The notes below the pieces were generated by a model that did not search any database, was not told the DNA's origin, and saw only the letters and a program-made list of their open reading frames with translations. A stretch of 64,000 nucleotides of DNA from Tabrizicola sp. TH137. GTDB taxonomy: Bacteria > Pseudomonadota > Alphaproteobacteria > Rhodobacterales > Rhodobacteraceae. Below are positions 1 to 64,000 of this stretch, piece after piece (the stretch's first letter is position 1; each line of letters opens with the position of its first letter). Location: contig NZ_PKRQ01000001.1 in the NCBI RefSeq assembly GCF_002855575.1, positions 868,001 to 932,000 of the forward strand, written 5' to 3'. Made by a program: the position numbers and the translations under genes.

Positions 1-2
1 AC

Positions 3-1643
3 GACACGCTCCTCGGCGGCGCCGATGGCGACAGCCTCTCGGGCGGCAGCGGGCGCGACAGCCTTTTCGGCGAGGCCGGCAACGACACCCTCACCGGCGG
101 GGCCGGGTCCGACACAGTGTTCGGCGGCGATGGCGCGGACAGCATCGAAGGCGGCGGCACCCCGCGCGAAAACCTGCTCAGCAATGGCAGCTTCGAAACC
201 GGCCGCGCCTCGGCCAACACCAACAACAGCGATGCGATCCTCACCGGCTGGCAAAGCAACAGCACCAACAATGTCATCGAGTCCTGGGGTCAGGGCTTCG
301 GCGGCGTCACCGCAAGCGATGGCCAGGGCTTCATCGAACTCGACCGCGAAAGCAATCTGGTCGATACGATCTGGCAGGACATCACCACGATACAGGGCGA
401 AAGCTACAGCCTCTCCTTCGACGCCCGCAACCGCCCCGCAGTCAATGACAGCTTCGAAGTCCTGGTGAATGGCAACGTCGTCGGCACCTACACGCCGGGG
501 CAGGGCTTCGTCACCTACAGCCTCACCTTCACCGCCACCGGCAGCACCACCCGCATCCAGTTCCGCGAACTCTCCACGCAGAACAATGGCAGCGGCGTCC
601 TGCTCGACAATATCGTCGTGATCGAAGCCGCCGCCGATGCCGCCGATCTTCTGGATGGCGGCGATGGCGATGACACGCTCTCCGGCGGTCTGGGCGCCGA
701 CACGCTGCTCGGCGGCGCCGGCAATGACAGCCTTCTCGCCGCTCAGGGCGATTCCGCCTCGGGCGGCTCGGGCGATGACATCATCCGCCTTCAGGACCTC
801 GGCGAGGCAGGCGCAGGCACCATTTCCATCTCCGGCGGTGACGGCTTCGATCAGCTCTATCTCGGCGGGCTGCACATCCCCAGCACGATGACCCGCACGG
901 GGAACAAGCAGACCGGCTTCAGCGGCAGCTTCACGCTGCTGGACGGCACCACCGTCACCTTCACCGGCATCGAATCCGTGGTCTGCTTTGCCCGCGGCAC
1001 CCGCATCCGCACGCCCAGTGGCTGGCGCGCGATCCAGACCCTGCGCCCCGGCGATCTGGTCACGACACTCGATCACGGGCCGCAGCCGCTGCGCTGGATC
1101 GGGTCACGCGCCCTCTCCCCGTCCGACCTCGCCGAACAGCCGAAACTCGCGCCGGTCCGCATTCCGGCCGATGCGCTCGGCCCCGGCCTGCCGATCCGCG
1201 ATCTGATCGTCTCGCCGCAGCACCGGATGCTGCTCTCGGGCCGCCTTGTCGAACGCATGTTCGACCTGCCCGAAATCCTCGTCCCGGCAAAGGATCTGGT
1301 CGGTGCCTTCGGCATCACCCGCGCGGCCCTGCCCGCCGGGGTGGAATACTGGCACATGCTCTTTGACCGCCACGAAGTCGTGGCCGCCGAAGACGCCCCC
1401 GCCGAAAGCCTCTATCCGGGGCCTGAGGCGATCCGCGGCCTGCCCGATGCGGCCCTGCGGGAAATCATCACGCTCTTTCCCGATCTGGCGACAGTCCCGG
1501 TCGAACGCCTGTTTCCGCCCGCCCGCCCCTTCCAGCGCGGCCAGAAGGTGCGCAAGCTGGCGGAAAGATCCGTCGCCAATCAGCGCCCGCTGGTCGGCTC
1601 TTCGCCCTTCCACGCCACGGCCCCGCTGCGCCGCGCGCTGTGA
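3..1643 (+). CDS. RTX-repeat secreted protein with C-terminal Hint domain (5' end outside window)
   Basis: The reading frame is open to the left edge, so the gene begins upstream. The first ~50 visible residues are glycine-aspartate nonapeptide repeats (GGAGSDTVFGG, GGDGADSIEGG type) that bind calcium and mark type I (TolC-dependent) secretion. Visible residues ~54-210 (NLLSNGSFE to LLDNIVVIE) look like a DUF642-type beta-sandwich, possibly carbohydrate-binding. A second short RTX block (GGDGDDTLSGGLGADTLLGG) follows. A Hint domain (Hedgehog/intein fold) begins at Cys codon 984-986 (CFARGTRIRTPSGWRAIQTL, then LRPGDLV) and runs to the C-terminus. RTX plus Hint proteins are common in Rhodobacterales; their Hint domain is presumed, not shown here, to self-process. 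The stop is followed after 13 bases by the convergent HAD gene. The product is probably extracellular; its ligand is unknown. Confidence 0.88.
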   Translation, partial: DTLLGGADGDSLSGGSGRDSLFGEAGNDTLTGGAGSDTVFGGDGADSIEGGGTPRENLLSNGSFETGRASANTNNSDAILTGWQSNSTNNVIESWGQGFGGVTASDGQGFIELDRESNLVDTIWQDITTIQGESYSLSFDARNRPAVNDSFEVLVNGNVVGTYTPGQGFVTYSLTFTATGSTTRIQFRELSTQNNGSGVLLDNIVVIEAAADAADLLDGGDGDDTLSGGLGADTLLGGAGNDSLLAAQGDSASGGSGDDIIRLQDLGEAGAGTISISGGDGFDQLYLGGLHIPSTMTRTGNKQTGFSGSFTLLDGTTVTFTGIESVVCFARGTRIRTPSGWRAIQTLRPGDLVTTLDHGPQPLRWIGSRALSPSDLAEQPKLAPVRIPADALGPGLPIRDLIVSPQHRMLLSGRLVERMFDLPEILVPAKDLVGAFGITRAALPAGVEYWHMLFDRHEVVAAEDAPAESLYPGPEAIRGLPDAALREIITLFPDLATVPVERLFPPARPFQRGQKVRKLAERSVANQRPLVGSSPFHATAPLRRAL

Positions 1644-1656
1644 TCCCCACCGCAGG

Positions 1657-2562
1657 TCAGGTCGTGGCCACCACCGCATCCGGCACGATGCCGGACCGCA
1701 CGATATAGCAGCGCACATCGCGCCCCGCGAACAGCCCGTGATCGGCCACCAGAACCGCGCCCATCCCGGCCGCGCGCCCACCCAGCACATCGGTATGCAG
1801 CGTGTCCCCCACCATCGCCAGCCGCTCCGGCGGCAGGCCCGTCCGCGCGCAGACATCATGGAACCCGTCCGCAAAGGGCTTGCCATACCAATGCGCCACG
1901 CCCCCCACCGCATCCAGCACCGCATGGGCGAACAGCCCCGGCTCCTGCGACAGCCCATCCTCGCGCGGGGCCACCAGATCGGGATTGGCCACCACGATGG
2001 GAATGGGCCGCCGCGCCATCGCCTCCATCAGCCGGGCCTGCAAGGCCTTCGTCCAGCGCGCCGAAGACAGGAACAGCACCCCATCCGCCACATCGAACAG
2101 CCCCGGGTCCGCCACCGCATCCCCCACCTTTCCGGGAATGTCGGAAAACCCGTCGCCCTCTGCGGCAATCGCCGCCCAATGCGCGCCGGGCATCAGGATC
2201 CCGATCCGGCTCACCGCCACATCGCGGCTCGACACCACCTCCTCGGCGGAAAAGTCGAAACCCAGTTTACGATATTTCCGTAACGCCTCCGCCCGCGTAT
2301 AGCTCGCCGCATTGGTCAGCACGCACAGCTTCTTGCCGCGCGCCCGCAACTCCGCCATCCGCGCCACCGCGCCGGGGATGGGCGTCTCGCCCACATTCAG
2401 CACGCCAAAGGCATCCAGCACGAACCCGTCCCAGCGATCCGCCACCTCGGAAAGATCGCGGGCAAAGACGGGCTCTGCCGGATACCGCGCCGCGGGCAGC
2501 CGCGCGCGCACCGCCTCATACCGCAGGAACGCCGCTTCCGCGTCCCGCAATTCCTCAGACAC
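1657..2562 (-). CDS. HAD-superfamily class IIA hydrolase (TIGR01459-like)
   Basis: This 301-residue protein resembles the NagD-like HAD class IIA phosphatases, in particular the alphaproteobacterial TIGR01459 group. The nucleophile motif is FVLDAFGVLNVGETPIPGA near residue 48, motif II is the CVLTNAA segment, and the C-terminal acidic motif is LAMVGDTLHTDVLGG. Substrate is unknown; family members hydrolyse small phosphate esters. The likely start is the GTG at 2562, which overlaps the end of the upstream SDR gene by 8 bases, so the gene is the last of the five-gene minus-strand arm of the polyol island. Its place there suggests a sugar- or polyol-phosphate phosphatase, but that is inference. 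Confidence 0.85.
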   Translation of the reverse strand: MSEELRDAEAAFLRYEAVRARLPAARYPAEPVFARDLSEVADRWDGFVLDAFGVLNVGETPIPGAVARMAELRARGKKLCVLTNAASYTRAEALRKYRKLGFDFSAEEVVSSRDVAVSRIGILMPGAHWAAIAAEGDGFSDIPGKVGDAVADPGLFDVADGVLFLSSARWTKALQARLMEAMARRPIPIVVANPDLVAPREDGLSQEPGLFAHAVLDAVGGVAHWYGKPFADGFHDVCARTGLPPERLAMVGDTLHTDVLGGRAAGMGAVLVADHGLFAGRDVRCYIVRSGIVPDAVVATT

Positions 2563-3325
2563 AGGAATAACCCCCTTCGATCATCATCACGGCCCCGTTC
2601 ACCAGACCCGAGGCAGGCGACGCAAGATACAGCGCCATATCCGCCACCTCCACCGTCTCACCGAACCGCCGCGCCGGGGTCGCGGCGCGCATCGGCCCGC
2701 CCTTTTCCTCCGGCCCCCAGACGGCCTTGCCCATCGGCGTCAGGATCACCGTGGGGCAGATGGCATTCACCTGCACATTGTGCCGCGCCCATTCCGCACA
2801 GAGCGATTTCGTCAGCGCATTCAACGCCCCCTTCGACGTCGCATAGGCCGCATGATCGTCCAGCGCGATCACCCCGGTCTGGGACGAGATATTGATGATC
2901 TTCCCCCAGCGCTGCGCGATCATCGCCGGGGCCAGCGCCTGCGCCAGCAGGAACGGCGCGCGCACATTCACCGCCATCGTCTCGTCCCAGTCGGCAAGCG
3001 TCAGCGCCGTCGCCGGCGCGATCCGCGCGATGGCCGCGTTGTTCACCAGAATGTCGATGGTTCCCCAGGCCTCCAGCGCCGCCCGCGCCGCCGTGACCGG
3101 ACCTTCTGCCGTCCCCATCTCCGCCACGATGGTCAGGCAGCGCCGGCCCTTGGCCTCTACCGCCGCCTTCACCTCGGCCAACCCCGCCGCATCCCGCGCC
3201 ACGGCGACGATATCCGCCCCCGCATCGGCAAAGACCCTGCAAATCTCGAAGCCGATCCCCTTGCTCGCCCCGGTGACCAGCGCCTTGCGCCCGGCCAGCG
3301 AGAACCGGCCTTCCCACTCTGCCAT
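2555..3325 (-). CDS. SDR-family polyol/sugar dehydrogenase
   Basis: This is a classical short-chain dehydrogenase/reductase of 256 residues. The nucleotide-binding motif TGASKGIG lies near residue 20, NNAA follows near residue 90, the catalytic Ser is in the ISSQTG segment, and the YATSKGAL motif supplies the Tyr and Lys. The C-terminus (GAVMMIEGGYSCV) is typical. I chose the ATG at 3325 rather than the GTG at 3334, because GGAG lies at a proper distance upstream of the ATG. It sits in an operon with an ABC ATPase, a polyol-phosphate-type dehydrogenase, a SIS protein and a HAD hydrolase, opposite a xylulokinase-like gene. The best guess is oxidation of an imported sugar alcohol to a ketose; the substrate cannot be read from the sequence. 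Confidence 0.9.
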   Translation of the reverse strand: MAEWEGRFSLAGRKALVTGASKGIGFEICRVFADAGADIVAVARDAAGLAEVKAAVEAKGRRCLTIVAEMGTAEGPVTAARAALEAWGTIDILVNNAAIARIAPATALTLADWDETMAVNVRAPFLLAQALAPAMIAQRWGKIINISSQTGVIALDDHAAYATSKGALNALTKSLCAEWARHNVQVNAICPTVILTPMGKAVWGPEEKGGPMRAATPARRFGETVEVADMALYLASPASGLVNGAVMMIEGGYSCV

Positions 3326-3330
3326 GCGCG

Positions 3331-3891
3331 TCACTCCAGATTGGTATGCCGGTCGCGCATCGCCTCCGGCGCGACGCCCAGCCGATCCCGCAGCATCAGG
3401 ATCAGCATTTCGAAGACCAGATACTGCGCCCCCTCAAACAGCGATCCCATCGGCAGCACGCTCGCCACCGCAGGGCCGGTATCATCCGCCATCGTCTGCG
3501 CCGGGATCAACAGCACCCGGTCGCTCGCCTGCGGCACCGCGCCCCCCGGCTGCGCCGTCACGCAGGCCACCCGCGCCCCGGCCCCCTTGGCCACGCCCAA
3601 AAGCCCCATCACCGTGGAAAAACTCCCCGGCCCCGCGCTCACCACCAGAAGGTCACCCGCGCCCACCGGCGGGCAGGACATGTCCCCCACCACATGCGCA
3701 TCCAGCCCCATGTGATACAGCCGCATCGCCAGGGCCCGCATCATCAGGCCCTCGCGCCCGACACCGTAACAGACCACCCGCCCGGCAACCGCCAGCTCTT
3801 CCACCATCGCGGTCAGGCTCTCCGGGTCCACCCCCGCCGCCGCAACGCGCAACTCCTCTGCCGCGCGCCCGACCTGCTCGCCATAGCTCAT
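3331..3891 (-). CDS. SIS-domain sugar isomerase, 6-phospho-3-hexuloisomerase-like
   Basis: The protein (186 residues) is a single SIS domain. Its central part (GVGREGLMMRALAMRLYHMG, then LDAHVVGDMSCPPVGAGDLL) resembles HxlB-type 6-phospho-3-hexuloisomerases more than the KpsF group, and it lacks KpsF's CBS domains. SIS proteins isomerise or bind phosphosugars. The ATG at 3891 overlaps the stop of the upstream dehydrogenase by 4 bases. No partner hexulose-phosphate synthase is visible nearby, so a formaldehyde-fixation role is unlikely. A role in interconverting a ketose phosphate made by the island is more plausible but unproved. Confidence 0.82.
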   Translation of the reverse strand: MSYGEQVGRAAEELRVAAAGVDPESLTAMVEELAVAGRVVCYGVGREGLMMRALAMRLYHMGLDAHVVGDMSCPPVGAGDLLVVSAGPGSFSTVMGLLGVAKGAGARVACVTAQPGGAVPQASDRVLLIPAQTMADDTGPAVASVLPMGSLFEGAQYLVFEMLILMLRDRLGVAPEAMRDRHTNLE

Positions 3892-5237
3892 CCCCGCCCC
3901 TCCTTGCGCAACGGCAAAGGCAAGGATGCCTCCACCGCCGCCTCAAGAAGCCCGCATTCGTCCAGCAGGTCCAGCACCGTATAGCGGCTGCGCAGGAACC
4001 GCGCGTTCAGCGTGCTCCGCCGCAGATAGTCCCGCCCGACGCCGATCTCCGCCGCCTCGGCCGGCGCCCCGGCGCGGTGCAGCATCTCCACCATCTGCGA
4101 CGGCGTCACCACCTGCGCCCGCAGCCGCGCCACCAGATCCGGCCAGCCATCCCGCACCCGCTCCAGCCGCGACCGCAGCGCCGCGCCCTCCACATGCTTC
4201 GCCCGCACCTCTTCCACCGACCGCGCCGCGATCTCGCCGGGGCCAAAGGCCGCATGGATACCGGCGATCTTCACGCCCAGCGACGGCGCCGCCGCCACCG
4301 CCGCCGCCACATCCAGCGTGGAAAGATCCTGCGCCAGCAGCCAGTCGAACAGCCGCAGCGACATCACGCAGCCAACCGCCACGCAGGCGCCATGGCTCAC
4401 CCGCTCGCCTGCGAATTTCAGGTCGTCCATCTCCCAAAGATGCGCAATCTGGTGATCCGCGCCCGAGGCGGGCCGCGAAGACCCGTGCAATTCCATCGCC
4501 AGCCCCACCAGCGTCAGCCCGGTGAACAGCCCTTCCAGCGCCGCAGACTCCCCGGCAGCAATCCGATCCGGCGCCCCCAGCCATTCCCGCAACCGATGCT
4601 GCACCAGGGGCCAGGCCACGTCATCCACCGCCTCGATGCCCAGCGCATCGGCGATGATCCAGTCGCCCCCCGCAGGCACCTTCCCCGCAAGGTCGCCATA
4701 GCCCCAGCCCGTCATCTCGGCCGGTGCCGCCGCGATCACATCCAGATCGCCGATCACCGCCTTCGCCGGCTTGCACTGGATCGTCTTCTTGAATCCCTTG
4801 TCCGAAAGCGGCGACCCGGCCGAAGTATAGCCGTCCATGCTCGCCGCCGTGGCGACACAGAGATAGTCCCGCTTCAAGCCAAAGGCCGCGTGCTTCACCA
4901 CATCATTGATGACACCCGACCCCACCGCCACCGGCACCGATCCATCCACCGCCAGCACATCGCGCAGGCTGTTGGCCAGATCGACCGTCGGCTTCAGCCG
5001 TGGCCGCGCAGGCATCACATGGCTGCGCACCGCGATTCCCGCCGCCTTCAGCGACGCTTCCACCGCAGCCCCTGCCGCCTTCCAGGTGTTCTCATCCGCA
5101 ATGATGCAGGCCGGGCCATCCCCGAACTGCCGCCGATACAGCGCGCCGGTCTGCGCCAGAACCCCGCGCCCGACAAGCACCTCCGCCACCGTGGCCGATT
5201 TCGCCACCGCCCCCGCGATCAACTCCGCCGCCGTCAT
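3888..5237 (-). CDS. Glycerol-1-phosphate dehydrogenase-family (EgsA/AraM-like) oxidoreductase
   Basis: The 449-residue product belongs to the iron-dependent-alcohol-dehydrogenase-like fold of the sn-glycerol-1-phosphate dehydrogenases. Visible features are the NAD-binding segment [17 protein letters not shown] (~residues 103-119), the [15 protein letters not shown] segment (~130-144), and the metal-ligand region [11 protein letters not shown] plus [10 protein letters not shown]. Archaeal members make lipid precursors and bacterial AraM makes glycerol-1-phosphate, but homologues in bacterial ABC-transporter operons probably act on other polyol phosphates. It is longer than typical archaeal members (~350 residues) owing to a C-terminal helical extension. 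The ATG at 5237 overlaps the ABC ATPase stop by 4 bases. This is the most unusual enzyme of the island. Confidence 0.82.
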
Positions 5238-6298
5238 ACCTGCACGCCCCCCGAAGACAGCGTCAGGCCATCCGCGCCGAACAGATGGATGCGATTCGGC
5301 GGCATCGCCAGACCGACCTCCGATCCATGATCCAGCGCGGTATCGCCCTCCGCCCGCACCACGACACGCCCTGCGGCGGTCGTCACATAAAGATAGGCAT
5401 CCCCGCCCAGCGTCTCGCGCAGGACGACCTTGCCATTCATTTCGCCCGCGCCGGGGCTCGTCACCCCGATATGTTCGGGCCTGATTCCCAGCCGCACCGC
5501 GCCCGGCACGGGTGCGGCTGTCCCGATCACCGTTTCCCCGCAGACGATGCGACCGCCTTCGGAACGGATATCGAGGAAATTCATGCTCGGCGCACCGATG
5601 AACCCCGCCACGAACTGCGTGCGCGGGCGATGATACAACTCCATCGGCGTGCCCACCTGCTCGATCCGCCCGGCATTCAGCACCACGATCTTGTCGGCCA
5701 TCGTCATGGCCTCGACCTGGTCATGGGTCACGTAGATCATCGTCGCCTTCAGTTCCGAATGCAGCGCCTCAAGCTCCACCCGCATCTGCACCCGCAGCTT
5801 GGCATCCAGGTTCGACAGCGGCTCGTCAAAGAGAAACACCTTGGGCTGCTTCACGATCGCGCGGCCGATCGCCACCCGCTGCCGCTGCCCGCCCGACAAT
5901 TGCGAAGGCTTGCGGTCCAGATAGGGCTCCAACTGCAACACCCGCGCCGCCTCGGCGATGCGCCGTTCCCGGTCGGCGGGCGTGAAGTTGTTGATCTTCA
6001 TGCCGAAATCCATGTTCTCGCGCACCGTCATATGCGGATAAAGGGCATAGGACTGGAACACCATCGCCACATCCCGCTCGGATGGTGCAAGCGCCGTCAC
6101 CTCGCGCCCGCCGATGGAAACCGATCCTTCGGAAATCGACTCAAGCCCCGCGATGGATCGCAGCAGCGTGGATTTCCCGCATCCTGACGGGCCGACAAAG
6201 ACGACGAATTCCCCATCGGCAATGTCCAGGTTCACCCCATGCAGCGCCTGTTGCGCCCCATAGAACTTGTTCACCCCGACCAGCTTCACCTCGGCCAT
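5234..6298 (-). CDS. Sugar/polyol ABC transporter ATP-binding protein (MalK/UgpC family)
   Basis: This 354-residue ATPase energises import by the binding protein and two permeases encoded divergently. Walker A (GPSGCGKST) lies near residue 38, the signature [10 protein letters not shown] near residue 134, and Walker B (VFLFDEP) follows. After DAKLR and the H-loop [11 protein letters not shown], a C-terminal OB-fold (TOBE-type) regulatory region of ~110 residues marks the CUT1/MalK class. The ATG at 6298 is the first start of the minus-strand arm. No other transporter operon component lies on this strand, so the transporter is split between the two arms and must rely on joint regulation. Confidence 0.96.
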
Positions 6299-6425
6299 CC
6301 GCCGCCCTCCCTTTCGTTCCCCGCATTTTTCCCCGTTGACAGGATGCGTTCTCGATACATTTATATGCTAGGCGTTACAAATGGAAGTCAACGGTCCAAA
6401 CGCTTAACCCGCTGGGAGGAAAAAC
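6299..6425. promoter_or_regulatory. Divergent promoter region of the polyol island
   Basis: The 127 bases between the two arms contain an AT-rich core. On the plus strand TTGACA at 6336-6341 is followed by TTTATA at 6360-6365 (18-base spacing). On the minus strand TTGACT (complement of 6386-6391) is followed by CATATA about 18 bases on. The two -10 regions would overlap in the same AT-rich stretch, so one regulator could control both directions. The SorC-type protein encoded in the plus arm is the natural candidate. GGGAGGA at 6415-6421 is a strong ribosome-binding site for the binding-protein gene. Assignments are by eye. Confidence 0.5.
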
Positions 6426-7763
6426 ATGAAGCTGAAGATGCACGTCAGTGCGCTGGCGCTTGCCGCGTCCACGCTCGCACTGGGCGCTCAGGCCAATGCC
6501 TGGACGCTGGAAGAAGCCGCCAAACCCTATGCCGGAACCGAACTCGAGGTGCTCTTCCTCGATCGTCCCGGCTACAATGCCGCGATCCAGATGCTGCCGG
6601 AATTCGAGGCGGCGACGGGCATCAAGGTGAACTACACCGTGGTTCCCTATGAAAACGCGCTGGGCGAACAGGTCCGCGACTTCGCCGCCGGCGGTGATCT
6701 CGACATCGCGCTGATCGACCTCGTCTGGATCGGCAACTTCGCCGAAAACGGCTGGATCGTCCCGTCCGAAACCTTCATCAACAACGCCGAACTCGCCGAT
6801 CCGGCGCTGGCGATGGATGATTTCTTCCCGCTCGTCCTCAACGCCTTCGGCTCGTGGAACGGCGTGAATTACGGCCTGCCCTTCGACAACTACTCGGGCC
6901 TGCTGTTCTACAACCGCTGCATGCTGGAAGCCGCCGGCTTCGACAAGCCCCCGGCCACCTGGCAAGAGGTGATGGATGTCTATGGCCCCGCGCTCACCAA
7001 GGACGGCAAATATGCCTACGCCCTCCAGTCCAAGCGCAACGAAACCCAGTCGGCCGACAGCTTCGCCCGCTTCCTCTGGCCCTTCGGCGGCTCCTTCCTG
7101 AACGCGGAATTCAAGTCCAACCTGCTGTCGCCCGAATCGCAGGCCGGGCTCCAGTTCCGTCAGGACCTGATGAAGTTCATGCCCGAAGGCATCGTCGCCT
7201 ATGACCACGCCGAAACCGTCAACGCTTTCGCGCAGGGTGACGTGGCGATGATCACGGAATGGTCGGCCTTCTACTCCACCGTGGTGAACCCCGAAACCTC
7301 GGCCGTGGCCGATTGCGTCGAAATCGCCCCGGAACCGACCGGCCCCGCAGGCCGCAAGCCCGCGCTTGGCGGCTTCTCCCTCGCCGTCGCGTCGCAGGCC
7401 GACGAGGCCGAACAGGCCGCCGGCTGGCTCTTCATCCAGTGGGTGACCTCGGCCGCCAATGCTGGCCGCTACCTCGAGATGGGCGGCGTCCCGGCCCGCA
7501 AGTCGGCCTATGCCGACCCGGCCCTGGCCGAAAAGTTCAAGTTCATCCCGGCCCTGGTCGAATCCTGGCAGGATGGCGTGCCGGAATTCCGTCCGCGCTT
7601 CGCCGAATGGCCCGCGATCACGGAAATCGTGCAGGAATGGGGCACCAAGATGATGCTGGGTGAAGTCAGCATCGAAGAAGGCTCCAAGATGATCGGCGAA
7701 AAGATGGAAGCCGTCCTCGCCGAGGCGGGCTACTACGACGGCAAGAAGCCGCTCGCCCAGTAA
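6426..7763 (+). CDS. ABC transporter sugar/polyol-binding protein (family 1)
   Basis: The 445-residue precursor has a Sec signal peptide (Lys-rich start, hydrophobic core, AQANA cleavage region near residue 25). The mature part is a periplasmic family-1 solute-binding protein (PGYNAAIQMLPEFEAATGIK, then LGFxN-like segments such as GLPFDNYSGLLFYN and the EWSAFYSTVV region). It captures the substrate for the two downstream permeases. A strong ribosome-binding site precedes the ATG. A 12-bp-stem hairpin lies between its stop and the first permease, typical of operons where the binding protein must be made in excess. The ligand is not identifiable here; the neighbours argue for a sugar alcohol. 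Confidence 0.94.
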   Translation: MKLKMHVSALALAASTLALGAQANAWTLEEAAKPYAGTELEVLFLDRPGYNAAIQMLPEFEAATGIKVNYTVVPYENALGEQVRDFAAGGDLDIALIDLVWIGNFAENGWIVPSETFINNAELADPALAMDDFFPLVLNAFGSWNGVNYGLPFDNYSGLLFYNRCMLEAAGFDKPPATWQEVMDVYGPALTKDGKYAYALQSKRNETQSADSFARFLWPFGGSFLNAEFKSNLLSPESQAGLQFRQDLMKFMPEGIVAYDHAETVNAFAQGDVAMITEWSAFYSTVVNPETSAVADCVEIAPEPTGPAGRKPALGGFSLAVASQADEAEQAAGWLFIQWVTSAANAGRYLEMGGVPARKSAYADPALAEKFKFIPALVESWQDGVPEFRPRFAEWPAITEIVQEWGTKMMLGEVSIEEGSKMIGEKMEAVLAEAGYYDGKKPLAQ

Positions 7764-7792
7764 TCCGCCCTCATCGCACAACAAAGCGCGCC

Positions 7793-7822
7793 AGTCCCCG
7801 GCCCCTTCTCGGGCCGGGGACT
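7793..7822 (+). terminator. Intercistronic hairpin after the binding-protein gene
   Basis: Perfect 12-bp arms AGTCCCCGGCCC (7793-7804) and GGGCCGGGGACT (7811-7822) enclose a six-base loop. No U-run follows, so it is more likely an mRNA-stabilising or partial-attenuation element than a full terminator. It lies between the binding protein and the permeases, where such elements often set a high binding-protein to permease ratio. Confidence 0.75.
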
Positions 7823-7844
7823 TCTCGCAGAAGGACCCGACCGA

Positions 7845-8723
7845 ATGATCGCACATGTGCGCCGGAAGACGATCTTCGCCTTCCTTGGCCCCGCCGTCGC
7901 CGCCCTCCTCCTCGTGGGCATCGCGCCGCTGCTCTACGCGGTCTGGAAAAGCCTGCATGACTTCAACCTCACCAAACAGGCGCAGACGAAATTCGTCGGT
8001 CTGGAGAATTACTGGACGGTCCTCACCGATCCCACCTTCTGGCAGGCGATGGGCCGCACCGCGACGCTCTTCCTGATCTCCGTCCCGATCCAGCTTGCCC
8101 TCGGCCTTCTCATCGCCATCGTTCTGCACCGCCCCGGCCTGACGCTCTTCAAGACGCTCACCCGCCTCTCGCTCGTCCTGCCCATGGCCACGACCTATGC
8201 CGTCGTCGGCCTCCTCGCCCAGGTCATGCTCAACCAGAAATACGGCGTGGTGAACCAGATGCTCGGCTGGATCGGCATCGACCCGATCAACTTCATCGGC
8301 GACCCCACCAACGCCTTCATCGCCGTCATCATCTGGGACATCTGGCAATGGACGCCCTTCGTGGCCCTCGTCCTCTTGGCCGGCCTCTCCACCGTCCCCC
8401 CGGAAATCGAAGAAGCCGCGCAGCTAGAGACGAAATCGCAATGGCTCGTCTTCCGTTTCGTGCAGCTCCCCTTCCTGATCCCCTCTCTCGTTGCCGTGCT
8501 GATCCTGCGCACCGCCGACACGCTGAAACTCTTTGACATGCCCTTCACCATGACCCGCGGCGGACCCGGCTCCGCCACCGAATTCATCGCCGTCCTCATC
8601 GAACGCGTCGGCAACCGGCAATTCGACATCGGCCTCGCCTCGGCACAGGCCATCATCATGCTGGCGATCACCATCTTCCTCGCCCGCCTCTACATCCGCT
8701 TCTTCTACCGCGAGGTGAACTGA
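7845..8723 (+). CDS. ABC sugar/polyol transporter permease 1 (MalF-type)
   Basis: This 292-residue inner-membrane protein has about six hydrophobic segments, starting with residues ~10-30 (FAFLGPAVAALLLVGIAPLL). The permease EAA loop is visible as EIEEAAQLETKSQWLVFRFV, the site that docks the ATPase. It follows the binding-protein gene and its hairpin, and its TGA overlaps the ATG of the second permease (TGATG). It pairs with that gene to form the membrane channel. Confidence 0.95.
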   Translation: MIAHVRRKTIFAFLGPAVAALLLVGIAPLLYAVWKSLHDFNLTKQAQTKFVGLENYWTVLTDPTFWQAMGRTATLFLISVPIQLALGLLIAIVLHRPGLTLFKTLTRLSLVLPMATTYAVVGLLAQVMLNQKYGVVNQMLGWIGIDPINFIGDPTNAFIAVIIWDIWQWTPFVALVLLAGLSTVPPEIEEAAQLETKSQWLVFRFVQLPFLIPSLVAVLILRTADTLKLFDMPFTMTRGGPGSATEFIAVLIERVGNRQFDIGLASAQAIIMLAITIFLARLYIRFFYREVN

Positions 8724-9550
8724 TGGCCGCCCCCCTGCAACGCCGCGCGCTCTGGGCCGAAGGGCTGCTCCTCATCGCGATCTGCGCCTTCTGCATCTTC
8801 CCCTTCTACTGGATGGTCACCACCAGCCTGAAGACTCAGGTCGTGGCCCTCCAGGACCCGCCCGCCTGGATCTTCACCCCCACGCTGGCAAACTACTGGG
8901 AGGTGCTTTTCGAAGATCGCGTCGGCGTCTCCCTCATCAACTCCATCATCGTGGCCGTCTGCACCACTGCGCTGGCCGTTATCCTCGGCACGCCCGCCGC
9001 CTATGCGCTGGCCCGCTTCGAATTCCGCGGCAAGCAGGACCTGTGGTTCTGGTTCATCACCAACCGCTTCGTGTCGCCCGTCGTCCTCGCCTTCCCCGTC
9101 TTCCTCATCAGCCGCGAGCTTGGCCTCCGCGACACCCATCTCGCGCTGATCCTGATGTATCTCACCTTCACCCTGCCCATCGTCATCTGGATCTGCACCG
9201 ATCAGTTCCGCTCCATCCCCCGCGAACTGGACGAGGCAGCGGTCCTCGAAGGCGCCTCGAAATGGCGCATCTTCCGCTCCATCTGCCTTCCCCTCGCCAT
9301 GCCGGGCGTGGCCGTCTCCTCGATCCTCTCCTTCATCTTCTCCTGGAACGAACTGCTCTTCGCCTACATCCTCGCGCCCAAGGCGGCAAAGACCGCGCCC
9401 GCCATGGCGATCACCTTCATGGAAGGCTACGATGTGCCCTATGGAAAGATCATGGCCACCTCGACCCTGATCGTCATCCCCGTGTTGATCTTCGCCCTGA
9501 TCGCGTCCAAGCATCTGGTGCGCGGCCTCACCATGGGCGCCGTCAAGTAG
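8723..9550 (+). CDS. ABC sugar/polyol transporter permease 2 (MalG-type)
   Basis: This 275-residue MalG-type permease has six predicted membrane segments. The EAA loop reads ELDEAAVLEGASKWRIFRSI. Translation is coupled to permease 1 by a TGATG overlap. The C-terminus ends in ASKHLVRGLTMGAVK, and the RGLTxGAVK ending is common in CUT1-family MalG proteins. Confidence 0.95.
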   Translation: MAAPLQRRALWAEGLLLIAICAFCIFPFYWMVTTSLKTQVVALQDPPAWIFTPTLANYWEVLFEDRVGVSLINSIIVAVCTTALAVILGTPAAYALARFEFRGKQDLWFWFITNRFVSPVVLAFPVFLISRELGLRDTHLALILMYLTFTLPIVIWICTDQFRSIPRELDEAAVLEGASKWRIFRSICLPLAMPGVAVSSILSFIFSWNELLFAYILAPKAAKTAPAMAITFMEGYDVPYGKIMATSTLIVIPVLIFALIASKHLVRGLTMGAVK

Positions 9551-9570
9551 TGGTGAAGCAAAGGTAACGG

Positions 9571-10536
9571 ATGGCCCGCGCCCCGAAACTGCCCCAGATC
9601 GACACCGAACAGCGCTTCCTCGCGCAGGTGGCCTGGGCCTATTACGTGGAAGGGCTCACCCAGGAAAAGGTGGCCGAAAAACTCGGCGCCACCCGCCTCC
9701 GCGTCAACAAGGCCCTGTCCGAGGCGCATCGCGTGGGCCTTGTCCGCATCACCTTCAACACCGCCTATGCCGCCTGCTTCGACCTGGAACAGGCGCTCTG
9801 CGAAAGGTTCGGCCTGAAACAGGCCTATGTCGCCCCCGCCCCCGCGCAAGAATCCGATGTCCAGACGATCACCGGCGCGGCACTGGGCAACCTCCTGTCG
9901 GAAGTCCTCGCCGATCCCGGCGTGAAAAGCTTCGGCATGTCCTGGGGCGGCACCCTCAACATCGCCACCCGCTTCCTCGCCGCCCTCGAACGCCCGGATC
10001 TCGAAGTGATCTCCGTTATGGGCGGCCTGACGCGCGGGTCAGACCTCAACAGTTTCGAAATCACCACAAGGCTGGCCGATCTGATGGGCGCGCAGCACAG
10101 CTATTTCACCGCCCCCCTCTATGCAGGCAGCGCCGAAAGCCGCGACACGATCATGCAGCTTGATGTGTTCCGCGACGTTCTCGAACGCATCCGCGCCGTG
10201 GATGCGCTGGCCATGGCGGCGGGCGATCTCTCCAAACGCTCCCTGCTGATGCGCGACGCCCTCCCCAACGGCACCACGATCGAGGAACTCCGCGCCGCCG
10301 GAGGCGTGGGCGATATCCTCGGCACGGTGATCAATGCAGAGGGCAAACCCATCGACCACCCGATCAACGAAAAGGTCATCGGCATCGGCATCCCCGATCT
10401 GGCCCGCATTCCCAACGTGATCCTCGCCGCAGGCGGGGCGCACAAGATCACGGTCTGCCGCGCCATCCTCGGGCTTGGCCTGATAGATACCTTCGTGACC
10501 GAAGAAAACACCGCCCGCGCCTTGGTGGCCGCATGA
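9571..10536 (+). CDS. SorC/DeoR-family sugar-responsive transcriptional regulator
   Basis: The 321-residue protein has an N-terminal helix-turn-helix (YVEGLTQEKVAEKLGATRLR, ~residues 28-47) and a C-terminal sugar-phosphate-binding domain of the SorC type (MSWGGTLN, MGGLTRGSDLNSFEITTRLA). SorC proteins usually sense a phosphorylated intermediate of the pathway they control. It starts 20 bases after the permease and overlaps the kinase start by 4 bases (ATGA), so it is co-transcribed with transport and phosphorylation. The likely operator is the shared divergent region at 6299-6425. Confidence 0.92.
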   Translation: MARAPKLPQIDTEQRFLAQVAWAYYVEGLTQEKVAEKLGATRLRVNKALSEAHRVGLVRITFNTAYAACFDLEQALCERFGLKQAYVAPAPAQESDVQTITGAALGNLLSEVLADPGVKSFGMSWGGTLNIATRFLAALERPDLEVISVMGGLTRGSDLNSFEITTRLADLMGAQHSYFTAPLYAGSAESRDTIMQLDVFRDVLERIRAVDALAMAAGDLSKRSLLMRDALPNGTTIEELRAAGGVGDILGTVINAEGKPIDHPINEKVIGIGIPDLARIPNVILAAGGAHKITVCRAILGLGLIDTFVTEENTARALVAA

Positions 10537-11993
10537 CCCTCACCATCGGAATCGACCTCGGCACCTCCGGCGTGAAGGCCGTCATCCTTCAGGATGCCGA
10601 AACCGTGCTGGCCGATGCCGCCCAGCCCATCGCCGTCTCCATCCCGCAGGTCGGCTGGTCCGAACAAGAGGCCGACGATTGGGTCGCCGCCGTCTGGTCC
10701 TGCCTCGACCGCCTCGCCGCCACGGCACCAAGGGAAATGGCCGCCGTTTCCGCGATCGGCCTTTCCGGCCAGATGCTCTGCGCCCTGCTGCTCGACAAGG
10801 CGCTGAAACCCCTGCGCCCCGCGATCCTCTGGAACGACCAGCGCAGCATCGCCGAATGCGCCGAACTGCTGCAACGCTGCCCCGATATCGGAAGCCGCAC
10901 CAACGGCACGCCCGACCCCGGCATCACCGCGCCGAAACTGCTCTGGCTTGCGAAACACGAACCGCACATCATGCGCGATGCGCGGATGCTGCTGCTGACC
11001 AAGGATTATGTCCGCCTCGCCCTGACCGGCGAGGTCGCCTCCGAACCCACCGATGCAGGGGGCACCCAACTGATGGACTGCCGCACGGGTGAATGGGATA
11101 CCCAACTCTGCGAACTTGCAGGCTGGAACCCCGACCACCTGCCCCCCATCGCCCAGGCATGGCAGGCCGCAGGCGGCCTCCGCCCCGCCCTCGCCAGCCG
11201 CTGGGGCATGAAGCCCGGCATCCCCGTCGCCGCAGGCGCGGGCGACAACATGGCCTCCACCCTCGGCGCAGGCGCCGCCCGCCCCGGCGATGCCGTCCTC
11301 ACCATCGGCACCTCCGGCGTGGCCTGCATCGTGGACGCCACCTTCCACCCCGGCCCGCAGCGCGCCATCCTCACCTCCGCCCATGCCGCGCCCGACACGT
11401 TCCTCTCCATGGGCGTCGTCATGTCCGCCACCGCCGCGCTCGACTGGACAGCCCGCCTCTCCGGCACCACCGCCGCCACGCTGGCAGGCGAGGCCGAGGC
11501 GATGCCCCTGCAAAAACTGGCCGAGTCGCCCGTCTTCCTCCCCTGCCTCACCGGCATCCGCACCCCCGCCAACCGCCCGCAGGCAACAGGCCGGATCGAA
11601 GGCCTGCATCCCGGCGTGGACCGCGCCATGATAGGCTATGCCACGATGGAAGGCGTCGCCTTCCAGATGGCCGACTGCGTCACCGCCCAGCGCGAGGTCG
11701 GCGCCCGTCCCGAACGCTTCGTCGCCGTCGGCGGCGGCACCCGTTCCGCCCTGTGGACGACGTTGCTCGCCACCGCCATCGGCGAACCCATAGCCCTTCC
11801 CGCCCGTGGCGATATCGGCGGTCCCGCTGGCGCCGCCCGCCTCGCCGCCGTCGCGGCCGGGGCCTCCACCGATGTCCTCTCCGCACCCCTGCCCATGCGG
11901 GCCACCATCGACCCCGACCCTGCGCTCGCCCGACGGCTCGCGCCAAGAAAGGCCCGCTTCGACGCTCTGGTGGAAAGCGCCCGCCGCGGCTAG
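10533..11993 (+). CDS. FGGY-family carbohydrate kinase, xylulokinase-like
   Basis: The 486-residue kinase shows the FGGY landmarks: the phosphate-1 motif GIDLGTSGVKAVILQ at residues 5-19, LSGQMLCALL near residue 79, ILWNDQRS near 100, the phosphate-2 motif TIGTSGVACIVD, and the adenosine motif VAVGGGTRSALWTTLL near 397. The LSGQM and LWND pair is typical of XylB (D-xylulokinase) but also occurs in relatives acting on other ketoses. It is coupled to the SorC gene. It would phosphorylate the ketose made by the SDR encoded on the other arm. D-xylulose is a candidate, not a proven substrate. Confidence 0.9.
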   Translation: MTLTIGIDLGTSGVKAVILQDAETVLADAAQPIAVSIPQVGWSEQEADDWVAAVWSCLDRLAATAPREMAAVSAIGLSGQMLCALLLDKALKPLRPAILWNDQRSIAECAELLQRCPDIGSRTNGTPDPGITAPKLLWLAKHEPHIMRDARMLLLTKDYVRLALTGEVASEPTDAGGTQLMDCRTGEWDTQLCELAGWNPDHLPPIAQAWQAAGGLRPALASRWGMKPGIPVAAGAGDNMASTLGAGAARPGDAVLTIGTSGVACIVDATFHPGPQRAILTSAHAAPDTFLSMGVVMSATAALDWTARLSGTTAATLAGEAEAMPLQKLAESPVFLPCLTGIRTPANRPQATGRIEGLHPGVDRAMIGYATMEGVAFQMADCVTAQREVGARPERFVAVGGGTRSALWTTLLATAIGEPIALPARGDIGGPAGAARLAAVAAGASTDVLSAPLPMRATIDPDPALARRLAPRKARFDALVESARRG

Positions 11994-12002
11994 CCTCGGC
12001 CC

Positions 12003-12854
12003 ATGAAACTCACCACCTACAACATCCAATACGGCTTCGGCGCGGACGGCCTCTACAGCCTCCCCCGCATCGCCGACACGATCCGCGACCGCGACCTCAT
12101 CGCCCTACAGGAGGTTGACCGCCACTGGTCCCGCACCCGGCAGGACGACCAGCCCGCGATCCTCGCCGAACTCCTGCCCGACCATCACATCGCCTACGCC
12201 CCCGCCTTCGACATGGCCCTCCCCGGCGAAAAGGTGAAACGCCGCCAGTTCGGCCCCCTCATCCTCTCCCGCTGGCCGATCCTCTGGTCCCGCACCTGGC
12301 CCCTGCCCAAACGCCGGATGCTGGACCCGATCAACACCCAGACCGCCGCGCTCGAGGCCGTCATCGCCCACCCCTCCGGCCCGATCAAGCTGGTGAACCT
12401 CCACCTCGCCCATGTCGGCGTCGAAGAACGCCTCGCCCAGATCGCCTTCCTGCAAGGCATGCTCGCCAACCCCGCCGCCGAAGGCGGACCGTGGAGCGGA
12501 ACCGACGACGAACCCGCCCGCAACTGGACCGAATCCGAACCCGAACCCCCCAACCCCGCCCGCGCCATCTGGGCCGGCGACTTCAACATGGAACCCGGCA
12601 GCGCCGAATACCGCGCCCTTCTCGGCCAAACCCCCTACCACCCCGGCGCCCGCTACGCCGACGGCCTGATCGACCCCGCCGCAGGCAAGGGCCTGCACAC
12701 CCATGTCAAGCAGATCGCAGGCGAAACCCGGCTCCGCCAGCTTGACCACATCTTCCTGACCCCCGACCTCGCCCCGCTGGTCACCAGGGTCTGGACCGAC
12801 ACCACCACCCCCGCCTCCGACCATTTCCCCCTCCACCTCGACCTCGCCCCGTAG
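12003..12854 (+). CDS. Endonuclease/exonuclease/phosphatase (EEP) family hydrolase
   Basis: This 283-residue protein has the EEP fold motifs LTTYNIQYGFG at the start, ALQEVDRHWSRT near residue 35 (metal-binding Glu), AGDFNMEPGS near 195, and the terminal SDHFPLHLDL (catalytic Asp-His). It could be a nuclease or a phosphodiesterase/phosphatase; the family cannot be separated by eye. No signal peptide is evident. It starts 9 bases after the kinase stop, which suggests co-transcription with the polyol operon, although a functional link is not obvious. Confidence 0.85.
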   Translation: MKLTTYNIQYGFGADGLYSLPRIADTIRDRDLIALQEVDRHWSRTRQDDQPAILAELLPDHHIAYAPAFDMALPGEKVKRRQFGPLILSRWPILWSRTWPLPKRRMLDPINTQTAALEAVIAHPSGPIKLVNLHLAHVGVEERLAQIAFLQGMLANPAAEGGPWSGTDDEPARNWTESEPEPPNPARAIWAGDFNMEPGSAEYRALLGQTPYHPGARYADGLIDPAAGKGLHTHVKQIAGETRLRQLDHIFLTPDLAPLVTRVWTDTTTPASDHFPLHLDLAP

Positions 12855-13016
12855 GGCGGGGTTAACCCCGCCTTAAAGGGGTTCACCCCGCCTCGAAGGG
12901 GTTCACCCCGCCTAAAAGGGCCTCACCCCGCCTCAAAGAGGCCCACCGCCACCCACCAAAGCAAAAGGGCGCACCCACAGGCGCGCCCTCCACCGTAGGG
13001 CGGGGGTCTCCCCGCC
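12851..13016. repeat. 20-bp tandem repeat array flanked by palindromes
   Basis: Four consecutive 20-bp units occupy 12861-12880, 12881-12900, 12901-12920 and 12921-12940 (type unit GTTCACCCCGCCTCGAAGGG), with a decayed fifth start at 12941. The array opens with a perfect 18-bp palindrome, GGCGGGGTTAACCCCGCC, at 12855-12872, which overlaps unit 1. It closes with a second hairpin, GGCGGGG (12999-13005) and CCCCGCC (13010-13016). Both palindromes follow the word GTAGGGCGGGG. A 7-bp stem AGGGCGC/GCGCCCT lies between them at 12966-12989. The stretch separates two convergent genes and may end transcription from both sides. Confidence 0.9.
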
Positions 13017-13028
13017 AAACCCCTCAAA

Positions 13029-14267
13029 TCAAAACGCCAATTCCCGATCCCCGGCCGCATCCTTCACCCGGTTCGGCAACCCCATCCCGTTCAACAGGTT
13101 CATGAAGGGCTTCGGATCCAGCTCCTCGACATTCACCATCGTCCCCACATCCCAGGTCCCCTCCGCCACCAGCAACGCGGCGGCAACAGGCGGCACCCCG
13201 GCCGTATAGGAAATCCCCTGCGACCCGACCTCGGCAAAGGCCTCGGCATGATCCGCCACGTTATACAGCATCACCTCCGCAGGCTTGCCATCCTTCACCC
13301 CCCGCGCAATCGTCGCGATGCAGGTCTTCCCCGTATACCCCGGCGCCAGCGAGGCCGGGTCAGGCAGCACCGCCTTCACCACCTTCAACGGCACGACCTC
13401 AAGCCCCTCCGCCGTCTTCACCGGCTTCTCCGACAAAAGCCCAAGGTTCTTCAGCACGGTGAAAACGTTGATGTAGTGATCCCCGAACCCCATCCAGAAC
13501 CGCACATCCGCCCCCGGATAGCGCGCCGACAGGGAATGCACCTCGTCATGGCCCGTAAGATAGGCCTTCTGCGCCCCCACAACCGGCATGTCCCAGACCT
13601 TGCCCACCTCGAACATGCTGTTCGACTGCCAGGCACCGCCTTGCCAGCTATAGACCGTCCCGGTGAACTCGCGGAAATTGATCTCGGGGTCAAAGTTCGT
13701 CGCGAAATACTTCCCATGCGACCCTGCATTGATATCGACGATATCAATCGACGTGATCTCGTCCAGGAACTGATCCTCCGCCACCCGCGCCCAGGCATTC
13801 ACCACACCCGGATCAAAGCCCACGCCAAGGATGGCCGTCACCCCCGCCGCCTTGCACCGCTCACGCCGCTTCCACTCGTAATTCCCATACCACGGCGGCG
13901 TCTCGCAGATCTTGGCCGAATCCTCGTGAATCGCCGTGTCCATATAGGCCACGCCCGTCTCGATGCAGGCCTCCAGAACCGGCATGTTCACGAAGGCCGA
14001 TCCCACATTGATGACGATCTCCACCCCCAGCTTGCGGATCAGCGCCGCCACGGCGGCCGTATCCATCGCATCCACCGCATGGGCGGCAAAGACGCCGGGC
14101 ACCTTCATCGCGCCCTTCGCATGGACCGATGCGATGATCGCCTCGCATTTCGCCACCCGCCGCGACGCGATATGCAGATCGCCCAGCCGGTCATTCGCCT
14201 GCGCGCATTTATGCGCCACGACCTGCGCCACGCCGCCAGCGCCGATGATCAACACGTTGCGTTTCAT
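13029..14267 (-). CDS. Carboxynorspermidine/carboxyspermidine dehydrogenase (synthase)
   Basis: The 412-residue enzyme is in the saccharopine dehydrogenase-like (Lys9) family. It starts with the Rossmann motif NVLIIGAGGVAQVVAHKC, and VINVGSAFVNMPVLEACIET and the GVGFDPGVVNAW segment are typical of carboxynorspermidine synthase. It condenses aspartate semialdehyde with a diamine (putrescine or diaminopropane) using NADPH. ATG 14267 has GGGGG at a good distance and is preferred to the in-frame GTG at 14276. It lies 42 bases downstream of the decarboxylase that uses its product, so the two form one polyamine operon. In alphaproteobacteria this route is known to supply spermidine. Confidence 0.92.
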   Translation of the reverse strand: MKRNVLIIGAGGVAQVVAHKCAQANDRLGDLHIASRRVAKCEAIIASVHAKGAMKVPGVFAAHAVDAMDTAAVAALIRKLGVEIVINVGSAFVNMPVLEACIETGVAYMDTAIHEDSAKICETPPWYGNYEWKRRERCKAAGVTAILGVGFDPGVVNAWARVAEDQFLDEITSIDIVDINAGSHGKYFATNFDPEINFREFTGTVYSWQGGAWQSNSMFEVGKVWDMPVVGAQKAYLTGHDEVHSLSARYPGADVRFWMGFGDHYINVFTVLKNLGLLSEKPVKTAEGLEVVPLKVVKAVLPDPASLAPGYTGKTCIATIARGVKDGKPAEVMLYNVADHAEAFAEVGSQGISYTAGVPPVAAALLVAEGTWDVGTMVNVEELDPKPFMNLLNGMGLPNRVKDAAGDRELAF

Positions 14268-14309
14268 GGAAAGCACCCCCTTGAGGAAGGGCCGGACAGA
14301 CCGGCAAAT

Positions 14310-15404
14310 TCAGCCAAGATTCCCGGCAAAATCGGCATAGCCGAACTCGCGCGCCACGGTCATCGACCCGTCCAACTCCTTGATGACGATGCTCGGCATC
14401 TTCACCCCGTTGAACCAGTTCTTCTTGACCATCGTGTAACCCGCCGCATCCGCGATGCTCAGCCGGTCGCCCACATTCAACGGCGCAGGGAAATTGAACT
14501 CGCCGAACACATCCCCGGCCAGACAGGACTTCCCGCAGATCATGTAAGGGTGGTCGCCCTCGACCTCCATCTTCCCCGAAATGCGATAGATCAGCAGGTC
14601 GAGCATATGCGCCTCAACCGAACTGTCCACGATCGCCAGATCCTTCCCGTTGTTCAGGATGTCCAGCACCGTCACCTCCAGTGACGCAGCCCCCGTGATC
14701 GCCGCCTCGCCCGGTTCCAGATAGACCTGCACCCCGAACCTTTCGGAAAAGGCCTTCAACCGCGCCGCCAGCTTCGCCACCGGATAGCCCTCGCCCGTGA
14801 AATGGATGCCGCCACCAAGGCTCACCCATTTCAGCCGCGCCAACAGGCCGCCGAACTCTTCCTCGATCCGGGTCAACTGCCGGTCGAACAGGTCGAAATC
14901 CGCATTCTCGCAATTGTAATGGATCATGAAGCCCGAAACCCGGTCCATCACCCGCTCGATCTTCCTGGCATCCCACTCGCCGAGGCGCGAGAAAGGCCGC
15001 GCCGGATCGGCAAGGTCAAAGCCGCTGGTGGAAAACCGCGGGTTCAGCCGCAGCCCGCGCGCAATGCTGGCCGACTGGTTGTCGAACCGCTCCAACTGCC
15101 CCACCGAATTGAAGATGATCTTGTCGGCATAGCCCACGGCTTCCGCAATCTCATGCTCCGGCCAGGCCACCGAATAGGCATGGGTCTCCTTGCCGAACTT
15201 CTCGCGCCCCAGCCGCAATTCATACAGAGACGAAGACGTCGTCCCATCCATATGCTCGCGCATCTGGTCGAACACCGGCCAGGTGGCAAAGCATTTCAGC
15301 GCCAGCAGCACCTTCGCCCCCGACCCCTGCCGCAACTCATCCATCACGGCCATGTTCCGCGCCAGTTTCGCGCGGTCGATCAGATAGAACGGTGTCTGGA
15401 TCAT
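14310..15404 (-). CDS. nspC: Carboxynorspermidine decarboxylase
   Basis: The 364-residue protein is a PLP-dependent fold-III decarboxylase of the NspC type. LLALKCFATWPVF near residue 32 carries the PLP lysine, followed by SLGGGIHFTGEGYP, LEPGEAAITGA, and MICGKSCLAGDVFGEF with the conserved Cys of the family. It removes CO2 from carboxynorspermidine or carboxyspermidine. I place the start at the ATG at 15404, preceded by a G-rich ribosome-binding site; the upstream in-frame TTG would add ten residues of unlikely sequence. It is the first gene of a two-gene polyamine operon. Confidence 0.92.
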   Translation of the reverse strand: MIQTPFYLIDRAKLARNMAVMDELRQGSGAKVLLALKCFATWPVFDQMREHMDGTTSSSLYELRLGREKFGKETHAYSVAWPEHEIAEAVGYADKIIFNSVGQLERFDNQSASIARGLRLNPRFSTSGFDLADPARPFSRLGEWDARKIERVMDRVSGFMIHYNCENADFDLFDRQLTRIEEEFGGLLARLKWVSLGGGIHFTGEGYPVAKLAARLKAFSERFGVQVYLEPGEAAITGAASLEVTVLDILNNGKDLAIVDSSVEAHMLDLLIYRISGKMEVEGDHPYMICGKSCLAGDVFGEFNFPAPLNVGDRLSIADAAGYTMVKKNWFNGVKMPSIVIKELDGSMTVAREFGYADFAGNLG

Positions 15405-15438
15405 CCGAAACCCCCCGGGGCCAAAGGGAAACAAGAGC

Positions 15439-15462
15439 GGGGGTATTTAGGGGCATACCCCC
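15439..15462 (-). promoter_or_regulatory. Hairpin in the nspC leader
   Basis: GGGGGTAT (15439-15446) and ATACCCCC (15455-15462) form an 8-bp stem with an 8-base loop, about 35 bases upstream of the nspC start on its coding strand. It could be a leader regulatory hairpin or a remnant terminator. There is no U-run and no coding frame links it to a known polyamine leader. The rest of 15463-15600 is C-rich with no gene I can support. Confidence 0.35.
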
Positions 15463-15644
15463 CCCCGCGCAAGCCCCGTAAGGCCCCCGCATGACACGCC
15501 CATGACAGGCCCATCACAGGGGCGCCCGGCGGCAGGGGCGCCACCGTCGCCCATCCCTGCCCCCTCACCATCCGGTGATCGCCCTTGGCGCCCCCCACGG
15601 CCGACCCTAGCTGCCACCTGACACGCATAGATGAGGTGACAAGA

Positions 15645-16037
15645 ATGAAGAAACCCGCCCCCTTCCGCGTCCTCCTGCTCGCCTCCGCCCTTGCCGGCGC
15701 CTCCGTCACCCTGGCCACCCCGACCCTCGCCCATCACGGCTGGAACTGGGCCGAGGCCGAGGAAACCGTCCTTGAGGCCACCATCACCGCCATCTCCCTC
15801 GCCCCGCCGCATCCCGAACTCACCGTGACCGATGCCGAAGGCCGCGAATGGACGATCGAGCTTGGCAATCCCCGCCGCACCGAAGGCGCGGGCTTTGTCG
15901 ATGGCACGGCCAAGCCGGGCGATACCGTCACCATCCTCGGCAACCGCGCACTGGATGGAACCGCCGTGATGAAGGCCGTCCGCATCACGCTGAACGGCGT
16001 CAATTACGACTTCTATCCCGAACGCATCGACGCCTGA
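15645..16037 (+). CDS. Secreted DUF6152-type protein
   Basis: This 130-residue precursor has a clear signal peptide (MKKPAPFRVLLLASALAGAS, ending near ATPTLA|HH). The mature part begins with a His-rich HHGWNW motif followed by a small beta-rich domain (EATITAISLAPPHPELTVTD, then GDTVTILGNRALDG and MKAVRITLNGVNYDFYPERI). This matches the DUF6152 family of unknown function; the N-terminal histidines suggest metal binding. The ATG at 15645 has GAGGTG upstream. Its stop overlaps the start of the next membrane-protein gene (TGATG), so the two are translationally coupled. Confidence 0.8.
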   Translation: MKKPAPFRVLLLASALAGASVTLATPTLAHHGWNWAEAEETVLEATITAISLAPPHPELTVTDAEGREWTIELGNPRRTEGAGFVDGTAKPGDTVTILGNRALDGTAVMKAVRITLNGVNYDFYPERIDA

Positions 16038-16501
16038 TGCTTGAGGCCATCGAAACCCTGCCCCTCGCAACCCTGCTGCGCGGGTCGGGGACGGCCTATC
16101 TTCTGGTCAATGCCACCCATATCCTCGGGCTGGCGCTGCTGATCGGATCCATCCTCCCCCTCGACCTGCGCCTCGCCGGGGCCTTCCCCCGCACGCCGCT
16201 GCCGGTGATCGCCCCCCTCCTGCGCGGCACGGCGCTTCTGGGCCTGACCCTCGCCACCCTCACGGGCCTCGCCCTCTTCACCACCAACCCGACCGAATAC
16301 GCCACCAACCCCGCCTTCCGGATCAAGCTCGCCCTCTTCGCCGCCGCCCTGCTGAACGCCACCCTCGTCACCCGCGGCCAGGCATGGGCGCAGGTGCTGT
16401 CGGGGGCTTCCTCCCCGCCCGCGCTGCGCCTCATGGCGATGCTGTCGGCGCTGCTCTGGCTCGGCGTCCTGCTCGCGGGTCGCTGGATCGGCTTCCTCTG
16501 A
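16037..16501 (+). CDS. Small four-helix membrane protein (DUF6644-like)
   Basis: The 154-residue product is almost entirely hydrophobic, with about four membrane segments (TAYLLVNATHILGLALLIGS, LLGLTLATLTGLALF, IKLALFAAALLNATLV, LMAMLSALLWLGVLLAGRWI). A His in the first helix (NATHILG) could be functional. It is coupled to the DUF6152 gene through a TGATG overlap, suggesting the pair work together, perhaps with a metal or heme ligand. I do not recognise a defined function. Confidence 0.75.
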   Translation: MLEAIETLPLATLLRGSGTAYLLVNATHILGLALLIGSILPLDLRLAGAFPRTPLPVIAPLLRGTALLGLTLATLTGLALFTTNPTEYATNPAFRIKLALFAAALLNATLVTRGQAWAQVLSGASSPPALRLMAMLSALLWLGVLLAGRWIGFL

Positions 16502-16517
16502 TCGCGCCCCGCCCCTT

Positions 16518-16562
16518 CATCTTGGCCAGAAATACTCCGGGGTCCGGGGCAGCGCCCCGGGG
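16518..16562 (+). repeat. Dispersed Rhodobacterales-type intergenic repeat with hairpin
   Basis: The sequence cttggccagaaatactcc at 16521-16538 followed by a GC hairpin, CCGGGGC (16544-16550) / GCCCCGG (16554-16560), matches a repeat I associate with intergenic regions of Rhodobacterales. It follows the membrane-protein stop and may act as a terminator. Confidence 0.55.
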
Positions 16563-16615
16563 GCCAGCCACCAAGCGATTCGCCAAATCCTTAAAGCCCG
16601 CTTTCCCCACCGCGC

Positions 16616-16648
16616 GTGGCCACAGTTTGCTGCACAGAATGCGGCACA
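16616..16648 (+). repeat. 33-bp repeat, copy 1 (intergenic)
   Basis: This 33-base stretch is 31/33 identical to 24871-24903 inside dciA; the only differences are at positions 11-12 (tt here, aa there). It lies in the 205-bp gap between the membrane-protein gene and the convergent winged-helix gene. Both copies contain the GTGGCCAC palindrome and the repeated word GCACAGAATGC/GGCACA. Confidence 0.85.
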
Positions 16649-16706
16649 ACATCCGGCACAGCCGGTTTCGACGAATTCAGCGAATTACCACAGCGTCCTC
16701 AGGCCC

Positions 16707-17411
16707 TTAGACCATCCGGATCGCATCCTTCCCCACCGCCAGCACATAGCCCCGCCGCGCAATGGTCTTCACCAGCAACTCGCTCACCAACTGATTGCCC
16801 AGCGCATCGCGCAGCCGCTTCACCCGCGTCGCCCCCGCCGCCTCGTCGCAATCCGCCTCGCTCCGCCCGGAAATCACCGCCTCGATCTGCGCCCCCGTCA
16901 GCACCTCGTCATCCATCCGCGCCTCGGCCAGCACGGCCAGCGTTTCCAGCGCCGCTTCGGTCAACTGGAACTCCATGTCATTGATATAGACCGCCCGCCC
17001 CTCGCGGCTGATCAACAGGCTCGCCACCTGGATCCCCGACCGCTGGATCGCCGAGATGCGCCGGTTCAGCGCGATGATCGTCACCAGAAACACCAGCGCC
17101 GCCAGCAGAAGCGCCGTGGAAAACACCAGCAGGACAAAGATCACCATCCGATAGCTGGCCAGAACCTCGGAAAAGGCCGTCCCCGATTGTGCAAGGATTT
17201 CCAACAGCTTGATATCGGCGAAACTGGTCAGGTCGTCATTCTCGACGAACAACCGCTCCACCTTGGCATTGAACGCATTGGCATCCGGCAGGTTCAGGAA
17301 CAGGAACACCGCCGCGCCCAGCAGGATCAGGACGATCGCCACGATCCCCCCGGCAACGACGCGGTTCCCCGCCTTCAGGCTCTCAGAAGCGGAGGAAGTA
17401 GTCTCCTGCAC
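16707..17411 (-). CDS. Membrane-anchored protein with C-terminal winged-helix domain
   Basis: The 234-residue protein has two membrane segments (residues ~18-41, VVAGGIVAIVLILLGAAVFL, and ~90-114, MVIFVLLVFSTALLLAALVF) separated by a ~48-residue loop. The C-terminal ~110 residues look like an OmpR/ToxR-type winged helix (FQLTEAALETLAVLAEARMD, VKRLRDALGNQLVSELLVKT, IARRGYVLAVG). The order membrane-then-DNA-binding is the reverse of ToxR/CadC. The GTG at 17411 has AAAGGA at the right spacing; a TTG at 17429 is the alternative. It overlaps the next gene's end by 29 bases. No sensor domain is recognisable in the loop. Confidence 0.75.
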   Translation of the reverse strand: MQETTSSASESLKAGNRVVAGGIVAIVLILLGAAVFLFLNLPDANAFNAKVERLFVENDDLTSFADIKLLEILAQSGTAFSEVLASYRMVIFVLLVFSTALLLAALVFLVTIIALNRRISAIQRSGIQVASLLISREGRAVYINDMEFQLTEAALETLAVLAEARMDDEVLTGAQIEAVISGRSEADCDEAAGATRVKRLRDALGNQLVSELLVKTIARRGYVLAVGKDAIRMV

Positions 17412-17673
17412 TCGATTTCCTTTCCCCAAGCCCCTCCGGGCCGAACACCGACAGCACGTTCAACAGGGTCCATCCCGCCGACGCCAGACGCGGGGCAAGC
17501 TCCCCCTCCGCCGCGCCGGGCCCGGCCCCGCAGGCCCCGTCACTGACCTGCGCCACCCCATAATGCAGGCGCAAGGGATCGTCCTGCTTTGCCTTGTAAT
17601 CGGCATAGCATTCGGCAGAAGCCTGCTGCCCAAGGGTCAGCAGCACCGCCACGGCAAGGAAAAGGCGCATCAT
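17383..17673 (-). CDS. Small secreted hypothetical protein
   Basis: This 96-residue protein starts MMRLFLAVAVLLTLGQQASA, a signal peptide with AxA cleavage site, followed by a short mature part with two cysteines (ECYADYK, DGACGAG). GGAGG lies 7 bases before the ATG at 17673. It overlaps the downstream winged-helix gene by 29 bases, implying co-transcription. I do not recognise the family; it may sense or signal to the neighbouring membrane protein, which is only a guess from position. Confidence 0.65.
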   Translation of the reverse strand: MMRLFLAVAVLLTLGQQASAECYADYKAKQDDPLRLHYGVAQVSDGACGAGPGAAEGELAPRLASAGWTLLNVLSVFGPEGLGERKSSAGDYFLRF

Positions 17674-17874
17674 CGGATCGACCTCCGTCATTGCCCCGCA
17701 CTCTGCCCGCAGCCCGCCCGCTAGGCAATGACATAGCCCATGCGGCAGGGTTTATGCCGCCGCTATCCGATATCAATCCGGCGTTATTGCCTGTCCGGCC
17801 CCACCCGGCCCAGCCTTGCCTCATCCGGGATCGCCACCCCACCGCGATCCACCCCATCACAAACGGAGGCCAAG

Positions 17875-18408
17875 ATGACCCGCCCCGAAGACATCAGCCC
17901 AACCCTTGCGGAAACCGTGCATGTCAGCGCCAGCCTGCCCCGCCCCAGCGGGCTGGACAACCGCAGCATCAGCCGCCGCCTCGTCGCCATCGTGGCCGCC
18001 GCCGCCACCGCACTGGGCCTGCTCGCGGGCACCTCCGTCCCGGCCCGCGCCGACAATGACGATCTGGCCAAGGCACTGGCCGCGCTTGCGATTGTGGGCA
18101 TCATCGCCAGCCAGACGAACCGCAACCGCGGGCATCAGCAGCACTACGCCCCGCAAGACCCGCCCCCGATCTACAAGCCCCAACCGGTGCGCCATCCCCG
18201 CGTGCCGTCCGTCTGCGCCATCGAGATCAGCGGCAATTCCGGCACCGCCACCGTCTTTGGCGAAAACTGCCTGCGCCAGCAGGGTTTCAACTTCCGCCTG
18301 CCGGAGTACTGCGCCCGCACGGCGCGCATCTACGGGCAGCGCGACCGCATCTACTCGGATCAATGCCTGCGCGAGGCAGGCTTCCGGGTAGGCGGCGCCC
18401 GGTACTGA
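17875..18408 (+). CDS. Secreted/membrane hypothetical protein with C-terminal cysteine-rich domain
   Basis: The 177-residue protein has an N-terminal cytoplasmic stretch of ~35 residues, then a hydrophobic segment (VAIVAAAATALGLLAGTSVP) ending ARADND that could be a late signal peptide. A second hydrophobic stretch (LAKALAALAIVGIIASQTNR) follows, then a Pro-rich linker and a C-terminal domain with four cysteines (SVCAIEIS, GENCLRQQGF, PEYCARTAR, SDQCLREAGF). The two C-LR-x-GF motifs look like an internal duplication. The ATG at 17875 is preceded by GGAGG. The function is unknown, and its neighbours give no clue. Confidence 0.7.
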   Translation: MTRPEDISPTLAETVHVSASLPRPSGLDNRSISRRLVAIVAAAATALGLLAGTSVPARADNDDLAKALAALAIVGIIASQTNRNRGHQQHYAPQDPPPIYKPQPVRHPRVPSVCAIEISGNSGTATVFGENCLRQQGFNFRLPEYCARTARIYGQRDRIYSDQCLREAGFRVGGARY

Positions 18409-19073
18409 TCGCCGGGTTGCCACAAGGGCGCGGGTCATCCTTGCCGGACCCGCGCCCGCCTTCGGGGGTGGGGGGGTGAGCAGCCCCCACCCCCACCCTT
18501 TTCCACCCTTTCCCCAAGGCCCTGCATCCGCTACCTCCGCAGGATGCCACCGAAACCCCGCCCCGATTTCAGCTTTGAATCCGCCGCCCTTGCCCGCGGC
18601 CATTCCTGCGTGGTGGGGGTGGATGAGGTGGGCCGCGGCCCCCTCGCCGGCCCTGTCACTGCCGCCGCCGTCCGCCTTGACCCGGCCCGCATCCCCGATG
18701 GCCTGAACGATTCAAAGGCGCTGACCGAGGCGCGGCGCAACGCCCTCTGCGCCCTCATCCTCGCCAGCGCCGATGTCTCCATCGCCCATGCCACAGTGGC
18801 CGAGATCGACGAACTCAACATCCTCCGCGCCAGCCATCTGGCGATGGAACGGGCGGTAAAGGGTCTGGCAACCTTTCCCGACCATGCTCTCATCGACGGC
18901 AACATGATCCCGAAAGGCATCGGTTGCAGTGCCGAAGCGGTGGTGAAAGGCGATGCCCGCAGCCTCTCCATCGCCGCCGCCTCCATCGTGGCCAAGGTCA
19001 CACGCGACCGGATCATGGTGGATTTGGCGCAACAATTCCCCGGCTACGGCTGGGATGTTAACGCAGGTTACCC

Positions 19074-20397
<1,324 letters not shown>

Positions 20398-20450
20398 CCT
20401 GACACCCCTCGACAGTTACGCCTGCGCCGTGGTCCGCCCGCGGCGCCACT

Positions 20451-20485
20451 GCCCCGCCACGCTTGTCCGTGGCGGGGCCTTTTCG
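20451..20485 (+). terminator. Rho-independent terminator of ccrM
   Basis: GCCCCGCCACG (20451-20461) and CGTGGCGGGGC (20468-20478) form a perfect 11-bp stem with a six-base loop, followed by CTTTTCGCTTT. It lies 54 bases after the ccrM stop. Confidence 0.9.
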
Positions 20486-20867
20486 CTTTGCGACCGCGCG
20501 CCTAACCTTCCGGAAACCGATTTATACAAGGCTTTTCAAGCTATTCCCCCGCGCGTGGGAAGCGATCTCTTCCGCGTCAAGACCCTTTCGCGCACAGATC
20601 ACGTGAATTTAATGAACGCTATCGTTCATTTTCTATATTGCATACGCCGTCGTTCAGTATATCTATGGGTCATCGAAAGACAAACCGCGAAGAAAGCCGC
20701 AGGAACCCAAGATGTGCTGACCCCCTCCCTCCCCCTTGCTCCCTGAACCGGGGCCTCTGCGCCCCTTCGAACTGAAAACCCACCGCATCGCCGAACCGTT
20801 TGCCGGGCAGTCCTGCACGGGCCGGAGGATGCATGCCGACACCTCCCAAACATGAAAGGGAAACACC
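20486..20867 (+). promoter_or_regulatory. Long leader/promoter region of the three-repeat secreted protein
   Basis: The 470-base gap 20398-20867 holds no convincing gene. After the ccrM terminator it contains a lower-GC stretch with a palindrome (20611-20630), then TTGCAT (20638-20643) and TATCTA (20660-20665) as a possible promoter with 16-base spacing. About 200 bases of leader follow, including a GGGGC/GCCCC hairpin near 20752-20767, before the ATG at 20868. Confidence 0.45.
20611..20630. promoter_or_regulatory. Operator-like inverted repeat
   Basis: AATGAACG (20611-20618) and CGTTCATT (20623-20630) are perfect 8-bp arms around CTAT. A further half-site, CGTTCAGT, begins at 20651, between the proposed -35 and -10 boxes. 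The size, symmetry and position upstream of a promoter fit a TetR-type operator; a TetR gene lies ~800 bases downstream. Confidence 0.6.
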
Positions 20868-21365
20868 ATGTTCCGTAATCTCACCGCTTCCGCCCTGATC
20901 CTCGCCGCCCTGACGGGTGCCGCCACTGCCGCCAGCCCGCAGCCGGGCTTGAACGCCGGCGATGTGCAACTCGCCCTCAGCGCCGGGGTCGAGCCGGGCA
21001 AATTCTCCCGCGCCGAGCTGATCAACATCATCGCGGCCCGCGAGAATGGCGAAACCACCCGCCTGAACTTCTTCCTCTCCGGCGCCAACCGCACCACGGA
21101 AGTCCCGGGCAACGCCCAGCTTGCCGCAGCGGCCGGCGTCACGGACGGCAACTACAGCGCCAACGAACTCCAGCGCCTGATCATCGCGCAGGAAGAAGGC
21201 GACACGACCGAAGCCCGCTTCATCCTTTCGGGTGACAACCGCCGCGAGGGCAACCCCGCCGAAGTCGTCACCCCCGGAGAGGCGCAGCTTGCCGCCGCCA
21301 TCGGCGTCGATCCCGCCCAGTACACCCTGGCAGAACTCATCGCCCTGCAACCGCATGACGATTGA
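20868..21365 (+). CDS. Secreted protein built from three ~43-residue repeats
   Basis: The 165-residue precursor has a signal peptide (residues 1-22, ending ATAA). The mature part consists of three related units: 33-75 (VQLALSAGVEPGKFSRAELI ... FFLSGANR), 83-125 (AQLAAAAGVTDGNYSANELQ ... FILSGDNR) and a shorter third at 139-161 (AQLAAAIGVDPAQYTLAELI). Each contains AQL-(5)-GV-x-x-(3)-[YF]-x-x-x-EL followed by a charged stretch. No cysteines or catalytic motif are visible. It is probably periplasmic. It is followed by a hairpin and then a TetR gene in the same direction. The family is not known to me. Confidence 0.85.
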   Translation: MFRNLTASALILAALTGAATAASPQPGLNAGDVQLALSAGVEPGKFSRAELINIIAARENGETTRLNFFLSGANRTTEVPGNAQLAAAAGVTDGNYSANELQRLIIAQEEGDTTEARFILSGDNRREGNPAEVVTPGEAQLAAAIGVDPAQYTLAELIALQPHDD

Positions 21366-21389
21366 TCCCCGCCCCTGACCAGGGTCCCC

Positions 21390-21419
21390 GCGGCCAGCCG
21401 TCCACAAGCGGCTGGCCGC
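21390..21419 (+). terminator. Hairpin between the three-repeat protein and the TetR gene
   Basis: GCGGCCAGCCG (21390-21400) and CGGCTGGCCGC (21409-21419) are perfect 11-bp arms with an 8-base loop. No U-run follows, so it may reduce rather than abolish read-through into the TetR gene 18 bases away. Confidence 0.7.
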
Positions 21420-21437
21420 ATTCCATAGGAGTCGCCC

Positions 21438-22130
21438 ATGCCTTGCCCCGAATCCGATCCGCGCGTAGCTTCCACCCCGTTGGTTTCCCCCTGCGAGATG
21501 GAAGTGATGGCCCTCCGCTCACCCGGCCGCCCCAAGGACCTGGAAAAGCGCGAGGCCATCCTCGACGCCGCCCAGTCCCTTTTCGCCGAACGCGGCATCG
21601 ACGGCGTCCCGATCGAGGCGATCGCCGCCCGCTCCGGCGTGTCCAAGGTCACGGTCTATGGCCATTTCGGCGACAAGGCGACGATCTTCGATTCCATCGT
21701 CGCCCGCGAAACCGAACGCCTGCGCGATACCCTCGCCAGCACCATCCCCGCCGACGGCACGCTGGAGGAACGGCTTACCGGTTTCGGCATGGCCCTCATC
21801 GCCATGCTCACCCAGCCCTGCCACCTCGCCCTCGACCGCGCCGTAAGCCTGGAGGCGCAGCGCAACCCCACCCTCGGCCGCCGCTTCTTCGATGCCGGCC
21901 CCGGCCAGGTGCGCAAGCTCCTCTCCGCCATGATCGCCCACGCCCAGACCGAAGGCCAGATCGCGGTGGACAGTCCCGATTACGCCGCCGAAGACCTGCT
22001 TGCCCTCTGGCTCGGCTTCGATGCGATGGAACGCCGCTTCTGCGGCGGCTGCGACCACAGCGATGCCGATATCCGCAGCCATGTCGCCCGCGCCGTGCGC
22101 CTCTTCCTGCGCGGTCACGCCCCCGCCTGA
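21438..22130 (+). CDS. TetR/AcrR-family transcriptional regulator
   Basis: The 230-residue protein has an N-terminal TetR helix-turn-helix (KREAILDAAQSLFAERGIDG, then IEAIAARSGVSKVTVYGHFG, ~residues 35-75) and a helical ligand-binding C-terminal domain (AefR-like). GTVYxYF is replaced by VTVYGHF. ATG 21438 has AGGAG upstream; shorter starts at 21498 and 21507 are possible because the first 20 residues look disordered. It is tail-to-tail with alkB, overlapping its end by 16 bases. Candidate targets are the palindrome at 20611, its own operon, or alkB. Confidence 0.9.
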   Translation: MPCPESDPRVASTPLVSPCEMEVMALRSPGRPKDLEKREAILDAAQSLFAERGIDGVPIEAIAARSGVSKVTVYGHFGDKATIFDSIVARETERLRDTLASTIPADGTLEERLTGFGMALIAMLTQPCHLALDRAVSLEAQRNPTLGRRFFDAGPGQVRKLLSAMIAHAQTEGQIAVDSPDYAAEDLLALWLGFDAMERRFCGGCDHSDADIRSHVARAVRLFLRGHAPA

Positions 22131-23266
22131 TCGCCTCCGGGCAGCGGGGTCAGCCCCTTGTTATAGGGCTTCCAATTCTTCACATCCGGGTAGAACTGCT
22201 TCCGCCAGGCCTTCACGCGCGGATTCATGATCCACTTCCAAAGGGGCGGGATCATCGCCGCAATGGTCATCACCGGATAGCCCAAAGGCAGTTGCGGCGC
22301 CTCATCGTCGCCATAGGTCTGCAACAGCGGGAACCGCCGGTCCGGCTTGTAATGGTGATCCGAATGCCGCTGAAGGTTGATCAGCAGCCAGTTCGATGCC
22401 TTGTAGCTCGCATTCCAGGAATGCCGCGGCAGCACATGCTCATAGCGCCCATTCCCCAGATGCCGCCGCGTCAGCCCGTAATGTTCGATGTAATTCACCA
22501 GCTCAAGCTGCCACACCGCCGTAAAGGCCTGCACCGCGAACAGGCCCAGCCCGACCCAACCGCCCAGCGCAAGCGCCAGCGCCACCATCGCCCCCTGCAA
22601 GGCCCAATAGCGCCAATAGGGATTGGCCCTGTTCCACCAGGGCAAACCCTTCCGCGCCAGCATCGCCACTTCCGCCGCCCAGGCCGACCGGCGGCATTGC
22701 ACCAGAACGCGGGGAAAGAACCGGTGGAACCCCTCATTGTATCGCGCCGTCACCGGATCGCGCGGCGTTCCCACCCAGATGTGATGCACCCGCAGATGTT
22801 CCGAACGGAAATGGCTATACAGAACGGTCGCCAAAAGCAGGTCGGCCAGCCACCGCTCCAGCCGTGATTTCTGATGCATCAACTCATGGGCATAGTTGAT
22901 GCCGATGGTCCCCGAAACCACCCCCATCCCGAAGAAGGCCCCCACCTTCTCCCATGGCCCCAGATGCGCCGCTCCCGGCACATACCACAGCAGCCAGACC
23001 AGCAGCCCGAACTGCACCGGAAACCAGATCAGCGTGATCAGCCTGTACCAGCCCAGCGCCGCCTCGGGCGTGGTCGGATCGGGGTTCTCCTCCTCCTTCC
23101 CCGTCAGCCGATCCAGCAGGGTGAACAGCCACCATGTGGAAGCAGGCAGAACCAGCAAGGCCCAGCTTCCCCACAACGCCCCCAGAACCGCCAGCGGCAC
23201 CAGCGCCAGCGACATCCAGAACGGCAGGGCATGTGAAAGTCTGGCGATTTCGACAGCAGGGATCAT
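22115..23266 (-). CDS. alkB: Alkane 1-monooxygenase
   Basis: AlkB hydroxylates terminal carbons of alkanes with a di-iron centre in the inner membrane, taking electrons from rubredoxin. With an ATG start at 23266 the protein has 383 residues. Histidine boxes are HELMH (127-131), SEHLRVHH (155-162) and LQRHSDHH near residue 290, with the AlkB-specific NYIEHYGL motif before the last. About six hydrophobic segments are present. An upstream in-frame TTG at 23356 would extend it into mutY; neither start has a strong ribosome-binding site, so the start is uncertain. No rubredoxin or rubredoxin reductase gene is in the window. Confidence 0.92.
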   Translation of the reverse strand: MIPAVEIARLSHALPFWMSLALVPLAVLGALWGSWALLVLPASTWWLFTLLDRLTGKEEENPDPTTPEAALGWYRLITLIWFPVQFGLLVWLLWYVPGAAHLGPWEKVGAFFGMGVVSGTIGINYAHELMHQKSRLERWLADLLLATVLYSHFRSEHLRVHHIWVGTPRDPVTARYNEGFHRFFPRVLVQCRRSAWAAEVAMLARKGLPWWNRANPYWRYWALQGAMVALALALGGWVGLGLFAVQAFTAVWQLELVNYIEHYGLTRRHLGNGRYEHVLPRHSWNASYKASNWLLINLQRHSDHHYKPDRRFPLLQTYGDDEAPQLPLGYPVMTIAAMIPPLWKWIMNPRVKAWRKQFYPDVKNWKPYNKGLTPLPGGDQAGA

Positions 23267-23321
23267 GACATAAACACCAATTACGGGGACGCATGGCAGA
23301 ATAGCCGCCCCCCGGCCCCAC

Positions 23322-24383
23322 TCAAGACGGCGAGAACGCGTTTTTCGTAAGGTCAAAGGCCTTCCGCATCACGGTCGGCAGGTCCGAAGGGCGGAATTCC
23401 GCCACCGGCAGGAACTGCCCGCGCGACGGTTCGGCCCCCATCTCCACCCGGGCCACCCGGCAACGCAGGATCAGGTGAAAATGCGTGAAGGTATGGCGCA
23501 CCTCGCCCAGCTCCTGCCAATCGGCCGCCACGGGCTCCTCCCCGCCGCCACCATCCCAATCCGAACCCGGAAAGCCCAGCATCCCGCCCAGAAGGCCCCG
23601 CTCGGCCCGCCGCTCCACCAGCCAGGCGCCATCCCGCCGTCGCGCGATCCAGATCACCCCCTGCCGCACCGGCTTTGCCGCCTTCTCGGTCTTGCGCGGC
23701 AATCCCGCCTGCACCCCTTCGGCCCGCGCCCGGCACGGGTCGCGCCAGGGGCAGATTCCGCAGGCCGGGTTGCGCGGCGTGCAGATCGTGGCCCCCAGAT
23801 CCATCACCGCCTGCGCATAATCGCCGGGCCGGTTCACCGGCGTCAGACGCTCGGCAAGCCGTGTCAGAGCCGCTTTTGCCCCAGGCAGCGGCTCTTCCAC
23901 CAGCCATAGCCGGGCCATCACCCGCTCCACATTCCCATCCACCACGGTCGCCGCCTCGTCATGCGCAATGGCCGCGATGGCGGATGCCGTATAGGGACCG
24001 ATCCCTGGAAGCGTCAGCAACCCCTCGCGCGTCACCGGGAATACCCCGCCATGATCCCGGACCACCGCCCGCGCGCAGGCCAGCAGGTTCCGCGCCCTTG
24101 CGTAATAGCCAAGACCCGCCCATTCCCCCATCACCTCGGAATCCGCCGCCGCCGCCAGATCGCCCACGGTCGGCCAACGGTCGGTGAATCGGCGGAAATA
24201 GTCCCGCACCGCCGCCACCGTCGTCTGTTGCAGCATCACCTCTGACAGCCAGACGCGGTAAGGGTCGGGCTTCACCCCCGCCTTCTTTTCCTCCGGCGGC
24301 ACCCGCCAGGGCATCGCCCGCGCGTGCCGGTCATACCAGTCCAGCAACACGGCCGAGAAACCGCTCGCATCCCCGTCACGCAT
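23322..24383 (-). CDS. mutY: A/G-specific adenine DNA glycosylase
   Basis: MutY removes adenine opposite 8-oxoguanine. In this 353-residue protein the catalytic Glu is E48 (SEVMLQQTT), the helix-hairpin-helix is LPGIGPYTASAIA (125-137), the catalytic Asp is D149 (VVDGNVERV), and the iron-sulfur ligands are Cys201, 208, 211 and 217 (C-x6-C-x2-C-x5-C). The C-terminal Nudix-like domain (GLLGGMLGFPGS, HTFTHFHLIL) recognises 8-oxoG. It is divergent from dciA; alkB follows on the same strand. Confidence 0.97.
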   Translation of the reverse strand: MRDGDASGFSAVLLDWYDRHARAMPWRVPPEEKKAGVKPDPYRVWLSEVMLQQTTVAAVRDYFRRFTDRWPTVGDLAAAADSEVMGEWAGLGYYARARNLLACARAVVRDHGGVFPVTREGLLTLPGIGPYTASAIAAIAHDEAATVVDGNVERVMARLWLVEEPLPGAKAALTRLAERLTPVNRPGDYAQAVMDLGATICTPRNPACGICPWRDPCRARAEGVQAGLPRKTEKAAKPVRQGVIWIARRRDGAWLVERRAERGLLGGMLGFPGSDWDGGGGEEPVAADWQELGEVRHTFTHFHLILRCRVARVEMGAEPSRGQFLPVAEFRPSDLPTVMRKAFDLTKNAFSPS

Positions 24384-24487
24384 TCTTTACGCCTTTTCCC
24401 GAACCCGTGTCCGCGCCCGCATTTCCACCGCGGCACCACCCCGCTAGAATAGCGGTCACGGCCCGAAGGGCCACCCGGAAGGATCAG

Positions 24488-25024
24488 ATGTCGCGCAAGC
24501 CCCTCCCCCCTCCCGATCCGACCCGCCGCATGCGCGGGTTCGAGGCGGCGTCGGGCTTCCTGCGCGATCCGATCCGCCAGGCCAGCGAAAGCCGCGGCTT
24601 CGCCGTCGCCCGCCTTCTGACCCACTGGCCCGAGGTGGTGGGCGAAGACCTCGCCCGCATGACCCGCCCGGTCAAGATCGGTTATGGCCGCGAAGGTCTG
24701 GGCGCGACGCTGACCCTGCTCGTCGCCTCGGCCCACGCGCCCATGGTCCAGATGCAACTGCCCCGGATCATCGAGAAGGTGAACGCTGTCTATGGCTATG
24801 CCGCCATCTCGCGCGTTTCGCTGACCCAGACCGCCGCAACCGGCTTCTCGGAGGGTCAGGCTGCATTTCTGTGGCCACAGAATGCTGCACAGAATGCGGC
24901 ACAGGCTGCTGCACCCGAAATTGTCGAAAAGGCGAAGGAAACCGCCGCCCCCGTCGCAGATCCCGATCTTCGGGCCGCCCTTGAAGCGCTGGCCCAAAAC
25001 ATCTTAACTCGCCGCAGAAACTGA
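24488..25024 (+). CDS. dciA: DciA-like (DUF721) replicative helicase loader
   Basis: The 178-residue protein carries the DUF721/DciA N-terminal domain (FAVARLLTHWPEVVGEDLAR near residue 38, then LTLLVASAHAPMVQMQLPRI). DciA helps load DnaB in bacteria lacking DnaC. The ATG at 24488 has AAGGA upstream; the open frame before it is unlikely to be coding. The C-terminal half is low complexity (FLWPQNAAQNAAQAAAP) and is encoded partly by the 33-bp repeat at 24871-24903. A DsbA-like gene follows after 13 bases. Confidence 0.85.
   Translation: MSRKPLPPPDPTRRMRGFEAASGFLRDPIRQASESRGFAVARLLTHWPEVVGEDLARMTRPVKIGYGREGLGATLTLLVASAHAPMVQMQLPRIIEKVNAVYGYAAISRVSLTQTAATGFSEGQAAFLWPQNAAQNAAQAAAPEIVEKAKETAAPVADPDLRAALEALAQNILTRRRN
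24871..24903 (+). repeat. 33-bp repeat, copy 2 (inside dciA)
   Basis: This copy matches 16616-16648 at 31 of 33 bases. Here it is read in frame as part of the Ala/Gln-rich linker of DciA. Confidence 0.85.
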
Positions 25025-25037
25025 AAAGGCAGACCTC

Positions 25038-25664
25038 ATGCTGAAGACCCTCGCCACCGCCGCCGCGCTTACGCTTGCCGCGCTCCTGCCGCTTTCGGCC
25101 AACGCGCAAGAGGCCGCCGCGACGGATGCGCCCGCCGTGGAAATCACCGATTTTTCAATGGGTTCCGCCGATGCCCCGGTGAAGATCACTGAGTATGCCT
25201 CCTTCACCTGCCCGCATTGCGCAACCTTCCACTCCACCGTCTGGCCGCAACTCAAGTCCGACTACATCGACACGGGCAAGGTCCACTTCACCTATCGCGA
25301 AGTCTATTTCGACCGCTACGGTCTCTGGGCCGCGATGGTCGCCCGCTGCGGCGGCGAGATGCGCTATTTCGGCATCGTGGACATGCTTTTCGACCAGCAG
25401 AAGGAGTGGGCCGCCTCGGACGACCCAAATGTTGTGGTCGGCAACCTGCGCACCATCGGCAAAGCCGCCGGCCTCGACGACGCCACCCTCGACGCCTGCC
25501 TGAAGGACGGCGCCAAGGCCGAAGCCATGGTCGCCCATTTCGAAACCAACATGCAGGCCGACGGCGTGGAAGGCACCCCCACCTTCATCATCAATGGCGA
25601 AAAGCATTCCAACATGTCCTATGACGACATGAAGGCGATCCTCGACGCCAAGCTGGCGGAATGA
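25038..25664 (+). CDS. DsbA-family periplasmic thiol-disulfide oxidoreductase
   Basis: The 208-residue precursor has a signal peptide (residues 1-24, ending ANAQ). The thioredoxin-fold active site is FTCPHC at 57-61 (Cys58, Cys61). The EGTPTFIING segment near the end supplies the cis-Pro loop. It is a BdbD/DsbA-like oxidase (thioredoxin_4 group) acting in the periplasm. Its stop is two bases before the start of the CoA-transferase gene, so they are probably co-transcribed. Confidence 0.92.
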   Translation: MLKTLATAAALTLAALLPLSANAQEAAATDAPAVEITDFSMGSADAPVKITEYASFTCPHCATFHSTVWPQLKSDYIDTGKVHFTYREVYFDRYGLWAAMVARCGGEMRYFGIVDMLFDQQKEWAASDDPNVVVGNLRTIGKAAGLDDATLDACLKDGAKAEAMVAHFETNMQADGVEGTPTFIINGEKHSNMSYDDMKAILDAKLAE

Positions 25665-25665
25665 C

Positions 25666-26793
25666 ATGCCCGCGCCCCTGGCCGGCATAAAAGTCATTGA
25701 ACTTGCAAGGATTCTGGCCGGTCCCTGGGCCGGCCAGACTCTTGCGGACCTAGGTGCCGACGTCATCAAGGTCGAGGCACCCGAGGGCGACGACACCCGC
25801 CGCTGGGGCCCCCCGTTCATCGACCGCGACGGCGACCGCTCCGCCGCCTACTTCCACGCCACGAACCGTGGAAAACGCTCCATCATCTGCGACTTCCGCA
25901 CAGCGGAAGGTCAGGCCATCGTCCGCAAACTCGTCGCCGATGCCGATGTGGTCATCGAAAACTTCAAAGTCGGCGGGCTTGAAAAATACGGTCTCGACTG
26001 GCCCTCCCTCCAACAGGTCAACCCCCGCCTGATCTACTGTTCCATCACCGGCTTCGGCCAGACAGGCCCCTATGCCCACCGCGCCGGATACGATTTCATC
26101 ATCCAGGGCATGGCCGGATTGATGAGCGTCACGGGTGAAACCGACGGCCAGCCACAAAAGGTGGGCGTCGCCGTAACCGACGTGTTTACGGGGGTTTACG
26201 CCGCGACAGCGATCCTCGCCGCGCTCATCCAGCGCGGGGTGACGGGCACGGGGCAGCAGATCGACATGGCGCTGATGGACGTGGCCACCGCGATCATGGC
26301 CAACCAGAACATGAACTACCTCGCCACCGGCACGGCCCCGGCCAAGATGGGGAACGCCCATCCCAACCTGGCACCCTACGCCGTCTTCGACTGCGCCGAT
26401 GGCTGGATCATCCTCGCCACCGGGAATGACGGGCAGTATCGCAAACTCTGCGCCATCCTCGGCCTTGATGCCCTTGCCGAAGCACCGGATTACCTGACGA
26501 ATGCCGACCGCATCCGCAACCGGCGCTCCCTGACCGAGGCGATCACCTCCGCCACAACCCGCTGGAACAAGGCCGATCTTCTGAAGGCCTGCGAAGATCA
26601 GGGCGTTCCGGCAGGACCAATCAACACCCTGGCCGAAGTTTTTGCCGACCCGCAAGTCATCGCCAGAAAGCTCCGCCTCGATCTGGATGGCATCCCCGGG
26701 GTTCGCTCACCCTTCACCTTTTCGGATGCCGACCTCGCCCTTGACCGGGCCGCTCCGAAACTCGGGGAACATCAGGATGAGGTTCTCGGCTAA
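25666..26793 (+). CDS. CaiB/BaiF-type (class III) CoA-transferase
   Basis: The 375-residue protein is a class III CoA-transferase. Typical features are [28 protein letters not shown] at the N-terminus, NRGKRSI near residue 68, the [20 protein letters not shown] segment (given as a run of family landmarks), and the catalytic Asp in [10 protein letters not shown] near residue 199-205. Family members transfer CoA between carboxylic acids (formyl/oxalyl, carnitine, succinyl/other); the substrates are not identifiable. Its TAA overlaps the end of convergent lpxK by 4 bases. Confidence 0.9.
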
Positions 26794-27782
26794 AGGCCCA
26801 GCCTTTCCAAGGCAGTATCCAGTGCCGTTGCATCATCGAACTGCAACCTGACCGGCAGGGTCAGGACCTTCTGTCGAAACGCGCTCGGCAGCCGCACGGC
26901 ATCCTTTTCACTCGTCACCAACTGGGCACCCAGACCACGTGCCTCCAGCTCCAACCGGGCCATCAGCGCGTCTGTCAGAGGCTGGTGGTCATCAAGGGCG
27001 ACGGCCCGGATGATTTCGGCACCCTCTGCCCGCAGAGTTTCAAAGAACTTCTCGGGATGCCCGATCCCGGCAAATGCGATCACCCGCTGCCCTGCCCAAT
27101 CCATCCCCATCTTGAGGGGCAGCAATCTGCCCGTCAGATGCGGAACCGTGATCGCCCGCGACCATGTCGCCGCAAACGCAGACTGTGCGGCATCATCCCC
27201 GATCGAAAGCAAAAGATCGGCCCGCGCCATGCCCGCCGATACCGGTTCACGCAAGGGCCCCGCCGGCAGACAGCGCCCGTTACCGAATCCGCGCCGGGCA
27301 TCCACCACGACAAGGCTAAGGTCTTTTGCCACCGAAGGATTCTGGAACCCGTCATCCAGAAGGATCACCCCGGCTCCCGCCGCCTCGGCGGCAAGCACGC
27401 CTGCCGCGCGGTCCTTCGCCACCCAGACCGGCGCAAAGGCCGCCAGAAGCAGAGGTTCATCCCCGACATCGGCCGCCGTATGCGTCCGCTCTTGCACCTG
27501 CACCGGCCCGTCCAGCCGCCCGCCATGCCCGCGCGAAACGACATGCGCCTTGATCCCTTTGGCCAGGAACCGTTCCAGCAGGGCGATGACGGTCGGCGTC
27601 TTGCCGGTTCCACCTGCATTCAGATTGCCGACACAGATAACCGGAACCTTTGCCCTATACCCCTCTGCGCGCAGTCGCCGGGCCGTTCCTGCCGCATAAA
27701 GCGCCCCCAGAGGCGCCAGAAGGCGCGCAGCCAAAGCAGGGCGATCCGGCGGCGTGAACCAGAAGGCAGGGGGGCGCATCAC
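26790..27782 (-). CDS. lpxK: Tetraacyldisaccharide 4'-kinase
   Basis: LpxK phosphorylates lipid A precursor at the 4' position on the inner membrane. The 330-residue protein has an N-terminal hydrophobic/amphipathic segment and the Walker A-like [11 protein letters not shown] (residues 52-62), followed by [15 protein letters not shown] and [20 protein letters not shown], all family landmarks. It overlaps the upstream KdtA-like gene by 4 bases, making a lipopolysaccharide-core operon DUF4170-kdtA-like-lpxK. Confidence 0.95.
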
Positions 27783-28975
27783 TCTTCGCCGTCCATCAAG
27801 CGACGGATCTTTTCAAGGATCCGTTCCGTCACTTCGGCACCATCAGATGCCACAGCCCATGCCGCCTGTGCCAGCCGGGCTGCCCGATCGGGCGAAAGCA
27901 GATCGCCCAACGCCTCGGCCAGATCAACGGGCGATCCAACGGCGCGGGCAGCGCGGGCAGCGCCAAGCCGGCCGAAGATCGAGCCATAAGGCCCCGGACG
28001 CGGTCCGTAAAGAATTGCAGAGCCCAGTGCCGCTGGCTCCAAAGGGTCTCTGATGCAGCCGTCACCGGCGAGGCTCCCGCCCAGATAAGTCACCGGAGCA
28101 AGCCGATACCACAGTCCGAATTCCCTGTCGGAATCTGCGATATAGACTTCGGTTTCGGAATCCGGCTCCTGCTCCTCGGCGCGCAGGGCAACGGTCCATC
28201 CTTCTTCCTTTTCCATCCGCTGCGCCAACGGCAGGCTGCGCTGCGGGTCCTGCGTGACCACAATCAACAACAACCGATGCGCAAGCCTCAGGGCAGCGCG
28301 ATGTGCTGCGATGACCGCCGTTTCCTCTGCCTCCGGCAGTGCTGCTGCAAGCCAGACCGGCCGCGTCGCAAACTGGCGCGCAAGCGCGTCCCGCTCGGCC
28401 TCTAGGCAGGGCAGTGCGGCGCTTTCCTCTTCCAGTTTTCCCATGACCTCTACAGCGGAAAGTGTGGCCCCTGCCTTCCTGAAGGCCCGCGCAGATGGCT
28501 CGTCAACGGTCAGGACGGCCCGGAACTCCGCAAGAAGCCCACGCATCAGCCCCGGATACCACCCATCCCGTTCCTTCAGGAAGATCGGGTTGCGTCCCGC
28601 CACCATCATCATCGGCAGCTTCCGCTCGATCGCCTCATGCACCAGTGCAGGACGGATCTCTCCTTCCGAAAAGATCGCAACCTCGGGCCGCCAATGGTCA
28701 AGAAAGGCGCGCGCTTCCTGCGGGGTGTCGGACGGGGGCGGCTGGATCAGGATCGACTTCCGCTTCGGCAGAGCTTCGGCACAGGTCAGAAGAACCTGGA
28801 CGCCATCCTCTTCCGCCAGCCGCCGACCAAGTTCCAGCATCGACCGTGCCGCCTCGGCACCCGGCGCATGCAACCAGACCAGCCGACCGGCCGGCCTGGG
28901 CGGGCGGTCACTGCTTTGCCCGGCATCGCGCCGATTGGCCAGATTGTAAAGGGTCAGGCCGAGGGAATAGGCCAT
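27779..28975 (-). CDS. KdtA-like (Kdo transferase family) glycosyltransferase, divergent
   Basis: The 398-residue protein resembles 3-deoxy-D-manno-octulosonic acid transferase over both halves ([40 protein letters not shown]; the C-terminal [20 protein letters not shown]). It is shorter than usual KdtA (~425) and lacks both the N-terminal membrane helix and the canonical S-V-G-E catalytic motif; HAPGAE stands at that place. The ATG at 28973-28975 overlaps the end of the DUF4170 gene region closely. It lies upstream of lpxK and overlaps it by 4 bases, so a role in lipid A/core assembly is likely. It may be a second KdtA paralogue. Confidence 0.82.
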
Positions 28976-28988
28976 GTGACAGCGGGGC

Positions 28989-29234
28989 TCACGCCTCCAG
29001 TTCTTCGGTCGGCGATCCCGACTGGGCCTCGTCCCGCAGCCGGTGGATATGCGCGATGAAATAGCGCATATGGGCATTGTCCACAGTGCGCTGGGCCTCT
29101 GCCTTCCAGGCCGAAAAAGCCGAAGCGTAATCGGGGAACATCCCAACGATATGGATCTGCTTCACGTCGCGGAAGACATTCCTCTCAGGCGTCACCAGCT
29201 CGCCGCCAAAGACAAGGTGAAGGCGCTGGGTCAT
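28989..29234 (-). CDS. DUF4170 family small protein
   Basis: This 81-residue soluble protein (MTQRLHLVFGGELVTPERNV, then IHIVGMFPDYASAFSAWKAE and DNAHMRYFIAHIHRL) matches the DUF4170 family that accompanies lipid A/core genes in Rhodobacterales. The ATG at 29234 is preceded by GGAG; the longer open frame upstream has no homology-like character. It starts the DUF4170-kdtA-like-lpxK operon. Function unknown. Confidence 0.85.
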   Translation of the reverse strand: MTQRLHLVFGGELVTPERNVFRDVKQIHIVGMFPDYASAFSAWKAEAQRTVDNAHMRYFIAHIHRLRDEAQSGSPTEELEA

Positions 29235-29430
29235 GTGTTCCGCTCCGAATTCTGGCCGCCGTTGAAGTGGCGCGCAGCCTAGCGAGGTCGGCCGCAGGGT
29301 CAAGAGAGCTGCGCGTTCAGGCCAGGACACGTTCGGAAGGATGGGTGTCTCTGCCTCCATAAGGAGCAGGCGCTGCGGTCCGGCACCGGCCTTGCAATGC
29401 ATCACACGTCCCCAGACCCGGAGCAACAGC

Positions 29431-29679
29431 ATGATGATCCGCACGCTCGCACTGCTTGTCCCCGTTACCATCACGCCGCTTCTGGCGGTCGAAACCATCG
29501 AATCCGTCCTCATCCGCGGGCCGCTGTCGCATATCTCGGTCACCGTGCAGGATGGGCCGATGGCAATGGATGGCGGGCGGTCCGATGTGGTTTCCGGCCT
29601 TTCCGTCATTCCCGCATCGGCGGCACAACACGAAAGCGCGTGGAGCGGTCTGAACCTGCTGCACAGCCTGCGATTCTGA
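29431..29679 (+). CDS. Possible small exported protein
   Basis: An 82-residue frame begins MMIRTLALLVPVTITPLLAV, which looks like a signal peptide or membrane anchor, and GGAG precedes the ATG by 7 bases. The remaining ~60 residues show no motif (VLIRGPLSHISVTVQDGPMA). It is plausible but not certain, since it is short and unlike anything I recognise. The flanking stretches 29235-29430 and 29680-29835 contain no gene I can support. Confidence 0.4.
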   Translation: MMIRTLALLVPVTITPLLAVETIESVLIRGPLSHISVTVQDGPMAMDGGRSDVVSGLSVIPASAAQHESAWSGLNLLHSLRF

Positions 29680-29835
29680 GCCGGGTATACAAGCGCCGTG
29701 TTTTGCCCTATGCCCAGCCGACGGCCCGCGGATTCCGGGGCAGGCGGCAATTTGGGAGGCCGATCCTGCGAAGGGGAATGAGGTGCCGAAAAATGGTGCT
29801 TCACGGGCGCAGATGCCGCCCCTTCAGGAAATGAC

Positions 29836-32283
29836 ATGACAGACATGATGATTGCCGCGCCTCTGGCAGCGGCATTGACGGCCAAGGGCTATGAAACCCT
29901 GACTGCCGTGCAGACCGCCGTTCTGGCCGATGGACTGGCCGGACGTGACCTTCTTGTTTCCGCGCAGACAGGATCGGGAAAAACCGTCGCCTTCGGCCTT
30001 GCCATCTCGCAAGACGTGATGTCGGGGCAGGACCGCCTTTTGTTCGCGGACAAGCCCCTTGCCCTGATCGTCGCACCGACGCGTGAGCTGGCCCTTCAGG
30101 TCCGGAGGGAGTTCGAATGGCTCTATGCCGATGCGGGCGCGATGCTGGCCTCATGTGTCGGTGGCATGGATTACCGCAACGAGCGTCGCGCGCTGGAGCG
30201 CGGGGCGCATATCGTCGTCGGCACACCGGGCCGCTTGCGGGATCATATCGAACGCGGATCGCTCGATCTCTCGGGGATCAAGGCCGTGGTTCTCGATGAG
30301 GCGGATGAGATGCTGGATCTCGGCTTTGCCGAGGATCTGGAATTCATCCTTGCCGCAGCCCCCGAGGAACGCCGCACACTGATGTTCTCGGCAACCGTCC
30401 CGAAGGAGATCGAGAAACTTGCTGGAACCTTCCAGCGCGACGCCATGCGCATCGTCGCGCAGGGCGAGGCGAAGCAGCATGTCGATATCGAGTATCGCGC
30501 ATTGTCAGTGCAGGCGCGCGACAAGGAACATGCGATCTTCAACCTGCTGCGTTTCTACGAAGCGCGGACCGCCATCGTTTTCTGCAAGACGCGGGCGAAT
30601 GTGAACCACCTCTATGCCCGGATGGCCAATCGCGGCTTTCAGGCCGTTGCGCTTTCGGGCGAACTCAGCCAGTCAGAACGGATGCATGCCCTTCAGGCCT
30701 TGCGCGATGGCAGGGCGCGCGTCTGCATTGCCACCGACGTGGCCGCTCGCGGTATCGACCTGCCGGGGTTGGAGCTTGTCGTGCATGCGGATCTTCCGTC
30801 CAATTCCGAAACTCTTCTGCACCGCTCGGGCCGCACCGGCCGCGCCGGGCGCAAGGGCGTTTCGGCACTGATCGTTCCGCCTGCCGAATTCCGGAAAGCG
30901 CAGCGCCTGCTTCAGGGCGCGAAAGTCGAAGCCGAGTGGGCAAAGGCCCCGGGTGCCGACGAAGTGCAGGCGCGTGAGGACATGCGTCTCATGGAACACC
31001 CGGTTCTGGAACTCGCCCCCGGAGAAGAGGCCGAGATGGGAACGGCCCTTCTCGCACGCTACGGCGCCGACCGAGTCGCTGCCGCCTTTGTGCGCTTGTG
31101 GCGGGAGGGTCGCTCTGCGCCCGAAGTGCTGTCCGACAGCCTGCCGCCGCCCGCAGCCCTGCCGCCGCGCGAGAAGGGTGAATTTGGCCCCTCGGTCTGG
31201 TATCGCCTCTCGGTCGGCCATACCCGCCGCGCCGAAGCGCGCTGGCTTCTGCCCAAGATCTGCGAAACCGGCGGTATCGCGAAGGATGGTATCGGGGCCA
31301 TTCGCGTGCAGCAGGACGTGACCTTCGTCCAGATCGCAGCCCCAGTTGCCACCCGCTTCGGCCAGGAGGTGGAAATCGAGCCCGGCTTGGTCATGACCCG
31401 TATCGACGGAGAACCCGCGATGGAGCGTGCACCACGCGAGGGGTTCACCCGGCCTGAACGGCCAGAGCGGCGGACGCCTCCTCGTGCCACGCCAGAGCAG
31501 CGACCCGAACGGCCGAGCTATTCCGGCAAACCGCCGAGGATTGTCGAAGAAGACGAAGGGCCAGATGCCAGCGCCCCCATGACGGCCCGCAGCACATGGC
31601 ATCCGGATGGCGGCGCCCCCATTGCCCGTGGCCCTGCTCAGGTTTCGCGCGACAACGATGATCGTAAACCGCGCGCAAAGAAGCCATATGCCCCGCGCGA
31701 CGACGGTGAACGCAAACCCTATGCCAAGCCCGCCTACAGCGCGCGCCCGATGGGCGAACGTTCCGGGGCGGAGCGGCAGACGGATGGAGCAAAACGGGCT
31801 GCTGCGACGCGCGACGCGGGTGAATTGCCCCTGCGCAGCGAGAAACGCCCCTATACCCCGCGCGAGGATGGCGAACGCAAGCCGCGCTGGAAGGGTGAAG
31901 GAACCGGCCCGCGCTCAGCCGGATTCAAGTCGCATGGCGGAAGCCCGGATCGCCCAGCCCGCGCCTCAGGATTCAAAAGCCACGCTGCCGAAGGTCGCGC
32001 CGTGACGGAAAAGCCCCAAGCGCGGGCAGGCGGCTGGAAGACAGGCGAAGGCAAGGCCGAGCGTCCGGATGGTGCCGCAAAGCCCGCACCGCGGGGCGAC
32101 GGGAAAAAGCCATACCGCCCGCGTGACGCGGGCGCGGATGCCAAGCCATTCCGCCCGAAATCCGGCGGCAAGCCATCATCTGGGGGCTTTCAGTCGAAGC
32201 CTACGGCAAAGGCTCGTCCCGAAAAACCGAAGGCCGACGCCCGGGATACGTCAAAACGGTTCGTTCCGCCGAAAAAGAAATAG
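29836..32283 (+). CDS. DEAD-box ATP-dependent RNA helicase with long basic C-terminal tail
   Basis: The 815-residue protein contains a complete helicase core: Q motif (LTAVQTAVL), motif I AQTGSGKT (~43-50), motif Ib/PTREL, DEAD at 154-157, SAT near 182, and HRSGRTGRAGRKG near 331. A DbpA-type RNA-binding domain follows (EFGPSVWYRLSVGHTRRAEA, VQQDVTFVQIA; ~450-530). The last ~280 residues are low complexity, rich in Lys, Arg, Pro, Gly, with repeated [KR]PYxPR[ED]DGERKP motifs and paired GFKSHG/GFKSHA. It probably remodels ribosomal or cold-induced RNA. A bidirectional terminator follows. Confidence 0.94.
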   Translation: MTDMMIAAPLAAALTAKGYETLTAVQTAVLADGLAGRDLLVSAQTGSGKTVAFGLAISQDVMSGQDRLLFADKPLALIVAPTRELALQVRREFEWLYADAGAMLASCVGGMDYRNERRALERGAHIVVGTPGRLRDHIERGSLDLSGIKAVVLDEADEMLDLGFAEDLEFILAAAPEERRTLMFSATVPKEIEKLAGTFQRDAMRIVAQGEAKQHVDIEYRALSVQARDKEHAIFNLLRFYEARTAIVFCKTRANVNHLYARMANRGFQAVALSGELSQSERMHALQALRDGRARVCIATDVAARGIDLPGLELVVHADLPSNSETLLHRSGRTGRAGRKGVSALIVPPAEFRKAQRLLQGAKVEAEWAKAPGADEVQAREDMRLMEHPVLELAPGEEAEMGTALLARYGADRVAAAFVRLWREGRSAPEVLSDSLPPPAALPPREKGEFGPSVWYRLSVGHTRRAEARWLLPKICETGGIAKDGIGAIRVQQDVTFVQIAAPVATRFGQEVEIEPGLVMTRIDGEPAMERAPREGFTRPERPERRTPPRATPEQRPERPSYSGKPPRIVEEDEGPDASAPMTARSTWHPDGGAPIARGPAQVSRDNDDRKPRAKKPYAPRDDGERKPYAKPAYSARPMGERSGAERQTDGAKRAAATRDAGELPLRSEKRPYTPREDGERKPRWKGEGTGPRSAGFKSHGGSPDRPARASGFKSHAAEGRAVTEKPQARAGGWKTGEGKAERPDGAAKPAPRGDGKKPYRPRDAGADAKPFRPKSGGKPSSGGFQSKPTAKARPEKPKADARDTSKRFVPPKKK

Positions 32284-32303
32284 GCCAGGGTCCGGCCCAG
32301 AAT

Positions 32304-32342
32304 TTCCTTTCCGCCACGACGCAAAACGGTGGCGGAAAGGAA
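32304..32342. terminator. Bidirectional terminator between the RNA helicase gene and grpE
   Basis: TTCCTTTCCGCCAC (32304-32317) and GTGGCGGAAAGGAA (32329-32342) form a perfect 14-bp stem with an 11-base loop. It lies between two convergent genes (stops at 32283 and 32354), and the A/T-rich stem ends provide partial U-runs on both strands. Confidence 0.85.
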
Positions 32343-32353
32343 GCCTGAAACCG

Positions 32354-32890
32354 TCAGGCACCCGTATTTGAAGACACGCCCACCTGCGCCGGCCGCAGCA
32401 GCCGGTCATGCAGCAGGAAGCCCTCCGTCATCACCTGAATGATCTGACCCGCCTTCGTGCCCGGAACGGGCGCCTCGAACATCGCTTCGTGGTTCTGCGG
32501 ATCGAACATGTCGCCAACCTTGGGGGTGATGGGTTTCACCCCATGCCGCGTCATCACGTTCGTCAATTCGCGCAACGTCAGTTGCACGCCTTCGAACAAG
32601 GCAGCGGCCGCAGCCTTCTGCTCATCCGTCGCAGCGTTCAGCGCGCGATTCAGATTGTCATAGACGGGCAACAAGTCCCGGGCCAGACGTGTGCCACCAT
32701 ACTGCTCCGCCTCGCGCCGATCCCGCTCTCCCCGCTTGCGCGCGTTCTCGGCATCCGCAAGGGCGCGCATGAAACGGTCACGCAGTTCGTCGCGCTCGGC
32801 CCGAAGAGCCTCGACCTCATCCAGCGCAGCGAGGTCTTCCAAACCTTGCTCGATGCCGAATTCTTCCGAAACCGTCTTGTCGTCTGCCAT
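32354..32890 (-). CDS. grpE: Nucleotide exchange factor GrpE
   Basis: GrpE releases ADP from DnaK. The 178-residue protein has an N-terminal long helix (ALDEVEALRAERDELRDRFM) for dimerisation and the beta-rich head with signature near the C-terminus (VGDMFDPQNHEAMFEAPVPG, IIQVMTEGFLLHDRLLRPAQ). It lies 16 bases downstream of hrcA on the same strand. No CIRCE element is visible upstream of the pair. Confidence 0.97.
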   Translation of the reverse strand: MADDKTVSEEFGIEQGLEDLAALDEVEALRAERDELRDRFMRALADAENARKRGERDRREAEQYGGTRLARDLLPVYDNLNRALNAATDEQKAAAAALFEGVQLTLRELTNVMTRHGVKPITPKVGDMFDPQNHEAMFEAPVPGTKAGQIIQVMTEGFLLHDRLLRPAQVGVSSNTGA

Positions 32891-32906
32891 GATCCTTCAG
32901 CCTTCT

Positions 32907-33968
32907 TCACTTTCCTCGGTCGGACACCAGCCGCCCGACAAGCTGCGCCGTGTAGTCCACGATAGGCACGATCCGACCGTAATTCAGCCTGGTCGGCCCG
33001 ATCACGCCCACGGCACCGATGATTTTCCGATCCGCGTTCATATAGGGAGAAACGACGAGACTTGAACCGGAAAGTGAGAAGAGCTTGTTCTCCGAGCCAA
33101 TAAAAATCCGTACACCTTCACCGGTTTCGGCGAGTTCCAGAAAATCCGCGATGTCGCGCTTGCGTTCCAGATCGTCAAACAGGCTGCGGATGCGTTCGAG
33201 ATCGGTCGATTCCTGTTCCAGCAGGTTGGCGCGTCCGCGAACAATAAGGCGTTCCGACGTTTCGCCGGGATTCTCCCAGACGGCCAGGCCGGATTCCACC
33301 AGATCCCGAGCCAGCGAATCGATCTCCTGCCGCCGTTTCGAGATTTCGGCCGTCATCGACCGGCGAAGCTCCGTCAGAGTCTTGCCCTCGGCCAAGGCAT
33401 TCAGGAAATTGGCCGCTTCTCGCATTGAGGACGGCGTCTGACCCGGTGGCGGGGTGAAGATGCGATTCTCGACATGGCCATTCGCAAAGACAAGCACCAC
33501 GAGCGCCCTGTCCTGTGACAGCGACACGAACTCGATATGCCGGATCGGGGCCTCGACCTTTGGCGCCAGAACAAGAGATGCGCCTCGCGTGATGCCAGAG
33601 AGGGCCGCACCAATGTGATCGAGGATCGAGGTCACGTCCTGATCATTGCTCCCCAGGGTGGCATCAATCCGTTCGCGGTCTTCTTCGGCGACAGTCCCGA
33701 CCTCCAGAAGGCTGTCCACGAACATCCGCAGCCCCAATTGCGTGGGTATCCTGCCAGCCGAGATGTGCGGGCTGTCCAGGAGACCCAGAAACTCCAGATC
33801 CTGCATGACATTGCGGATCGTCGCAGCCGACAGCTTTTCGGACATCGACCTAGTCAGAGTGCGCGATCCGACGGGATCGCCCGAGGCCAGATATCCCTCG
33901 ACAACACGACGAAACACCTCTCGCGAGCGTTCGTTCATTTCGGACAGGATTCTTGAACCGTCTGTCAT
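32907..33968 (-). CDS. hrcA: Heat-inducible transcription repressor HrcA
   Basis: HrcA represses chaperone operons by binding CIRCE sites with GroEL as corepressor. The 353-residue protein has the N-terminal winged helix (RSREVFRRVVEGYLASGDPV, LSAATIRNVMQDLEFLGLLD) and the conserved HISAGRIPTQLGLRMFVDSL segment. It ends with VGVIGPTRLNYGRIVPIVDY. It forms an hrcA-grpE operon divergent from rph. Confidence 0.97.
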   Translation of the reverse strand: MTDGSRILSEMNERSREVFRRVVEGYLASGDPVGSRTLTRSMSEKLSAATIRNVMQDLEFLGLLDSPHISAGRIPTQLGLRMFVDSLLEVGTVAEEDRERIDATLGSNDQDVTSILDHIGAALSGITRGASLVLAPKVEAPIRHIEFVSLSQDRALVVLVFANGHVENRIFTPPPGQTPSSMREAANFLNALAEGKTLTELRRSMTAEISKRRQEIDSLARDLVESGLAVWENPGETSERLIVRGRANLLEQESTDLERIRSLFDDLERKRDIADFLELAETGEGVRIFIGSENKLFSLSGSSLVVSPYMNADRKIIGAVGVIGPTRLNYGRIVPIVDYTAQLVGRLVSDRGK

Positions 33969-34083
33969 CGTTCCGAAACCCTTTCGTCACGGCCATTATC
34001 GGGGCCAGCGTCGGGCCGTCAATCGGGGTTGCATCCGGGCTGCGGCCTTGGATATCTGGCCCTAACCCAAAAAGGATGATCCG

Positions 34084-34800
34084 ATGCGCCCCTCTGGCAG
34101 AAAACTAAGCGAAATGCGGCCGGTTTCAATCGAAGTCGGCGTAATGAAACATGCCGAAGGGTCATGTCTGATCAAGATGGGCGAAACCCATGTGCTGTGT
34201 TCGGCGACGATCGAAGACAAGGCCCCGCCCTTCCTGAAGAATACCGGGCTGGGCTGGGTGACGGCAGAGTATGGAATGCTGCCCCGCGCCACCAACAGCC
34301 GCACCCGCCGCGAGGCGGCAGCGGGCAAGCAATCGGGGCGGACGCAGGAAATCCAGCGCCTCATCGGCCGCGCGCTGCGTGCGGGCGTGGACCGGTCGGC
34401 ACTAGGAGAGCGGCAGATCGTGATCGATTGCGATGTGATTCAGGCGGATGGTGGTACGCGCTGTGCCTCGATCACCGGTGGCTGGGTCGCATTGAAGATG
34501 GCCGTAGACAAACTGTTGAAGGCCGGTGTCATCGTGAGCGATCCAATGATCGACCATGTCGCTGCGGTTTCCTGCGGTATCTATGCGGGACAGGCCGTTC
34601 TCGACCTCGATTATGCCGAGGATTCGACAGCGGGGACCGATGGCAATTTCATCCTGACCGGGCGCGGAAGACTGATCGAAGTGCAGATGAGCGCTGAGGG
34701 CGCGACCTTTTCGCGCGACGAGATGGGGCAACTGCTGGATCTTGCCGAAGCCGGCTGTGCAACGCTTGTCGGCGCACAAAAGGCGGCGCTGGGCCTGTGA
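34084..34800 (+). CDS. rph: Ribonuclease PH
   Basis: RNase PH is a phosphorolytic 3'-5' exoribonuclease that trims tRNA ends. The 238-residue protein has [20 protein letters not shown] at the start, [20 protein letters not shown] near residue 75, and [20 protein letters not shown]-like landmarks (here [20 protein letters not shown]). Its TGA overlaps the rdgB ATG (TGATG). Confidence 0.97.
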
Positions 34801-35408
34801 TGCGCCGGTTCTCCGGAGACCGGTTGGTGGTTGCCACCCATAACAAGGGCAAGATGGAAGAGATTTCCGCCTTGCTCGCACCGTTTTCGGTGACAGTGAT
34901 TGGCGCAGGCGCACTCGGCCTTGCAGAGCCGGCAGAGACGGAAACCACCTTCGCGGGCAACGCACGGATCAAGGCCCATTTCGCCGCCAAGGCCAGTGGA
35001 CTACCTGCCCTGGCCGATGACAGCGGGATCACGATCGACGCATTGGATGGCGCGCCCGGCGTCTATACGGCGGATTGGGCGGAGACGGGCAATGGCCGTG
35101 ATTTCGTGATGGCGATGACGCGGGTTTGGTCCGAGCTGGAGGCAAGGCACGCGCCGTATCCACGGAGCGCACAGTTCAGATGCACGCTTGTCATGGCTTG
35201 GCCGGATGGGCATGACGAGGTGTTTGAAGGCATGATGGCCGGTCAGGTTGTCTGGCCGATGCGCGGCGATCAGGGCCATGGCTATGATCCGATCTTTCAA
35301 CCCGACGGGTTCGACGTGACCTTCGGAGAGATGGATCGCTGGGAAAAGAACCGGATCAGCCATCGTGCGGATGCCTTCCGCAAATTGGTAGCGGGGTGTT
35401 TCGCATGA
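34800..35408 (+). CDS. rdgB: Non-canonical purine NTP pyrophosphatase (RdgB/HAM1)
   Basis: The enzyme removes ITP, dITP and XTP from the nucleotide pool. The 202-residue protein has VVATHNKGKMEEI near the start, ETTFAGNARIKAHFAAKASG, LADDSGITIDALDGAPGVYT, and GHGYDPIFQPDGFDVTFGEM; these are the substrate-pocket landmarks. The ATG at 34800 is coupled to rph, and its stop overlaps the next start (ATGA). Confidence 0.96.
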   Translation: MRRFSGDRLVVATHNKGKMEEISALLAPFSVTVIGAGALGLAEPAETETTFAGNARIKAHFAAKASGLPALADDSGITIDALDGAPGVYTADWAETGNGRDFVMAMTRVWSELEARHAPYPRSAQFRCTLVMAWPDGHDEVFEGMMAGQVVWPMRGDQGHGYDPIFQPDGFDVTFGEMDRWEKNRISHRADAFRKLVAGCFA

Positions 35409-35779
35409 GACGGATCTCGACCGGATCGCCTTTCGAGGCAACGATGGGATACAGCCGCGCGGTCATCAAGGGCGGCTGGTGCTTTGTTTCCGGTGTCACC
35501 GGGTATGACTATGCCACCATGCAGATGCCCGAGGATGTAGCGGATCAGGCGCGGAACTGCTTTGCCACGATCCGGAATGTTCTGGAGCAAGGCGGCTTCA
35601 CGATGGAAGACATCGTTCGCGTGCAGTACACCGTGACTGATGCCGCCTTCGTTGATGCGCTTGTGCCAGCACTGGGCGAGGCGCTGGGCCAGATCAGGCC
35701 TGCGGCGACCATGGTGATTGCCGGACTGATCCGCACGGAAATGAAAGTGGAGATCGAGGTCACGGCCTTTCGGGGGTAG
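35405..35779 (+). CDS. RidA/YjgF-family enamine deaminase-like protein
   Basis: The 124-residue protein has the RidA fold: GYSRAVIKGGWCFVSGVTGY, QARNCFATIRNVLEQGGFTM, and the C-terminal signature RPAATMVIAGLIRTEMKVEI, which replaces the E. coli RidA motif with a related one. Members hydrolyse reactive imine intermediates. It is the third gene of the rph-rdgB-ridA-like-hemW run with ATGA coupling. Confidence 0.88.
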   Translation: MRRISTGSPFEATMGYSRAVIKGGWCFVSGVTGYDYATMQMPEDVADQARNCFATIRNVLEQGGFTMEDIVRVQYTVTDAAFVDALVPALGEALGQIRPAATMVIAGLIRTEMKVEIEVTAFRG

Positions 35780-35785
35780 AAGCAA

Positions 35786-36940
35786 ATGGAAGATTGGCGG
35801 GCCGGGGGATTTGGTCTTTACATCCATTGGCCGTTTTGCCAGTCGAAGTGCCCCTACTGCGACTTCAATAGCCATGTCGCCGCCTCCATAGATCAGCTCC
35901 GCTGGCGCGACGCTTACAGGCGCGAGATCGCGCGGACCGGTGCAGAAACCCAAGGTCGCGTTCTTGAAACCGTCTTCTTTGGTGGCGGCACGCCGTCACT
36001 GATGGATCCAGGAATCGTCGCCGACATTCTGGATGCGGTTCGTGCAACCTGGCCCATGGTCAACGATCCAGAGATCACGCTTGAAGCCAATCCTGGCTCT
36101 GTCGAAGCCGGGCGCTTTCGTGCGTTCCGCGAGGCGGGGGTCAATCGGGTTTCGATGGGCGTTCAGTCCCTGCGGGACGAGGATCTTCGGCGCCTGGGGC
36201 GGATGCATACTGTTAAGGAGGCCAAGCAAGCCTTTGATATCGCTAGAAAAGAGTTTGATCGCGTCAGCTTTGACCTGATCTATGCAAGGCAGGGCCAGAC
36301 GGTTGAGGACTGGCGTTCGGAACTTGCCGAAGCGCTGACCATGTCGGTTGACCATCTGTCGATGTACCAACTTACCATTGAAGACGGCACTGTCTTCGCC
36401 GAACGCTTCGCCAGAGGTATGTTGCGGGGTTTACCGGACGAAGACGTTCAGGCTGACATGTATGCCGCAACGCAGGAAGTCTGCGCAAAGCACGGAATGC
36501 CAGCCTACGAGATATCCAACCATGCGCGCCCCGGCGCGGAAAGCCGTCACAACCTGATCTATTGGCGCATGGGTGACTATATCGGGATCGGCCCCGGCGC
36601 ACATGGACGGCTGACCCTGAACGGTCGCCGCTGGGCCACCGTAGCACCCCGGTCGCCTGGTGCATGGCTCGCCGCGCTGGAACGGGGCGAGGCGGGTGAA
36701 GATCAGCGCGAGGAAATCTCCAGTCCGGATCAGGCGATCGAGTATCTGCTGATGTCGATGCGCCTTCGGGAAGGGATGGATCTGGCGCGGTTCGAGCAGT
36801 TGTCCGGTGCCCGATTGAACGCCGGGAAAGTGCAGAACCTTATCGAGTTGGGCCTTGTTAGAGCCGAAGATGGGCGTCTGGCCGCTACGGATGACGGGCG
36901 GATCGTCCTGAATGGCATCTTGAGGGAACTCATCGCTTGA
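35786..36940 (+). CDS. hemW: HemW-type radical SAM heme chaperone
   Basis: The 384-residue protein has the radical SAM motif Cys18-x3-Cys22-x2-Cys25 within PFCQSKCPYCDFNSH, GGGTPSLMD near residue 67, and the MGVQSLRDEDLRRLGRMHTV segment typical of HemW. Unlike HemN it lacks the N-terminal extension and extra Cys. HemW delivers heme to respiratory proteins. Its stop overlaps the start of the DUF454 gene. It continues the rph operon. Confidence 0.93.
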   Translation: MEDWRAGGFGLYIHWPFCQSKCPYCDFNSHVAASIDQLRWRDAYRREIARTGAETQGRVLETVFFGGGTPSLMDPGIVADILDAVRATWPMVNDPEITLEANPGSVEAGRFRAFREAGVNRVSMGVQSLRDEDLRRLGRMHTVKEAKQAFDIARKEFDRVSFDLIYARQGQTVEDWRSELAEALTMSVDHLSMYQLTIEDGTVFAERFARGMLRGLPDEDVQADMYAATQEVCAKHGMPAYEISNHARPGAESRHNLIYWRMGDYIGIGPGAHGRLTLNGRRWATVAPRSPGAWLAALERGEAGEDQREEISSPDQAIEYLLMSMRLREGMDLARFEQLSGARLNAGKVQNLIELGLVRAEDGRLAATDDGRIVLNGILRELIA

Positions 36941-37293
36941 TCCGCATCTTCTGGACCCTTGGCGGTGGGATCGCTCTGCTTTTTGCGATTGCAGGGACGG
37001 CCTTGCCTTTGGTTCCGACGGTGCCGTTCCTGCTGCTTGCGGCCGTCTGCTTTGCACGATCCTCGCAGACTCTGCATCACTGGTTGCTCAATCACCCGCA
37101 GCTAGGCCCTCCCATCCGTCAGTGGCGGGATCGGGGCGCTATCGGGCGGAGGGCAAAGGTCCTTGCCAGTGTTTCCATCGCAGCGGCCTTTGCCGGTTCG
37201 ATCTGGCTCGGCATCGCGCCATGGCTACTGGCCCTTCAGGGGGTCGTGCTGGCTGGTGTTGGCATGTTCATATGGACACGTCCCGAGGCATAG
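36937..37293 (+). CDS. YbaN-like DUF454 membrane protein
   Basis: The 118-residue protein has two N-terminal and two C-terminal hydrophobic segments and the DUF454 landmarks (AIAGTALPLVPTVPFLLLAA, CFARSSQTLHHWLLNHPQLG, PPIRQW). The start is probably TTG at 36937, overlapping the hemW stop by 4 bases. Its end overlaps the end of convergent parB by 26 bases. Confidence 0.85.
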   Translation: MIRIFWTLGGGIALLFAIAGTALPLVPTVPFLLLAAVCFARSSQTLHHWLLNHPQLGPPIRQWRDRGAIGRRAKVLASVSIAAAFAGSIWLGIAPWLLALQGVVLAGVGMFIWTRPEA

Positions 37294-38176
37294 CCGACAG
37301 CGCCCTGCAAAGCAGATCAAGATCGTCCAGACTGCGGTAGCGGATGGAAAGCACGCCGCCCTCATCGACGCCGGCATGATCAATCGTCACCCGCATGTTC
37401 AGATTGGCAGAAAGGTCATTTTCAAGCGCGCGCGTATCGGCATCCTTGTCGGAGCGTCCCCGCGGACCACTTGCCTTCCCGGTTCCCTTCTTTTCCGGAT
37501 CACGGGCCAGCGCCTCCGTCTCACGAACAGAAAGGTTGCGCGCGATGACCTGGCGGGCCAACTCTGCGGCGTTTGACGCTGTGATCAGCGCGCGCGCATG
37601 CCCGGCAGAAAGCCGCCCCTCCCTGACATGGGCCTGAACCTCTTCGGGAAGCGCAAGCAACCGCAGAAGGTTGGCGATATGGCTTCTGCTTTTCGACAGC
37701 GCTTCTGCCATCTTCTCTTGTGTATGCCCAAACCGATCCATCAATTGCCGGAAGGCGAGGGCCTCTTCGATTGCATTGAGGTCGGCGCGCTGGATGTTTT
37801 CGATGATCGCGACTTCGATGACTTCCGAGTCGGTGAAATCCCGGACGATCACCGGAAGCTCATGAACCTGTGCCATCTGCGCGGCGCGCCAGCGCCTTTC
37901 TCCGGCAACAATCTCGAACCGCCCATCGGCGAGCGCACGCACGATCAGGGGCTGGATCACCCCCTTGGCGCGGATAGACGCCGCAAGCTCATGGAGCGCA
38001 TCAGGCTGAAAATCCCGGCGCGGCTGGTTCGGGTTCGGAACAAGCTTTTCGACGGGTACGAGCAGATCAGGGCGACGCGGGCGATCTGGCGTCAACGGAT
38101 CCGTCTCGACAGCCACATCCGCCATGAGTGCAGAAAGACCGCGGCCCAGGCCGCGGCGTTCGGATTTCTTGTCCAT
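37268..38176 (-). CDS. parB: Chromosome partitioning protein ParB
   Basis: ParB is a CTP-dependent clamp that loads at parS sites and spreads. The 302-residue protein starts RRGLGRGLSALMADV, then PNPNQPRRDF, GERRWRAAQMA (nucleotide-binding), the ENIQRADLNAIEEALAFRQL box, the HTH (KSRSHIANLLRLLALPEEVQ) and a C-terminal dimerisation part ending SMPRDVSI. Two strong parS palindromes lie 1.4 and 3.3 kb upstream of the gene. Its ATG overlaps the parA stop. Confidence 0.97.
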   Translation of the reverse strand: MDKKSERRGLGRGLSALMADVAVETDPLTPDRPRRPDLLVPVEKLVPNPNQPRRDFQPDALHELAASIRAKGVIQPLIVRALADGRFEIVAGERRWRAAQMAQVHELPVIVRDFTDSEVIEVAIIENIQRADLNAIEEALAFRQLMDRFGHTQEKMAEALSKSRSHIANLLRLLALPEEVQAHVREGRLSAGHARALITASNAAELARQVIARNLSVRETEALARDPEKKGTGKASGPRGRSDKDADTRALENDLSANLNMRVTIDHAGVDEGGVLSIRYRSLDDLDLLCRALSAMPRDVSI

Positions 38177-38997
38177 CAGACTGTCTCCTGCGCTTGTGCG
38201 AACGGATGCCGGGACGCCAGTTCGGCGGCAAGTGCGCGATACGCCTCGGAGCCCTTTGATGCCGTATCGTAGGACAGAACGGGCAACGCGAAACTGGGCG
38301 CCTCAGACACGCGGACATTCCTTGGGATAATGGTCTGGAAGACAAGATCACCCAGGTTCTGCCGAGCATCGGTTTCCACCTGCTGGCTCAACCTGTTGCG
38401 TCCATCATACATCGTCAACACTATACCTTCTATCCTCAAGCCTGGATTTGCGGTCTGGCGAACTTCACGAACCGTAAGCATGAGCTGCGACAAGCCCTCC
38501 AGCGCAAAGAACTCGGATTGAAGCGGAACAAGCACGGAGTGGCAGGCTACCATCGCATTGACCGTCAAGAGGCTCAGAGATGGCGGGCAGTCGATCAGGA
38601 TGAAATCGAGATTGAACGCATCTATCGCCGGCTGGCGCAGAGCGTCATGCAACAGAAAGCTCCGCTTTTCATTTGCCACAAGTTCCATGTCGGCCGAGGA
38701 GAGATCGGCATTTGCCGGGCAAATGAGAAGGTTCGGTATGGTGCTCTGCTGGATCACGGCGTCAAGAGGGGTGTCGTCGAGCAGAAGATCATACGTGGTG
38801 AACTTTCGCTGGGCGACATCCACCCCGAGGCCGGTCGACGCATTCCCTTGTGGATCGAGGTCAACAAGCAGAACCCTCGCCCCAAGTTCGGCAAGCGCTG
38901 CTGCAAGGTTTATGGCGGTCGTCGTCTTGCCGACACCGCCCTTCTGGTTGGCGATCGCGATGATGCGAGGCTGCTTTGGCCGGGTAGGATCAGACAT
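38176..38997 (-). CDS. parA: Chromosome partitioning ATPase ParA
   Basis: ParA drives segregation of ParB-parS complexes. The 273-residue protein has the deviant Walker [15 protein letters not shown] (residues 19-32), [18 protein letters not shown], and [20 protein letters not shown]. It overlaps rsmG by 8 bases and parB by 1, forming the mnmE-mnmG-rsmG-parA-parB order conserved near bacterial origins. Confidence 0.97.
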
Positions 38998-39607
38998 GCG
39001 ACATGGACCTCACGGCTAGGATTGCACCTTCAGGGTCAGTGGTGCTTTGATGTACCTGAAGCTCGAACTGCCAGTCTTTTCGAGCAAGTTCAACCTCTTG
39101 CCGCCAGTTTGCCCCCTTGAGAAAGAGGCAGGTTGCGCTGCCATCTGGCGAAATATGCCGTGCTGCGTAGGACAAGAGCAGTGGCAGGGGCGCAAGTGCC
39201 CGCGCCGATACCGTCTGGGCGTTCTGTGGCGACGCCTTCTCGATCCGCTGCGCAATGACATTGGCGTTTATCGACAACTGATCAACGGCAAGTCGCAGGA
39301 AGGTCGCCTTTCGCTGGTCAGCTTCGATCATCGTCACGCGAATGGGCAGATCCTGCCCGGCAGCCATACAGGCGACGACAAGTCCAGGAAAGCCTCCGCC
39401 GCTTCCAAGATCAACCCAGTGGCCATGGTCGGCGCCGAGTGAAAAGATCTGGGCTGAGTCCATGATATGGCGATCCCAAGCCTGATCGAGGCTTGAACGT
39501 GAAACAAGGTTGATTGCCGGGTTCCACTTCTTGAGGAGCGCGTGGAGAAGTTCCAGCCGCTCCAATGTTTCACGTGAAACGTCCAGCGCAGCGGTGTTCA
39601 TGGTCAT
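38990..39607 (-). CDS. rsmG: 16S rRNA (guanine-N7) methyltransferase RsmG
   Basis: RsmG methylates G527 of 16S rRNA. The 205-residue protein has the SAM motif [15 protein letters not shown] near residue 67 and [13 protein letters not shown] later. Codons for residues near 9-14 (DVSRET) coincide with a near-perfect parS site at 39566-39581. Start ATG at 39607 overlaps the mnmG stop; a second ATG at 39601 is possible. Confidence 0.96.
39566..39581. promoter_or_regulatory. parS site inside the start of rsmG
   Basis: The sequence TGTTTCACGTGAAACG matches the bacterial parS consensus TGTTTCACGTGAAACA at 15 of 16 bases. It is the loading site expected for the ParB encoded 1.4 kb away. Confidence 0.92.
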
Positions 39608-41481
39608 GCCGAGAGGGTTTGACCGCGCTCCGCCTTGCGGAGATGGGCCAGGATCAGGGTCAGGGCAGCCGGCGTCATCCCCTCGATCCGCGCCGCCTGG
39701 GCCAGATTGGCAGGCCGAACACGATTGAGCTTCGTCAAAAGCTCATTTGACAGCCCTGAAAGCCGCCCAAAATCGAAATCTGCCGGGATCCTTGCCTCTT
39801 CCTCCTTTTGCAGCAGGCGCGCATCGGCCTCTTGGCGATGAAGATACTGGGAATAGAGCGCGTCTGCCGCAACCTGGTCACGGATCTCTGTCGGACATTC
39901 GGCAAAGCCTGGAAACAGCATTTCGACCACTGCGCGCGCCTCTTCTCCCAGCGCAAGAATCTCATACCCATTCCGGCGTGCGCCGTCCTGGCTGAGGTGC
40001 AAACCGTGGGGGGCAAGCTCCCGCGGCGAGAGTCGGGCCGTTTCAAGCACGGCCTTCGCCGCCGCTATCGCTTCCATCTTCTCGCCAAAGCGGCGACAGC
40101 GATCTTCATTCACACAACCGAGCGTCAGACCCAGTGGCGTCAGGCGTTGATCTGCATTGTCCGCCCGGAGAGCCAGCCGGAACTCGGCGCGCGAAGTGAA
40201 CATGCGATAGGGTTCTGTCACGCCTCGGGTGATAAGATCGTCAATCATCACGCCGATATAGCTGTCGCGCCGACTGAGGATCACCGGGTCAGCCGATTGA
40301 GCATGCAGCGCAGCATTCAATCCTGCAACGAGACCCTGAGCCGCCGCTTCTTCATAGCCGGTCGTGCCGTTGATCTGGCCTGCGAAGAAAAGGCCAGAGA
40401 TCTGGCGCAGTTCCAGATTCTGTTTCAGTGCTCGGGGATCGAAGAAATCGTATTCGATTGCGTAGCCCGGTTGCAGAATGGTGACATCCTCAAGACCATC
40501 AATCGTTCGGACATAGGCCTCCTGCACTTCTTCCGGCAAGGATGTCGAAATCCCGTTTGGGTAAACGGTATGGTCATCCAGCCCTTCCGGCTCGAGAAAC
40601 ACCTGATGACCGGACTTTTCCGCGAACCGAACCACCTTGTCTTCAATCGAGGGGCAGTATCGGGGTCCGACACCTTCAATAAAGCCGCCATACATGGCAG
40701 ATCGTGTCAGATTGGCGCGAACGATCTCATGGGTGCGCTCATTTGTATGGGTTATCCCGCAGGAAATCTGCGCTGCCTCTGGTGATCGGTTCATAAACGA
40801 AAAAAGCACAGGTGCTTCATCGCCGGGCTGCTTTTCAAGGCGATCCCAGTCGATGGTTCGACCATCCAGCCTTGGCGGTGTACCGGTCTTCAACCGACCA
40901 CGGGGAAGGGCGAGATCGGCCAGACGCTCCGCAAGACGAACAGACGGTGAGTCACCAACACGACCGCCTGGACGACGCCGATCCCCGATGTGAATGACTC
41001 CATTCAGAAACGTTCCGGCAGTCAGGATCACGGCCTTCGACATCACCTTCGTGCCGTCACCAAGAACAACGCCTGATGTTCTGGTGCCGTCCATCAAGAG
41101 GTCCACAACCTCGCCTTCAAGAATAGAGAGGTTGGGTTGGCGACGAAGGACGTCCTGCATTGCCAACCGATACAGCTTTCGATCCGCCTGCGCGCGCGGG
41201 CCTTGCACGGCGGGGCCCTTCCGACGGTTCAAAAGCCGGAACTGAATCCCTGCCCGGTCAGCAACACGCCCCATGACACCATCCATGGCGTCGATTTCGC
41301 GCACCAGATGGCCCTTTCCCAAGCCCCCGATGGCGGGATTGCACGACATCACGCCAATGGACTCGGCGCGCAGCGTAATCAGTGCGGTCGAGGCGCCCAT
41401 CCGCGCCGACACCGCAGCAGCCTCACTGCCCGCATGGCCACCCCCGATGACGATGACATCAAACTGTTTCACGTGAAACAT
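39604..41481 (-). CDS. mnmG: tRNA uridine 5-carboxymethylaminomethyl modification enzyme MnmG (GidA)
   Basis: With MnmE, MnmG modifies the wobble uridine of several tRNAs using FAD and NADH. The 625-residue protein has the FAD motif [14 protein letters not shown] (residues ~9-23), [51 protein letters not shown] and [16 protein letters not shown]. The start MFHVKQ is encoded by a perfect parS palindrome; an alternative start lies two codons upstream. Its end overlaps rsmG. Confidence 0.97.
41465..41480. promoter_or_regulatory. Perfect parS site at the start of mnmG
   Basis: TGTTTCACGTGAAACA is an exact 16-base match to the consensus parS palindrome. It encodes the MFHVKQ start of MnmG. It is the second strong ParB loading site in the window. 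Confidence 0.95.
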
Positions 41482-41483
41482 CC

Positions 41484-42758
41484 TCATTTCCCGATGCAGA
41501 AGCTGGCAAAAATCTCGTCAAGGAGTGACTCGACATCAACTCTGCCCACAAGCGCCTCAAGCGCACGGATCGCAGCTCGCAACTCGTCTGCGGCAATCTC
41601 CGCCCGCGTTGCGCCCTTCTCTATCTCAAGCCTCGCCGATTCCATAGCCCCGATCGCACGCGTGAGCGCAATGCGGTGCCGTTCGCGCGTCACCACACCT
41701 GCGCCCGCAACTTGCCTGGAGAGCCGGTCGCCTATTGCGTCGATCAGCTCCGATACACCCCTACCCGTAAGGCCGGACACTCCTTCCCCGTCCTGGTCAG
41801 CCTTGCCTCGCACCACCAGATCATCCGGTCCCGGTTGCAACTCAGGCAAGGGATCGTCGCTCAACAGGAAAACCCGCAAATCGGCCGAGCGCGCGCGCTT
41901 GATCGCAAGGTCAACCCCAATACGCTCTACCTTGTCCTCTGTCTCACGCAATCCGGCCGTATCGAGCAGGGTCACGGCAAGGCCCCGAATATCCATCCGG
42001 ACCTCGATCACATCGCGGGTTGTGCCAGCAATTTCAGATGTGATCGCTGCCTCTCGTCCCGCTATCGCATTCAGAAGCGTGGACTTCCCTGCATTGGGCG
42101 CTCCCACGATGGCCACCTCGAACCCATCCCGAATTCGCTCTGCTGCCCCGCTTCCCGCCACCTCGCTGCGCAAGTCCTGCAAGACCGATGTTACAAGATC
42201 CAGAACCTCCGGACCCACATCCTGCGGCACCTCTTCATCGGCAAAGTCTATCGTCGCCTCAATCAAGGCCGCAGCACGCACGAGTTTTGCCCGCCATAAT
42301 TCGGCACGCCGACCGATCGCCCCGGAAAGAACGCGCATCGCCTGCCGACGCTGCGCCTCGGTCTCTGCGTCAATCAGATCAGCCAGACCTTCGACCTGGG
42401 TCAGATCCAACCGACCGTTCTCCAATGCGCGGCGGGTGAACTCGCCGGGTTCGGCAAGGCGAAACCCGTCCATCGTCCCTAGCACCCGCATAACAGACTG
42501 GATGACGGCAACAGAACCGTGAAGGTGAAGTTCGGCCACCTTTTCCCCGGTGAAGCTGCCACCTTCCGGAAAGATCACGACAAGCGCCTGATCCAGAACC
42601 GCGCCCTGCCATCGCAAGGTCCGCAAAACGGCAGTCCGTGGAGTCGGACAAGACCCTGTCAGCTGAACCACCGCTTCATGCGCTTTGGGGCCGGAAAGGC
42701 GCAATACCGCCACCCCGGCCTTGCCGCGCGCGCTGGCCAAGGCATAGATCGTGTCCAT
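41484..42758 (-). CDS. mnmE: tRNA modification GTPase MnmE (TrmE)
   Basis: MnmE partners MnmG in wobble-uridine modification. The 424-residue protein starts MDTIYALAS, has the N-terminal formyl-folate-like domain, then G1 [18 protein letters not shown]2/G3 [10 protein letters not shown] and [13 protein letters not shown], and ends in FCIGK, the conserved C-x-GK terminus with the catalytic Cys. The ATG at 42758 is preferred to a TTG nine bases upstream. Confidence 0.97.
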
Positions 42759-42785
42759 CAGGATCAACCCTTTGATTCAGAACAC

Positions 42786-44057
42786 TTATGTGTTCATTGA
42801 ATCGAAGAACTCCGAATTTGTCTTCGTCTGCTTCAGTTTGGAAAGCAGGAACTCGATGGCATCCGTCGTTCCCATCGGATTCAGAATACGCCGCAGGACA
42901 TAGGTCTTCTGAAGGTCGATCTTGTCGACCAGAAGATCCTCTTTCCGCGTCCCGGATTTAAGGATGTCGATCGCCGGGAAGACGCGCTTGTCGGCAACCT
43001 TGCGATCCAGAACGATCTCGCTGTTGCCGGTACCCTTGAACTCTTCGAAGATGACTTCGTCCATCCGGCTACCCGTATCGATCAGGGCGGTTGCAATGAT
43101 GGTCAAGGACCCGCCCTCTTCGATATTCCGCGCCGCGCCGAAGAACCGCTTCGGTCTCTGCAAGGCATTGGCATCAACGCCGCCCGTCAGAACCTTGCCC
43201 GAAGACGGAACAACCGTGTTGAAGGCACGCCCCAACCGGGTGATCGAGTCCAGCAGGATCACGACGTCCCGCTTGTGCTCTACAAGTCGCTTGGCCTTTT
43301 CGATCACCATTTCTGCCACGGCCACGTGCCGTGTCGCCGGTTCGTCGAAGGTGGAGGAAACAACCTCTCCCTTCACCGAACGCTGCATGTCGGTCACTTC
43401 CTCGGGCCGCTCGTCGATCAGAAGGACGATCAGATAGCATTCCGGATGATTCTTCTCGATCGAATGCGCGATGTTCTGCAAAAGCACGGTCTTGCCGGTG
43501 CGGGGCGGTGCAACGATCAAGGCTCGCTGCCCCTTCCCGATCGGACAGACAAGGTCAATGATCCGCGCCGACCTGTCCTTGATGGTGGGATCCTCGATCT
43601 CCATCTTCAACCGCTCATCGGGATAAAGCGGCGTCAGGTTGTCGAAGTGAACCTTGTGCCGTGCCTTTTCAGGGTCGTCGAAATTGATCTTCGTCGCCTT
43701 GACGAGGCTGAAATAGCGTTCGTTCTCACGCGGTGCCTGGATGACACCTTCGATGGAATCCCCTGTCCGAAGCGAGAACTGCCGGATCATGTCTGGGCTG
43801 ACATAGATGTCATCCGGCCCCGGCAGATAGTTTGCCTCCGGGCTGCGCAGAAAACCAAACCCGTCCTGCAAGACCTCCAGAACCCCATCACCGCCGATTT
43901 CGAAACCTTCCTCGGCATGTTCCTTGAGGATCTGGAACATCATCTCGCCCTTCCGCATGGAGGGCGCATTCTCGATCTCCCATTCCTCAGCCATTGCCAG
44001 AAGATCAGCAGGTGTCTTGGCTTTCAGGTCGGAAAGGTTCAGCCGTTCGGTGGTCAT
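42786..44057 (-). CDS. rho: Transcription termination factor Rho
   Basis: Rho is a hexameric RNA-DNA helicase that ends transcription. The 423-residue protein has the cold-shock-like RNA-binding domain ([37 protein letters not shown]), Walker [12 protein letters not shown] near residue 180, [13 protein letters not shown], and the Q/R-loop regions ([33 protein letters not shown]). I place the start at ATG 44057, because the 28 residues encoded upstream are not Rho-like. Confidence 0.97.
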
Positions 44058-44197
44058 GTGCGGAAAAATCCTGAAGCGGCGCAGCCACGGCGCGCCCTTG
44101 TCTGTCAGTGGATTGGAAACTGCCCTTGGCCGGACGGCCATGCATCCCGGCAGATACGAAGGACAGGGGGAAAAGTCAACGACGGCGACAGACAGTC

Positions 44198-44647
44198 CTA
44201 GAATTTAAGGACAACCGAAAAAACGATCACCAGAAGCAAGACAGTGGGCACCTCGTTCATCATTCGGTAGTGACGCCCTGTCAGGACGTTCTTGCCAGCC
44301 ATGAAATCCTTCCTGCGCAGTCCAAGCCAGTGGTGGAACCAGGTCATGCCGATCACGGCCGCGGCCTTTGCCCATGGCCAGACCTCCGACCAGGAAACGA
44401 TACCGGGCGTAAAGACCAGGGCCAGACCAAACACCCAGGTCGCGATAAGGGCCGGGTTCATGATTGCGCGAAGAAGGCGGCGCTCCATGGTCTGGAACAG
44501 ATCATCGGTTGCTGTTCCACGCTCCACGGCCTCCACATGATAGACGAACAATCGCGGAAGATAGAACAGACCCGCCATCCAGGCGATGACTGAAACGATA
44601 TGCAGCGCCTTGGTCCAAAGGTACCAGTCCGCCAGGAAGTCATCCAT
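44198..44647 (-). CDS. hemJ: Protoporphyrinogen IX oxidase HemJ
   Basis: HemJ oxidises protoporphyrinogen IX in the inner membrane of bacteria lacking HemG/HemY. The 149-residue protein has about four membrane helices and the conserved [20 protein letters not shown] (His near residue 16) and [20 protein letters not shown]-like Lys/Arg region ([10 protein letters not shown]) typical of the family. It borders the proposed replication origin. Confidence 0.93.
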
Positions 44648-44659
44648 TCGTCGTCGTCC

Positions 44660-45050
44660 TACTCATTGCTCCCCTTCTTCTTAACAATAAGATTTGAAAA
44701 GAGAATGATGATGCTGGCCCTGTGGACAGCAGAATATCATGGTTAATCCTTTCTTTCCTCCACAGGCGGAGCCATGTGGAAAAAGCAGGGAAAACTCTTG
44801 ATGCTGAAAACAGGAATGAACAAAATTAAATAAAACCAATAACTTAAAGTGATTCAAGATGAACACTTCATCCACAGGCACCCTGCCAGTCAGGACAGGT
44901 GAACGACTTTTCCTCCGCGGTCGCTCTCCCGTTCCCACAGGTGGACAAATCGCCTCTGCTCATCGAGAACTCCACAGCCTGCCTGTTCTGCCCCCCTGGG
45001 CGCCAGAACAAACCCCAAGAGCACCGCAGGAACAAAACCGGAGTTTCCAC
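44660..45050. other. Probable chromosomal replication origin (oriC)
   Basis: The 415-base gap 44648-45062 has no gene. Its AT-rich core, 44816-44866, stands out in GC-rich DNA. DnaA-box-like words (consensus TTATCCACA) are frequent: TCATCCACA at 44868-44876 (8/9), TGTGGAAAA at 44775-44783 (8/9, other strand), TGTGGACAG at 44721-44729, CTCCACAGG near 44758, GGTGGACAA at 44940-44948 and GTTTCCACA at 45042-45050. A GANTC site (GATTC) lies at 44851-44855. The position, near parABS and between hemJ and maf, fits an alphaproteobacterial origin. Confidence 0.65.
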
Positions 45051-45062
45051 AGGATCGCCCCC

Positions 45063-45659
45063 ATGCCGCAGATCATCCTGGCCTCTTCATCCAGCATACG
45101 GCTGCAATTGCTTCGCAACGCGGGTGTCCTTGTGGAGGCGATGCCGTCGCGGGTGGATGAAGACTCCATCCGGGATGCTCTTCTGTCCGAAGGCGCGGGT
45201 GCCCGCGATCTGGCTGATACCTTGGCCGAGATGAAGGCACGCAAGCTTTCCGATCGGCTGCCCGCCGCCGTGGTTCTGGGCTGTGACCAGGTTCTCGCCT
45301 TCGATGGAGAAATCTGGGCAAAACCTGAAACGCCTGATGCAGCCCGGGCACAGTTGCAAAGGCTTCGTGGTCACACGCACCGCCTGTTCTCGGCTGTCGT
45401 GCTATATGAGGCAGCAAGGCCCGTCTGGCGGCATATTGGGGAGGCCCGGCTGACGATGCGTTCGTTCTCGGATGCGTATCTGGATGACTACCTGTTGCGG
45501 AACTGGACAGAGGTCCGCCACTGCGTCGGCGCCTACCAGATGGAAGGCGAAGGCGCGCGCCTCTTTTCGCAGGTGGAAGGCGATCACTTCACGATCCTTG
45601 GCCTGCCCCTCCTGCCTCTTCTGAACCACATGTCCCAGCGGGGTTTCATCCCGGCATGA
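45063..45659 (+). CDS. maf: Maf-family nucleoside triphosphate pyrophosphatase
   Basis: Maf proteins hydrolyse modified or canonical NTPs. The 198-residue protein has [17 protein letters not shown] (residues 5-21), the [12 protein letters not shown] segment and VVLGCDQVL with the catalytic Asp, then [17 protein letters not shown] 45063 is preceded by GATCGCCCCC without a strong Shine-Dalgarno. It is the first gene right of the origin and overlaps aroE by 4 bases. Confidence 0.93.
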
Positions 45660-46495
45660 CGGATCATCCGCGCATTCCCCTTGCGGCCGTGATCGGCTCG
45701 CCCATAGCACATAGCCGCTCGCCCGCGTTGCATGGCTATTGGCTCAAGAGATACGGCATTAAGGGGTTCTACATTCCCATGGATGTTGCGCAGGCCGATC
45801 TGGAACAAGTGCTCCGGATGATGCCCAAAATGGGTTTCGTCGGAGCGAATGTGACCATCCCGCACAAGGAAGCCATTCTCAACATCGCTGATGTAATCAC
45901 TGACCGGGCTGCGCTGATTGGTGCTGCCAACACGCTGATCTTTCGCAAGGATGGCAAGATACAGGCCGACAATACTGATGGCGCGGGTTTCATCGCGAAT
46001 CTGCGGCAGGCCGCTCCCCATTGGACGCCCTCGATCGGTCCGGCTGCCGTGTTCGGTGCAGGTGGCGCCGCGCGGGCGGTGATTGCTGCCCTGATAGAAG
46101 TGGGCGTTCCGGAAATCCGTCTTGCAAATCGGACACGCGCTCGCGCGGATGCGCTCCGGTCCGATTTCGGGGCAAAGGTCCATGTGCATGAATGGGTGCA
46201 GGCGGACGCCATGATCGACGGCGCGACGACTGTCGTGAACACCACCTCGCTGGGGATGACCGGGAAACCCGACCTAGTGCTGCCTCTCGATTCTCTGTCA
46301 CCCCACGCGCTTGTCACAGACCTCGTCTACACCCCGCTGAAGACGCAGTTCCTGATCGAGGCGGAAGAGCGTGGTGCCACCGTGGTTGATGGCCTTGGCA
46401 TGCTTCTTCACCAGGCGGCCCCCGGCTTCGAACGCTGGTTTGGCCAAAGGCCCGAGGTTGATGATGCCACCCGCAGTGCGGTGCTTTCCGCATGA
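45656..46495 (+). CDS. aroE: Shikimate dehydrogenase
   Basis: AroE reduces 3-dehydroshikimate with NADPH in aromatic amino acid synthesis. The 279-residue protein has [18 protein letters not shown] (substrate serines), [11 protein letters not shown] (catalytic Lys), NTDGAGF and the dinucleotide motif [12 protein letters not shown] near residue 130. It is coupled to maf and coaE by 4-base overlaps. Confidence 0.97.
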
Positions 46496-47085
46496 CGCCC
46501 TTCCGCCTGGGCCTGACCGGGTCAATCGGGATGGGCAAATCGACAACGGCCGATCTCTTCGCTGCCGAAGGCATCCCTGTCTGGGACGCGGATGCCGCCG
46601 TTCATCGTCTCTACGCCAAGGGCGGTGCCGCCGTCCTGCCAATCGGCGCGCTCCATCCCCCGTCAGTCTCTGATGGCAGCATCGACCGGACGGTCCTGAA
46701 GACCTGGATTGCGACAGATCCGACCGCATTGCCGCGGATCGAAGAAGTTGTGCATCCCTTGGTCGCCGCTGATCGCGCCGGATTCCTTGCGCAGGCAGAT
46801 GCAGATATCGTCGTCTTCGACATACCTCTTCTGTTTGAAAAGGGCACAGAGACGCAAATGGACGCCACGCTCGTCGTCACCGCGCCCCCGGTTCTTCAGC
46901 GCGCAAGGGTGCTGGCCCGTTCCGGCATGACCGAAGCCCAATTCGCTGCCATCCTCGCGCGGCAGATGCCCGACGCGGAAAAGCGGGCAAAGGCGGATCA
47001 CATCATAGAAACCCTGAGCATGGACTCGGCCCGCGCCTGCGTGCGCGCCCTCATCGCACATATCCGGGAGTATCGGGATGCGTGA
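46492..47085 (+). CDS. coaE: Dephospho-CoA kinase
   Basis: CoaE phosphorylates dephospho-CoA in the last step of CoA synthesis. The 197-residue protein has the P-loop GLTGSIGMGKSTTADLF (residues 7-23), VWDADAAVHRLYA and VVFDIPLLFEKG, the CoA-domain landmark. It overlaps aroE and dnaQ. Confidence 0.97.
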   Translation: MTPFRLGLTGSIGMGKSTTADLFAAEGIPVWDADAAVHRLYAKGGAAVLPIGALHPPSVSDGSIDRTVLKTWIATDPTALPRIEEVVHPLVAADRAGFLAQADADIVVFDIPLLFEKGTETQMDATLVVTAPPVLQRARVLARSGMTEAQFAAILARQMPDAEKRAKADHIIETLSMDSARACVRALIAHIREYRDA

Positions 47086-47779
47086 AATCGTAATGGACAC
47101 GGAAACCACCGGACTCGAACCCTCCGAAGGTCATCGGATCGTTGAAATCGGTGCCGTCGAACTGTTCAACCACCTGCCCACAGGGCGCACCTACCACCAG
47201 TATATCAATCCGCAGCGCAGCATGCCGAAGGAAGCCTTCGATGTGCATGGTCTGGGCGACGACTTCCTTCGCGACAAACCGGTTTTCAAGGCAATCGCCC
47301 CTGCCTTTCTCGAATTCATCGGAGAGGCGAAGCTTGTGATCCACAACGCGCCCTTCGACATGAAGTTTCTCAATGCTGAACTTGAAGCGGCTGGATTTCC
47401 AACCCTGCCGATGACGCGCGCCCTCGATACCGTGGCGGTAGCACGCAGAAAGTTCCCCGGGGCGCCTGCCTCCCTTGATGCATTGTGCCGCCGATTTGGC
47501 GTCGACAACTCTGCCCGCGAAAAGCATGGCGCCTTGCTCGACAGCGAAATCCTTGCCGAAGTCTATCTGGAACTGATCGGTGGCCGTCAGCCCGATTTTG
47601 CGCTGGCGACGGCCGAGACAGCGACAGCCACACCCACCAGGGAAAACCAATCCGACGGCTGGCGCCCCCGCCCGCGTGCAACGCCGCTGGCCTCGCGCCT
47701 TACCGAGGAAGAGGCGAATGCCCATGCCGCCTTCGTTGCCAAGCTTGGCGAAGGCGCAATATGGAAAAGGCGCGCCTGA
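47078..47779 (+). CDS. dnaQ: DNA polymerase III epsilon subunit (proofreading exonuclease)
   Basis: The 233-residue protein has Exo I MDTETTGLEPSEGHRIVEIG (residues 6-25), Exo II VIHNAPFDMKFLNAEL, and Exo III HGALLDSEILAEVYLEL, the DEDDh proofreading set. The C-terminal tail after residue ~185 would bind the alpha subunit. Its TGA lies inside a 22-bp palindrome that serves as terminator. Last gene of maf-aroE-coaE-dnaQ. Confidence 0.96.
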   Translation: MREIVMDTETTGLEPSEGHRIVEIGAVELFNHLPTGRTYHQYINPQRSMPKEAFDVHGLGDDFLRDKPVFKAIAPAFLEFIGEAKLVIHNAPFDMKFLNAELEAAGFPTLPMTRALDTVAVARRKFPGAPASLDALCRRFGVDNSAREKHGALLDSEILAEVYLELIGGRQPDFALATAETATATPTRENQSDGWRPRPRATPLASRLTEEEANAHAAFVAKLGEGAIWKRRA

Positions 47780-47796
47780 TCAGGCGCGCCCTCTTT
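47769..47796. terminator. Bidirectional terminator between dnaQ and secB
   Basis: The perfect 22-bp palindrome with arms GGCGCGCCTGA (47769-47779) and TCAGGCGCGCC (47780-47790) includes the dnaQ stop codon. CTCTTT follows on the plus strand and TTTTCC on the minus strand, so it can end both convergent transcripts. Confidence 0.85.
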
Positions 47797-47814
47797 GCAA
47801 GACCCGACAGACGC

Positions 47815-48324
47815 TCAGTTTACGGTCGGCTGCGACTGAGCGGCCTGCGCCCTGCGTGCCAGCTCCTGACGATACAATGTCACGAAATCGACAGTGTCGA
47901 TGTTCAGGGGCGGGAACCCGCCATCGCGCGTCACATCGGAAATGATCCGCCTTACGAAAGGAAACACCAGACGCGGGCATTCGATCAGAAGGAACGGATG
48001 CAACTGCTCTTCGGGCACACCTTCGACATGGAAGATCGCGCCATATTCGACCTCAAGAAGGAACAGCGTCTCTCCATTGGCCTTGTTCTTCGACGTGCAG
48101 CGATACTTCGAGATGATGTCATACTGATGATCGACAGGGCGCTTGCGGGCATCAAGGCTCACGGCCACCTGGATGTCGGGCTGAACCTCGCCCGAAGAAA
48201 CGCCCTTCTTGGCCACCATGTTCTCGAACGACATGTCACGGATGAACTGGGCCAGAACCTGCATTCGGATTTGCGGCTGTGCCGGCGCTGCACCTGCATC
48301 TGCGGCGGTGGTTTCTTCGGCCAT
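47815..48324 (-). CDS. secB: Protein-export chaperone SecB
   Basis: SecB holds preproteins unfolded and passes them to SecA. The 169-residue protein has RMQVLAQFIRDMSFENM, VSLDARKRPVDHQYDIISKY, LFLLEVEYGAIFHVEGVPEE and the LIECPRLVFPFVRRIISDVT signature. I place the start at ATG 48324, since the 25 residues encoded upstream are not SecB-like. It is convergent with dnaQ. Confidence 0.96.
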   Translation of the reverse strand: MAEETTAADAGAAPAQPQIRMQVLAQFIRDMSFENMVAKKGVSSGEVQPDIQVAVSLDARKRPVDHQYDIISKYRCTSKNKANGETLFLLEVEYGAIFHVEGVPEEQLHPFLLIECPRLVFPFVRRIISDVTRDGGFPPLNIDTVDFVTLYRQELARRAQAAQSQPTVN

Positions 48325-48383
48325 CCCTGATACTCCCTGGCGAACCGTTGTCGCAGCGTTCCTATCAGGAAGGCAACTGCGCC

Positions 48384-48869
48384 TCAATGCCTCGTCCAAC
48401 CCGATGGCGGGCCAGTCCGGGGCGTAGGGCCTGCGGATTTCTGTTCGTCCAACTCGACGAATTCGCCATCAATCACGATGCCGTCACTGCGCCGTGCCGG
48501 CTGATCAGACCGCATCGAGACAACGCCCATCCGCTTGGCCAGGGCCGCCACAAGCGCCGCCCGGAACGGTGGCACCAGCAACAAGACACCCAGGAGATCC
48601 GTCAGGAAGCCAGGCAAGATCAAAAGCAAGGCGGCAAGGGCCTTCAACACGCCCTCACCCGCCGCGCCAAGCGGGTCGCGCATCCTGCCCATCTCGTTGC
48701 GCAGACGCTCGGCGTTTCTCAGGCCCATGCGCTGCAACAGCATCACGCCCGCCACACCCGTCCCGATCACGATCAGGAGTGTGAGCCAAAGCCCGATCCA
48801 CCCACCGATCACAACGAAAAGGGCGATTTCGATCAATGGCCAGAGCAGAAGAAGGGCAAATGCGGGCAT
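48384..48869 (-). CDS. FxsA family membrane protein
   Basis: The 161-residue protein has the FxsA N-terminus (ALLLLWPLIEIALFVVIGGW), a second hydrophobic helix (LWLTLLIVIGTGVAGVMLLQ) and a third (ALAALLLILPGFLTDLLGVL). FxsA is named for relief of F exclusion of phage T7; its usual role is not known. It is followed by secB and divergent from the Tim44-like gene. Confidence 0.92.
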   Translation of the reverse strand: MPAFALLLLWPLIEIALFVVIGGWIGLWLTLLIVIGTGVAGVMLLQRMGLRNAERLRNEMGRMRDPLGAAGEGVLKALAALLLILPGFLTDLLGVLLLVPPFRAALVAALAKRMGVVSMRSDQPARRSDGIVIDGEFVELDEQKSAGPTPRTGPPSGWTRH

Positions 48870-49014
48870 TCGATGAACCTCTCGGCCATTTCAACAGGCT
48901 TTTCAGCAGGTCGTGGCATGGACACGCGACCCCATGACCCCTACATAAGGGCCAAGTACATCATATACCAACCCCAAGCCCTGCCGCATCGCGGCATCGC
49001 ACCCAGAGGTTCCG

Positions 49015-49680
49015 ATGAGTTCTTCCCTGATCCAGCTGCTGGTTCTGGCCGGGATCGCCATTTTCCTGATCCTGAAGCTGCGCTCCGTCCTGGGCACGCG
49101 GGAAGGCTTTGAAAAGCCTCCGATCCCGCTTGATGACATCCGCCCGGCAACCAAGCCGCGGCGTGATTTCGAAGTCATCGAAGGCGGTCCCGACCGCGAC
49201 ATCACCGACCATGTCGCCGATGGTTCCGATGCAGCAAAGGCTCTTGCCGGAATGAAGATGGCGGAACCGGGCTTCAACGTGTCCTCCTTCCTGTCCGGCG
49301 CACGCGGCGCCTATGAGATGATCCTCATGGCCTATGAGAAGGGCGAGGTGGACAAGGTCCGCTCCTTCCTGTCGCCTGAAGTGGCGGATACTTTCGACGA
49401 GGCAATTCGCCTGCGCGAGGAGCAGGGCCTGAAGGTCGAGGCAAGCTTCGTGGGACTTCGCGAACTCGCCCTGCACGACGCGAACTTCGACCGCGAGTCG
49501 CGCGAGGCAGAGGTGTCCGTCCGCTTTGTCGGCGAACTGACGTCGGTTGTTAAGAATGCCGCCGGCGAAGTGGTCGAAGGCAGCCCGACGGAAATCAAGC
49601 GGCAGCGCGATATCTGGACCTTCGCCCGGAAGATGGGATCGAACGATCCCAACTGGCAACTCGTCGCTACCGGAGATTGA
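49015..49680 (+). CDS. Tim44-like domain protein
   Basis: The 221-residue protein has an N-terminal membrane anchor (LIQLLVLAGIAIFLILKLRS, residues 5-24) and a C-terminal Tim44-like domain (GAYEMILMAYEKGEVDKVRS, VRFVGELTSVVKNAAGEVVE, DIWTFARKMGSNDPNWQLVA). Bacterial Tim44-like proteins (TimA) may act in inner-membrane protein assembly; the window's secB and mltA neighbours fit an envelope role. Its TGA overlaps the mltA ATG. Confidence 0.93.
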   Translation: MSSSLIQLLVLAGIAIFLILKLRSVLGTREGFEKPPIPLDDIRPATKPRRDFEVIEGGPDRDITDHVADGSDAAKALAGMKMAEPGFNVSSFLSGARGAYEMILMAYEKGEVDKVRSFLSPEVADTFDEAIRLREEQGLKVEASFVGLRELALHDANFDRESREAEVSVRFVGELTSVVKNAAGEVVEGSPTEIKRQRDIWTFARKMGSNDPNWQLVATGD

Positions 49681-50699
49681 TGCGCAGCGCCCTTGCAGCG
49701 GCTATGGTTCTGGTCGCGATGACGACCAGCCCAGCCCCTGCCGAAATCCTGCGCTTTGCCGATCTTGAAGGATGGGCTGAGGACGATCACCGTTCTGCTC
49801 TGGCAGCGTTCAAGGAAACCTGCGATCTCTTGACAGAGGGAGACTGGGTTCCGCTCTGCAAACTGGCAGGTGATGCGGCGCAGACCCCTGACACGGCCCG
49901 CCAGTTCTTTGAGCTGTTCTTCCGCCCAGTCGTAATCGGGGACCCGCCCGCCCTTTTCACAGGCTATTTCGAACCCGAACTTGCAGGCTCCCCCGTCCGA
50001 ACGCCACGCTTTGCCTGGCCTATCTATCGACGCCCGCCGGAACTGCGCGACGGACAGGTCTTCCATACCCGCGCCGCCATCGAAGCAGGAATTCTCAGGG
50101 GCCGTGGGCTGGAACTGGCATGGCTGGATGATCCGGTTGATGTGTATTTTCTCCAGGTCCAGGGTTCCGGGCGGATCAAAATGCCAGATGGCCGCGTCAT
50201 GCGCGTGGGCTATGCCGGCCGCAACGGCCACGCCTACCGCTCTGTCGGTCAGGAAATGGTGCGACGCGGCACGCACAGCATGGATCAGGTTTCGGCACAG
50301 GAGATTGCGACCTATGTCCGCAACCACGCCGGATCAGACCTGCTGAACGTCAATCCGTCCTATGTCTTCTTCCGGACAATTGACGATGTTCCTCCCGAAA
50401 AGGGCCCGATCGGCGCGATGGGCCGGTCCATCACGGCCTTTCGCTCTGTTGCGATAGACCCGGCCTTTACGCCTCTCGGCGCACCGGTCTGGATCGAAAA
50501 GGCCGGGGCTGATCCCATCCGCAGTCTGATGATCGCGCAGGATACTGGCGGGGCGATCAAGGGGCCGCAACGCGCCGACATTTTCTACGGTACCGGCCCT
50601 GCGGCAGGTGAGGCGGCAGGAACCATCAAGGATGGTGGCCGCATGGTCGTCCTTCTTCCCATCGACCGTGCCTATGCCATGCTGCCGGATGGAATGTGA
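49680..50699 (+). CDS. mltA: Membrane-bound lytic murein transglycosylase A
   Basis: MltA cleaves peptidoglycan in the periplasm. The 339-residue protein has a signal peptide (residues ~1-21, ending SPAPA), then GYFEPELAGSPVRTPRFAWP, IYRRPPEL, and the C-terminal 3D domain with catalytic Asp (LMIAQDTGGAIKGPQRADIF, YGTG). No lipobox Cys is visible at the signal cleavage site, unlike E. coli MltA. ATG 49680 and stop 50699 are coupled to both neighbours. Confidence 0.94.
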   Translation: MRSALAAAMVLVAMTTSPAPAEILRFADLEGWAEDDHRSALAAFKETCDLLTEGDWVPLCKLAGDAAQTPDTARQFFELFFRPVVIGDPPALFTGYFEPELAGSPVRTPRFAWPIYRRPPELRDGQVFHTRAAIEAGILRGRGLELAWLDDPVDVYFLQVQGSGRIKMPDGRVMRVGYAGRNGHAYRSVGQEMVRRGTHSMDQVSAQEIATYVRNHAGSDLLNVNPSYVFFRTIDDVPPEKGPIGAMGRSITAFRSVAIDPAFTPLGAPVWIEKAGADPIRSLMIAQDTGGAIKGPQRADIFYGTGPAAGEAAGTIKDGGRMVVLLPIDRAYAMLPDGM

Positions 50700-51313
50700 T
50701 GAGCCGCCGCCGCACCCTTCGCCCCGAGGAAGAGGAACTCTGGCAGGCTGTCGCACGCAGCGCCCGCCCTCTTCACCCCAAGGCCAAGGGCTTTCTGCGG
50801 GGGATCGAAACCGTAGCGCACCCCCATCCCCCGACCCCCGAGCCAAGGCCGCGCGAGGTGCAGACTCCGAAAGCCTGGCTTGAACCCTTCCGTTTGGGTC
50901 AGAAGGCCCGGTCTGCATCAGGCCATGACATTGCCCCCTCACTGGGCGAAACTCTGCGCAACGCGCCGGTGCAGATGGATGCAAAGCTTCACAGCAGGAT
51001 GGTTCGCGGAAAGGTCATGCCCGAAGCGCGGATTGACCTGCACGGCATGACCCTGGCAGAAGCCCAACCCGAACTGATCCGCTTCATCCTGAATGCACAG
51101 ACCGCCGGCCACCGTCTGGTTCTCGTCATCACCGGCAAGGGAAAGCGTGGCGATGATACGGGTCCCATCCCGCAACGGATGGGCGCCCTTCGGCATCAGG
51201 TGCCGCAATGGCTGCGCATGTCACCGCTGGGCCAGGCCGTTCTTCAGGTCAGCGAAGCGCATCTGAAACACGGCGGAGCCGGGGCCTATTACGTTTACCT
51301 GCGCAGGCGCTGA
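50699..51313 (+). CDS. Smr-domain (MutS2 C-terminal type) protein
   Basis: The 204-residue protein has a disordered N-terminal half and a C-terminal Smr domain: DLHGMTLAEAQPELIRF with the conserved DLHG, and LVLVITGKGKRGDD with the TGKG motif. Smr domains can nick nucleic acids. It is coupled to mltA by a TGATG overlap. The convergent lipoprotein gene ends 6 bases beyond its stop. Confidence 0.92.
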   Translation: MSRRRTLRPEEEELWQAVARSARPLHPKAKGFLRGIETVAHPHPPTPEPRPREVQTPKAWLEPFRLGQKARSASGHDIAPSLGETLRNAPVQMDAKLHSRMVRGKVMPEARIDLHGMTLAEAQPELIRFILNAQTAGHRLVLVITGKGKRGDDTGPIPQRMGALRHQVPQWLRMSPLGQAVLQVSEAHLKHGGAGAYYVYLRRR

Positions 51314-51319
51314 TACCAC

Positions 51320-52420
51320 TCAGTTCAACGCATCCCCGGTGATCTCTGCCACCGGCGTCAGGATGATCCGTGTCGCACTTCGGGCCGTCAGGATCACTCC
51401 AGGCAAAAGTCCGGCCCGACCTGCGGCATCATTGCCGAACGCCTGATCGACATCACCGATCCGACCCAACAGTCGGATCAGCGCGGGTGAGGTGCCGGGA
51501 ACGAAATGTCCCGAACCCTGCGAAAACGCCCCGACATCCAGATAGGTTACTTCAAGTTCGGAAAGCTGCTCCACACTGTCCAGAGAACCAAGCCGTCCCT
51601 GCTGTCCGGTGATCAGCGCCGAAAGCCGAAGGACCCGATCCCGATCTGATCCAAAGATCAGGAAAGGCTGCGGCAAGGTCCCGATATCCTTCGCCTGCAT
51701 GCGGAACACTTCCACATCAATGTCAGGTGAAATCAACACAACGCCACGAAGCTGGGGCATGATCCTGCCATCCTTCAACGCGATGTCGCGCAGGGCCTCC
51801 ATCGACAGAAAGCTGCCCATCGAATGCGCCACCAACGTCACCCGCGTCGCGCCCGCAGCGATGGTTTCGCGGATAAGCTCTTCCAGCCCGGTCCGGGCAA
51901 AGACGACGGAGTCCCGGTCGTAAACATAACCCAGCGGCTCTGCCGCCGATGGCCAGGAGTAATGCAACGCGACCCCCGGCACCTCAAGATCATGCCGCAG
52001 TTGCGCGATGCGGTAGAGTCCTTCGGTAAAGGTATTGTTGAACCCATGCACGAAGATGATGGCTTCACGCCCATTCGCGCTCAATGCCTGATTCAGGTCG
52101 CGGCGGAAGTCGGTCTCCGCACTGTAGATCCGCTGGTCCGTCGTTACGAAGTCGGTCGAAACATTCGGCCGTCGCGGCGCCGGATACTTGATTTCGCCCA
52201 CGTTGCGCTGGGGTGGGATCGCCACATCATACCGGGCAAAACGCATCTCCTCCGCACGTTGGCCCCCGAAGACACCACTGCCTTCCAGACCACGTGTCGT
52301 GCCGACAAAGACAGTCGATATGGGACCTTCGGCCGTTTCTGGCGGCACGACAACCATGACGCCCCGCGGGGTGCAGGCGGACAGGACGATCATCAGGGTT
52401 GTGAATGCCAACACGCGCAA
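51320..52420 (-). CDS. Alpha/beta hydrolase lipoprotein (DUF900-type)
   Basis: The 366-residue protein has a lipoprotein signal (MRVLAFTTLMIVLSACTPRG; lipobox LSAC with Cys16). The hydrolase body has EAIIFVHGFNNTFTEGLYRI and the nucleophile elbow LVAHSMGSFLSMEAL, matching the DUF900 hydrolases. The substrate is unknown; the protein is probably in the outer-membrane or periplasmic leaflet. It follows hslU by 72 bases on the same strand. Confidence 0.9.
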   Translation of the reverse strand: MRVLAFTTLMIVLSACTPRGVMVVVPPETAEGPISTVFVGTTRGLEGSGVFGGQRAEEMRFARYDVAIPPQRNVGEIKYPAPRRPNVSTDFVTTDQRIYSAETDFRRDLNQALSANGREAIIFVHGFNNTFTEGLYRIAQLRHDLEVPGVALHYSWPSAAEPLGYVYDRDSVVFARTGLEELIRETIAAGATRVTLVAHSMGSFLSMEALRDIALKDGRIMPQLRGVVLISPDIDVEVFRMQAKDIGTLPQPFLIFGSDRDRVLRLSALITGQQGRLGSLDSVEQLSELEVTYLDVGAFSQGSGHFVPGTSPALIRLLGRIGDVDQAFGNDAAGRAGLLPGVILTARSATRIILTPVAEITGDALN

Positions 52421-52492
52421 ATGCTTGGTCCCTTGAATACCAGACCCGATTGATCTGCCGCGCGCATTCCGGGGTCAAGCCCGGTCACACCG

Positions 52493-53791
52493 TCACAAGA
52501 CGTAGCGGGAAATATCCGCCGATCGGGCAAGCTGTCCGACATTGGCCTCGACAAAAGCCGCGTCAACGACGACAGCCTCGCCCGAGCGATCCGGTGCCGT
52601 GAATGACAGTTCCTCGAACACGCGTTCCATAATCGTATAAAGCCGCCTCGCCCCGATATTCTCGACGCTCCGGTTGACATCGGCCGCGATGCGGGCAAGC
52701 GCGCCGATGCCGTCTTCGGTGAAACTCACCGCCACCTCTTCGGTCGCCATAAGCGCCGAATACTGCCGCGTCAGGGCATTGTCCGTTTCTGTCAGGATGC
52801 GGACAAAATCTTCCTCCGTCAGCGGCTGCAACTCCACCCGGATAGGAAGCCGTCCCTGAAGTTCCGGCAGCAGATCGGAAGGTTTGGCAATGTGAAATGC
52901 GCCAGATGCGATGAACAGGATATGGTCCGTCTTCACCGGACCGTATTTCGTGGAAACCGTTGTCCCCTCGATCAGGGGCAAAAGATCACGCTGCACGCCT
53001 TCCCGGCTGACATCCGCGCCCCGGGCATCGGACCGGGCACAGATCTTGTCGATCTCATCCAGAAAAACGATGCCGTTCTCCTGCACCGCCTCCAGTGCGG
53101 CTGCCTTCACCGCCTCATCATCCAGAAGCTTGTCCGCCTCCTGCCCGATCAGGATGTCATAGCTTTCCGCCACGGTCATCTTCTTGCGGGTAGATCGGCC
53201 ACCAAAGGCCTTGAACAGATCCTGGAGCCCCTGCATCTGCATTTCCATCCCGTTGCCGCCGGGCAGCATGGCAAAGGGCGTCGCGTTGTCTTGCACCTCA
53301 AGCTCGATCATCGTCTGGTCCAGCTCGCCCCGCTTCAACTTCTGGCGGAACATCTCACGCGTCTGTTCACGCGCATCCTTTCCGGCCAACGCCTCGACCA
53401 CACGCTCTTCTGCCGCCTTGTGCGCGCGGGCCTTCACCTCGTCTCGCATCCGCTGCCGCGTTTCGATCATCGCCGCATCCACCAGATCGCGGATGATGCT
53501 GTCAACGTCGCGCCCGACATAGCCCACTTCGGTGAACTTCGTCGCCTCAACCTTCAGGAAGGGCGCCTTCGCCAGCTTGGCCAGGCGGCGGCTGATCTCC
53601 GTCTTTCCCACGCCGGTCGGACCGATCATCAGAATGTTCTTCGGATAGACCTCGTCGCGCAGATCGTCACCCAATTGCTTGCGCCGCCAGCGGTTGCGCA
53701 ACGCCACGGCCACGGCACGTTTGGCGTCGCGCTGCCCGATGATGAACCGGTCAAGTTCCGAAACGATCTCGCGAGGTGTCAGGTTCGTCAT
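52493..53791 (-). CDS. hslU: HslU ATPase of the HslUV protease
   Basis: HslU unfolds substrates for HslV. The 432-residue protein starts [20 protein letters not shown], with Walker [10 protein letters not shown] (residues 57-65), [20 protein letters not shown], Walker [11 protein letters not shown], and the C-terminal FTAPDRSG and SRYVL tail that docks in HslV. It lies 9 bases downstream of hslV. Confidence 0.97.
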
Positions 53792-53800
53792 GGCGATGGT

Positions 53801-54358
53801 CTAGCCCTTGATCGTTTCGACAGTCAGGTTCCCGTTGGTGTAAACGCAGATATCCGCAGCAATAGCCATCGCCCGCCGCGCCACCTCTTCGGCTGGCAGG
53901 TCCGCCTGCATCAGGCCGCGGGCAGCCGCCAGCGCGAAGTTGCCACCTGATCCGATGGCCGCCACGTCATGTTCGGGCTCAAGAACATCCCCCGCCCCCG
54001 TGATCACGAAAAGGTCGCGCCCATCGGTCACGATCAACATGGCCTCAAGGTTGCGCAGGTATTTGTCCATGCGCCAATCCTTCGCCAGATCGACGCAAGC
54101 ACGGGCAAGCTGGCCCGGCGCGGCCTCAAGCTTCTTTTCCAGACGTTCCAGCAGGGTAAAGGCATCAGCCGTGGACCCGGCAAAGCCGCAGACCACATCC
54201 CTCCCGCCCGGTGACAGGCGGCGCACCTTCCGCGCAGAACCCTTGATCACGGTCTGGCCCAGGCTGACCTGGCCGTCCCCCGCAACGACGACCTGCCCGC
54301 CTTTGCGGACGGCAAGAATTGTCGTGCCGTGCCAGCCGGGAAATCTGTCATCTGACAT
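53801..54358 (-). CDS. hslV: HslV peptidase subunit
   Basis: HslV is a proteasome-like threonine peptidase. With the ATG at 54358 the protein has 185 residues. The conserved [20 protein letters not shown] begins at Thr12, after the segment [11 protein letters not shown]; in E. coli the Thr follows Met directly. This extension is known in alphaproteobacterial HslV and implies removal of a propeptide to free Thr12. Downstream [10 protein letters not shown] and [13 protein letters not shown] are typical. It forms an operon with hslU. Confidence 0.95.
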
Positions 54359-54400
54359 GGGGGCCTCCTGTATCTCAGCGCATATGGGCATGAGAGCGCC

Positions 54401-54434
54401 AAAAGGAAAAGGGCGACCGCCTCGGATCGCCCCT
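54401..54434 (-). terminator. Rho-independent terminator of trxA
   Basis: On the minus strand GGGCGATCC and GGTCGCCC (54411-54433) form a stem with a short loop, followed by TTTTCCTTTT (complement of 54401-54410). It lies between trxA and hslV. Confidence 0.85.
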
Positions 54435-54456
54435 TCCTTTATTCGAAAGACGGAAG

Positions 54457-54783
54457 TCAGATCGCGGATTGAATCCAGGTCGCCAGCGCGGCCTTCGGCG
54501 CAGCGCCGACCTTGTTCGAAACCACCTGCCCGTTCTTGAACAGGAAGAGCGCCGGAATCCCGCGCACGCCAAGCTGGGCCGGGCTGTCCGGGTTTTCGTC
54601 CACATTGACCTTCACGATCTTGACCTTCCCCGCATATTCGGTGGCCAGCTCTTCAAGGGCCGGGCCGATCATGCGGCAGGGGCCGCACCATTCGGCCCAG
54701 AAATCCACCACGACCGGAATGTCCGACTTGCGGACCTCGGTATCGAAGGTGGCATCGGTGACGGCGACGGTCGCAGCGCCCAT
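54457..54783 (-). CDS. trxA: Thioredoxin
   Basis: The 108-residue protein has the active site [13 protein letters not shown] (Cys33, Cys36), VNVDENPD, and [12 protein letters not shown] with the cis-Pro. AGGAG precedes the ATG. It lies 59 bases downstream of addA and is followed by a strong terminator. Confidence 0.97.
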
Positions 54784-54842
54784 CTGTCATATCTCCTGAG
54801 TGGAATATCAGTCGCCAAAGCTAGGGATGGCCCGCGGAATCG

Positions 54843-57800
54843 TCAAGGGATCGTGGTGCGAGACAGCACGTCACTCACGATATCGGGATGCAGCGGCATC
54901 AGAGACGCGGTCCTTGTCCAAAGGATTGCCGTCTCGACACGCCGATCCGGGTAGATCTGCGACAAGGCAACGGCATAGGCCGCCATCTGCCGCAACAGAC
55001 CTTCGGGCGTATCTTCGGGCCGCGCAGGCACATTTCGGTTCGACTTGTAGTCAATGGCAAGAACGCGATGCGGCTCGATGACAAGGCGGTCCACCGTGCC
55101 ACGCAGGGTGCGACCCAAGAACTCCGCACAAAGCTCCACCTCCGTCAGGGCCGGAAGGGCAAACAGGGCCGCATGGCTGGCCAGAACGGCCTCCACTTCG
55201 GGCAGCAGGTCGGCGCGCAACACCGGGTCCGGGATCAGCGCTTCGCCCAACGCCTGCCGGTCTGCCACCGCCGCGCCGGGAAGATGCTCCAGCAAAAGGT
55301 GCAAGGCCGTGCCCCGTGCCTTCGCGCTGTCTTCATCCAGCCCGTCGCCGGGCAAGGCCTTGGCCCCATCAAGGTTCGACGGCGAAAGGGCCTGTTCCGG
55401 GCGTTGCGGCACATCTGCCGGACCAGTCGCCCAACGGGGCAGGATCGGCAGGGCCACGGTGGTTTCAGGGCGCGTCATCGGATCTGGCCAAAGCCCGAAA
55501 CCATGCCGCCAAATGCCGCCTGCAATCGTCTCTGCCCCGGCGGCCTGCATTCCCGCCTCGACCAGTCGATACCAGGAATGTTCAAGCTTTGCTTCGCCCG
55601 CACCGCAGACAATCAGCCATGACCGCGCCCGCGTCAGCGCAACATAAAGCAGGCGCAACCGTTCCTCCGCCTCGCGCTGTCTCCTCCGGCTTCGCGCAGC
55701 GGTCATTGCAGGCGGGCTTTCATCTGTCGGCGTTCGCCAGACGGCCGTTCCCTCGACCTCCACCACCTCGTCGCGGTCCTTGTCCCGTGGGTCGCAGGTA
55801 TCCGGAAGGATCACGATCGGCGCCTCAAGCCCCTTCGCCCCATGCACCGTCATCACCCGGATACGCTGCCCTTCCCCATCGCTCTGCCGCTTCACCTCCA
55901 CCTCATCGGTGGACATCCAGACGAGGAAGCCGGTCAGGCTTGGCACATTCCCTTTTTCATAGGCCAGGGCCTGGGACAGCAGCTCGTCGATCCCGTCTTC
56001 CGCCTCGACGCCCAGCCGTTGCAGCAGCCGCCGCCGACCGTCATGTCGCGTCAGCAGTCTTTCCATCAGATCGTAGGGCCGCAGGAAATCCGCCTGGTCG
56101 CGAAGATCGGTCAGCATCGCATGCGTTTCCGGAAACTCTCCGGCCCTTTCCCGAAGCGCTTCCCAAAGCCAGCCCGTCCTCGGCTGCGCCAGATCGTGCA
56201 GTTCCGCCTCGGTCCAGCCGCAGAGGGGCGACCGCAACACCGCTGCCAGCGAAAGGTCATCTTCCGGCGTGGCCAGGAAAGACAGCAGCGCATGCAAATC
56301 CTTCACCGCCAGTTCCGCCCCAAGTTTCAGACGATCCGCCCCGGCGATGGGCAGACCTCGCGCCTTGCAGGCCCGGATGATCTCCTGAAACAATTCCGAC
56401 CGGCGCTGCACCAGGATCAGGAAATCACCGGCATGGATCGGGCGGGTTTCACCCCTGCTGTCGGTGATGGCAGTGCCGGCGCTGACGAGAGTATCTATCT
56501 CCTCGGCAATCCTGCGTGCCAGGCGTGCGGCATGGTGCTCTTCCGTGATCCGATCCACGGGATTGCGCCAATCGTCTTCTTCCTTCCCGTCTGCCTTTTC
56601 GATCAGCGGCCAGAGATCCACCCGGCCCGGCATCCCGGACCATTGCGCGATATGGCTCGACCGCCCACCCAGCGCCTCGGGGAAACGGTCGCCGAAGATT
56701 TCGTCAACGACCCGCAGGATGGCCGGCGATGACCGGAACGAATGCTCAAGCTCCAGCGACTGGAACGCGCGTCCCACTGCCCGGAACCGTGCCTGAAAGG
56801 TGGAAAGCTTTTCGTCGAAAGCCGCGACATCAGCCCCCTGGAAAGAATAGATCGACTGTTTCTTGTCGCCCACCACGAACAGGGTCCGGTCCACGTCCCG
56901 CGCACCCGACCCGGCCGTGAACTCCGCTGTAAGGGCTTCGATGACCCGCCATTGTTCTGGGCTCGTGTCCTGAGCTTCATCCACCAGAATATGGTCGATA
57001 CCGCCATCCAGCCGGAACAGGACCCAGGCCGCCACACCCGGATCGGTCAACAGCGCCGAAGCCCGCATGATCAGGTCGTCAAAATCCAGCCAGCCGCGTG
57101 CCGCCTTGCGCTTCTCGTAGATCGGCAGAAAACAAGCGGCGAAATCATGCAGGGTCAGCGCCCTGTCCATCGCCTGCAAGGCACAGCGGGCCGGTCTTGC
57201 CGTTTCGATCCGCCCCATCAGATTTTCGAGGCGCGCCAGAAGCGCGGCATCCATGGATTTGCGGGTTTCCTTCGTCGGCAGGCTTCCGATCTTCGCGCTG
57301 AACGGTTCCTTGGCCTTTGCACCAGTCAGAAAGACAGCTTCCAGCGCGGAAATTGCGTCCAGCTCTGGGCAGGAGAAATCAACCTCGCGCAGCTTTTCGG
57401 CGTTCCCTGCATCTGTCGTCGATCCCTTCTCCATCGCGCTGATGACGTCGGGCATCCAGTCGCCCTCATTACCAAGAAACGTATCCGCGATAAGTGTTTC
57501 GGCCGTTTCCCCCTGCTTCAACCCGAACAGTCGGCGGGCCGCGTCGGGCGTAAGCGGCCGTGCAAAGCGAGCACGGTTCCCCACGATCTGGCGCACCAGA
57601 TGACCGAACTCCTCGCCCGTCCAGGCCCTGGCCAAAGCGGCCACCCGGTCGGGCGCGATCGTGTCAGCCATCTCCTCAACGATCTCGTCCTGAATCAGGC
57701 GCGCCGTGCGGTCATCCAGCTCCGTGAACTGTGGTGATACCCCGGCTTCCAGCGGAAAGCGGCGCAGAAGACTGGCGCAGAAGGAATGGATTGTCTGGAT

Positions 57801-58154
57801 GCGCAGCCCGCCCGGCGTCTCGATGGCCCGCGCAAAAAGCCGTCGCGCCTGTTCCAATGTGGCCGAATCCAGACGGCCACCCTCGCCAAGTTCCGAAAGC
57901 GAAGCGCGCAAAGCCGGATCGGGCTTCATCGCCCATTCCCCAAGACGCTTGAACAGTCGGTTCTGCATCTCGGTCGCCGCCGCCTTGGTGTAGGTCAGGC
58001 ACAGGATGTGCTGTGGCTCCACCCCGCCCAGCAACAGCCGCGCCACACGGTCCGTCAGGACGCGGGTCTTGCCCGATCCGGCATTCGCCGAAAGCCAGGT
58101 GGAAAAGGATGGCTGCGCGGCCTGCACCTGGCGCTCTGATGCGGCGTCCCTCAT
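54843..58154 (-). CDS. addA: AddA helicase-nuclease (double-strand break repair)
   Basis: AddA is the UvrD-type helicase subunit of AddAB, which processes DNA ends for recombination. The 1103-residue protein has Walker A SANAGSGKTRVL near residue 23, HILCLTYTKAAATEM, LVDEAQDTSPEQ, VMTVHGAKGLEAPIVILPDT, and the C-terminal nuclease motif VLAIDYKSNRNVP. GGGGAGG lies before the ATG at 58154. It overlaps addB by 4 bases. Confidence 0.96.
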   Translation of the reverse strand: MRDAASERQVQAAQPSFSTWLSANAGSGKTRVLTDRVARLLLGGVEPQHILCLTYTKAAATEMQNRLFKRLGEWAMKPDPALRASLSELGEGGRLDSATLEQARRLFARAIETPGGLRIQTIHSFCASLLRRFPLEAGVSPQFTELDDRTARLIQDEIVEEMADTIAPDRVAALARAWTGEEFGHLVRQIVGNRARFARPLTPDAARRLFGLKQGETAETLIADTFLGNEGDWMPDVISAMEKGSTTDAGNAEKLREVDFSCPELDAISALEAVFLTGAKAKEPFSAKIGSLPTKETRKSMDAALLARLENLMGRIETARPARCALQAMDRALTLHDFAACFLPIYEKRKAARGWLDFDDLIMRASALLTDPGVAAWVLFRLDGGIDHILVDEAQDTSPEQWRVIEALTAEFTAGSGARDVDRTLFVVGDKKQSIYSFQGADVAAFDEKLSTFQARFRAVGRAFQSLELEHSFRSSPAILRVVDEIFGDRFPEALGGRSSHIAQWSGMPGRVDLWPLIEKADGKEEDDWRNPVDRITEEHHAARLARRIAEEIDTLVSAGTAITDSRGETRPIHAGDFLILVQRRSELFQEIIRACKARGLPIAGADRLKLGAELAVKDLHALLSFLATPEDDLSLAAVLRSPLCGWTEAELHDLAQPRTGWLWEALRERAGEFPETHAMLTDLRDQADFLRPYDLMERLLTRHDGRRRLLQRLGVEAEDGIDELLSQALAYEKGNVPSLTGFLVWMSTDEVEVKRQSDGEGQRIRVMTVHGAKGLEAPIVILPDTCDPRDKDRDEVVEVEGTAVWRTPTDESPPAMTAARSRRRQREAEERLRLLYVALTRARSWLIVCGAGEAKLEHSWYRLVEAGMQAAGAETIAGGIWRHGFGLWPDPMTRPETTVALPILPRWATGPADVPQRPEQALSPSNLDGAKALPGDGLDEDSAKARGTALHLLLEHLPGAAVADRQALGEALIPDPVLRADLLPEVEAVLASHAALFALPALTEVELCAEFLGRTLRGTVDRLVIEPHRVLAIDYKSNRNVPARPEDTPEGLLRQMAAYAVALSQIYPDRRVETAILWTRTASLMPLHPDIVSDVLSRTTIP

Positions 58155-61123
58155 CTGCGCCTCCCCACGACATCCCCGGTCGGCGGATCGGTCGTATCCC
58201 ATTCGCCGAACCGCGACAGGTGGTCGTAATCGCCTTCAAACCGCTCCTTCTGTACGGCCCGCCTGGCCGTGTAGCCGTTGGATTGGTCCGCATAATGCGC
58301 AACAAGGGCCCGAAGCCCGTCCCAGACCTCGGCGGTGATCTCGGGCGTGATCTCGGTCGCTTCCACCTTGGGGTTGCTGCCCAGGCCGACATAGGTGATC
58401 TGGGCCACTTCCGATGCCTCCAGGCCCGGAAAACCGTCGCGCTCCGCCATCGCGGCCGCCAGAAGAAGCTGTTTGTCAAAGGCCTTCTGCATGGCCTGCG
58501 TTGGCGGCGAGCCGGTCTTGTAGTCAAGGATATGCAGCCGCCCGTCGGGCAGTCGGTCGATCCGGTCAGGCGTTCCGATCAGTCGAAAATCATGCGGCGC
58601 AACCGTCACGCTGCCCGCGCGCTCCAGAATGACAGGCGTGCCACCGCCTCGCCCATCGACGGCAAGGAAGAAATCCGCCGCTCTTGCAAGCCGCGCCAAC
58701 CACAAGGCCCGCGCCGCAGGCCAGGGAACCATTTCCTCAAGCGTGGCGCCCGCCGTCTCCATCAGTCGCGCCTTGGCGGCTGGCAACATCTCGTTCTCGG
58801 GCCTGTCGCGCACGAAACGCTCCAGGATCTTGTGCAGGATCTGTCCCCGCAGGGCCGCATCCGGCGCATGGCGCAAAGGATCAAGCCGCTTCAGGTTCAG
58901 TACATATCGGCAATAGATCGCATAGGGATCGCGGATCAGCAGACTGATCCGCGTCAGCGACAGTTCCTTGGGCCGTTCTGCCACCGGCGGGCGCGGCGAA
59001 GGCCGCCTTGCGGCCCGCAACCTCGGATCGGCCCGCTGTGCCTCTGTCGGTTCCTCCAGCGCAGAGGCCAGAGCCAGCCACTCCGCCCCGCGCCGACGCA
59101 TGGCCAGCAGCGCCTCGGGGCCGCGTTTTTCCGGCAGGCCCTCCATCAGATTGGTCAGCCGGTTCAACCAGCGCGACGGCACGGTTTCCGCTTCCGCATC
59201 CCGGGCGGCCCGGCTCAGAACCACCTGCGGAGCAGCGATGGCGATCTGGTAGTCGTGGGCCGACAATCCGATCTGCCGTTCCGGCAGCAAAAGCCCCGCC
59301 TCCTTGCGCATCCGCCGGTTAAGCCAGGGGTCAGGCTCCGGCAGGCGCGGCCATGATCCATCGTTCAGTCCCGCCAGGATCACAATCTCTGCGGCCTGCT
59401 CTCGCGCCTCGCGCGGCCCAAGGATCAGGATGCCCGGATGCGCCAGCACAGTCTCGCGCACCTCGCCCCGGGCGATCACGGCTTCGAACAGGTCGCGATA
59501 GGCCTCTGGCGTCACCTCGCCGCCCGCATCCGCGTCGCGTTGCAGGCTTTCCATCAAGGCGCGGGCTTCCACCCCGGCCTCCTTCTCCCAAAGCCCCCCA
59601 CTCCCTGCCTCTGCCGTTCCGCGGGCAATCCTTTCCGTCAGATCAAGATGCCGCTCTATCAAGGCAGCAAGCGGGCCCTCTTCCACCGCCGAAGCCGTCT
59701 CGATCCAGGATGCCAACTCATCGGCCCAAAGGACCAGGCCCGTCTCCTCGCGTTTCTCTGCCCTCGCTCGGGCCCAAAGGCGCAAGTCATGCCCGGTCGG
59801 AAATGCCGGGCCATCCCGGCGCAACCGCAACTCCAGCCGCCGGGTATGGAGCAGATGCTGCCCACGATCCCCGCCCGAAAAGACGAGGGGATGCTTCAGC
59901 AGCGTCAGCAGGGCATCGGAGGCAAGCTTGGCCCCCATCAGCCCGGCGACATGCCGCAGCAAACGTCCCGGCGCCGAAAGCGCCAGCGGCCTACCGGCAG
60001 AATCGTCCGGCAGAATCCCCCAACGATCAAGCGCCGCCGCAACGCGCCGGGTCAGCATACGGTCCGGCGTGATCAGCGCCGCGGAAACACCTCGCTCCGC
60101 CGCGTCCCTGAGGATCAGCGAAATGCTTACAGCCTCTCTTCGCGGCGTCTCCGCCTCCAGCAGCGTCACTGTCTTCGTTGCCTCGACGAGGTCAGTCAAA
60201 GCCCGTCCCTCGCGCAACCATTGGTCTGTCACGGGCGCAGGCCGCAGCGAGAGCGAAATCAGGCGGTTCCTCTCCACACTGGGAGGCTCCACATCGACCC
60301 AGGGCTGTATCGCCTCGGCGGAAATGGACATCCGCTCCATCATGCGGCGCATCCGGAACTGCGGGTGATCCTCTCCCGTCATGGCATCGTCAAGAAAGTC
60401 CCAGGTTTCCTTGGGCATATGCGGATCAAACCCGGGCAGCACGATGGCTCCCTGCGGCAGCTTGGCCACGGCTTCCATCAACGCCGCCGTCGTCCCGCGC
60501 GACCCGGTGGAACCGGCCACGATCACGGGGTCTTGCGGCGGATCGGCCGCCCAGCGCGCCGTCAACCCGTCAACGGCAAGCCGCTGTCGCGTCTCTGCAT
60601 CCGGTGCCTCTGCCCCGCTGACGAAGGGTGTCACGATCCTGAGGAATTCCCGCGTGCGGGCCCAATGGGCGGAATGGTCGGAAACATCCAATGCCGCGAT
60701 CCGTTCCGGCGCAACGCCCTCGCCCTGCATCTCGTCCATCAGGCCCGCGAGACTGTCCGCTAGATCGAACAATGCCGCACGCGGTGCCAGATCGGGCTGT
60801 CGATCCAGCAGCCCGGAAATGAGCTGGGTCAACTCCAGCCGCCGCCTCAAGGGCGAGACCGCCGCCGCGACCCCTGGCAGGGGCTGACCTTCGGCAATGT
60901 CGGTCAGCAGGCGCAGGCGCGGAAGGAATCCGGCCCCACCCTCCAGAAAGGCTTCGACCACGCGCCTCCGCATCCGCGTCGTGTTCACATAGACCGTAAC
61001 CCGCGCCATCGCCTCCGGTGGTTGCTCCGTCAACCGCAAGCGCAGACCGGAAACCAGACCGCGGGCGAAATCCGCTCCGGGTGGAAGATGAAAAAGGCGC
61101 GGCGCAGGATCGCGGAACATCAT
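58151..61123 (-). CDS. addB: AddB subunit of the AddAB helicase-nuclease
   Basis: The 990-residue protein matches alphaproteobacterial AddB: N-terminal MFRDPAPRLFHLPPGADFAR, REAREQAAEIVILAGLNDGS near residue 600, and a C-terminal nuclease motif with GRLHILDYKTGSPPTQAM. It starts at one of two adjacent ATGs (61123 or 61120); the first overlaps the murU-like stop. Together with addA this replaces RecBCD. Confidence 0.95.
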   Translation of the reverse strand: MMFRDPAPRLFHLPPGADFARGLVSGLRLRLTEQPPEAMARVTVYVNTTRMRRRVVEAFLEGGAGFLPRLRLLTDIAEGQPLPGVAAAVSPLRRRLELTQLISGLLDRQPDLAPRAALFDLADSLAGLMDEMQGEGVAPERIAALDVSDHSAHWARTREFLRIVTPFVSGAEAPDAETRQRLAVDGLTARWAADPPQDPVIVAGSTGSRGTTAALMEAVAKLPQGAIVLPGFDPHMPKETWDFLDDAMTGEDHPQFRMRRMMERMSISAEAIQPWVDVEPPSVERNRLISLSLRPAPVTDQWLREGRALTDLVEATKTVTLLEAETPRREAVSISLILRDAAERGVSAALITPDRMLTRRVAAALDRWGILPDDSAGRPLALSAPGRLLRHVAGLMGAKLASDALLTLLKHPLVFSGGDRGQHLLHTRRLELRLRRDGPAFPTGHDLRLWARARAEKREETGLVLWADELASWIETASAVEEGPLAALIERHLDLTERIARGTAEAGSGGLWEKEAGVEARALMESLQRDADAGGEVTPEAYRDLFEAVIARGEVRETVLAHPGILILGPREAREQAAEIVILAGLNDGSWPRLPEPDPWLNRRMRKEAGLLLPERQIGLSAHDYQIAIAAPQVVLSRAARDAEAETVPSRWLNRLTNLMEGLPEKRGPEALLAMRRRGAEWLALASALEEPTEAQRADPRLRAARRPSPRPPVAERPKELSLTRISLLIRDPYAIYCRYVLNLKRLDPLRHAPDAALRGQILHKILERFVRDRPENEMLPAAKARLMETAGATLEEMVPWPAARALWLARLARAADFFLAVDGRGGGTPVILERAGSVTVAPHDFRLIGTPDRIDRLPDGRLHILDYKTGSPPTQAMQKAFDKQLLLAAAMAERDGFPGLEASEVAQITYVGLGSNPKVEATEITPEITAEVWDGLRALVAHYADQSNGYTARRAVQKERFEGDYDHLSRFGEWDTTDPPTGDVVGRRR

Positions 61124-61818
61124 GTCGCGGACCTCAGCATCTCTTCGGCCAGCGCGATCCCCTCGGGTCGGCCCACATCGCACCATCCCCCCTGATGGAT
61201 GACGCCATACAGCCGCCCTTCCGCGATCATGCGATCCCAAAGAAGATTGAGAGAGAACGCCTCGTCCGCAATCCCGGCCAGCCCCTCGGTCTTCACGATC
61301 TGCGCACCCAGATAGACAGACCCCGACCGACCCTTCGCCCGTTCAAGGCGACCTTCGTCATCCATCACGAAGTCGCCGGTTCCCCCATGCCCCAGGGTCT
61401 CGGCAACCGGCAACAGCAGAAGCAGGCCATCCATTCGCCTGTCGTCCCAGGCCTCAAGCAATTGAACAAGCGGATTGCGACCCGTCCACACCGCATCGGT
61501 GTTCAGTGTCAGGACCGGACTCCCGCCAAGAAGAGGCAGCGCCCGCTTCAGGCCCCCGCCGGTCTCAAGGATCACCGGCGCCTCACGTGATACGGCGATG
61601 CCGCGCGGGGCCAGATGGGCCTCGATCTGGTCAGGCAGATAGTGGCTGTTCGCCACGATCCGCCCGATCCCCGCCGCATCGGCCAGCGCAATCGCATGAT
61701 CAATCAAGGCCCGGCCCGCCACCTCGATCAGGGGTTTCGGCCGCGTTGCCGTCAGGCTGCCCATGCGCGTGCCAACTCCGGCCGCAAAAAGCATCAACGG
61801 TGGGGGTGACGGCCGCAT
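61120..61818 (-). CDS. murU: Nucleotidyltransferase, MurU-like (MurNAc-1-phosphate uridylyltransferase)
   Basis: The 232-residue protein has the nucleotidyltransferase motif LMLFAAGVGTRMGSLTATRP followed by KPLIEVAGRALI, LETGGGLKRALPLLGG, and LTLNTDAVW. The usual LAAGxGxRM reads FAAGVGTRM. In Pseudomonas putida MurU with AmgK recycles peptidoglycan MurNAc to UDP-MurNAc, bypassing fosfomycin-sensitive MurA. Here it overlaps the adjacent kinase by 25 bases, which supports that role. Confidence 0.88.
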   Translation of the reverse strand: MRPSPPPLMLFAAGVGTRMGSLTATRPKPLIEVAGRALIDHAIALADAAGIGRIVANSHYLPDQIEAHLAPRGIAVSREAPVILETGGGLKRALPLLGGSPVLTLNTDAVWTGRNPLVQLLEAWDDRRMDGLLLLLPVAETLGHGGTGDFVMDDEGRLERAKGRSGSVYLGAQIVKTEGLAGIADEAFSLNLLWDRMIAEGRLYGVIHQGGWCDVGRPEGIALAEEMLRSAT

Positions 61819-62810
61819 TCTGCACTGATCCTTTCCAGGACATCCGGGGTGGGTTCGGGCAGCACGTCCCGGCAGATAACTTTAAGTCGCGCAAGCGCGG
61901 GATGCGAAAGGTTGCGCCACAACTGCGCCCAGACGCGCGGTATCAGCCCAACGTAGCCAGCCTTCCCCCCCTTCAGGCAAAGCCGCGCAAAGACACCCAG
62001 AATCCGCAACGCCCTCTGTGCCCCCAGCACGGCATAGCTTGCGCCAAAGGCATCCGGATCGGCACCTGTCGCCGCACAGAACCGCGCGATCATCGTCGCC
62101 TCGGTCGCCGCTGTTACATCCCGCCGCACATCCTGCAACAGCGACACCAGATCATACCCCGGCTGCCCCATCTGGGCGAGTTGGAAGTCCAGAAGCCCCA
62201 CCCGCGCCAGCGCCGCGCGATCCGGCAACCACAGCAGGTTCTCGGCATGATAGTCGCGCAGGATCATCACCCGCGGGCCATCCGCATGATCCCGGATCAG
62301 CCCCTCAAGAATCGTCACGAACACGGCCGGATCCACCGCCTCTCCCGTCGCCGCGAACCGATACCATGTCAGCGCGAAAGAGGCCGCTTCCGCCCAGTCC
62401 CGCGCAGAAAGGTCTTGCAGGCCATAGTCTGCGGGCATCGCCTGCAAATGCAGAAGAACATCCGTCGCCGCCGCATAAAGCGGCTGCTCCAAAGCGGGAT
62501 CATCGGCAATCAGCCGCGAGAACAGCCCATCCCCCAGGTCTTCCAGCAGCAAGAAACCCTTCCCGTGATCCGCAGCAAGGATGACCGGGGCCGACAGTCC
62601 CAGATCGCCCAGATGCCGCGCAATCCGCGCAAAGGCCATCGTGTCATCCGATATGCCGGGCGGCGCATCCATCAGAACGGCGGTCTGGAGTCCCCGCTCC
62701 AGCCGGTCATAGCGCCGCTCCGACGCATCCCCCGCCAGCGGACGCCGCGCTGCCTGCCCCCATCCGGCCTCTGCCAGAAAGGCATCGCGAAGAATCTCGC
62801 GCCCGCTCAT
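61794..62810 (-). CDS. amgK: Aminoglycoside-phosphotransferase-family kinase, AmgK-like (MurNAc/GlcNAc anomeric kinase)
   Basis: The 338-residue protein has the APH fold: LAGDASERRYDRLERG near residue 25, LEDLGDGLFSRLI, the Brenner-like loop VMILRDYHAENLLWLPD with catalytic Asp, and VGLLDFQLAQMG. AmgK phosphorylates MurNAc and GlcNAc at C1. It lies between tsaE and murU in the order known for this recycling pair, with 4- and 25-base overlaps. Confidence 0.88.
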   Translation of the reverse strand: MSGREILRDAFLAEAGWGQAARRPLAGDASERRYDRLERGLQTAVLMDAPPGISDDTMAFARIARHLGDLGLSAPVILAADHGKGFLLLEDLGDGLFSRLIADDPALEQPLYAAATDVLLHLQAMPADYGLQDLSARDWAEAASFALTWYRFAATGEAVDPAVFVTILEGLIRDHADGPRVMILRDYHAENLLWLPDRAALARVGLLDFQLAQMGQPGYDLVSLLQDVRRDVTAATEATMIARFCAATGADPDAFGASYAVLGAQRALRILGVFARLCLKGGKAGYVGLIPRVWAQLWRNLSHPALARLKVICRDVLPEPTPDVLERISAECGRHPHR

Positions 62811-63283
62811 GGTCTTGGCCCTGCCAGACGTTCCAGAAACCCCGGTCTTCCACCATCCATTTGTGCAAGACGGCCCTCACCTTGCGATGAAAGCCTCAAC
62901 CGCAGCGCATTCGCCGGCAGATGGGGGCCAAGACGATCGGGCCACTCGATCAGACAGATGGCCTTGCCGAAGGCATCTTCCAGACCCAGCTCCAGCACAT
63001 CATCCGGATGGCCAAGACGATACAGATCGGCATGCCAGATCTCCACATCGCCGGCATCATAGGTCTGTACGAGGGTGAAGGTCGGCGATGGCACATCCTC
63101 CATCCGCCCCAAACGCGCACGGATCAAGGCACGGGCCAGATGCGATTTTCCGGCACCGATCGGCCCTTCCAGAAGAACGGTGTCGCCCGGCTCCAGCAAG
63201 GATGCAATCCGCTCTCCCAAGTTGGCCGTCGCGGCCTCGTCCGGAAGGAAGAGAGAGGTTTCGGAAAGGCGCGGGATGGTCAT
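62807..63283 (-). CDS. tsaE: tRNA threonylcarbamoyladenosine biosynthesis ATPase TsaE
   Basis: TsaE is the ATPase of the t6A synthesis complex. The 158-residue protein has the P-loop LLEGPIGAGKSHLARALIRA (Walker A near 40-47), SPTFTLVQTY, and IWHADLYRLGHPDDVLELGL. ATG 63283 is used; the longer upstream frame is not TsaE-like. It starts the tsaE-amgK-murU-addB-addA run. Confidence 0.95.
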   Translation of the reverse strand: MTIPRLSETSLFLPDEAATANLGERIASLLEPGDTVLLEGPIGAGKSHLARALIRARLGRMEDVPSPTFTLVQTYDAGDVEIWHADLYRLGHPDDVLELGLEDAFGKAICLIEWPDRLGPHLPANALRLRLSSQGEGRLAQMDGGRPGFLERLAGPRP

Positions 63284-63323
63284 TCCATCAGTTTTACCGC
63301 CCCCTCCGGCCACCGCAAGCGCA

Positions 63324-64000
63324 TCAGGCGCTCTCGGCCGAAATAGCGCGTGGCGGGCCTTCCACGGCAACGGGGCGGAAAGCCACCAGTATCGCCCCCT
63401 CCGTCAAAGGCTCGCATCTGCAACGAACCAGCCGACCATCGGTCAGGCGCACCTCGCCCTGTTGTGACCGCCGTTCTTCCGGATGGCCGACGATTGCCTC
63501 AAGGTCGGCCCAAAGCGGTGTCGGCGCGGATCTTGCGCGCCATTGTCCAGCGGCTTGCGCAATATCCGCGTTCGACATGTCGGGGCCGGGATCATGTCCC
63601 CAAAGCACGGAATAGGCTTGATTTGTCATCACAAGCTGGCCAGATGCAGCAAAGACTGCAACGCCCTCTTCCATCCGGTCGATCACGCTCTGGCACAGCG
63701 CAAGACTGGCGCGATACCGCCGACCGCGAATGATCTCGGTCGAGATATCCTCGATCATCAGGGCAAGACTGCCTCCCTTGTGATGCCGACCCGTAACTCG
63801 GTAGGTCTGCCCGCCCGGCAGGGCCCAGACATCATCGAACACCCCCGTGGCAGAGGCGTGTTCTGGACTGATGAGGTTCGCCCTCCAATCCTTCCAGTTC
63901 CGGGGTTCCGGCACCATGCTGCGATCCCGCATCGCATCCAGCATCGCGCTCAAGGATGGTCGCCGCGACAGAAAGGCAGGGGAAAGCATGGTCAATTCCG
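63324..64000 (-). CDS. PAS-domain sensor protein (5' end outside window)
   Basis: The frame stays open to the right edge, so only the C-terminal ~225 residues are visible. They include two PAS-like units: one around GVFDDVWALPGGQTYRVTGR, and a clear one at YRASLALCQSVIDRMEEGVA, VFAASGQLVMTNQAYSVLWG. A heptad-rich linker connects them. No histidine kinase or GGDEF core is present before the stop, so any catalytic domain would be upstream or absent. It lies 40 bases upstream of tsaE. Confidence 0.78.
   Translation of the reverse strand, partial: ELTMLSPAFLSRRPSLSAMLDAMRDRSMVPEPRNWKDWRANLISPEHASATGVFDDVWALPGGQTYRVTGRHHKGGSLALMIEDISTEIIRGRRYRASLALCQSVIDRMEEGVAVFAASGQLVMTNQAYSVLWGHDPGPDMSNADIAQAAGQWRARSAPTPLWADLEAIVGHPEERRSQQGEVRLTDGRLVRCRCEPLTEGAILVAFRPVAVEGPPRAISAESA

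Follow-up and report, generated by a model that had tools for sequence, protein, structure and literature searches.

Replication origins and features

Where the chromosome of Tabrizicola sp. TH137 begins to replicate is the question raised by a short intergenic interval between the divergent genes hemJ and maf, in which the original prediction had placed a candidate replication origin (oriC). The window analysed, 64,000 nucleotides long, spans positions 868,001-932,000 of contig C11 (1,094,808 bp, 66% G+C), in a genome of 4.66 Mb distributed in 38 contigs. The hemJ-maf gap is very probably the chromosomal origin. The interpretation is supported by an array of DnaA boxes, by the skew switch found at the locus in other genera, by a place opposite dif-like sites in relatives, by the adjacent parABS system, and by published origins adjacent to maf. 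Location of oriC beside maf has already been reported as conserved in Rhodobacteraceae, according to the available part of PMC4793288, and the origin proposed is therefore of a known kind. New here are its address in this genome, the anatomy conserved among relatives, and the fact that skew and origin disagree. Coordinates are collected in Table 1 and refer to the window, unless a contig is named.

Table 1. Features of the hemJ-maf locus and its surroundings (window coordinates)
Feature	Position	Strand	Basis
oriC candidate, intergenic, divergent hemJ/maf	44648..45062		top exact-TCCACA cluster of C11; conserved flanks
AT-rich block 1, proposed duplex unwinding element	44680..44704		conserved AT peak about 20-70 bp from hemJ start
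DnaA-trio-like repeat CAG CAT CAT CAT after G/C spacer	44705..44716	-	excess of NAN runs after the 44721 box
DnaA box CTGTCCACA, anchor of proposed unwinding module	44721..44729	-	at least 7/9 in 64 of 83 aligned gaps
DnaA box TCCTCCACA	44756..44764	+	at least 7/9 in 58 of 83
DnaA box TTTTCCACA, 8/9	44775..44783	-	at least 7/9 in 46 of 83
AT-rich block 2, contains 44816-44866	44797..44866		second conserved AT peak, about 150-215 bp from hemJ
DnaA box TCATCCACA, 8/9	44868..44876	+	at least 7/9 in 15 of 83, least conserved
Weak DnaA-box-like site GTTCCCACA	44931..44939	+	CCACA core
DnaA box TTGTCCACC	44940..44948	-	at least 7/9 in 31 of 83
Weak DnaA-box-like site AACTCCACA	44968..44976	+	CCACA core
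DnaA box GTTTCCACA, beside maf start	45043..45051	+	at least 7/9 in 59 of 83; at least 8/9 in 47
hemJ (UPF0093), left flank	44198..44647	-	Pfam
maf, right flank	45063..45659	+	Pfam
parS, perfect TGTTTCACGTGAAACA	41465..41480		motif scan
parS, one mismatch	39566..39581		motif scan
parA	38176..38997	-	Pfam AAA_31 and CbiA
parB	37268..38176	-	Pfam ParB_N and HTH_ParB

DnaA boxes in the hemJ-maf interval

The interval resides at 912.6-913.1 kb of C11. It measures 415 bp, in agreement with the length first given for this gene-free stretch, and is 50% A+T. It is bounded by the start of hemJ (44647, minus strand) and by the conserved start of maf (45063). The open frame to which maf belongs extends upstream to 44859; the Pfam Maf domain matches the protein read from 45063. 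A scan for the DnaA box TTATCCACA at 2 mismatches or less yielded 6 matches, starting at 44721 (-), 44756 (+), 44775 (-), 44868 (+), 44940 (-) and 45043 (+). Those at 44775 and 44868 fit 8 of the 9 letters and no perfect TTATCCACA is found in the gap, precisely as had been predicted (at least six near-matches, two at 8/9, none perfect). Additional CCACA cores start at 44931 and 44968.

The cluster exceeds what is expected by chance. Throughout C11 matches of this quality average 0.52 per 416 bp, and 6 or more are found in 0.025% of the windows. One C11 window (at C11:459,924, within a predicted coding frame) outscores the gap by this count, with 7 matches. By exact TCCACA the gap has 6 copies and the best 416-bp window over the gap, which enters maf by 69 bp, has 7; elsewhere on C11 windows reach 3 at most. 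In this genome the scan extended over C11, which accounts for 1.09 of the 4.66 Mb, and over 80 kb of contig C33. In 51 tiles (1.01 Mb) of C33 and of two congeners, G011 and G018, all placed outside the locus, windows of 416 bp likewise have no more than 3 TCCACA. The AT-rich block originally located at 44816-44866 is also real, as the best 51-bp window of the gap is 78% A+T, a value reached in 0.0016% of C11 windows, and falls within a conserved block (AT-rich block 2). A chance gathering of CCACA motifs in AT-rich intergenic DNA would fit single boxes as weak as these, which match in 7 or 8 of 9 letters and are never perfect, but is hardly credible for an array which is unique on 1.09 Mb by exact TCCACA, and is refuted by the conservation of the boxes at fixed places, described below.

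Partition genes, dnaA and other neighbours

Pfam searches confirm the domains of ParA, ParB, MnmE, MnmG, Rho, HemJ (UPF0093), Maf, AroE, CoaE, and the RNase_T exonuclease domain of dnaQ; parAB, rho and mnmEG are thus neighbours of the gap, as first annotated. The distances of the two parS sites (3.2 and 5.1 kb from the gap) were given correctly, and at 2 mismatches or less parS occurs only at these two places in the whole assembly. The pair parAB has been suggested as an anchor for ori in the accessible portion of PMC8116508.

DnaA is encoded at C11:853,172-854,725 by a gene scoring above the TIGR00362 cut-off, located about 58 kb left of the gap and reading towards it. A better cluster of boxes near dnaA, which would have spoken against the prediction, was sought and is absent: the region 849-860 kb of C11 contains at most 1 TCCACA per 416 bp, and an origin near dnaA was rejected for lack of a box cluster there. 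Open frames of 281 and 287 aa, at C1:33787-34068 and C17:6673-6954 (L002, L003), exhibit partial similarity to the DnaA ATPase domain; they may encode helper ATPases of the IS21 type or proteins of plasmid replication. An open frame of 1255 aa (C11:865,876-869,643), beginning MSRRTYTGSSTGNSLIGSSSNDAMNGLDGNDNLSS, ends inside the window and occupies its left border (1-1643); it resembles a repeat protein rich in glycine and aspartate. No known RNAs were detected in the 64-kb window at gathering thresholds.

Conservation of the interval

Loci compared were 92, own locus included: 80 were named, and 12 came from a search of same-genus genomes by DNA similarity of the hemJ-maf gap. Apart from the genome analysed, 18 same-genus genomes were compared, and in 10 of them the gap is recognisable at the DNA level. 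Some same-genus gaps have exactly the sequence found in records under the names Rhodobacter ruber, R. kunshanensis, R. amnigenus and Gemmobacter straminiformis, all names now listed in Paragemmobacter, and we infer that the genome under study and its relatives with identical gaps belong to a Paragemmobacter-like genus. Divergent hemJ and maf flanks were found in 91 of the 92 loci, with gaps of 346-481 bp; the lone exception, L102, is cut off by its contig end before maf, and was left out of the gap set. Merging of 8 duplicates reduced the 91 gaps to 83 distinct ones, own gap included.

TCCACA occurs on average 3.25 times per gap (0.21 in shuffled gaps), and at least once in 80 of the 83. Box sites are found at fixed places across the 83 distinct gaps, as scored in Table 1 by matches of at least 7/9 with 3 columns of slack, a test which shuffled segments pass in 1% of cases. 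At 5 of the 6 aligned places a perfect TTATCCACA is found, in one to eight gaps each. Two peaks of A+T content are conserved in the same set; their distances from the start of hemJ are about 45 and 185 bp.

Other sites are less informative. A GANTC is present at 44851, as predicted, but it is not a conserved origin element, since GANTC averages 1.17 per gap versus 1.57 in shuffled sequences (83 gaps). Exact CtrA (TTAA-N7-TTAA) and IHF sites were found in 6 and 14 of the 83 gaps, respectively, both above shuffled means, and neither occurs in the gap of this genome. On these grounds CtrA, IHF and GANTC were discarded as conserved origin elements.

The gap separates two divergent operons, and AT-rich block 1 is located where the hemJ promoter would be. 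It might serve hemJ-rho and maf simply as a divergent, DnaA-regulated promoter region, devoid of origin activity. This is very unlikely, as a promoter needs neither near-constant length (346-481 bp) nor a multi-box array fixed in 83 distinct gaps, nor does it need the outgroup skew switch and the place opposite dif reported below.

The interval resembles in part origins known from other bacteria. In the maf-adjacent oriC of Ketogulonicigenium vulgare Hbe602 (DoriC; PMC4793288), as in the present case, the predicted origin lies directly beside maf. Unlike the origins treated in the available text of PMC4793288, the gap described here has no skew minimum and no perfect box; hemJ is its other flank, and the flank named in that text is maf. 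The Caulobacter crescentus Cori and the Rickettsia origin, as presented in the part of PMC1914354 at hand, are also intergenic alphaproteobacterial regions of about 400 bp with several DnaA boxes, but are flanked by hemE and COG1806, rather than by UPF0093 (HemJ) and Maf. The gap differs from this type of origin also in having no exact CtrA or IHF site.

A putative unwinding site

On the minus strand, the box at 44721-44729 is followed by a G/C spacer, by adenines at every third base, and then by T- and pyrimidine-rich DNA. A box matching in at least 7/9 is present here in 77 of the 83 gaps; the other 6 were left out of the trio test. Adenine is found at positions 9, 12, 15 and 18 after the box in 82, 64, 55 and 51% of the 77 gaps, respectively. 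Runs of at least 3 NAN triplets follow the box in 58/77 gaps (25% when shuffled), and runs of at least 4 in 41/77 (7% when shuffled). No excess of runs of at least 3 NAN was observed at four other box places.

The order box-spacer-trio is that of the basal unwinding system (BUS), and the segment 44680-44716 is for this reason proposed as the unwinding element. Judging from sequence pattern, the likeliest place of unwinding would be this segment beside hemJ, rather than 44816-44866. The gap fits the BUS sequence pattern, which calls for a DnaA box, a spacer of up to 16 bp and at least 3 NAN trios, and is like the BUS, as described in the consulted part of PMC8287927, in having a box, a short spacer, at least 3 NAN trinucleotides and AT-rich DNA. 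The two differ in that trios are here mostly 5'-CAT-3', whereas the commonest in the BUS is given there as 3'-GAT-5'.

GC skew at the locus and elsewhere

A minimum of GC skew is the usual sign of oriC, not its strict definition, because rearrangement moves it. Six other genera were represented by one genome each, in which hemJ lies well inside a long contig, and skew was measured in 20-kb tiles on both sides of this gene (two tiles of G093 are absent). In all six, skew is negative at -80 kb and positive at +80 kb. Considering all tiles, 15/16 to the left are negative and 14/18 to the right positive; the 5 wrong-sign tiles out of 34 (1 left, 4 right) all lie beyond 80 kb.

The minimum sought at 44.7 kb of the window is missing in the genome analysed, as the cumulative skew of C11 has no minimum at the locus; the same holds for the congener G018. 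A skew minimum elsewhere had been named beforehand as an outcome that would formally refute the prediction. Third-codon-position skew differs in sign between genes on one strand of C11 and those on the other (coding-strand values -0.33/+0.24 at 900-1000 kb), which indicates that skew follows replication, and not gene direction. Such strand opposition fails in the first 200 kb of the contig. To the left and right of the locus third-position skew generally takes values of -0.2 to -0.4, and it is closer to zero between about -16 and +12 kb. This dip is not decisive, because the skew of genes adjoining the locus is weak also in other genera (mean skew -0.10 left and -0.06 right in 72 loci; 2 of the 80 named loci had too few bases and were left out). 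Skew of the adjoining genes, being weak in most genera, was set aside as evidence.

Skew switches instead on C33, at 300-305 kb. The switch of G018 involves the same genes and lies at 2.30-2.31 Mb, separated by 0.39 Mb from the locus (2.698 Mb). We take the genes at the switch to be a sugar transporter, pncB and yhhQ; the nicotinamidase scores above its family cut-off, an IclR-type regulator below cut-offs. No box cluster was found at the switch, TCCACA numbering at most 3 per 416 bp in C33 (270-350 kb) and at most 2 in G018 (2.28-2.33 Mb). A skew switch devoid of a DnaA-box cluster, at a sugar-transport/IclR/nicotinamidase locus, is a feature common to the two species (L238, L236). In G011 and G002, sampled coarsely, the nearest switch is likewise off the hemJ-maf locus.

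The active origin may have moved about 0.4 Mb to the right, to the skew minimum, and the hemJ-maf gap may be a former origin, retained for another purpose, for instance to titrate DnaA next to the centromere. Beyond the first 200 kb of C11, 17/18 50-kb bins are negative, with no switch at the locus; the switch is at the same genes in two species; and the composition of C11 genes follows that polarity, whatever place the genes have in outgroups. All this fits a moved origin, which we nonetheless regard as improbable. The place to which it would have moved has no cluster of boxes; boxes at hemJ-maf are kept. The gene yhhQ lies in G002 between two positive-skew tiles, not at a minimum. Of 6 named congeners, 3 have positive and 3 have negative skew in aroE-coaE-dnaQ, the genes to the right of the locus, with the limit that genes so close carry weak skew in most genera. 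The remaining evidence for an origin at hemJ-maf is judged stronger than the failed skew test, in part because of the absence of a box cluster at the skew switch.

Position relative to dif

The distance from the terminus provides further information on where replication starts. Sites resembling dif were sought by pattern, and measures were taken where locus and site share a contig of exactly known length. In the 7/7 measurable relatives the locus is 0.6-5.6% of the chromosome away from the antipode of the dif-like site, the offsets being 62 kb (G018), 100 kb (G011), 50 kb (G002, measured from parS), 82 kb (G110), 74 kb (G243), 223 kb (G266) and 19 kb (G292). The values for G018, G011 and G292 are based on sites with 3 mismatches, and several genomes feature further weak matches; with an alternative weak site of G011 (2,360,617) the locus is 87 kb off. 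The test leaves aside G021, G123, G152 and G042, the lengths of which are inexact, G204 and G221, which gave no site (in G221 by one of two pattern searches), and the genome analysed, in which locus and dif-like site reside on different contigs. Two perfect dif-like sites of G021 are about 80 kb and 490 kb from the point opposite the locus, as calculated on a rounded length. A dif consensus had no match in the 4 genomes searched with it.

The skew switch is not comparably placed, which argues against a moved origin. In G018 it is 455 kb (11.7%) away from the dif antipode, and yhhQ, which lies beside the switch, is 448 kb off in G018, 509 kb (12%) in G011 and 389 kb in G002.

Further dif-like sites, all centred on TTTTGA, were found off the locus contig in three genomes, at C5:10408 and C6:13658 of the genome analysed, C2:45643 of G018, and C3:64307 and C2:106114 of G042. 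They differ from the chromosomal dif-like sites, and the contigs are perhaps plasmids.

Rearrangements around the locus

C11 and G018 differ by an inversion spanning roughly 2.2-3.15 Mb of G018, the centre of which, at about 2.68 Mb, is near the locus (2.698 Mb). The two genomes share the order of genes to the right of the locus (secA at +104 kb in G018 and +98 kb here, clpB at +177 and +168 kb), and C11 is hence not chimeric at this point. In G110 and G292 genes of the dnaA region lie to the right of the locus, some +70 to +90 kb from it, as does one of them in G243; in the genome analysed they are on the left, at about -80 to -50 kb. The genes secA and clpB change arm between genera. A 16S motif, sought on C11 for the direction of rRNA genes, was not found.

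We infer from these differences that the displaced skew minimum reflects rearrangement around the origin in this genus. A model based on a single inversion was rejected, since the positions of secA, clpB and yhhQ in outgroups are spread over the two arms. Of 14 orthologues located right of the locus, 7 run in outgroups with the forks that leave the locus and have there a mean coding skew of -0.04, but their composition is of lagging type in the genome analysed (-0.33). Composition to the right of the locus looks equilibrated, and a young inversion alone does not explain it.

In a survey described in the available part of PMC6699656, oriC was placed in 101 of 109 strains by Ori-Finder, with curation by skew minimum, GC minimum and proximity of parAB. 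One strain, featuring a skew switch inside a replichore, was interpreted there as a case of recent inversion or misassembly.

A model for initiation

The hemJ-maf gap thus lies next to maf, has parAB and parS nearby, carries more DnaA boxes than expected by chance, and in relatives is found opposite dif. If it is the origin, initiation might proceed as follows. DnaA would bind six to eight boxes, and extend from the minus-strand box at 44721-44729, over the short G/C spacer, onto the CAG-CAT-CAT-CAT trios, from which it would open the AT-rich block beside hemJ. The inner, opposed boxes (44756, 44775), AT-rich block 2 and the outer boxes would make up the rest of the assembly. Once the helicase is loaded, two forks would depart, one through hemJ-rho-mnmE-mnmG-parAB, the other through maf-aroE-coaE-dnaQ, both co-directional with these genes. 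ParB bound to the two parS sites would then separate the daughter origins.

The analysis places the probable origin within 415 bp; by skew alone it would have been assigned to a place about 0.4 Mb away. It provides a conserved origin anatomy for the family, including an unwinding site that can be tested. Had the origin moved after all, origin, centromere and old oriC would be uncoupled in this Paragemmobacter-like lineage. With the origin at hemJ-maf, as preferred here, the lineage is one in which the polarity of base composition and the place of the origin disagree, and may be useful for dating rearrangements and for testing origin movement.
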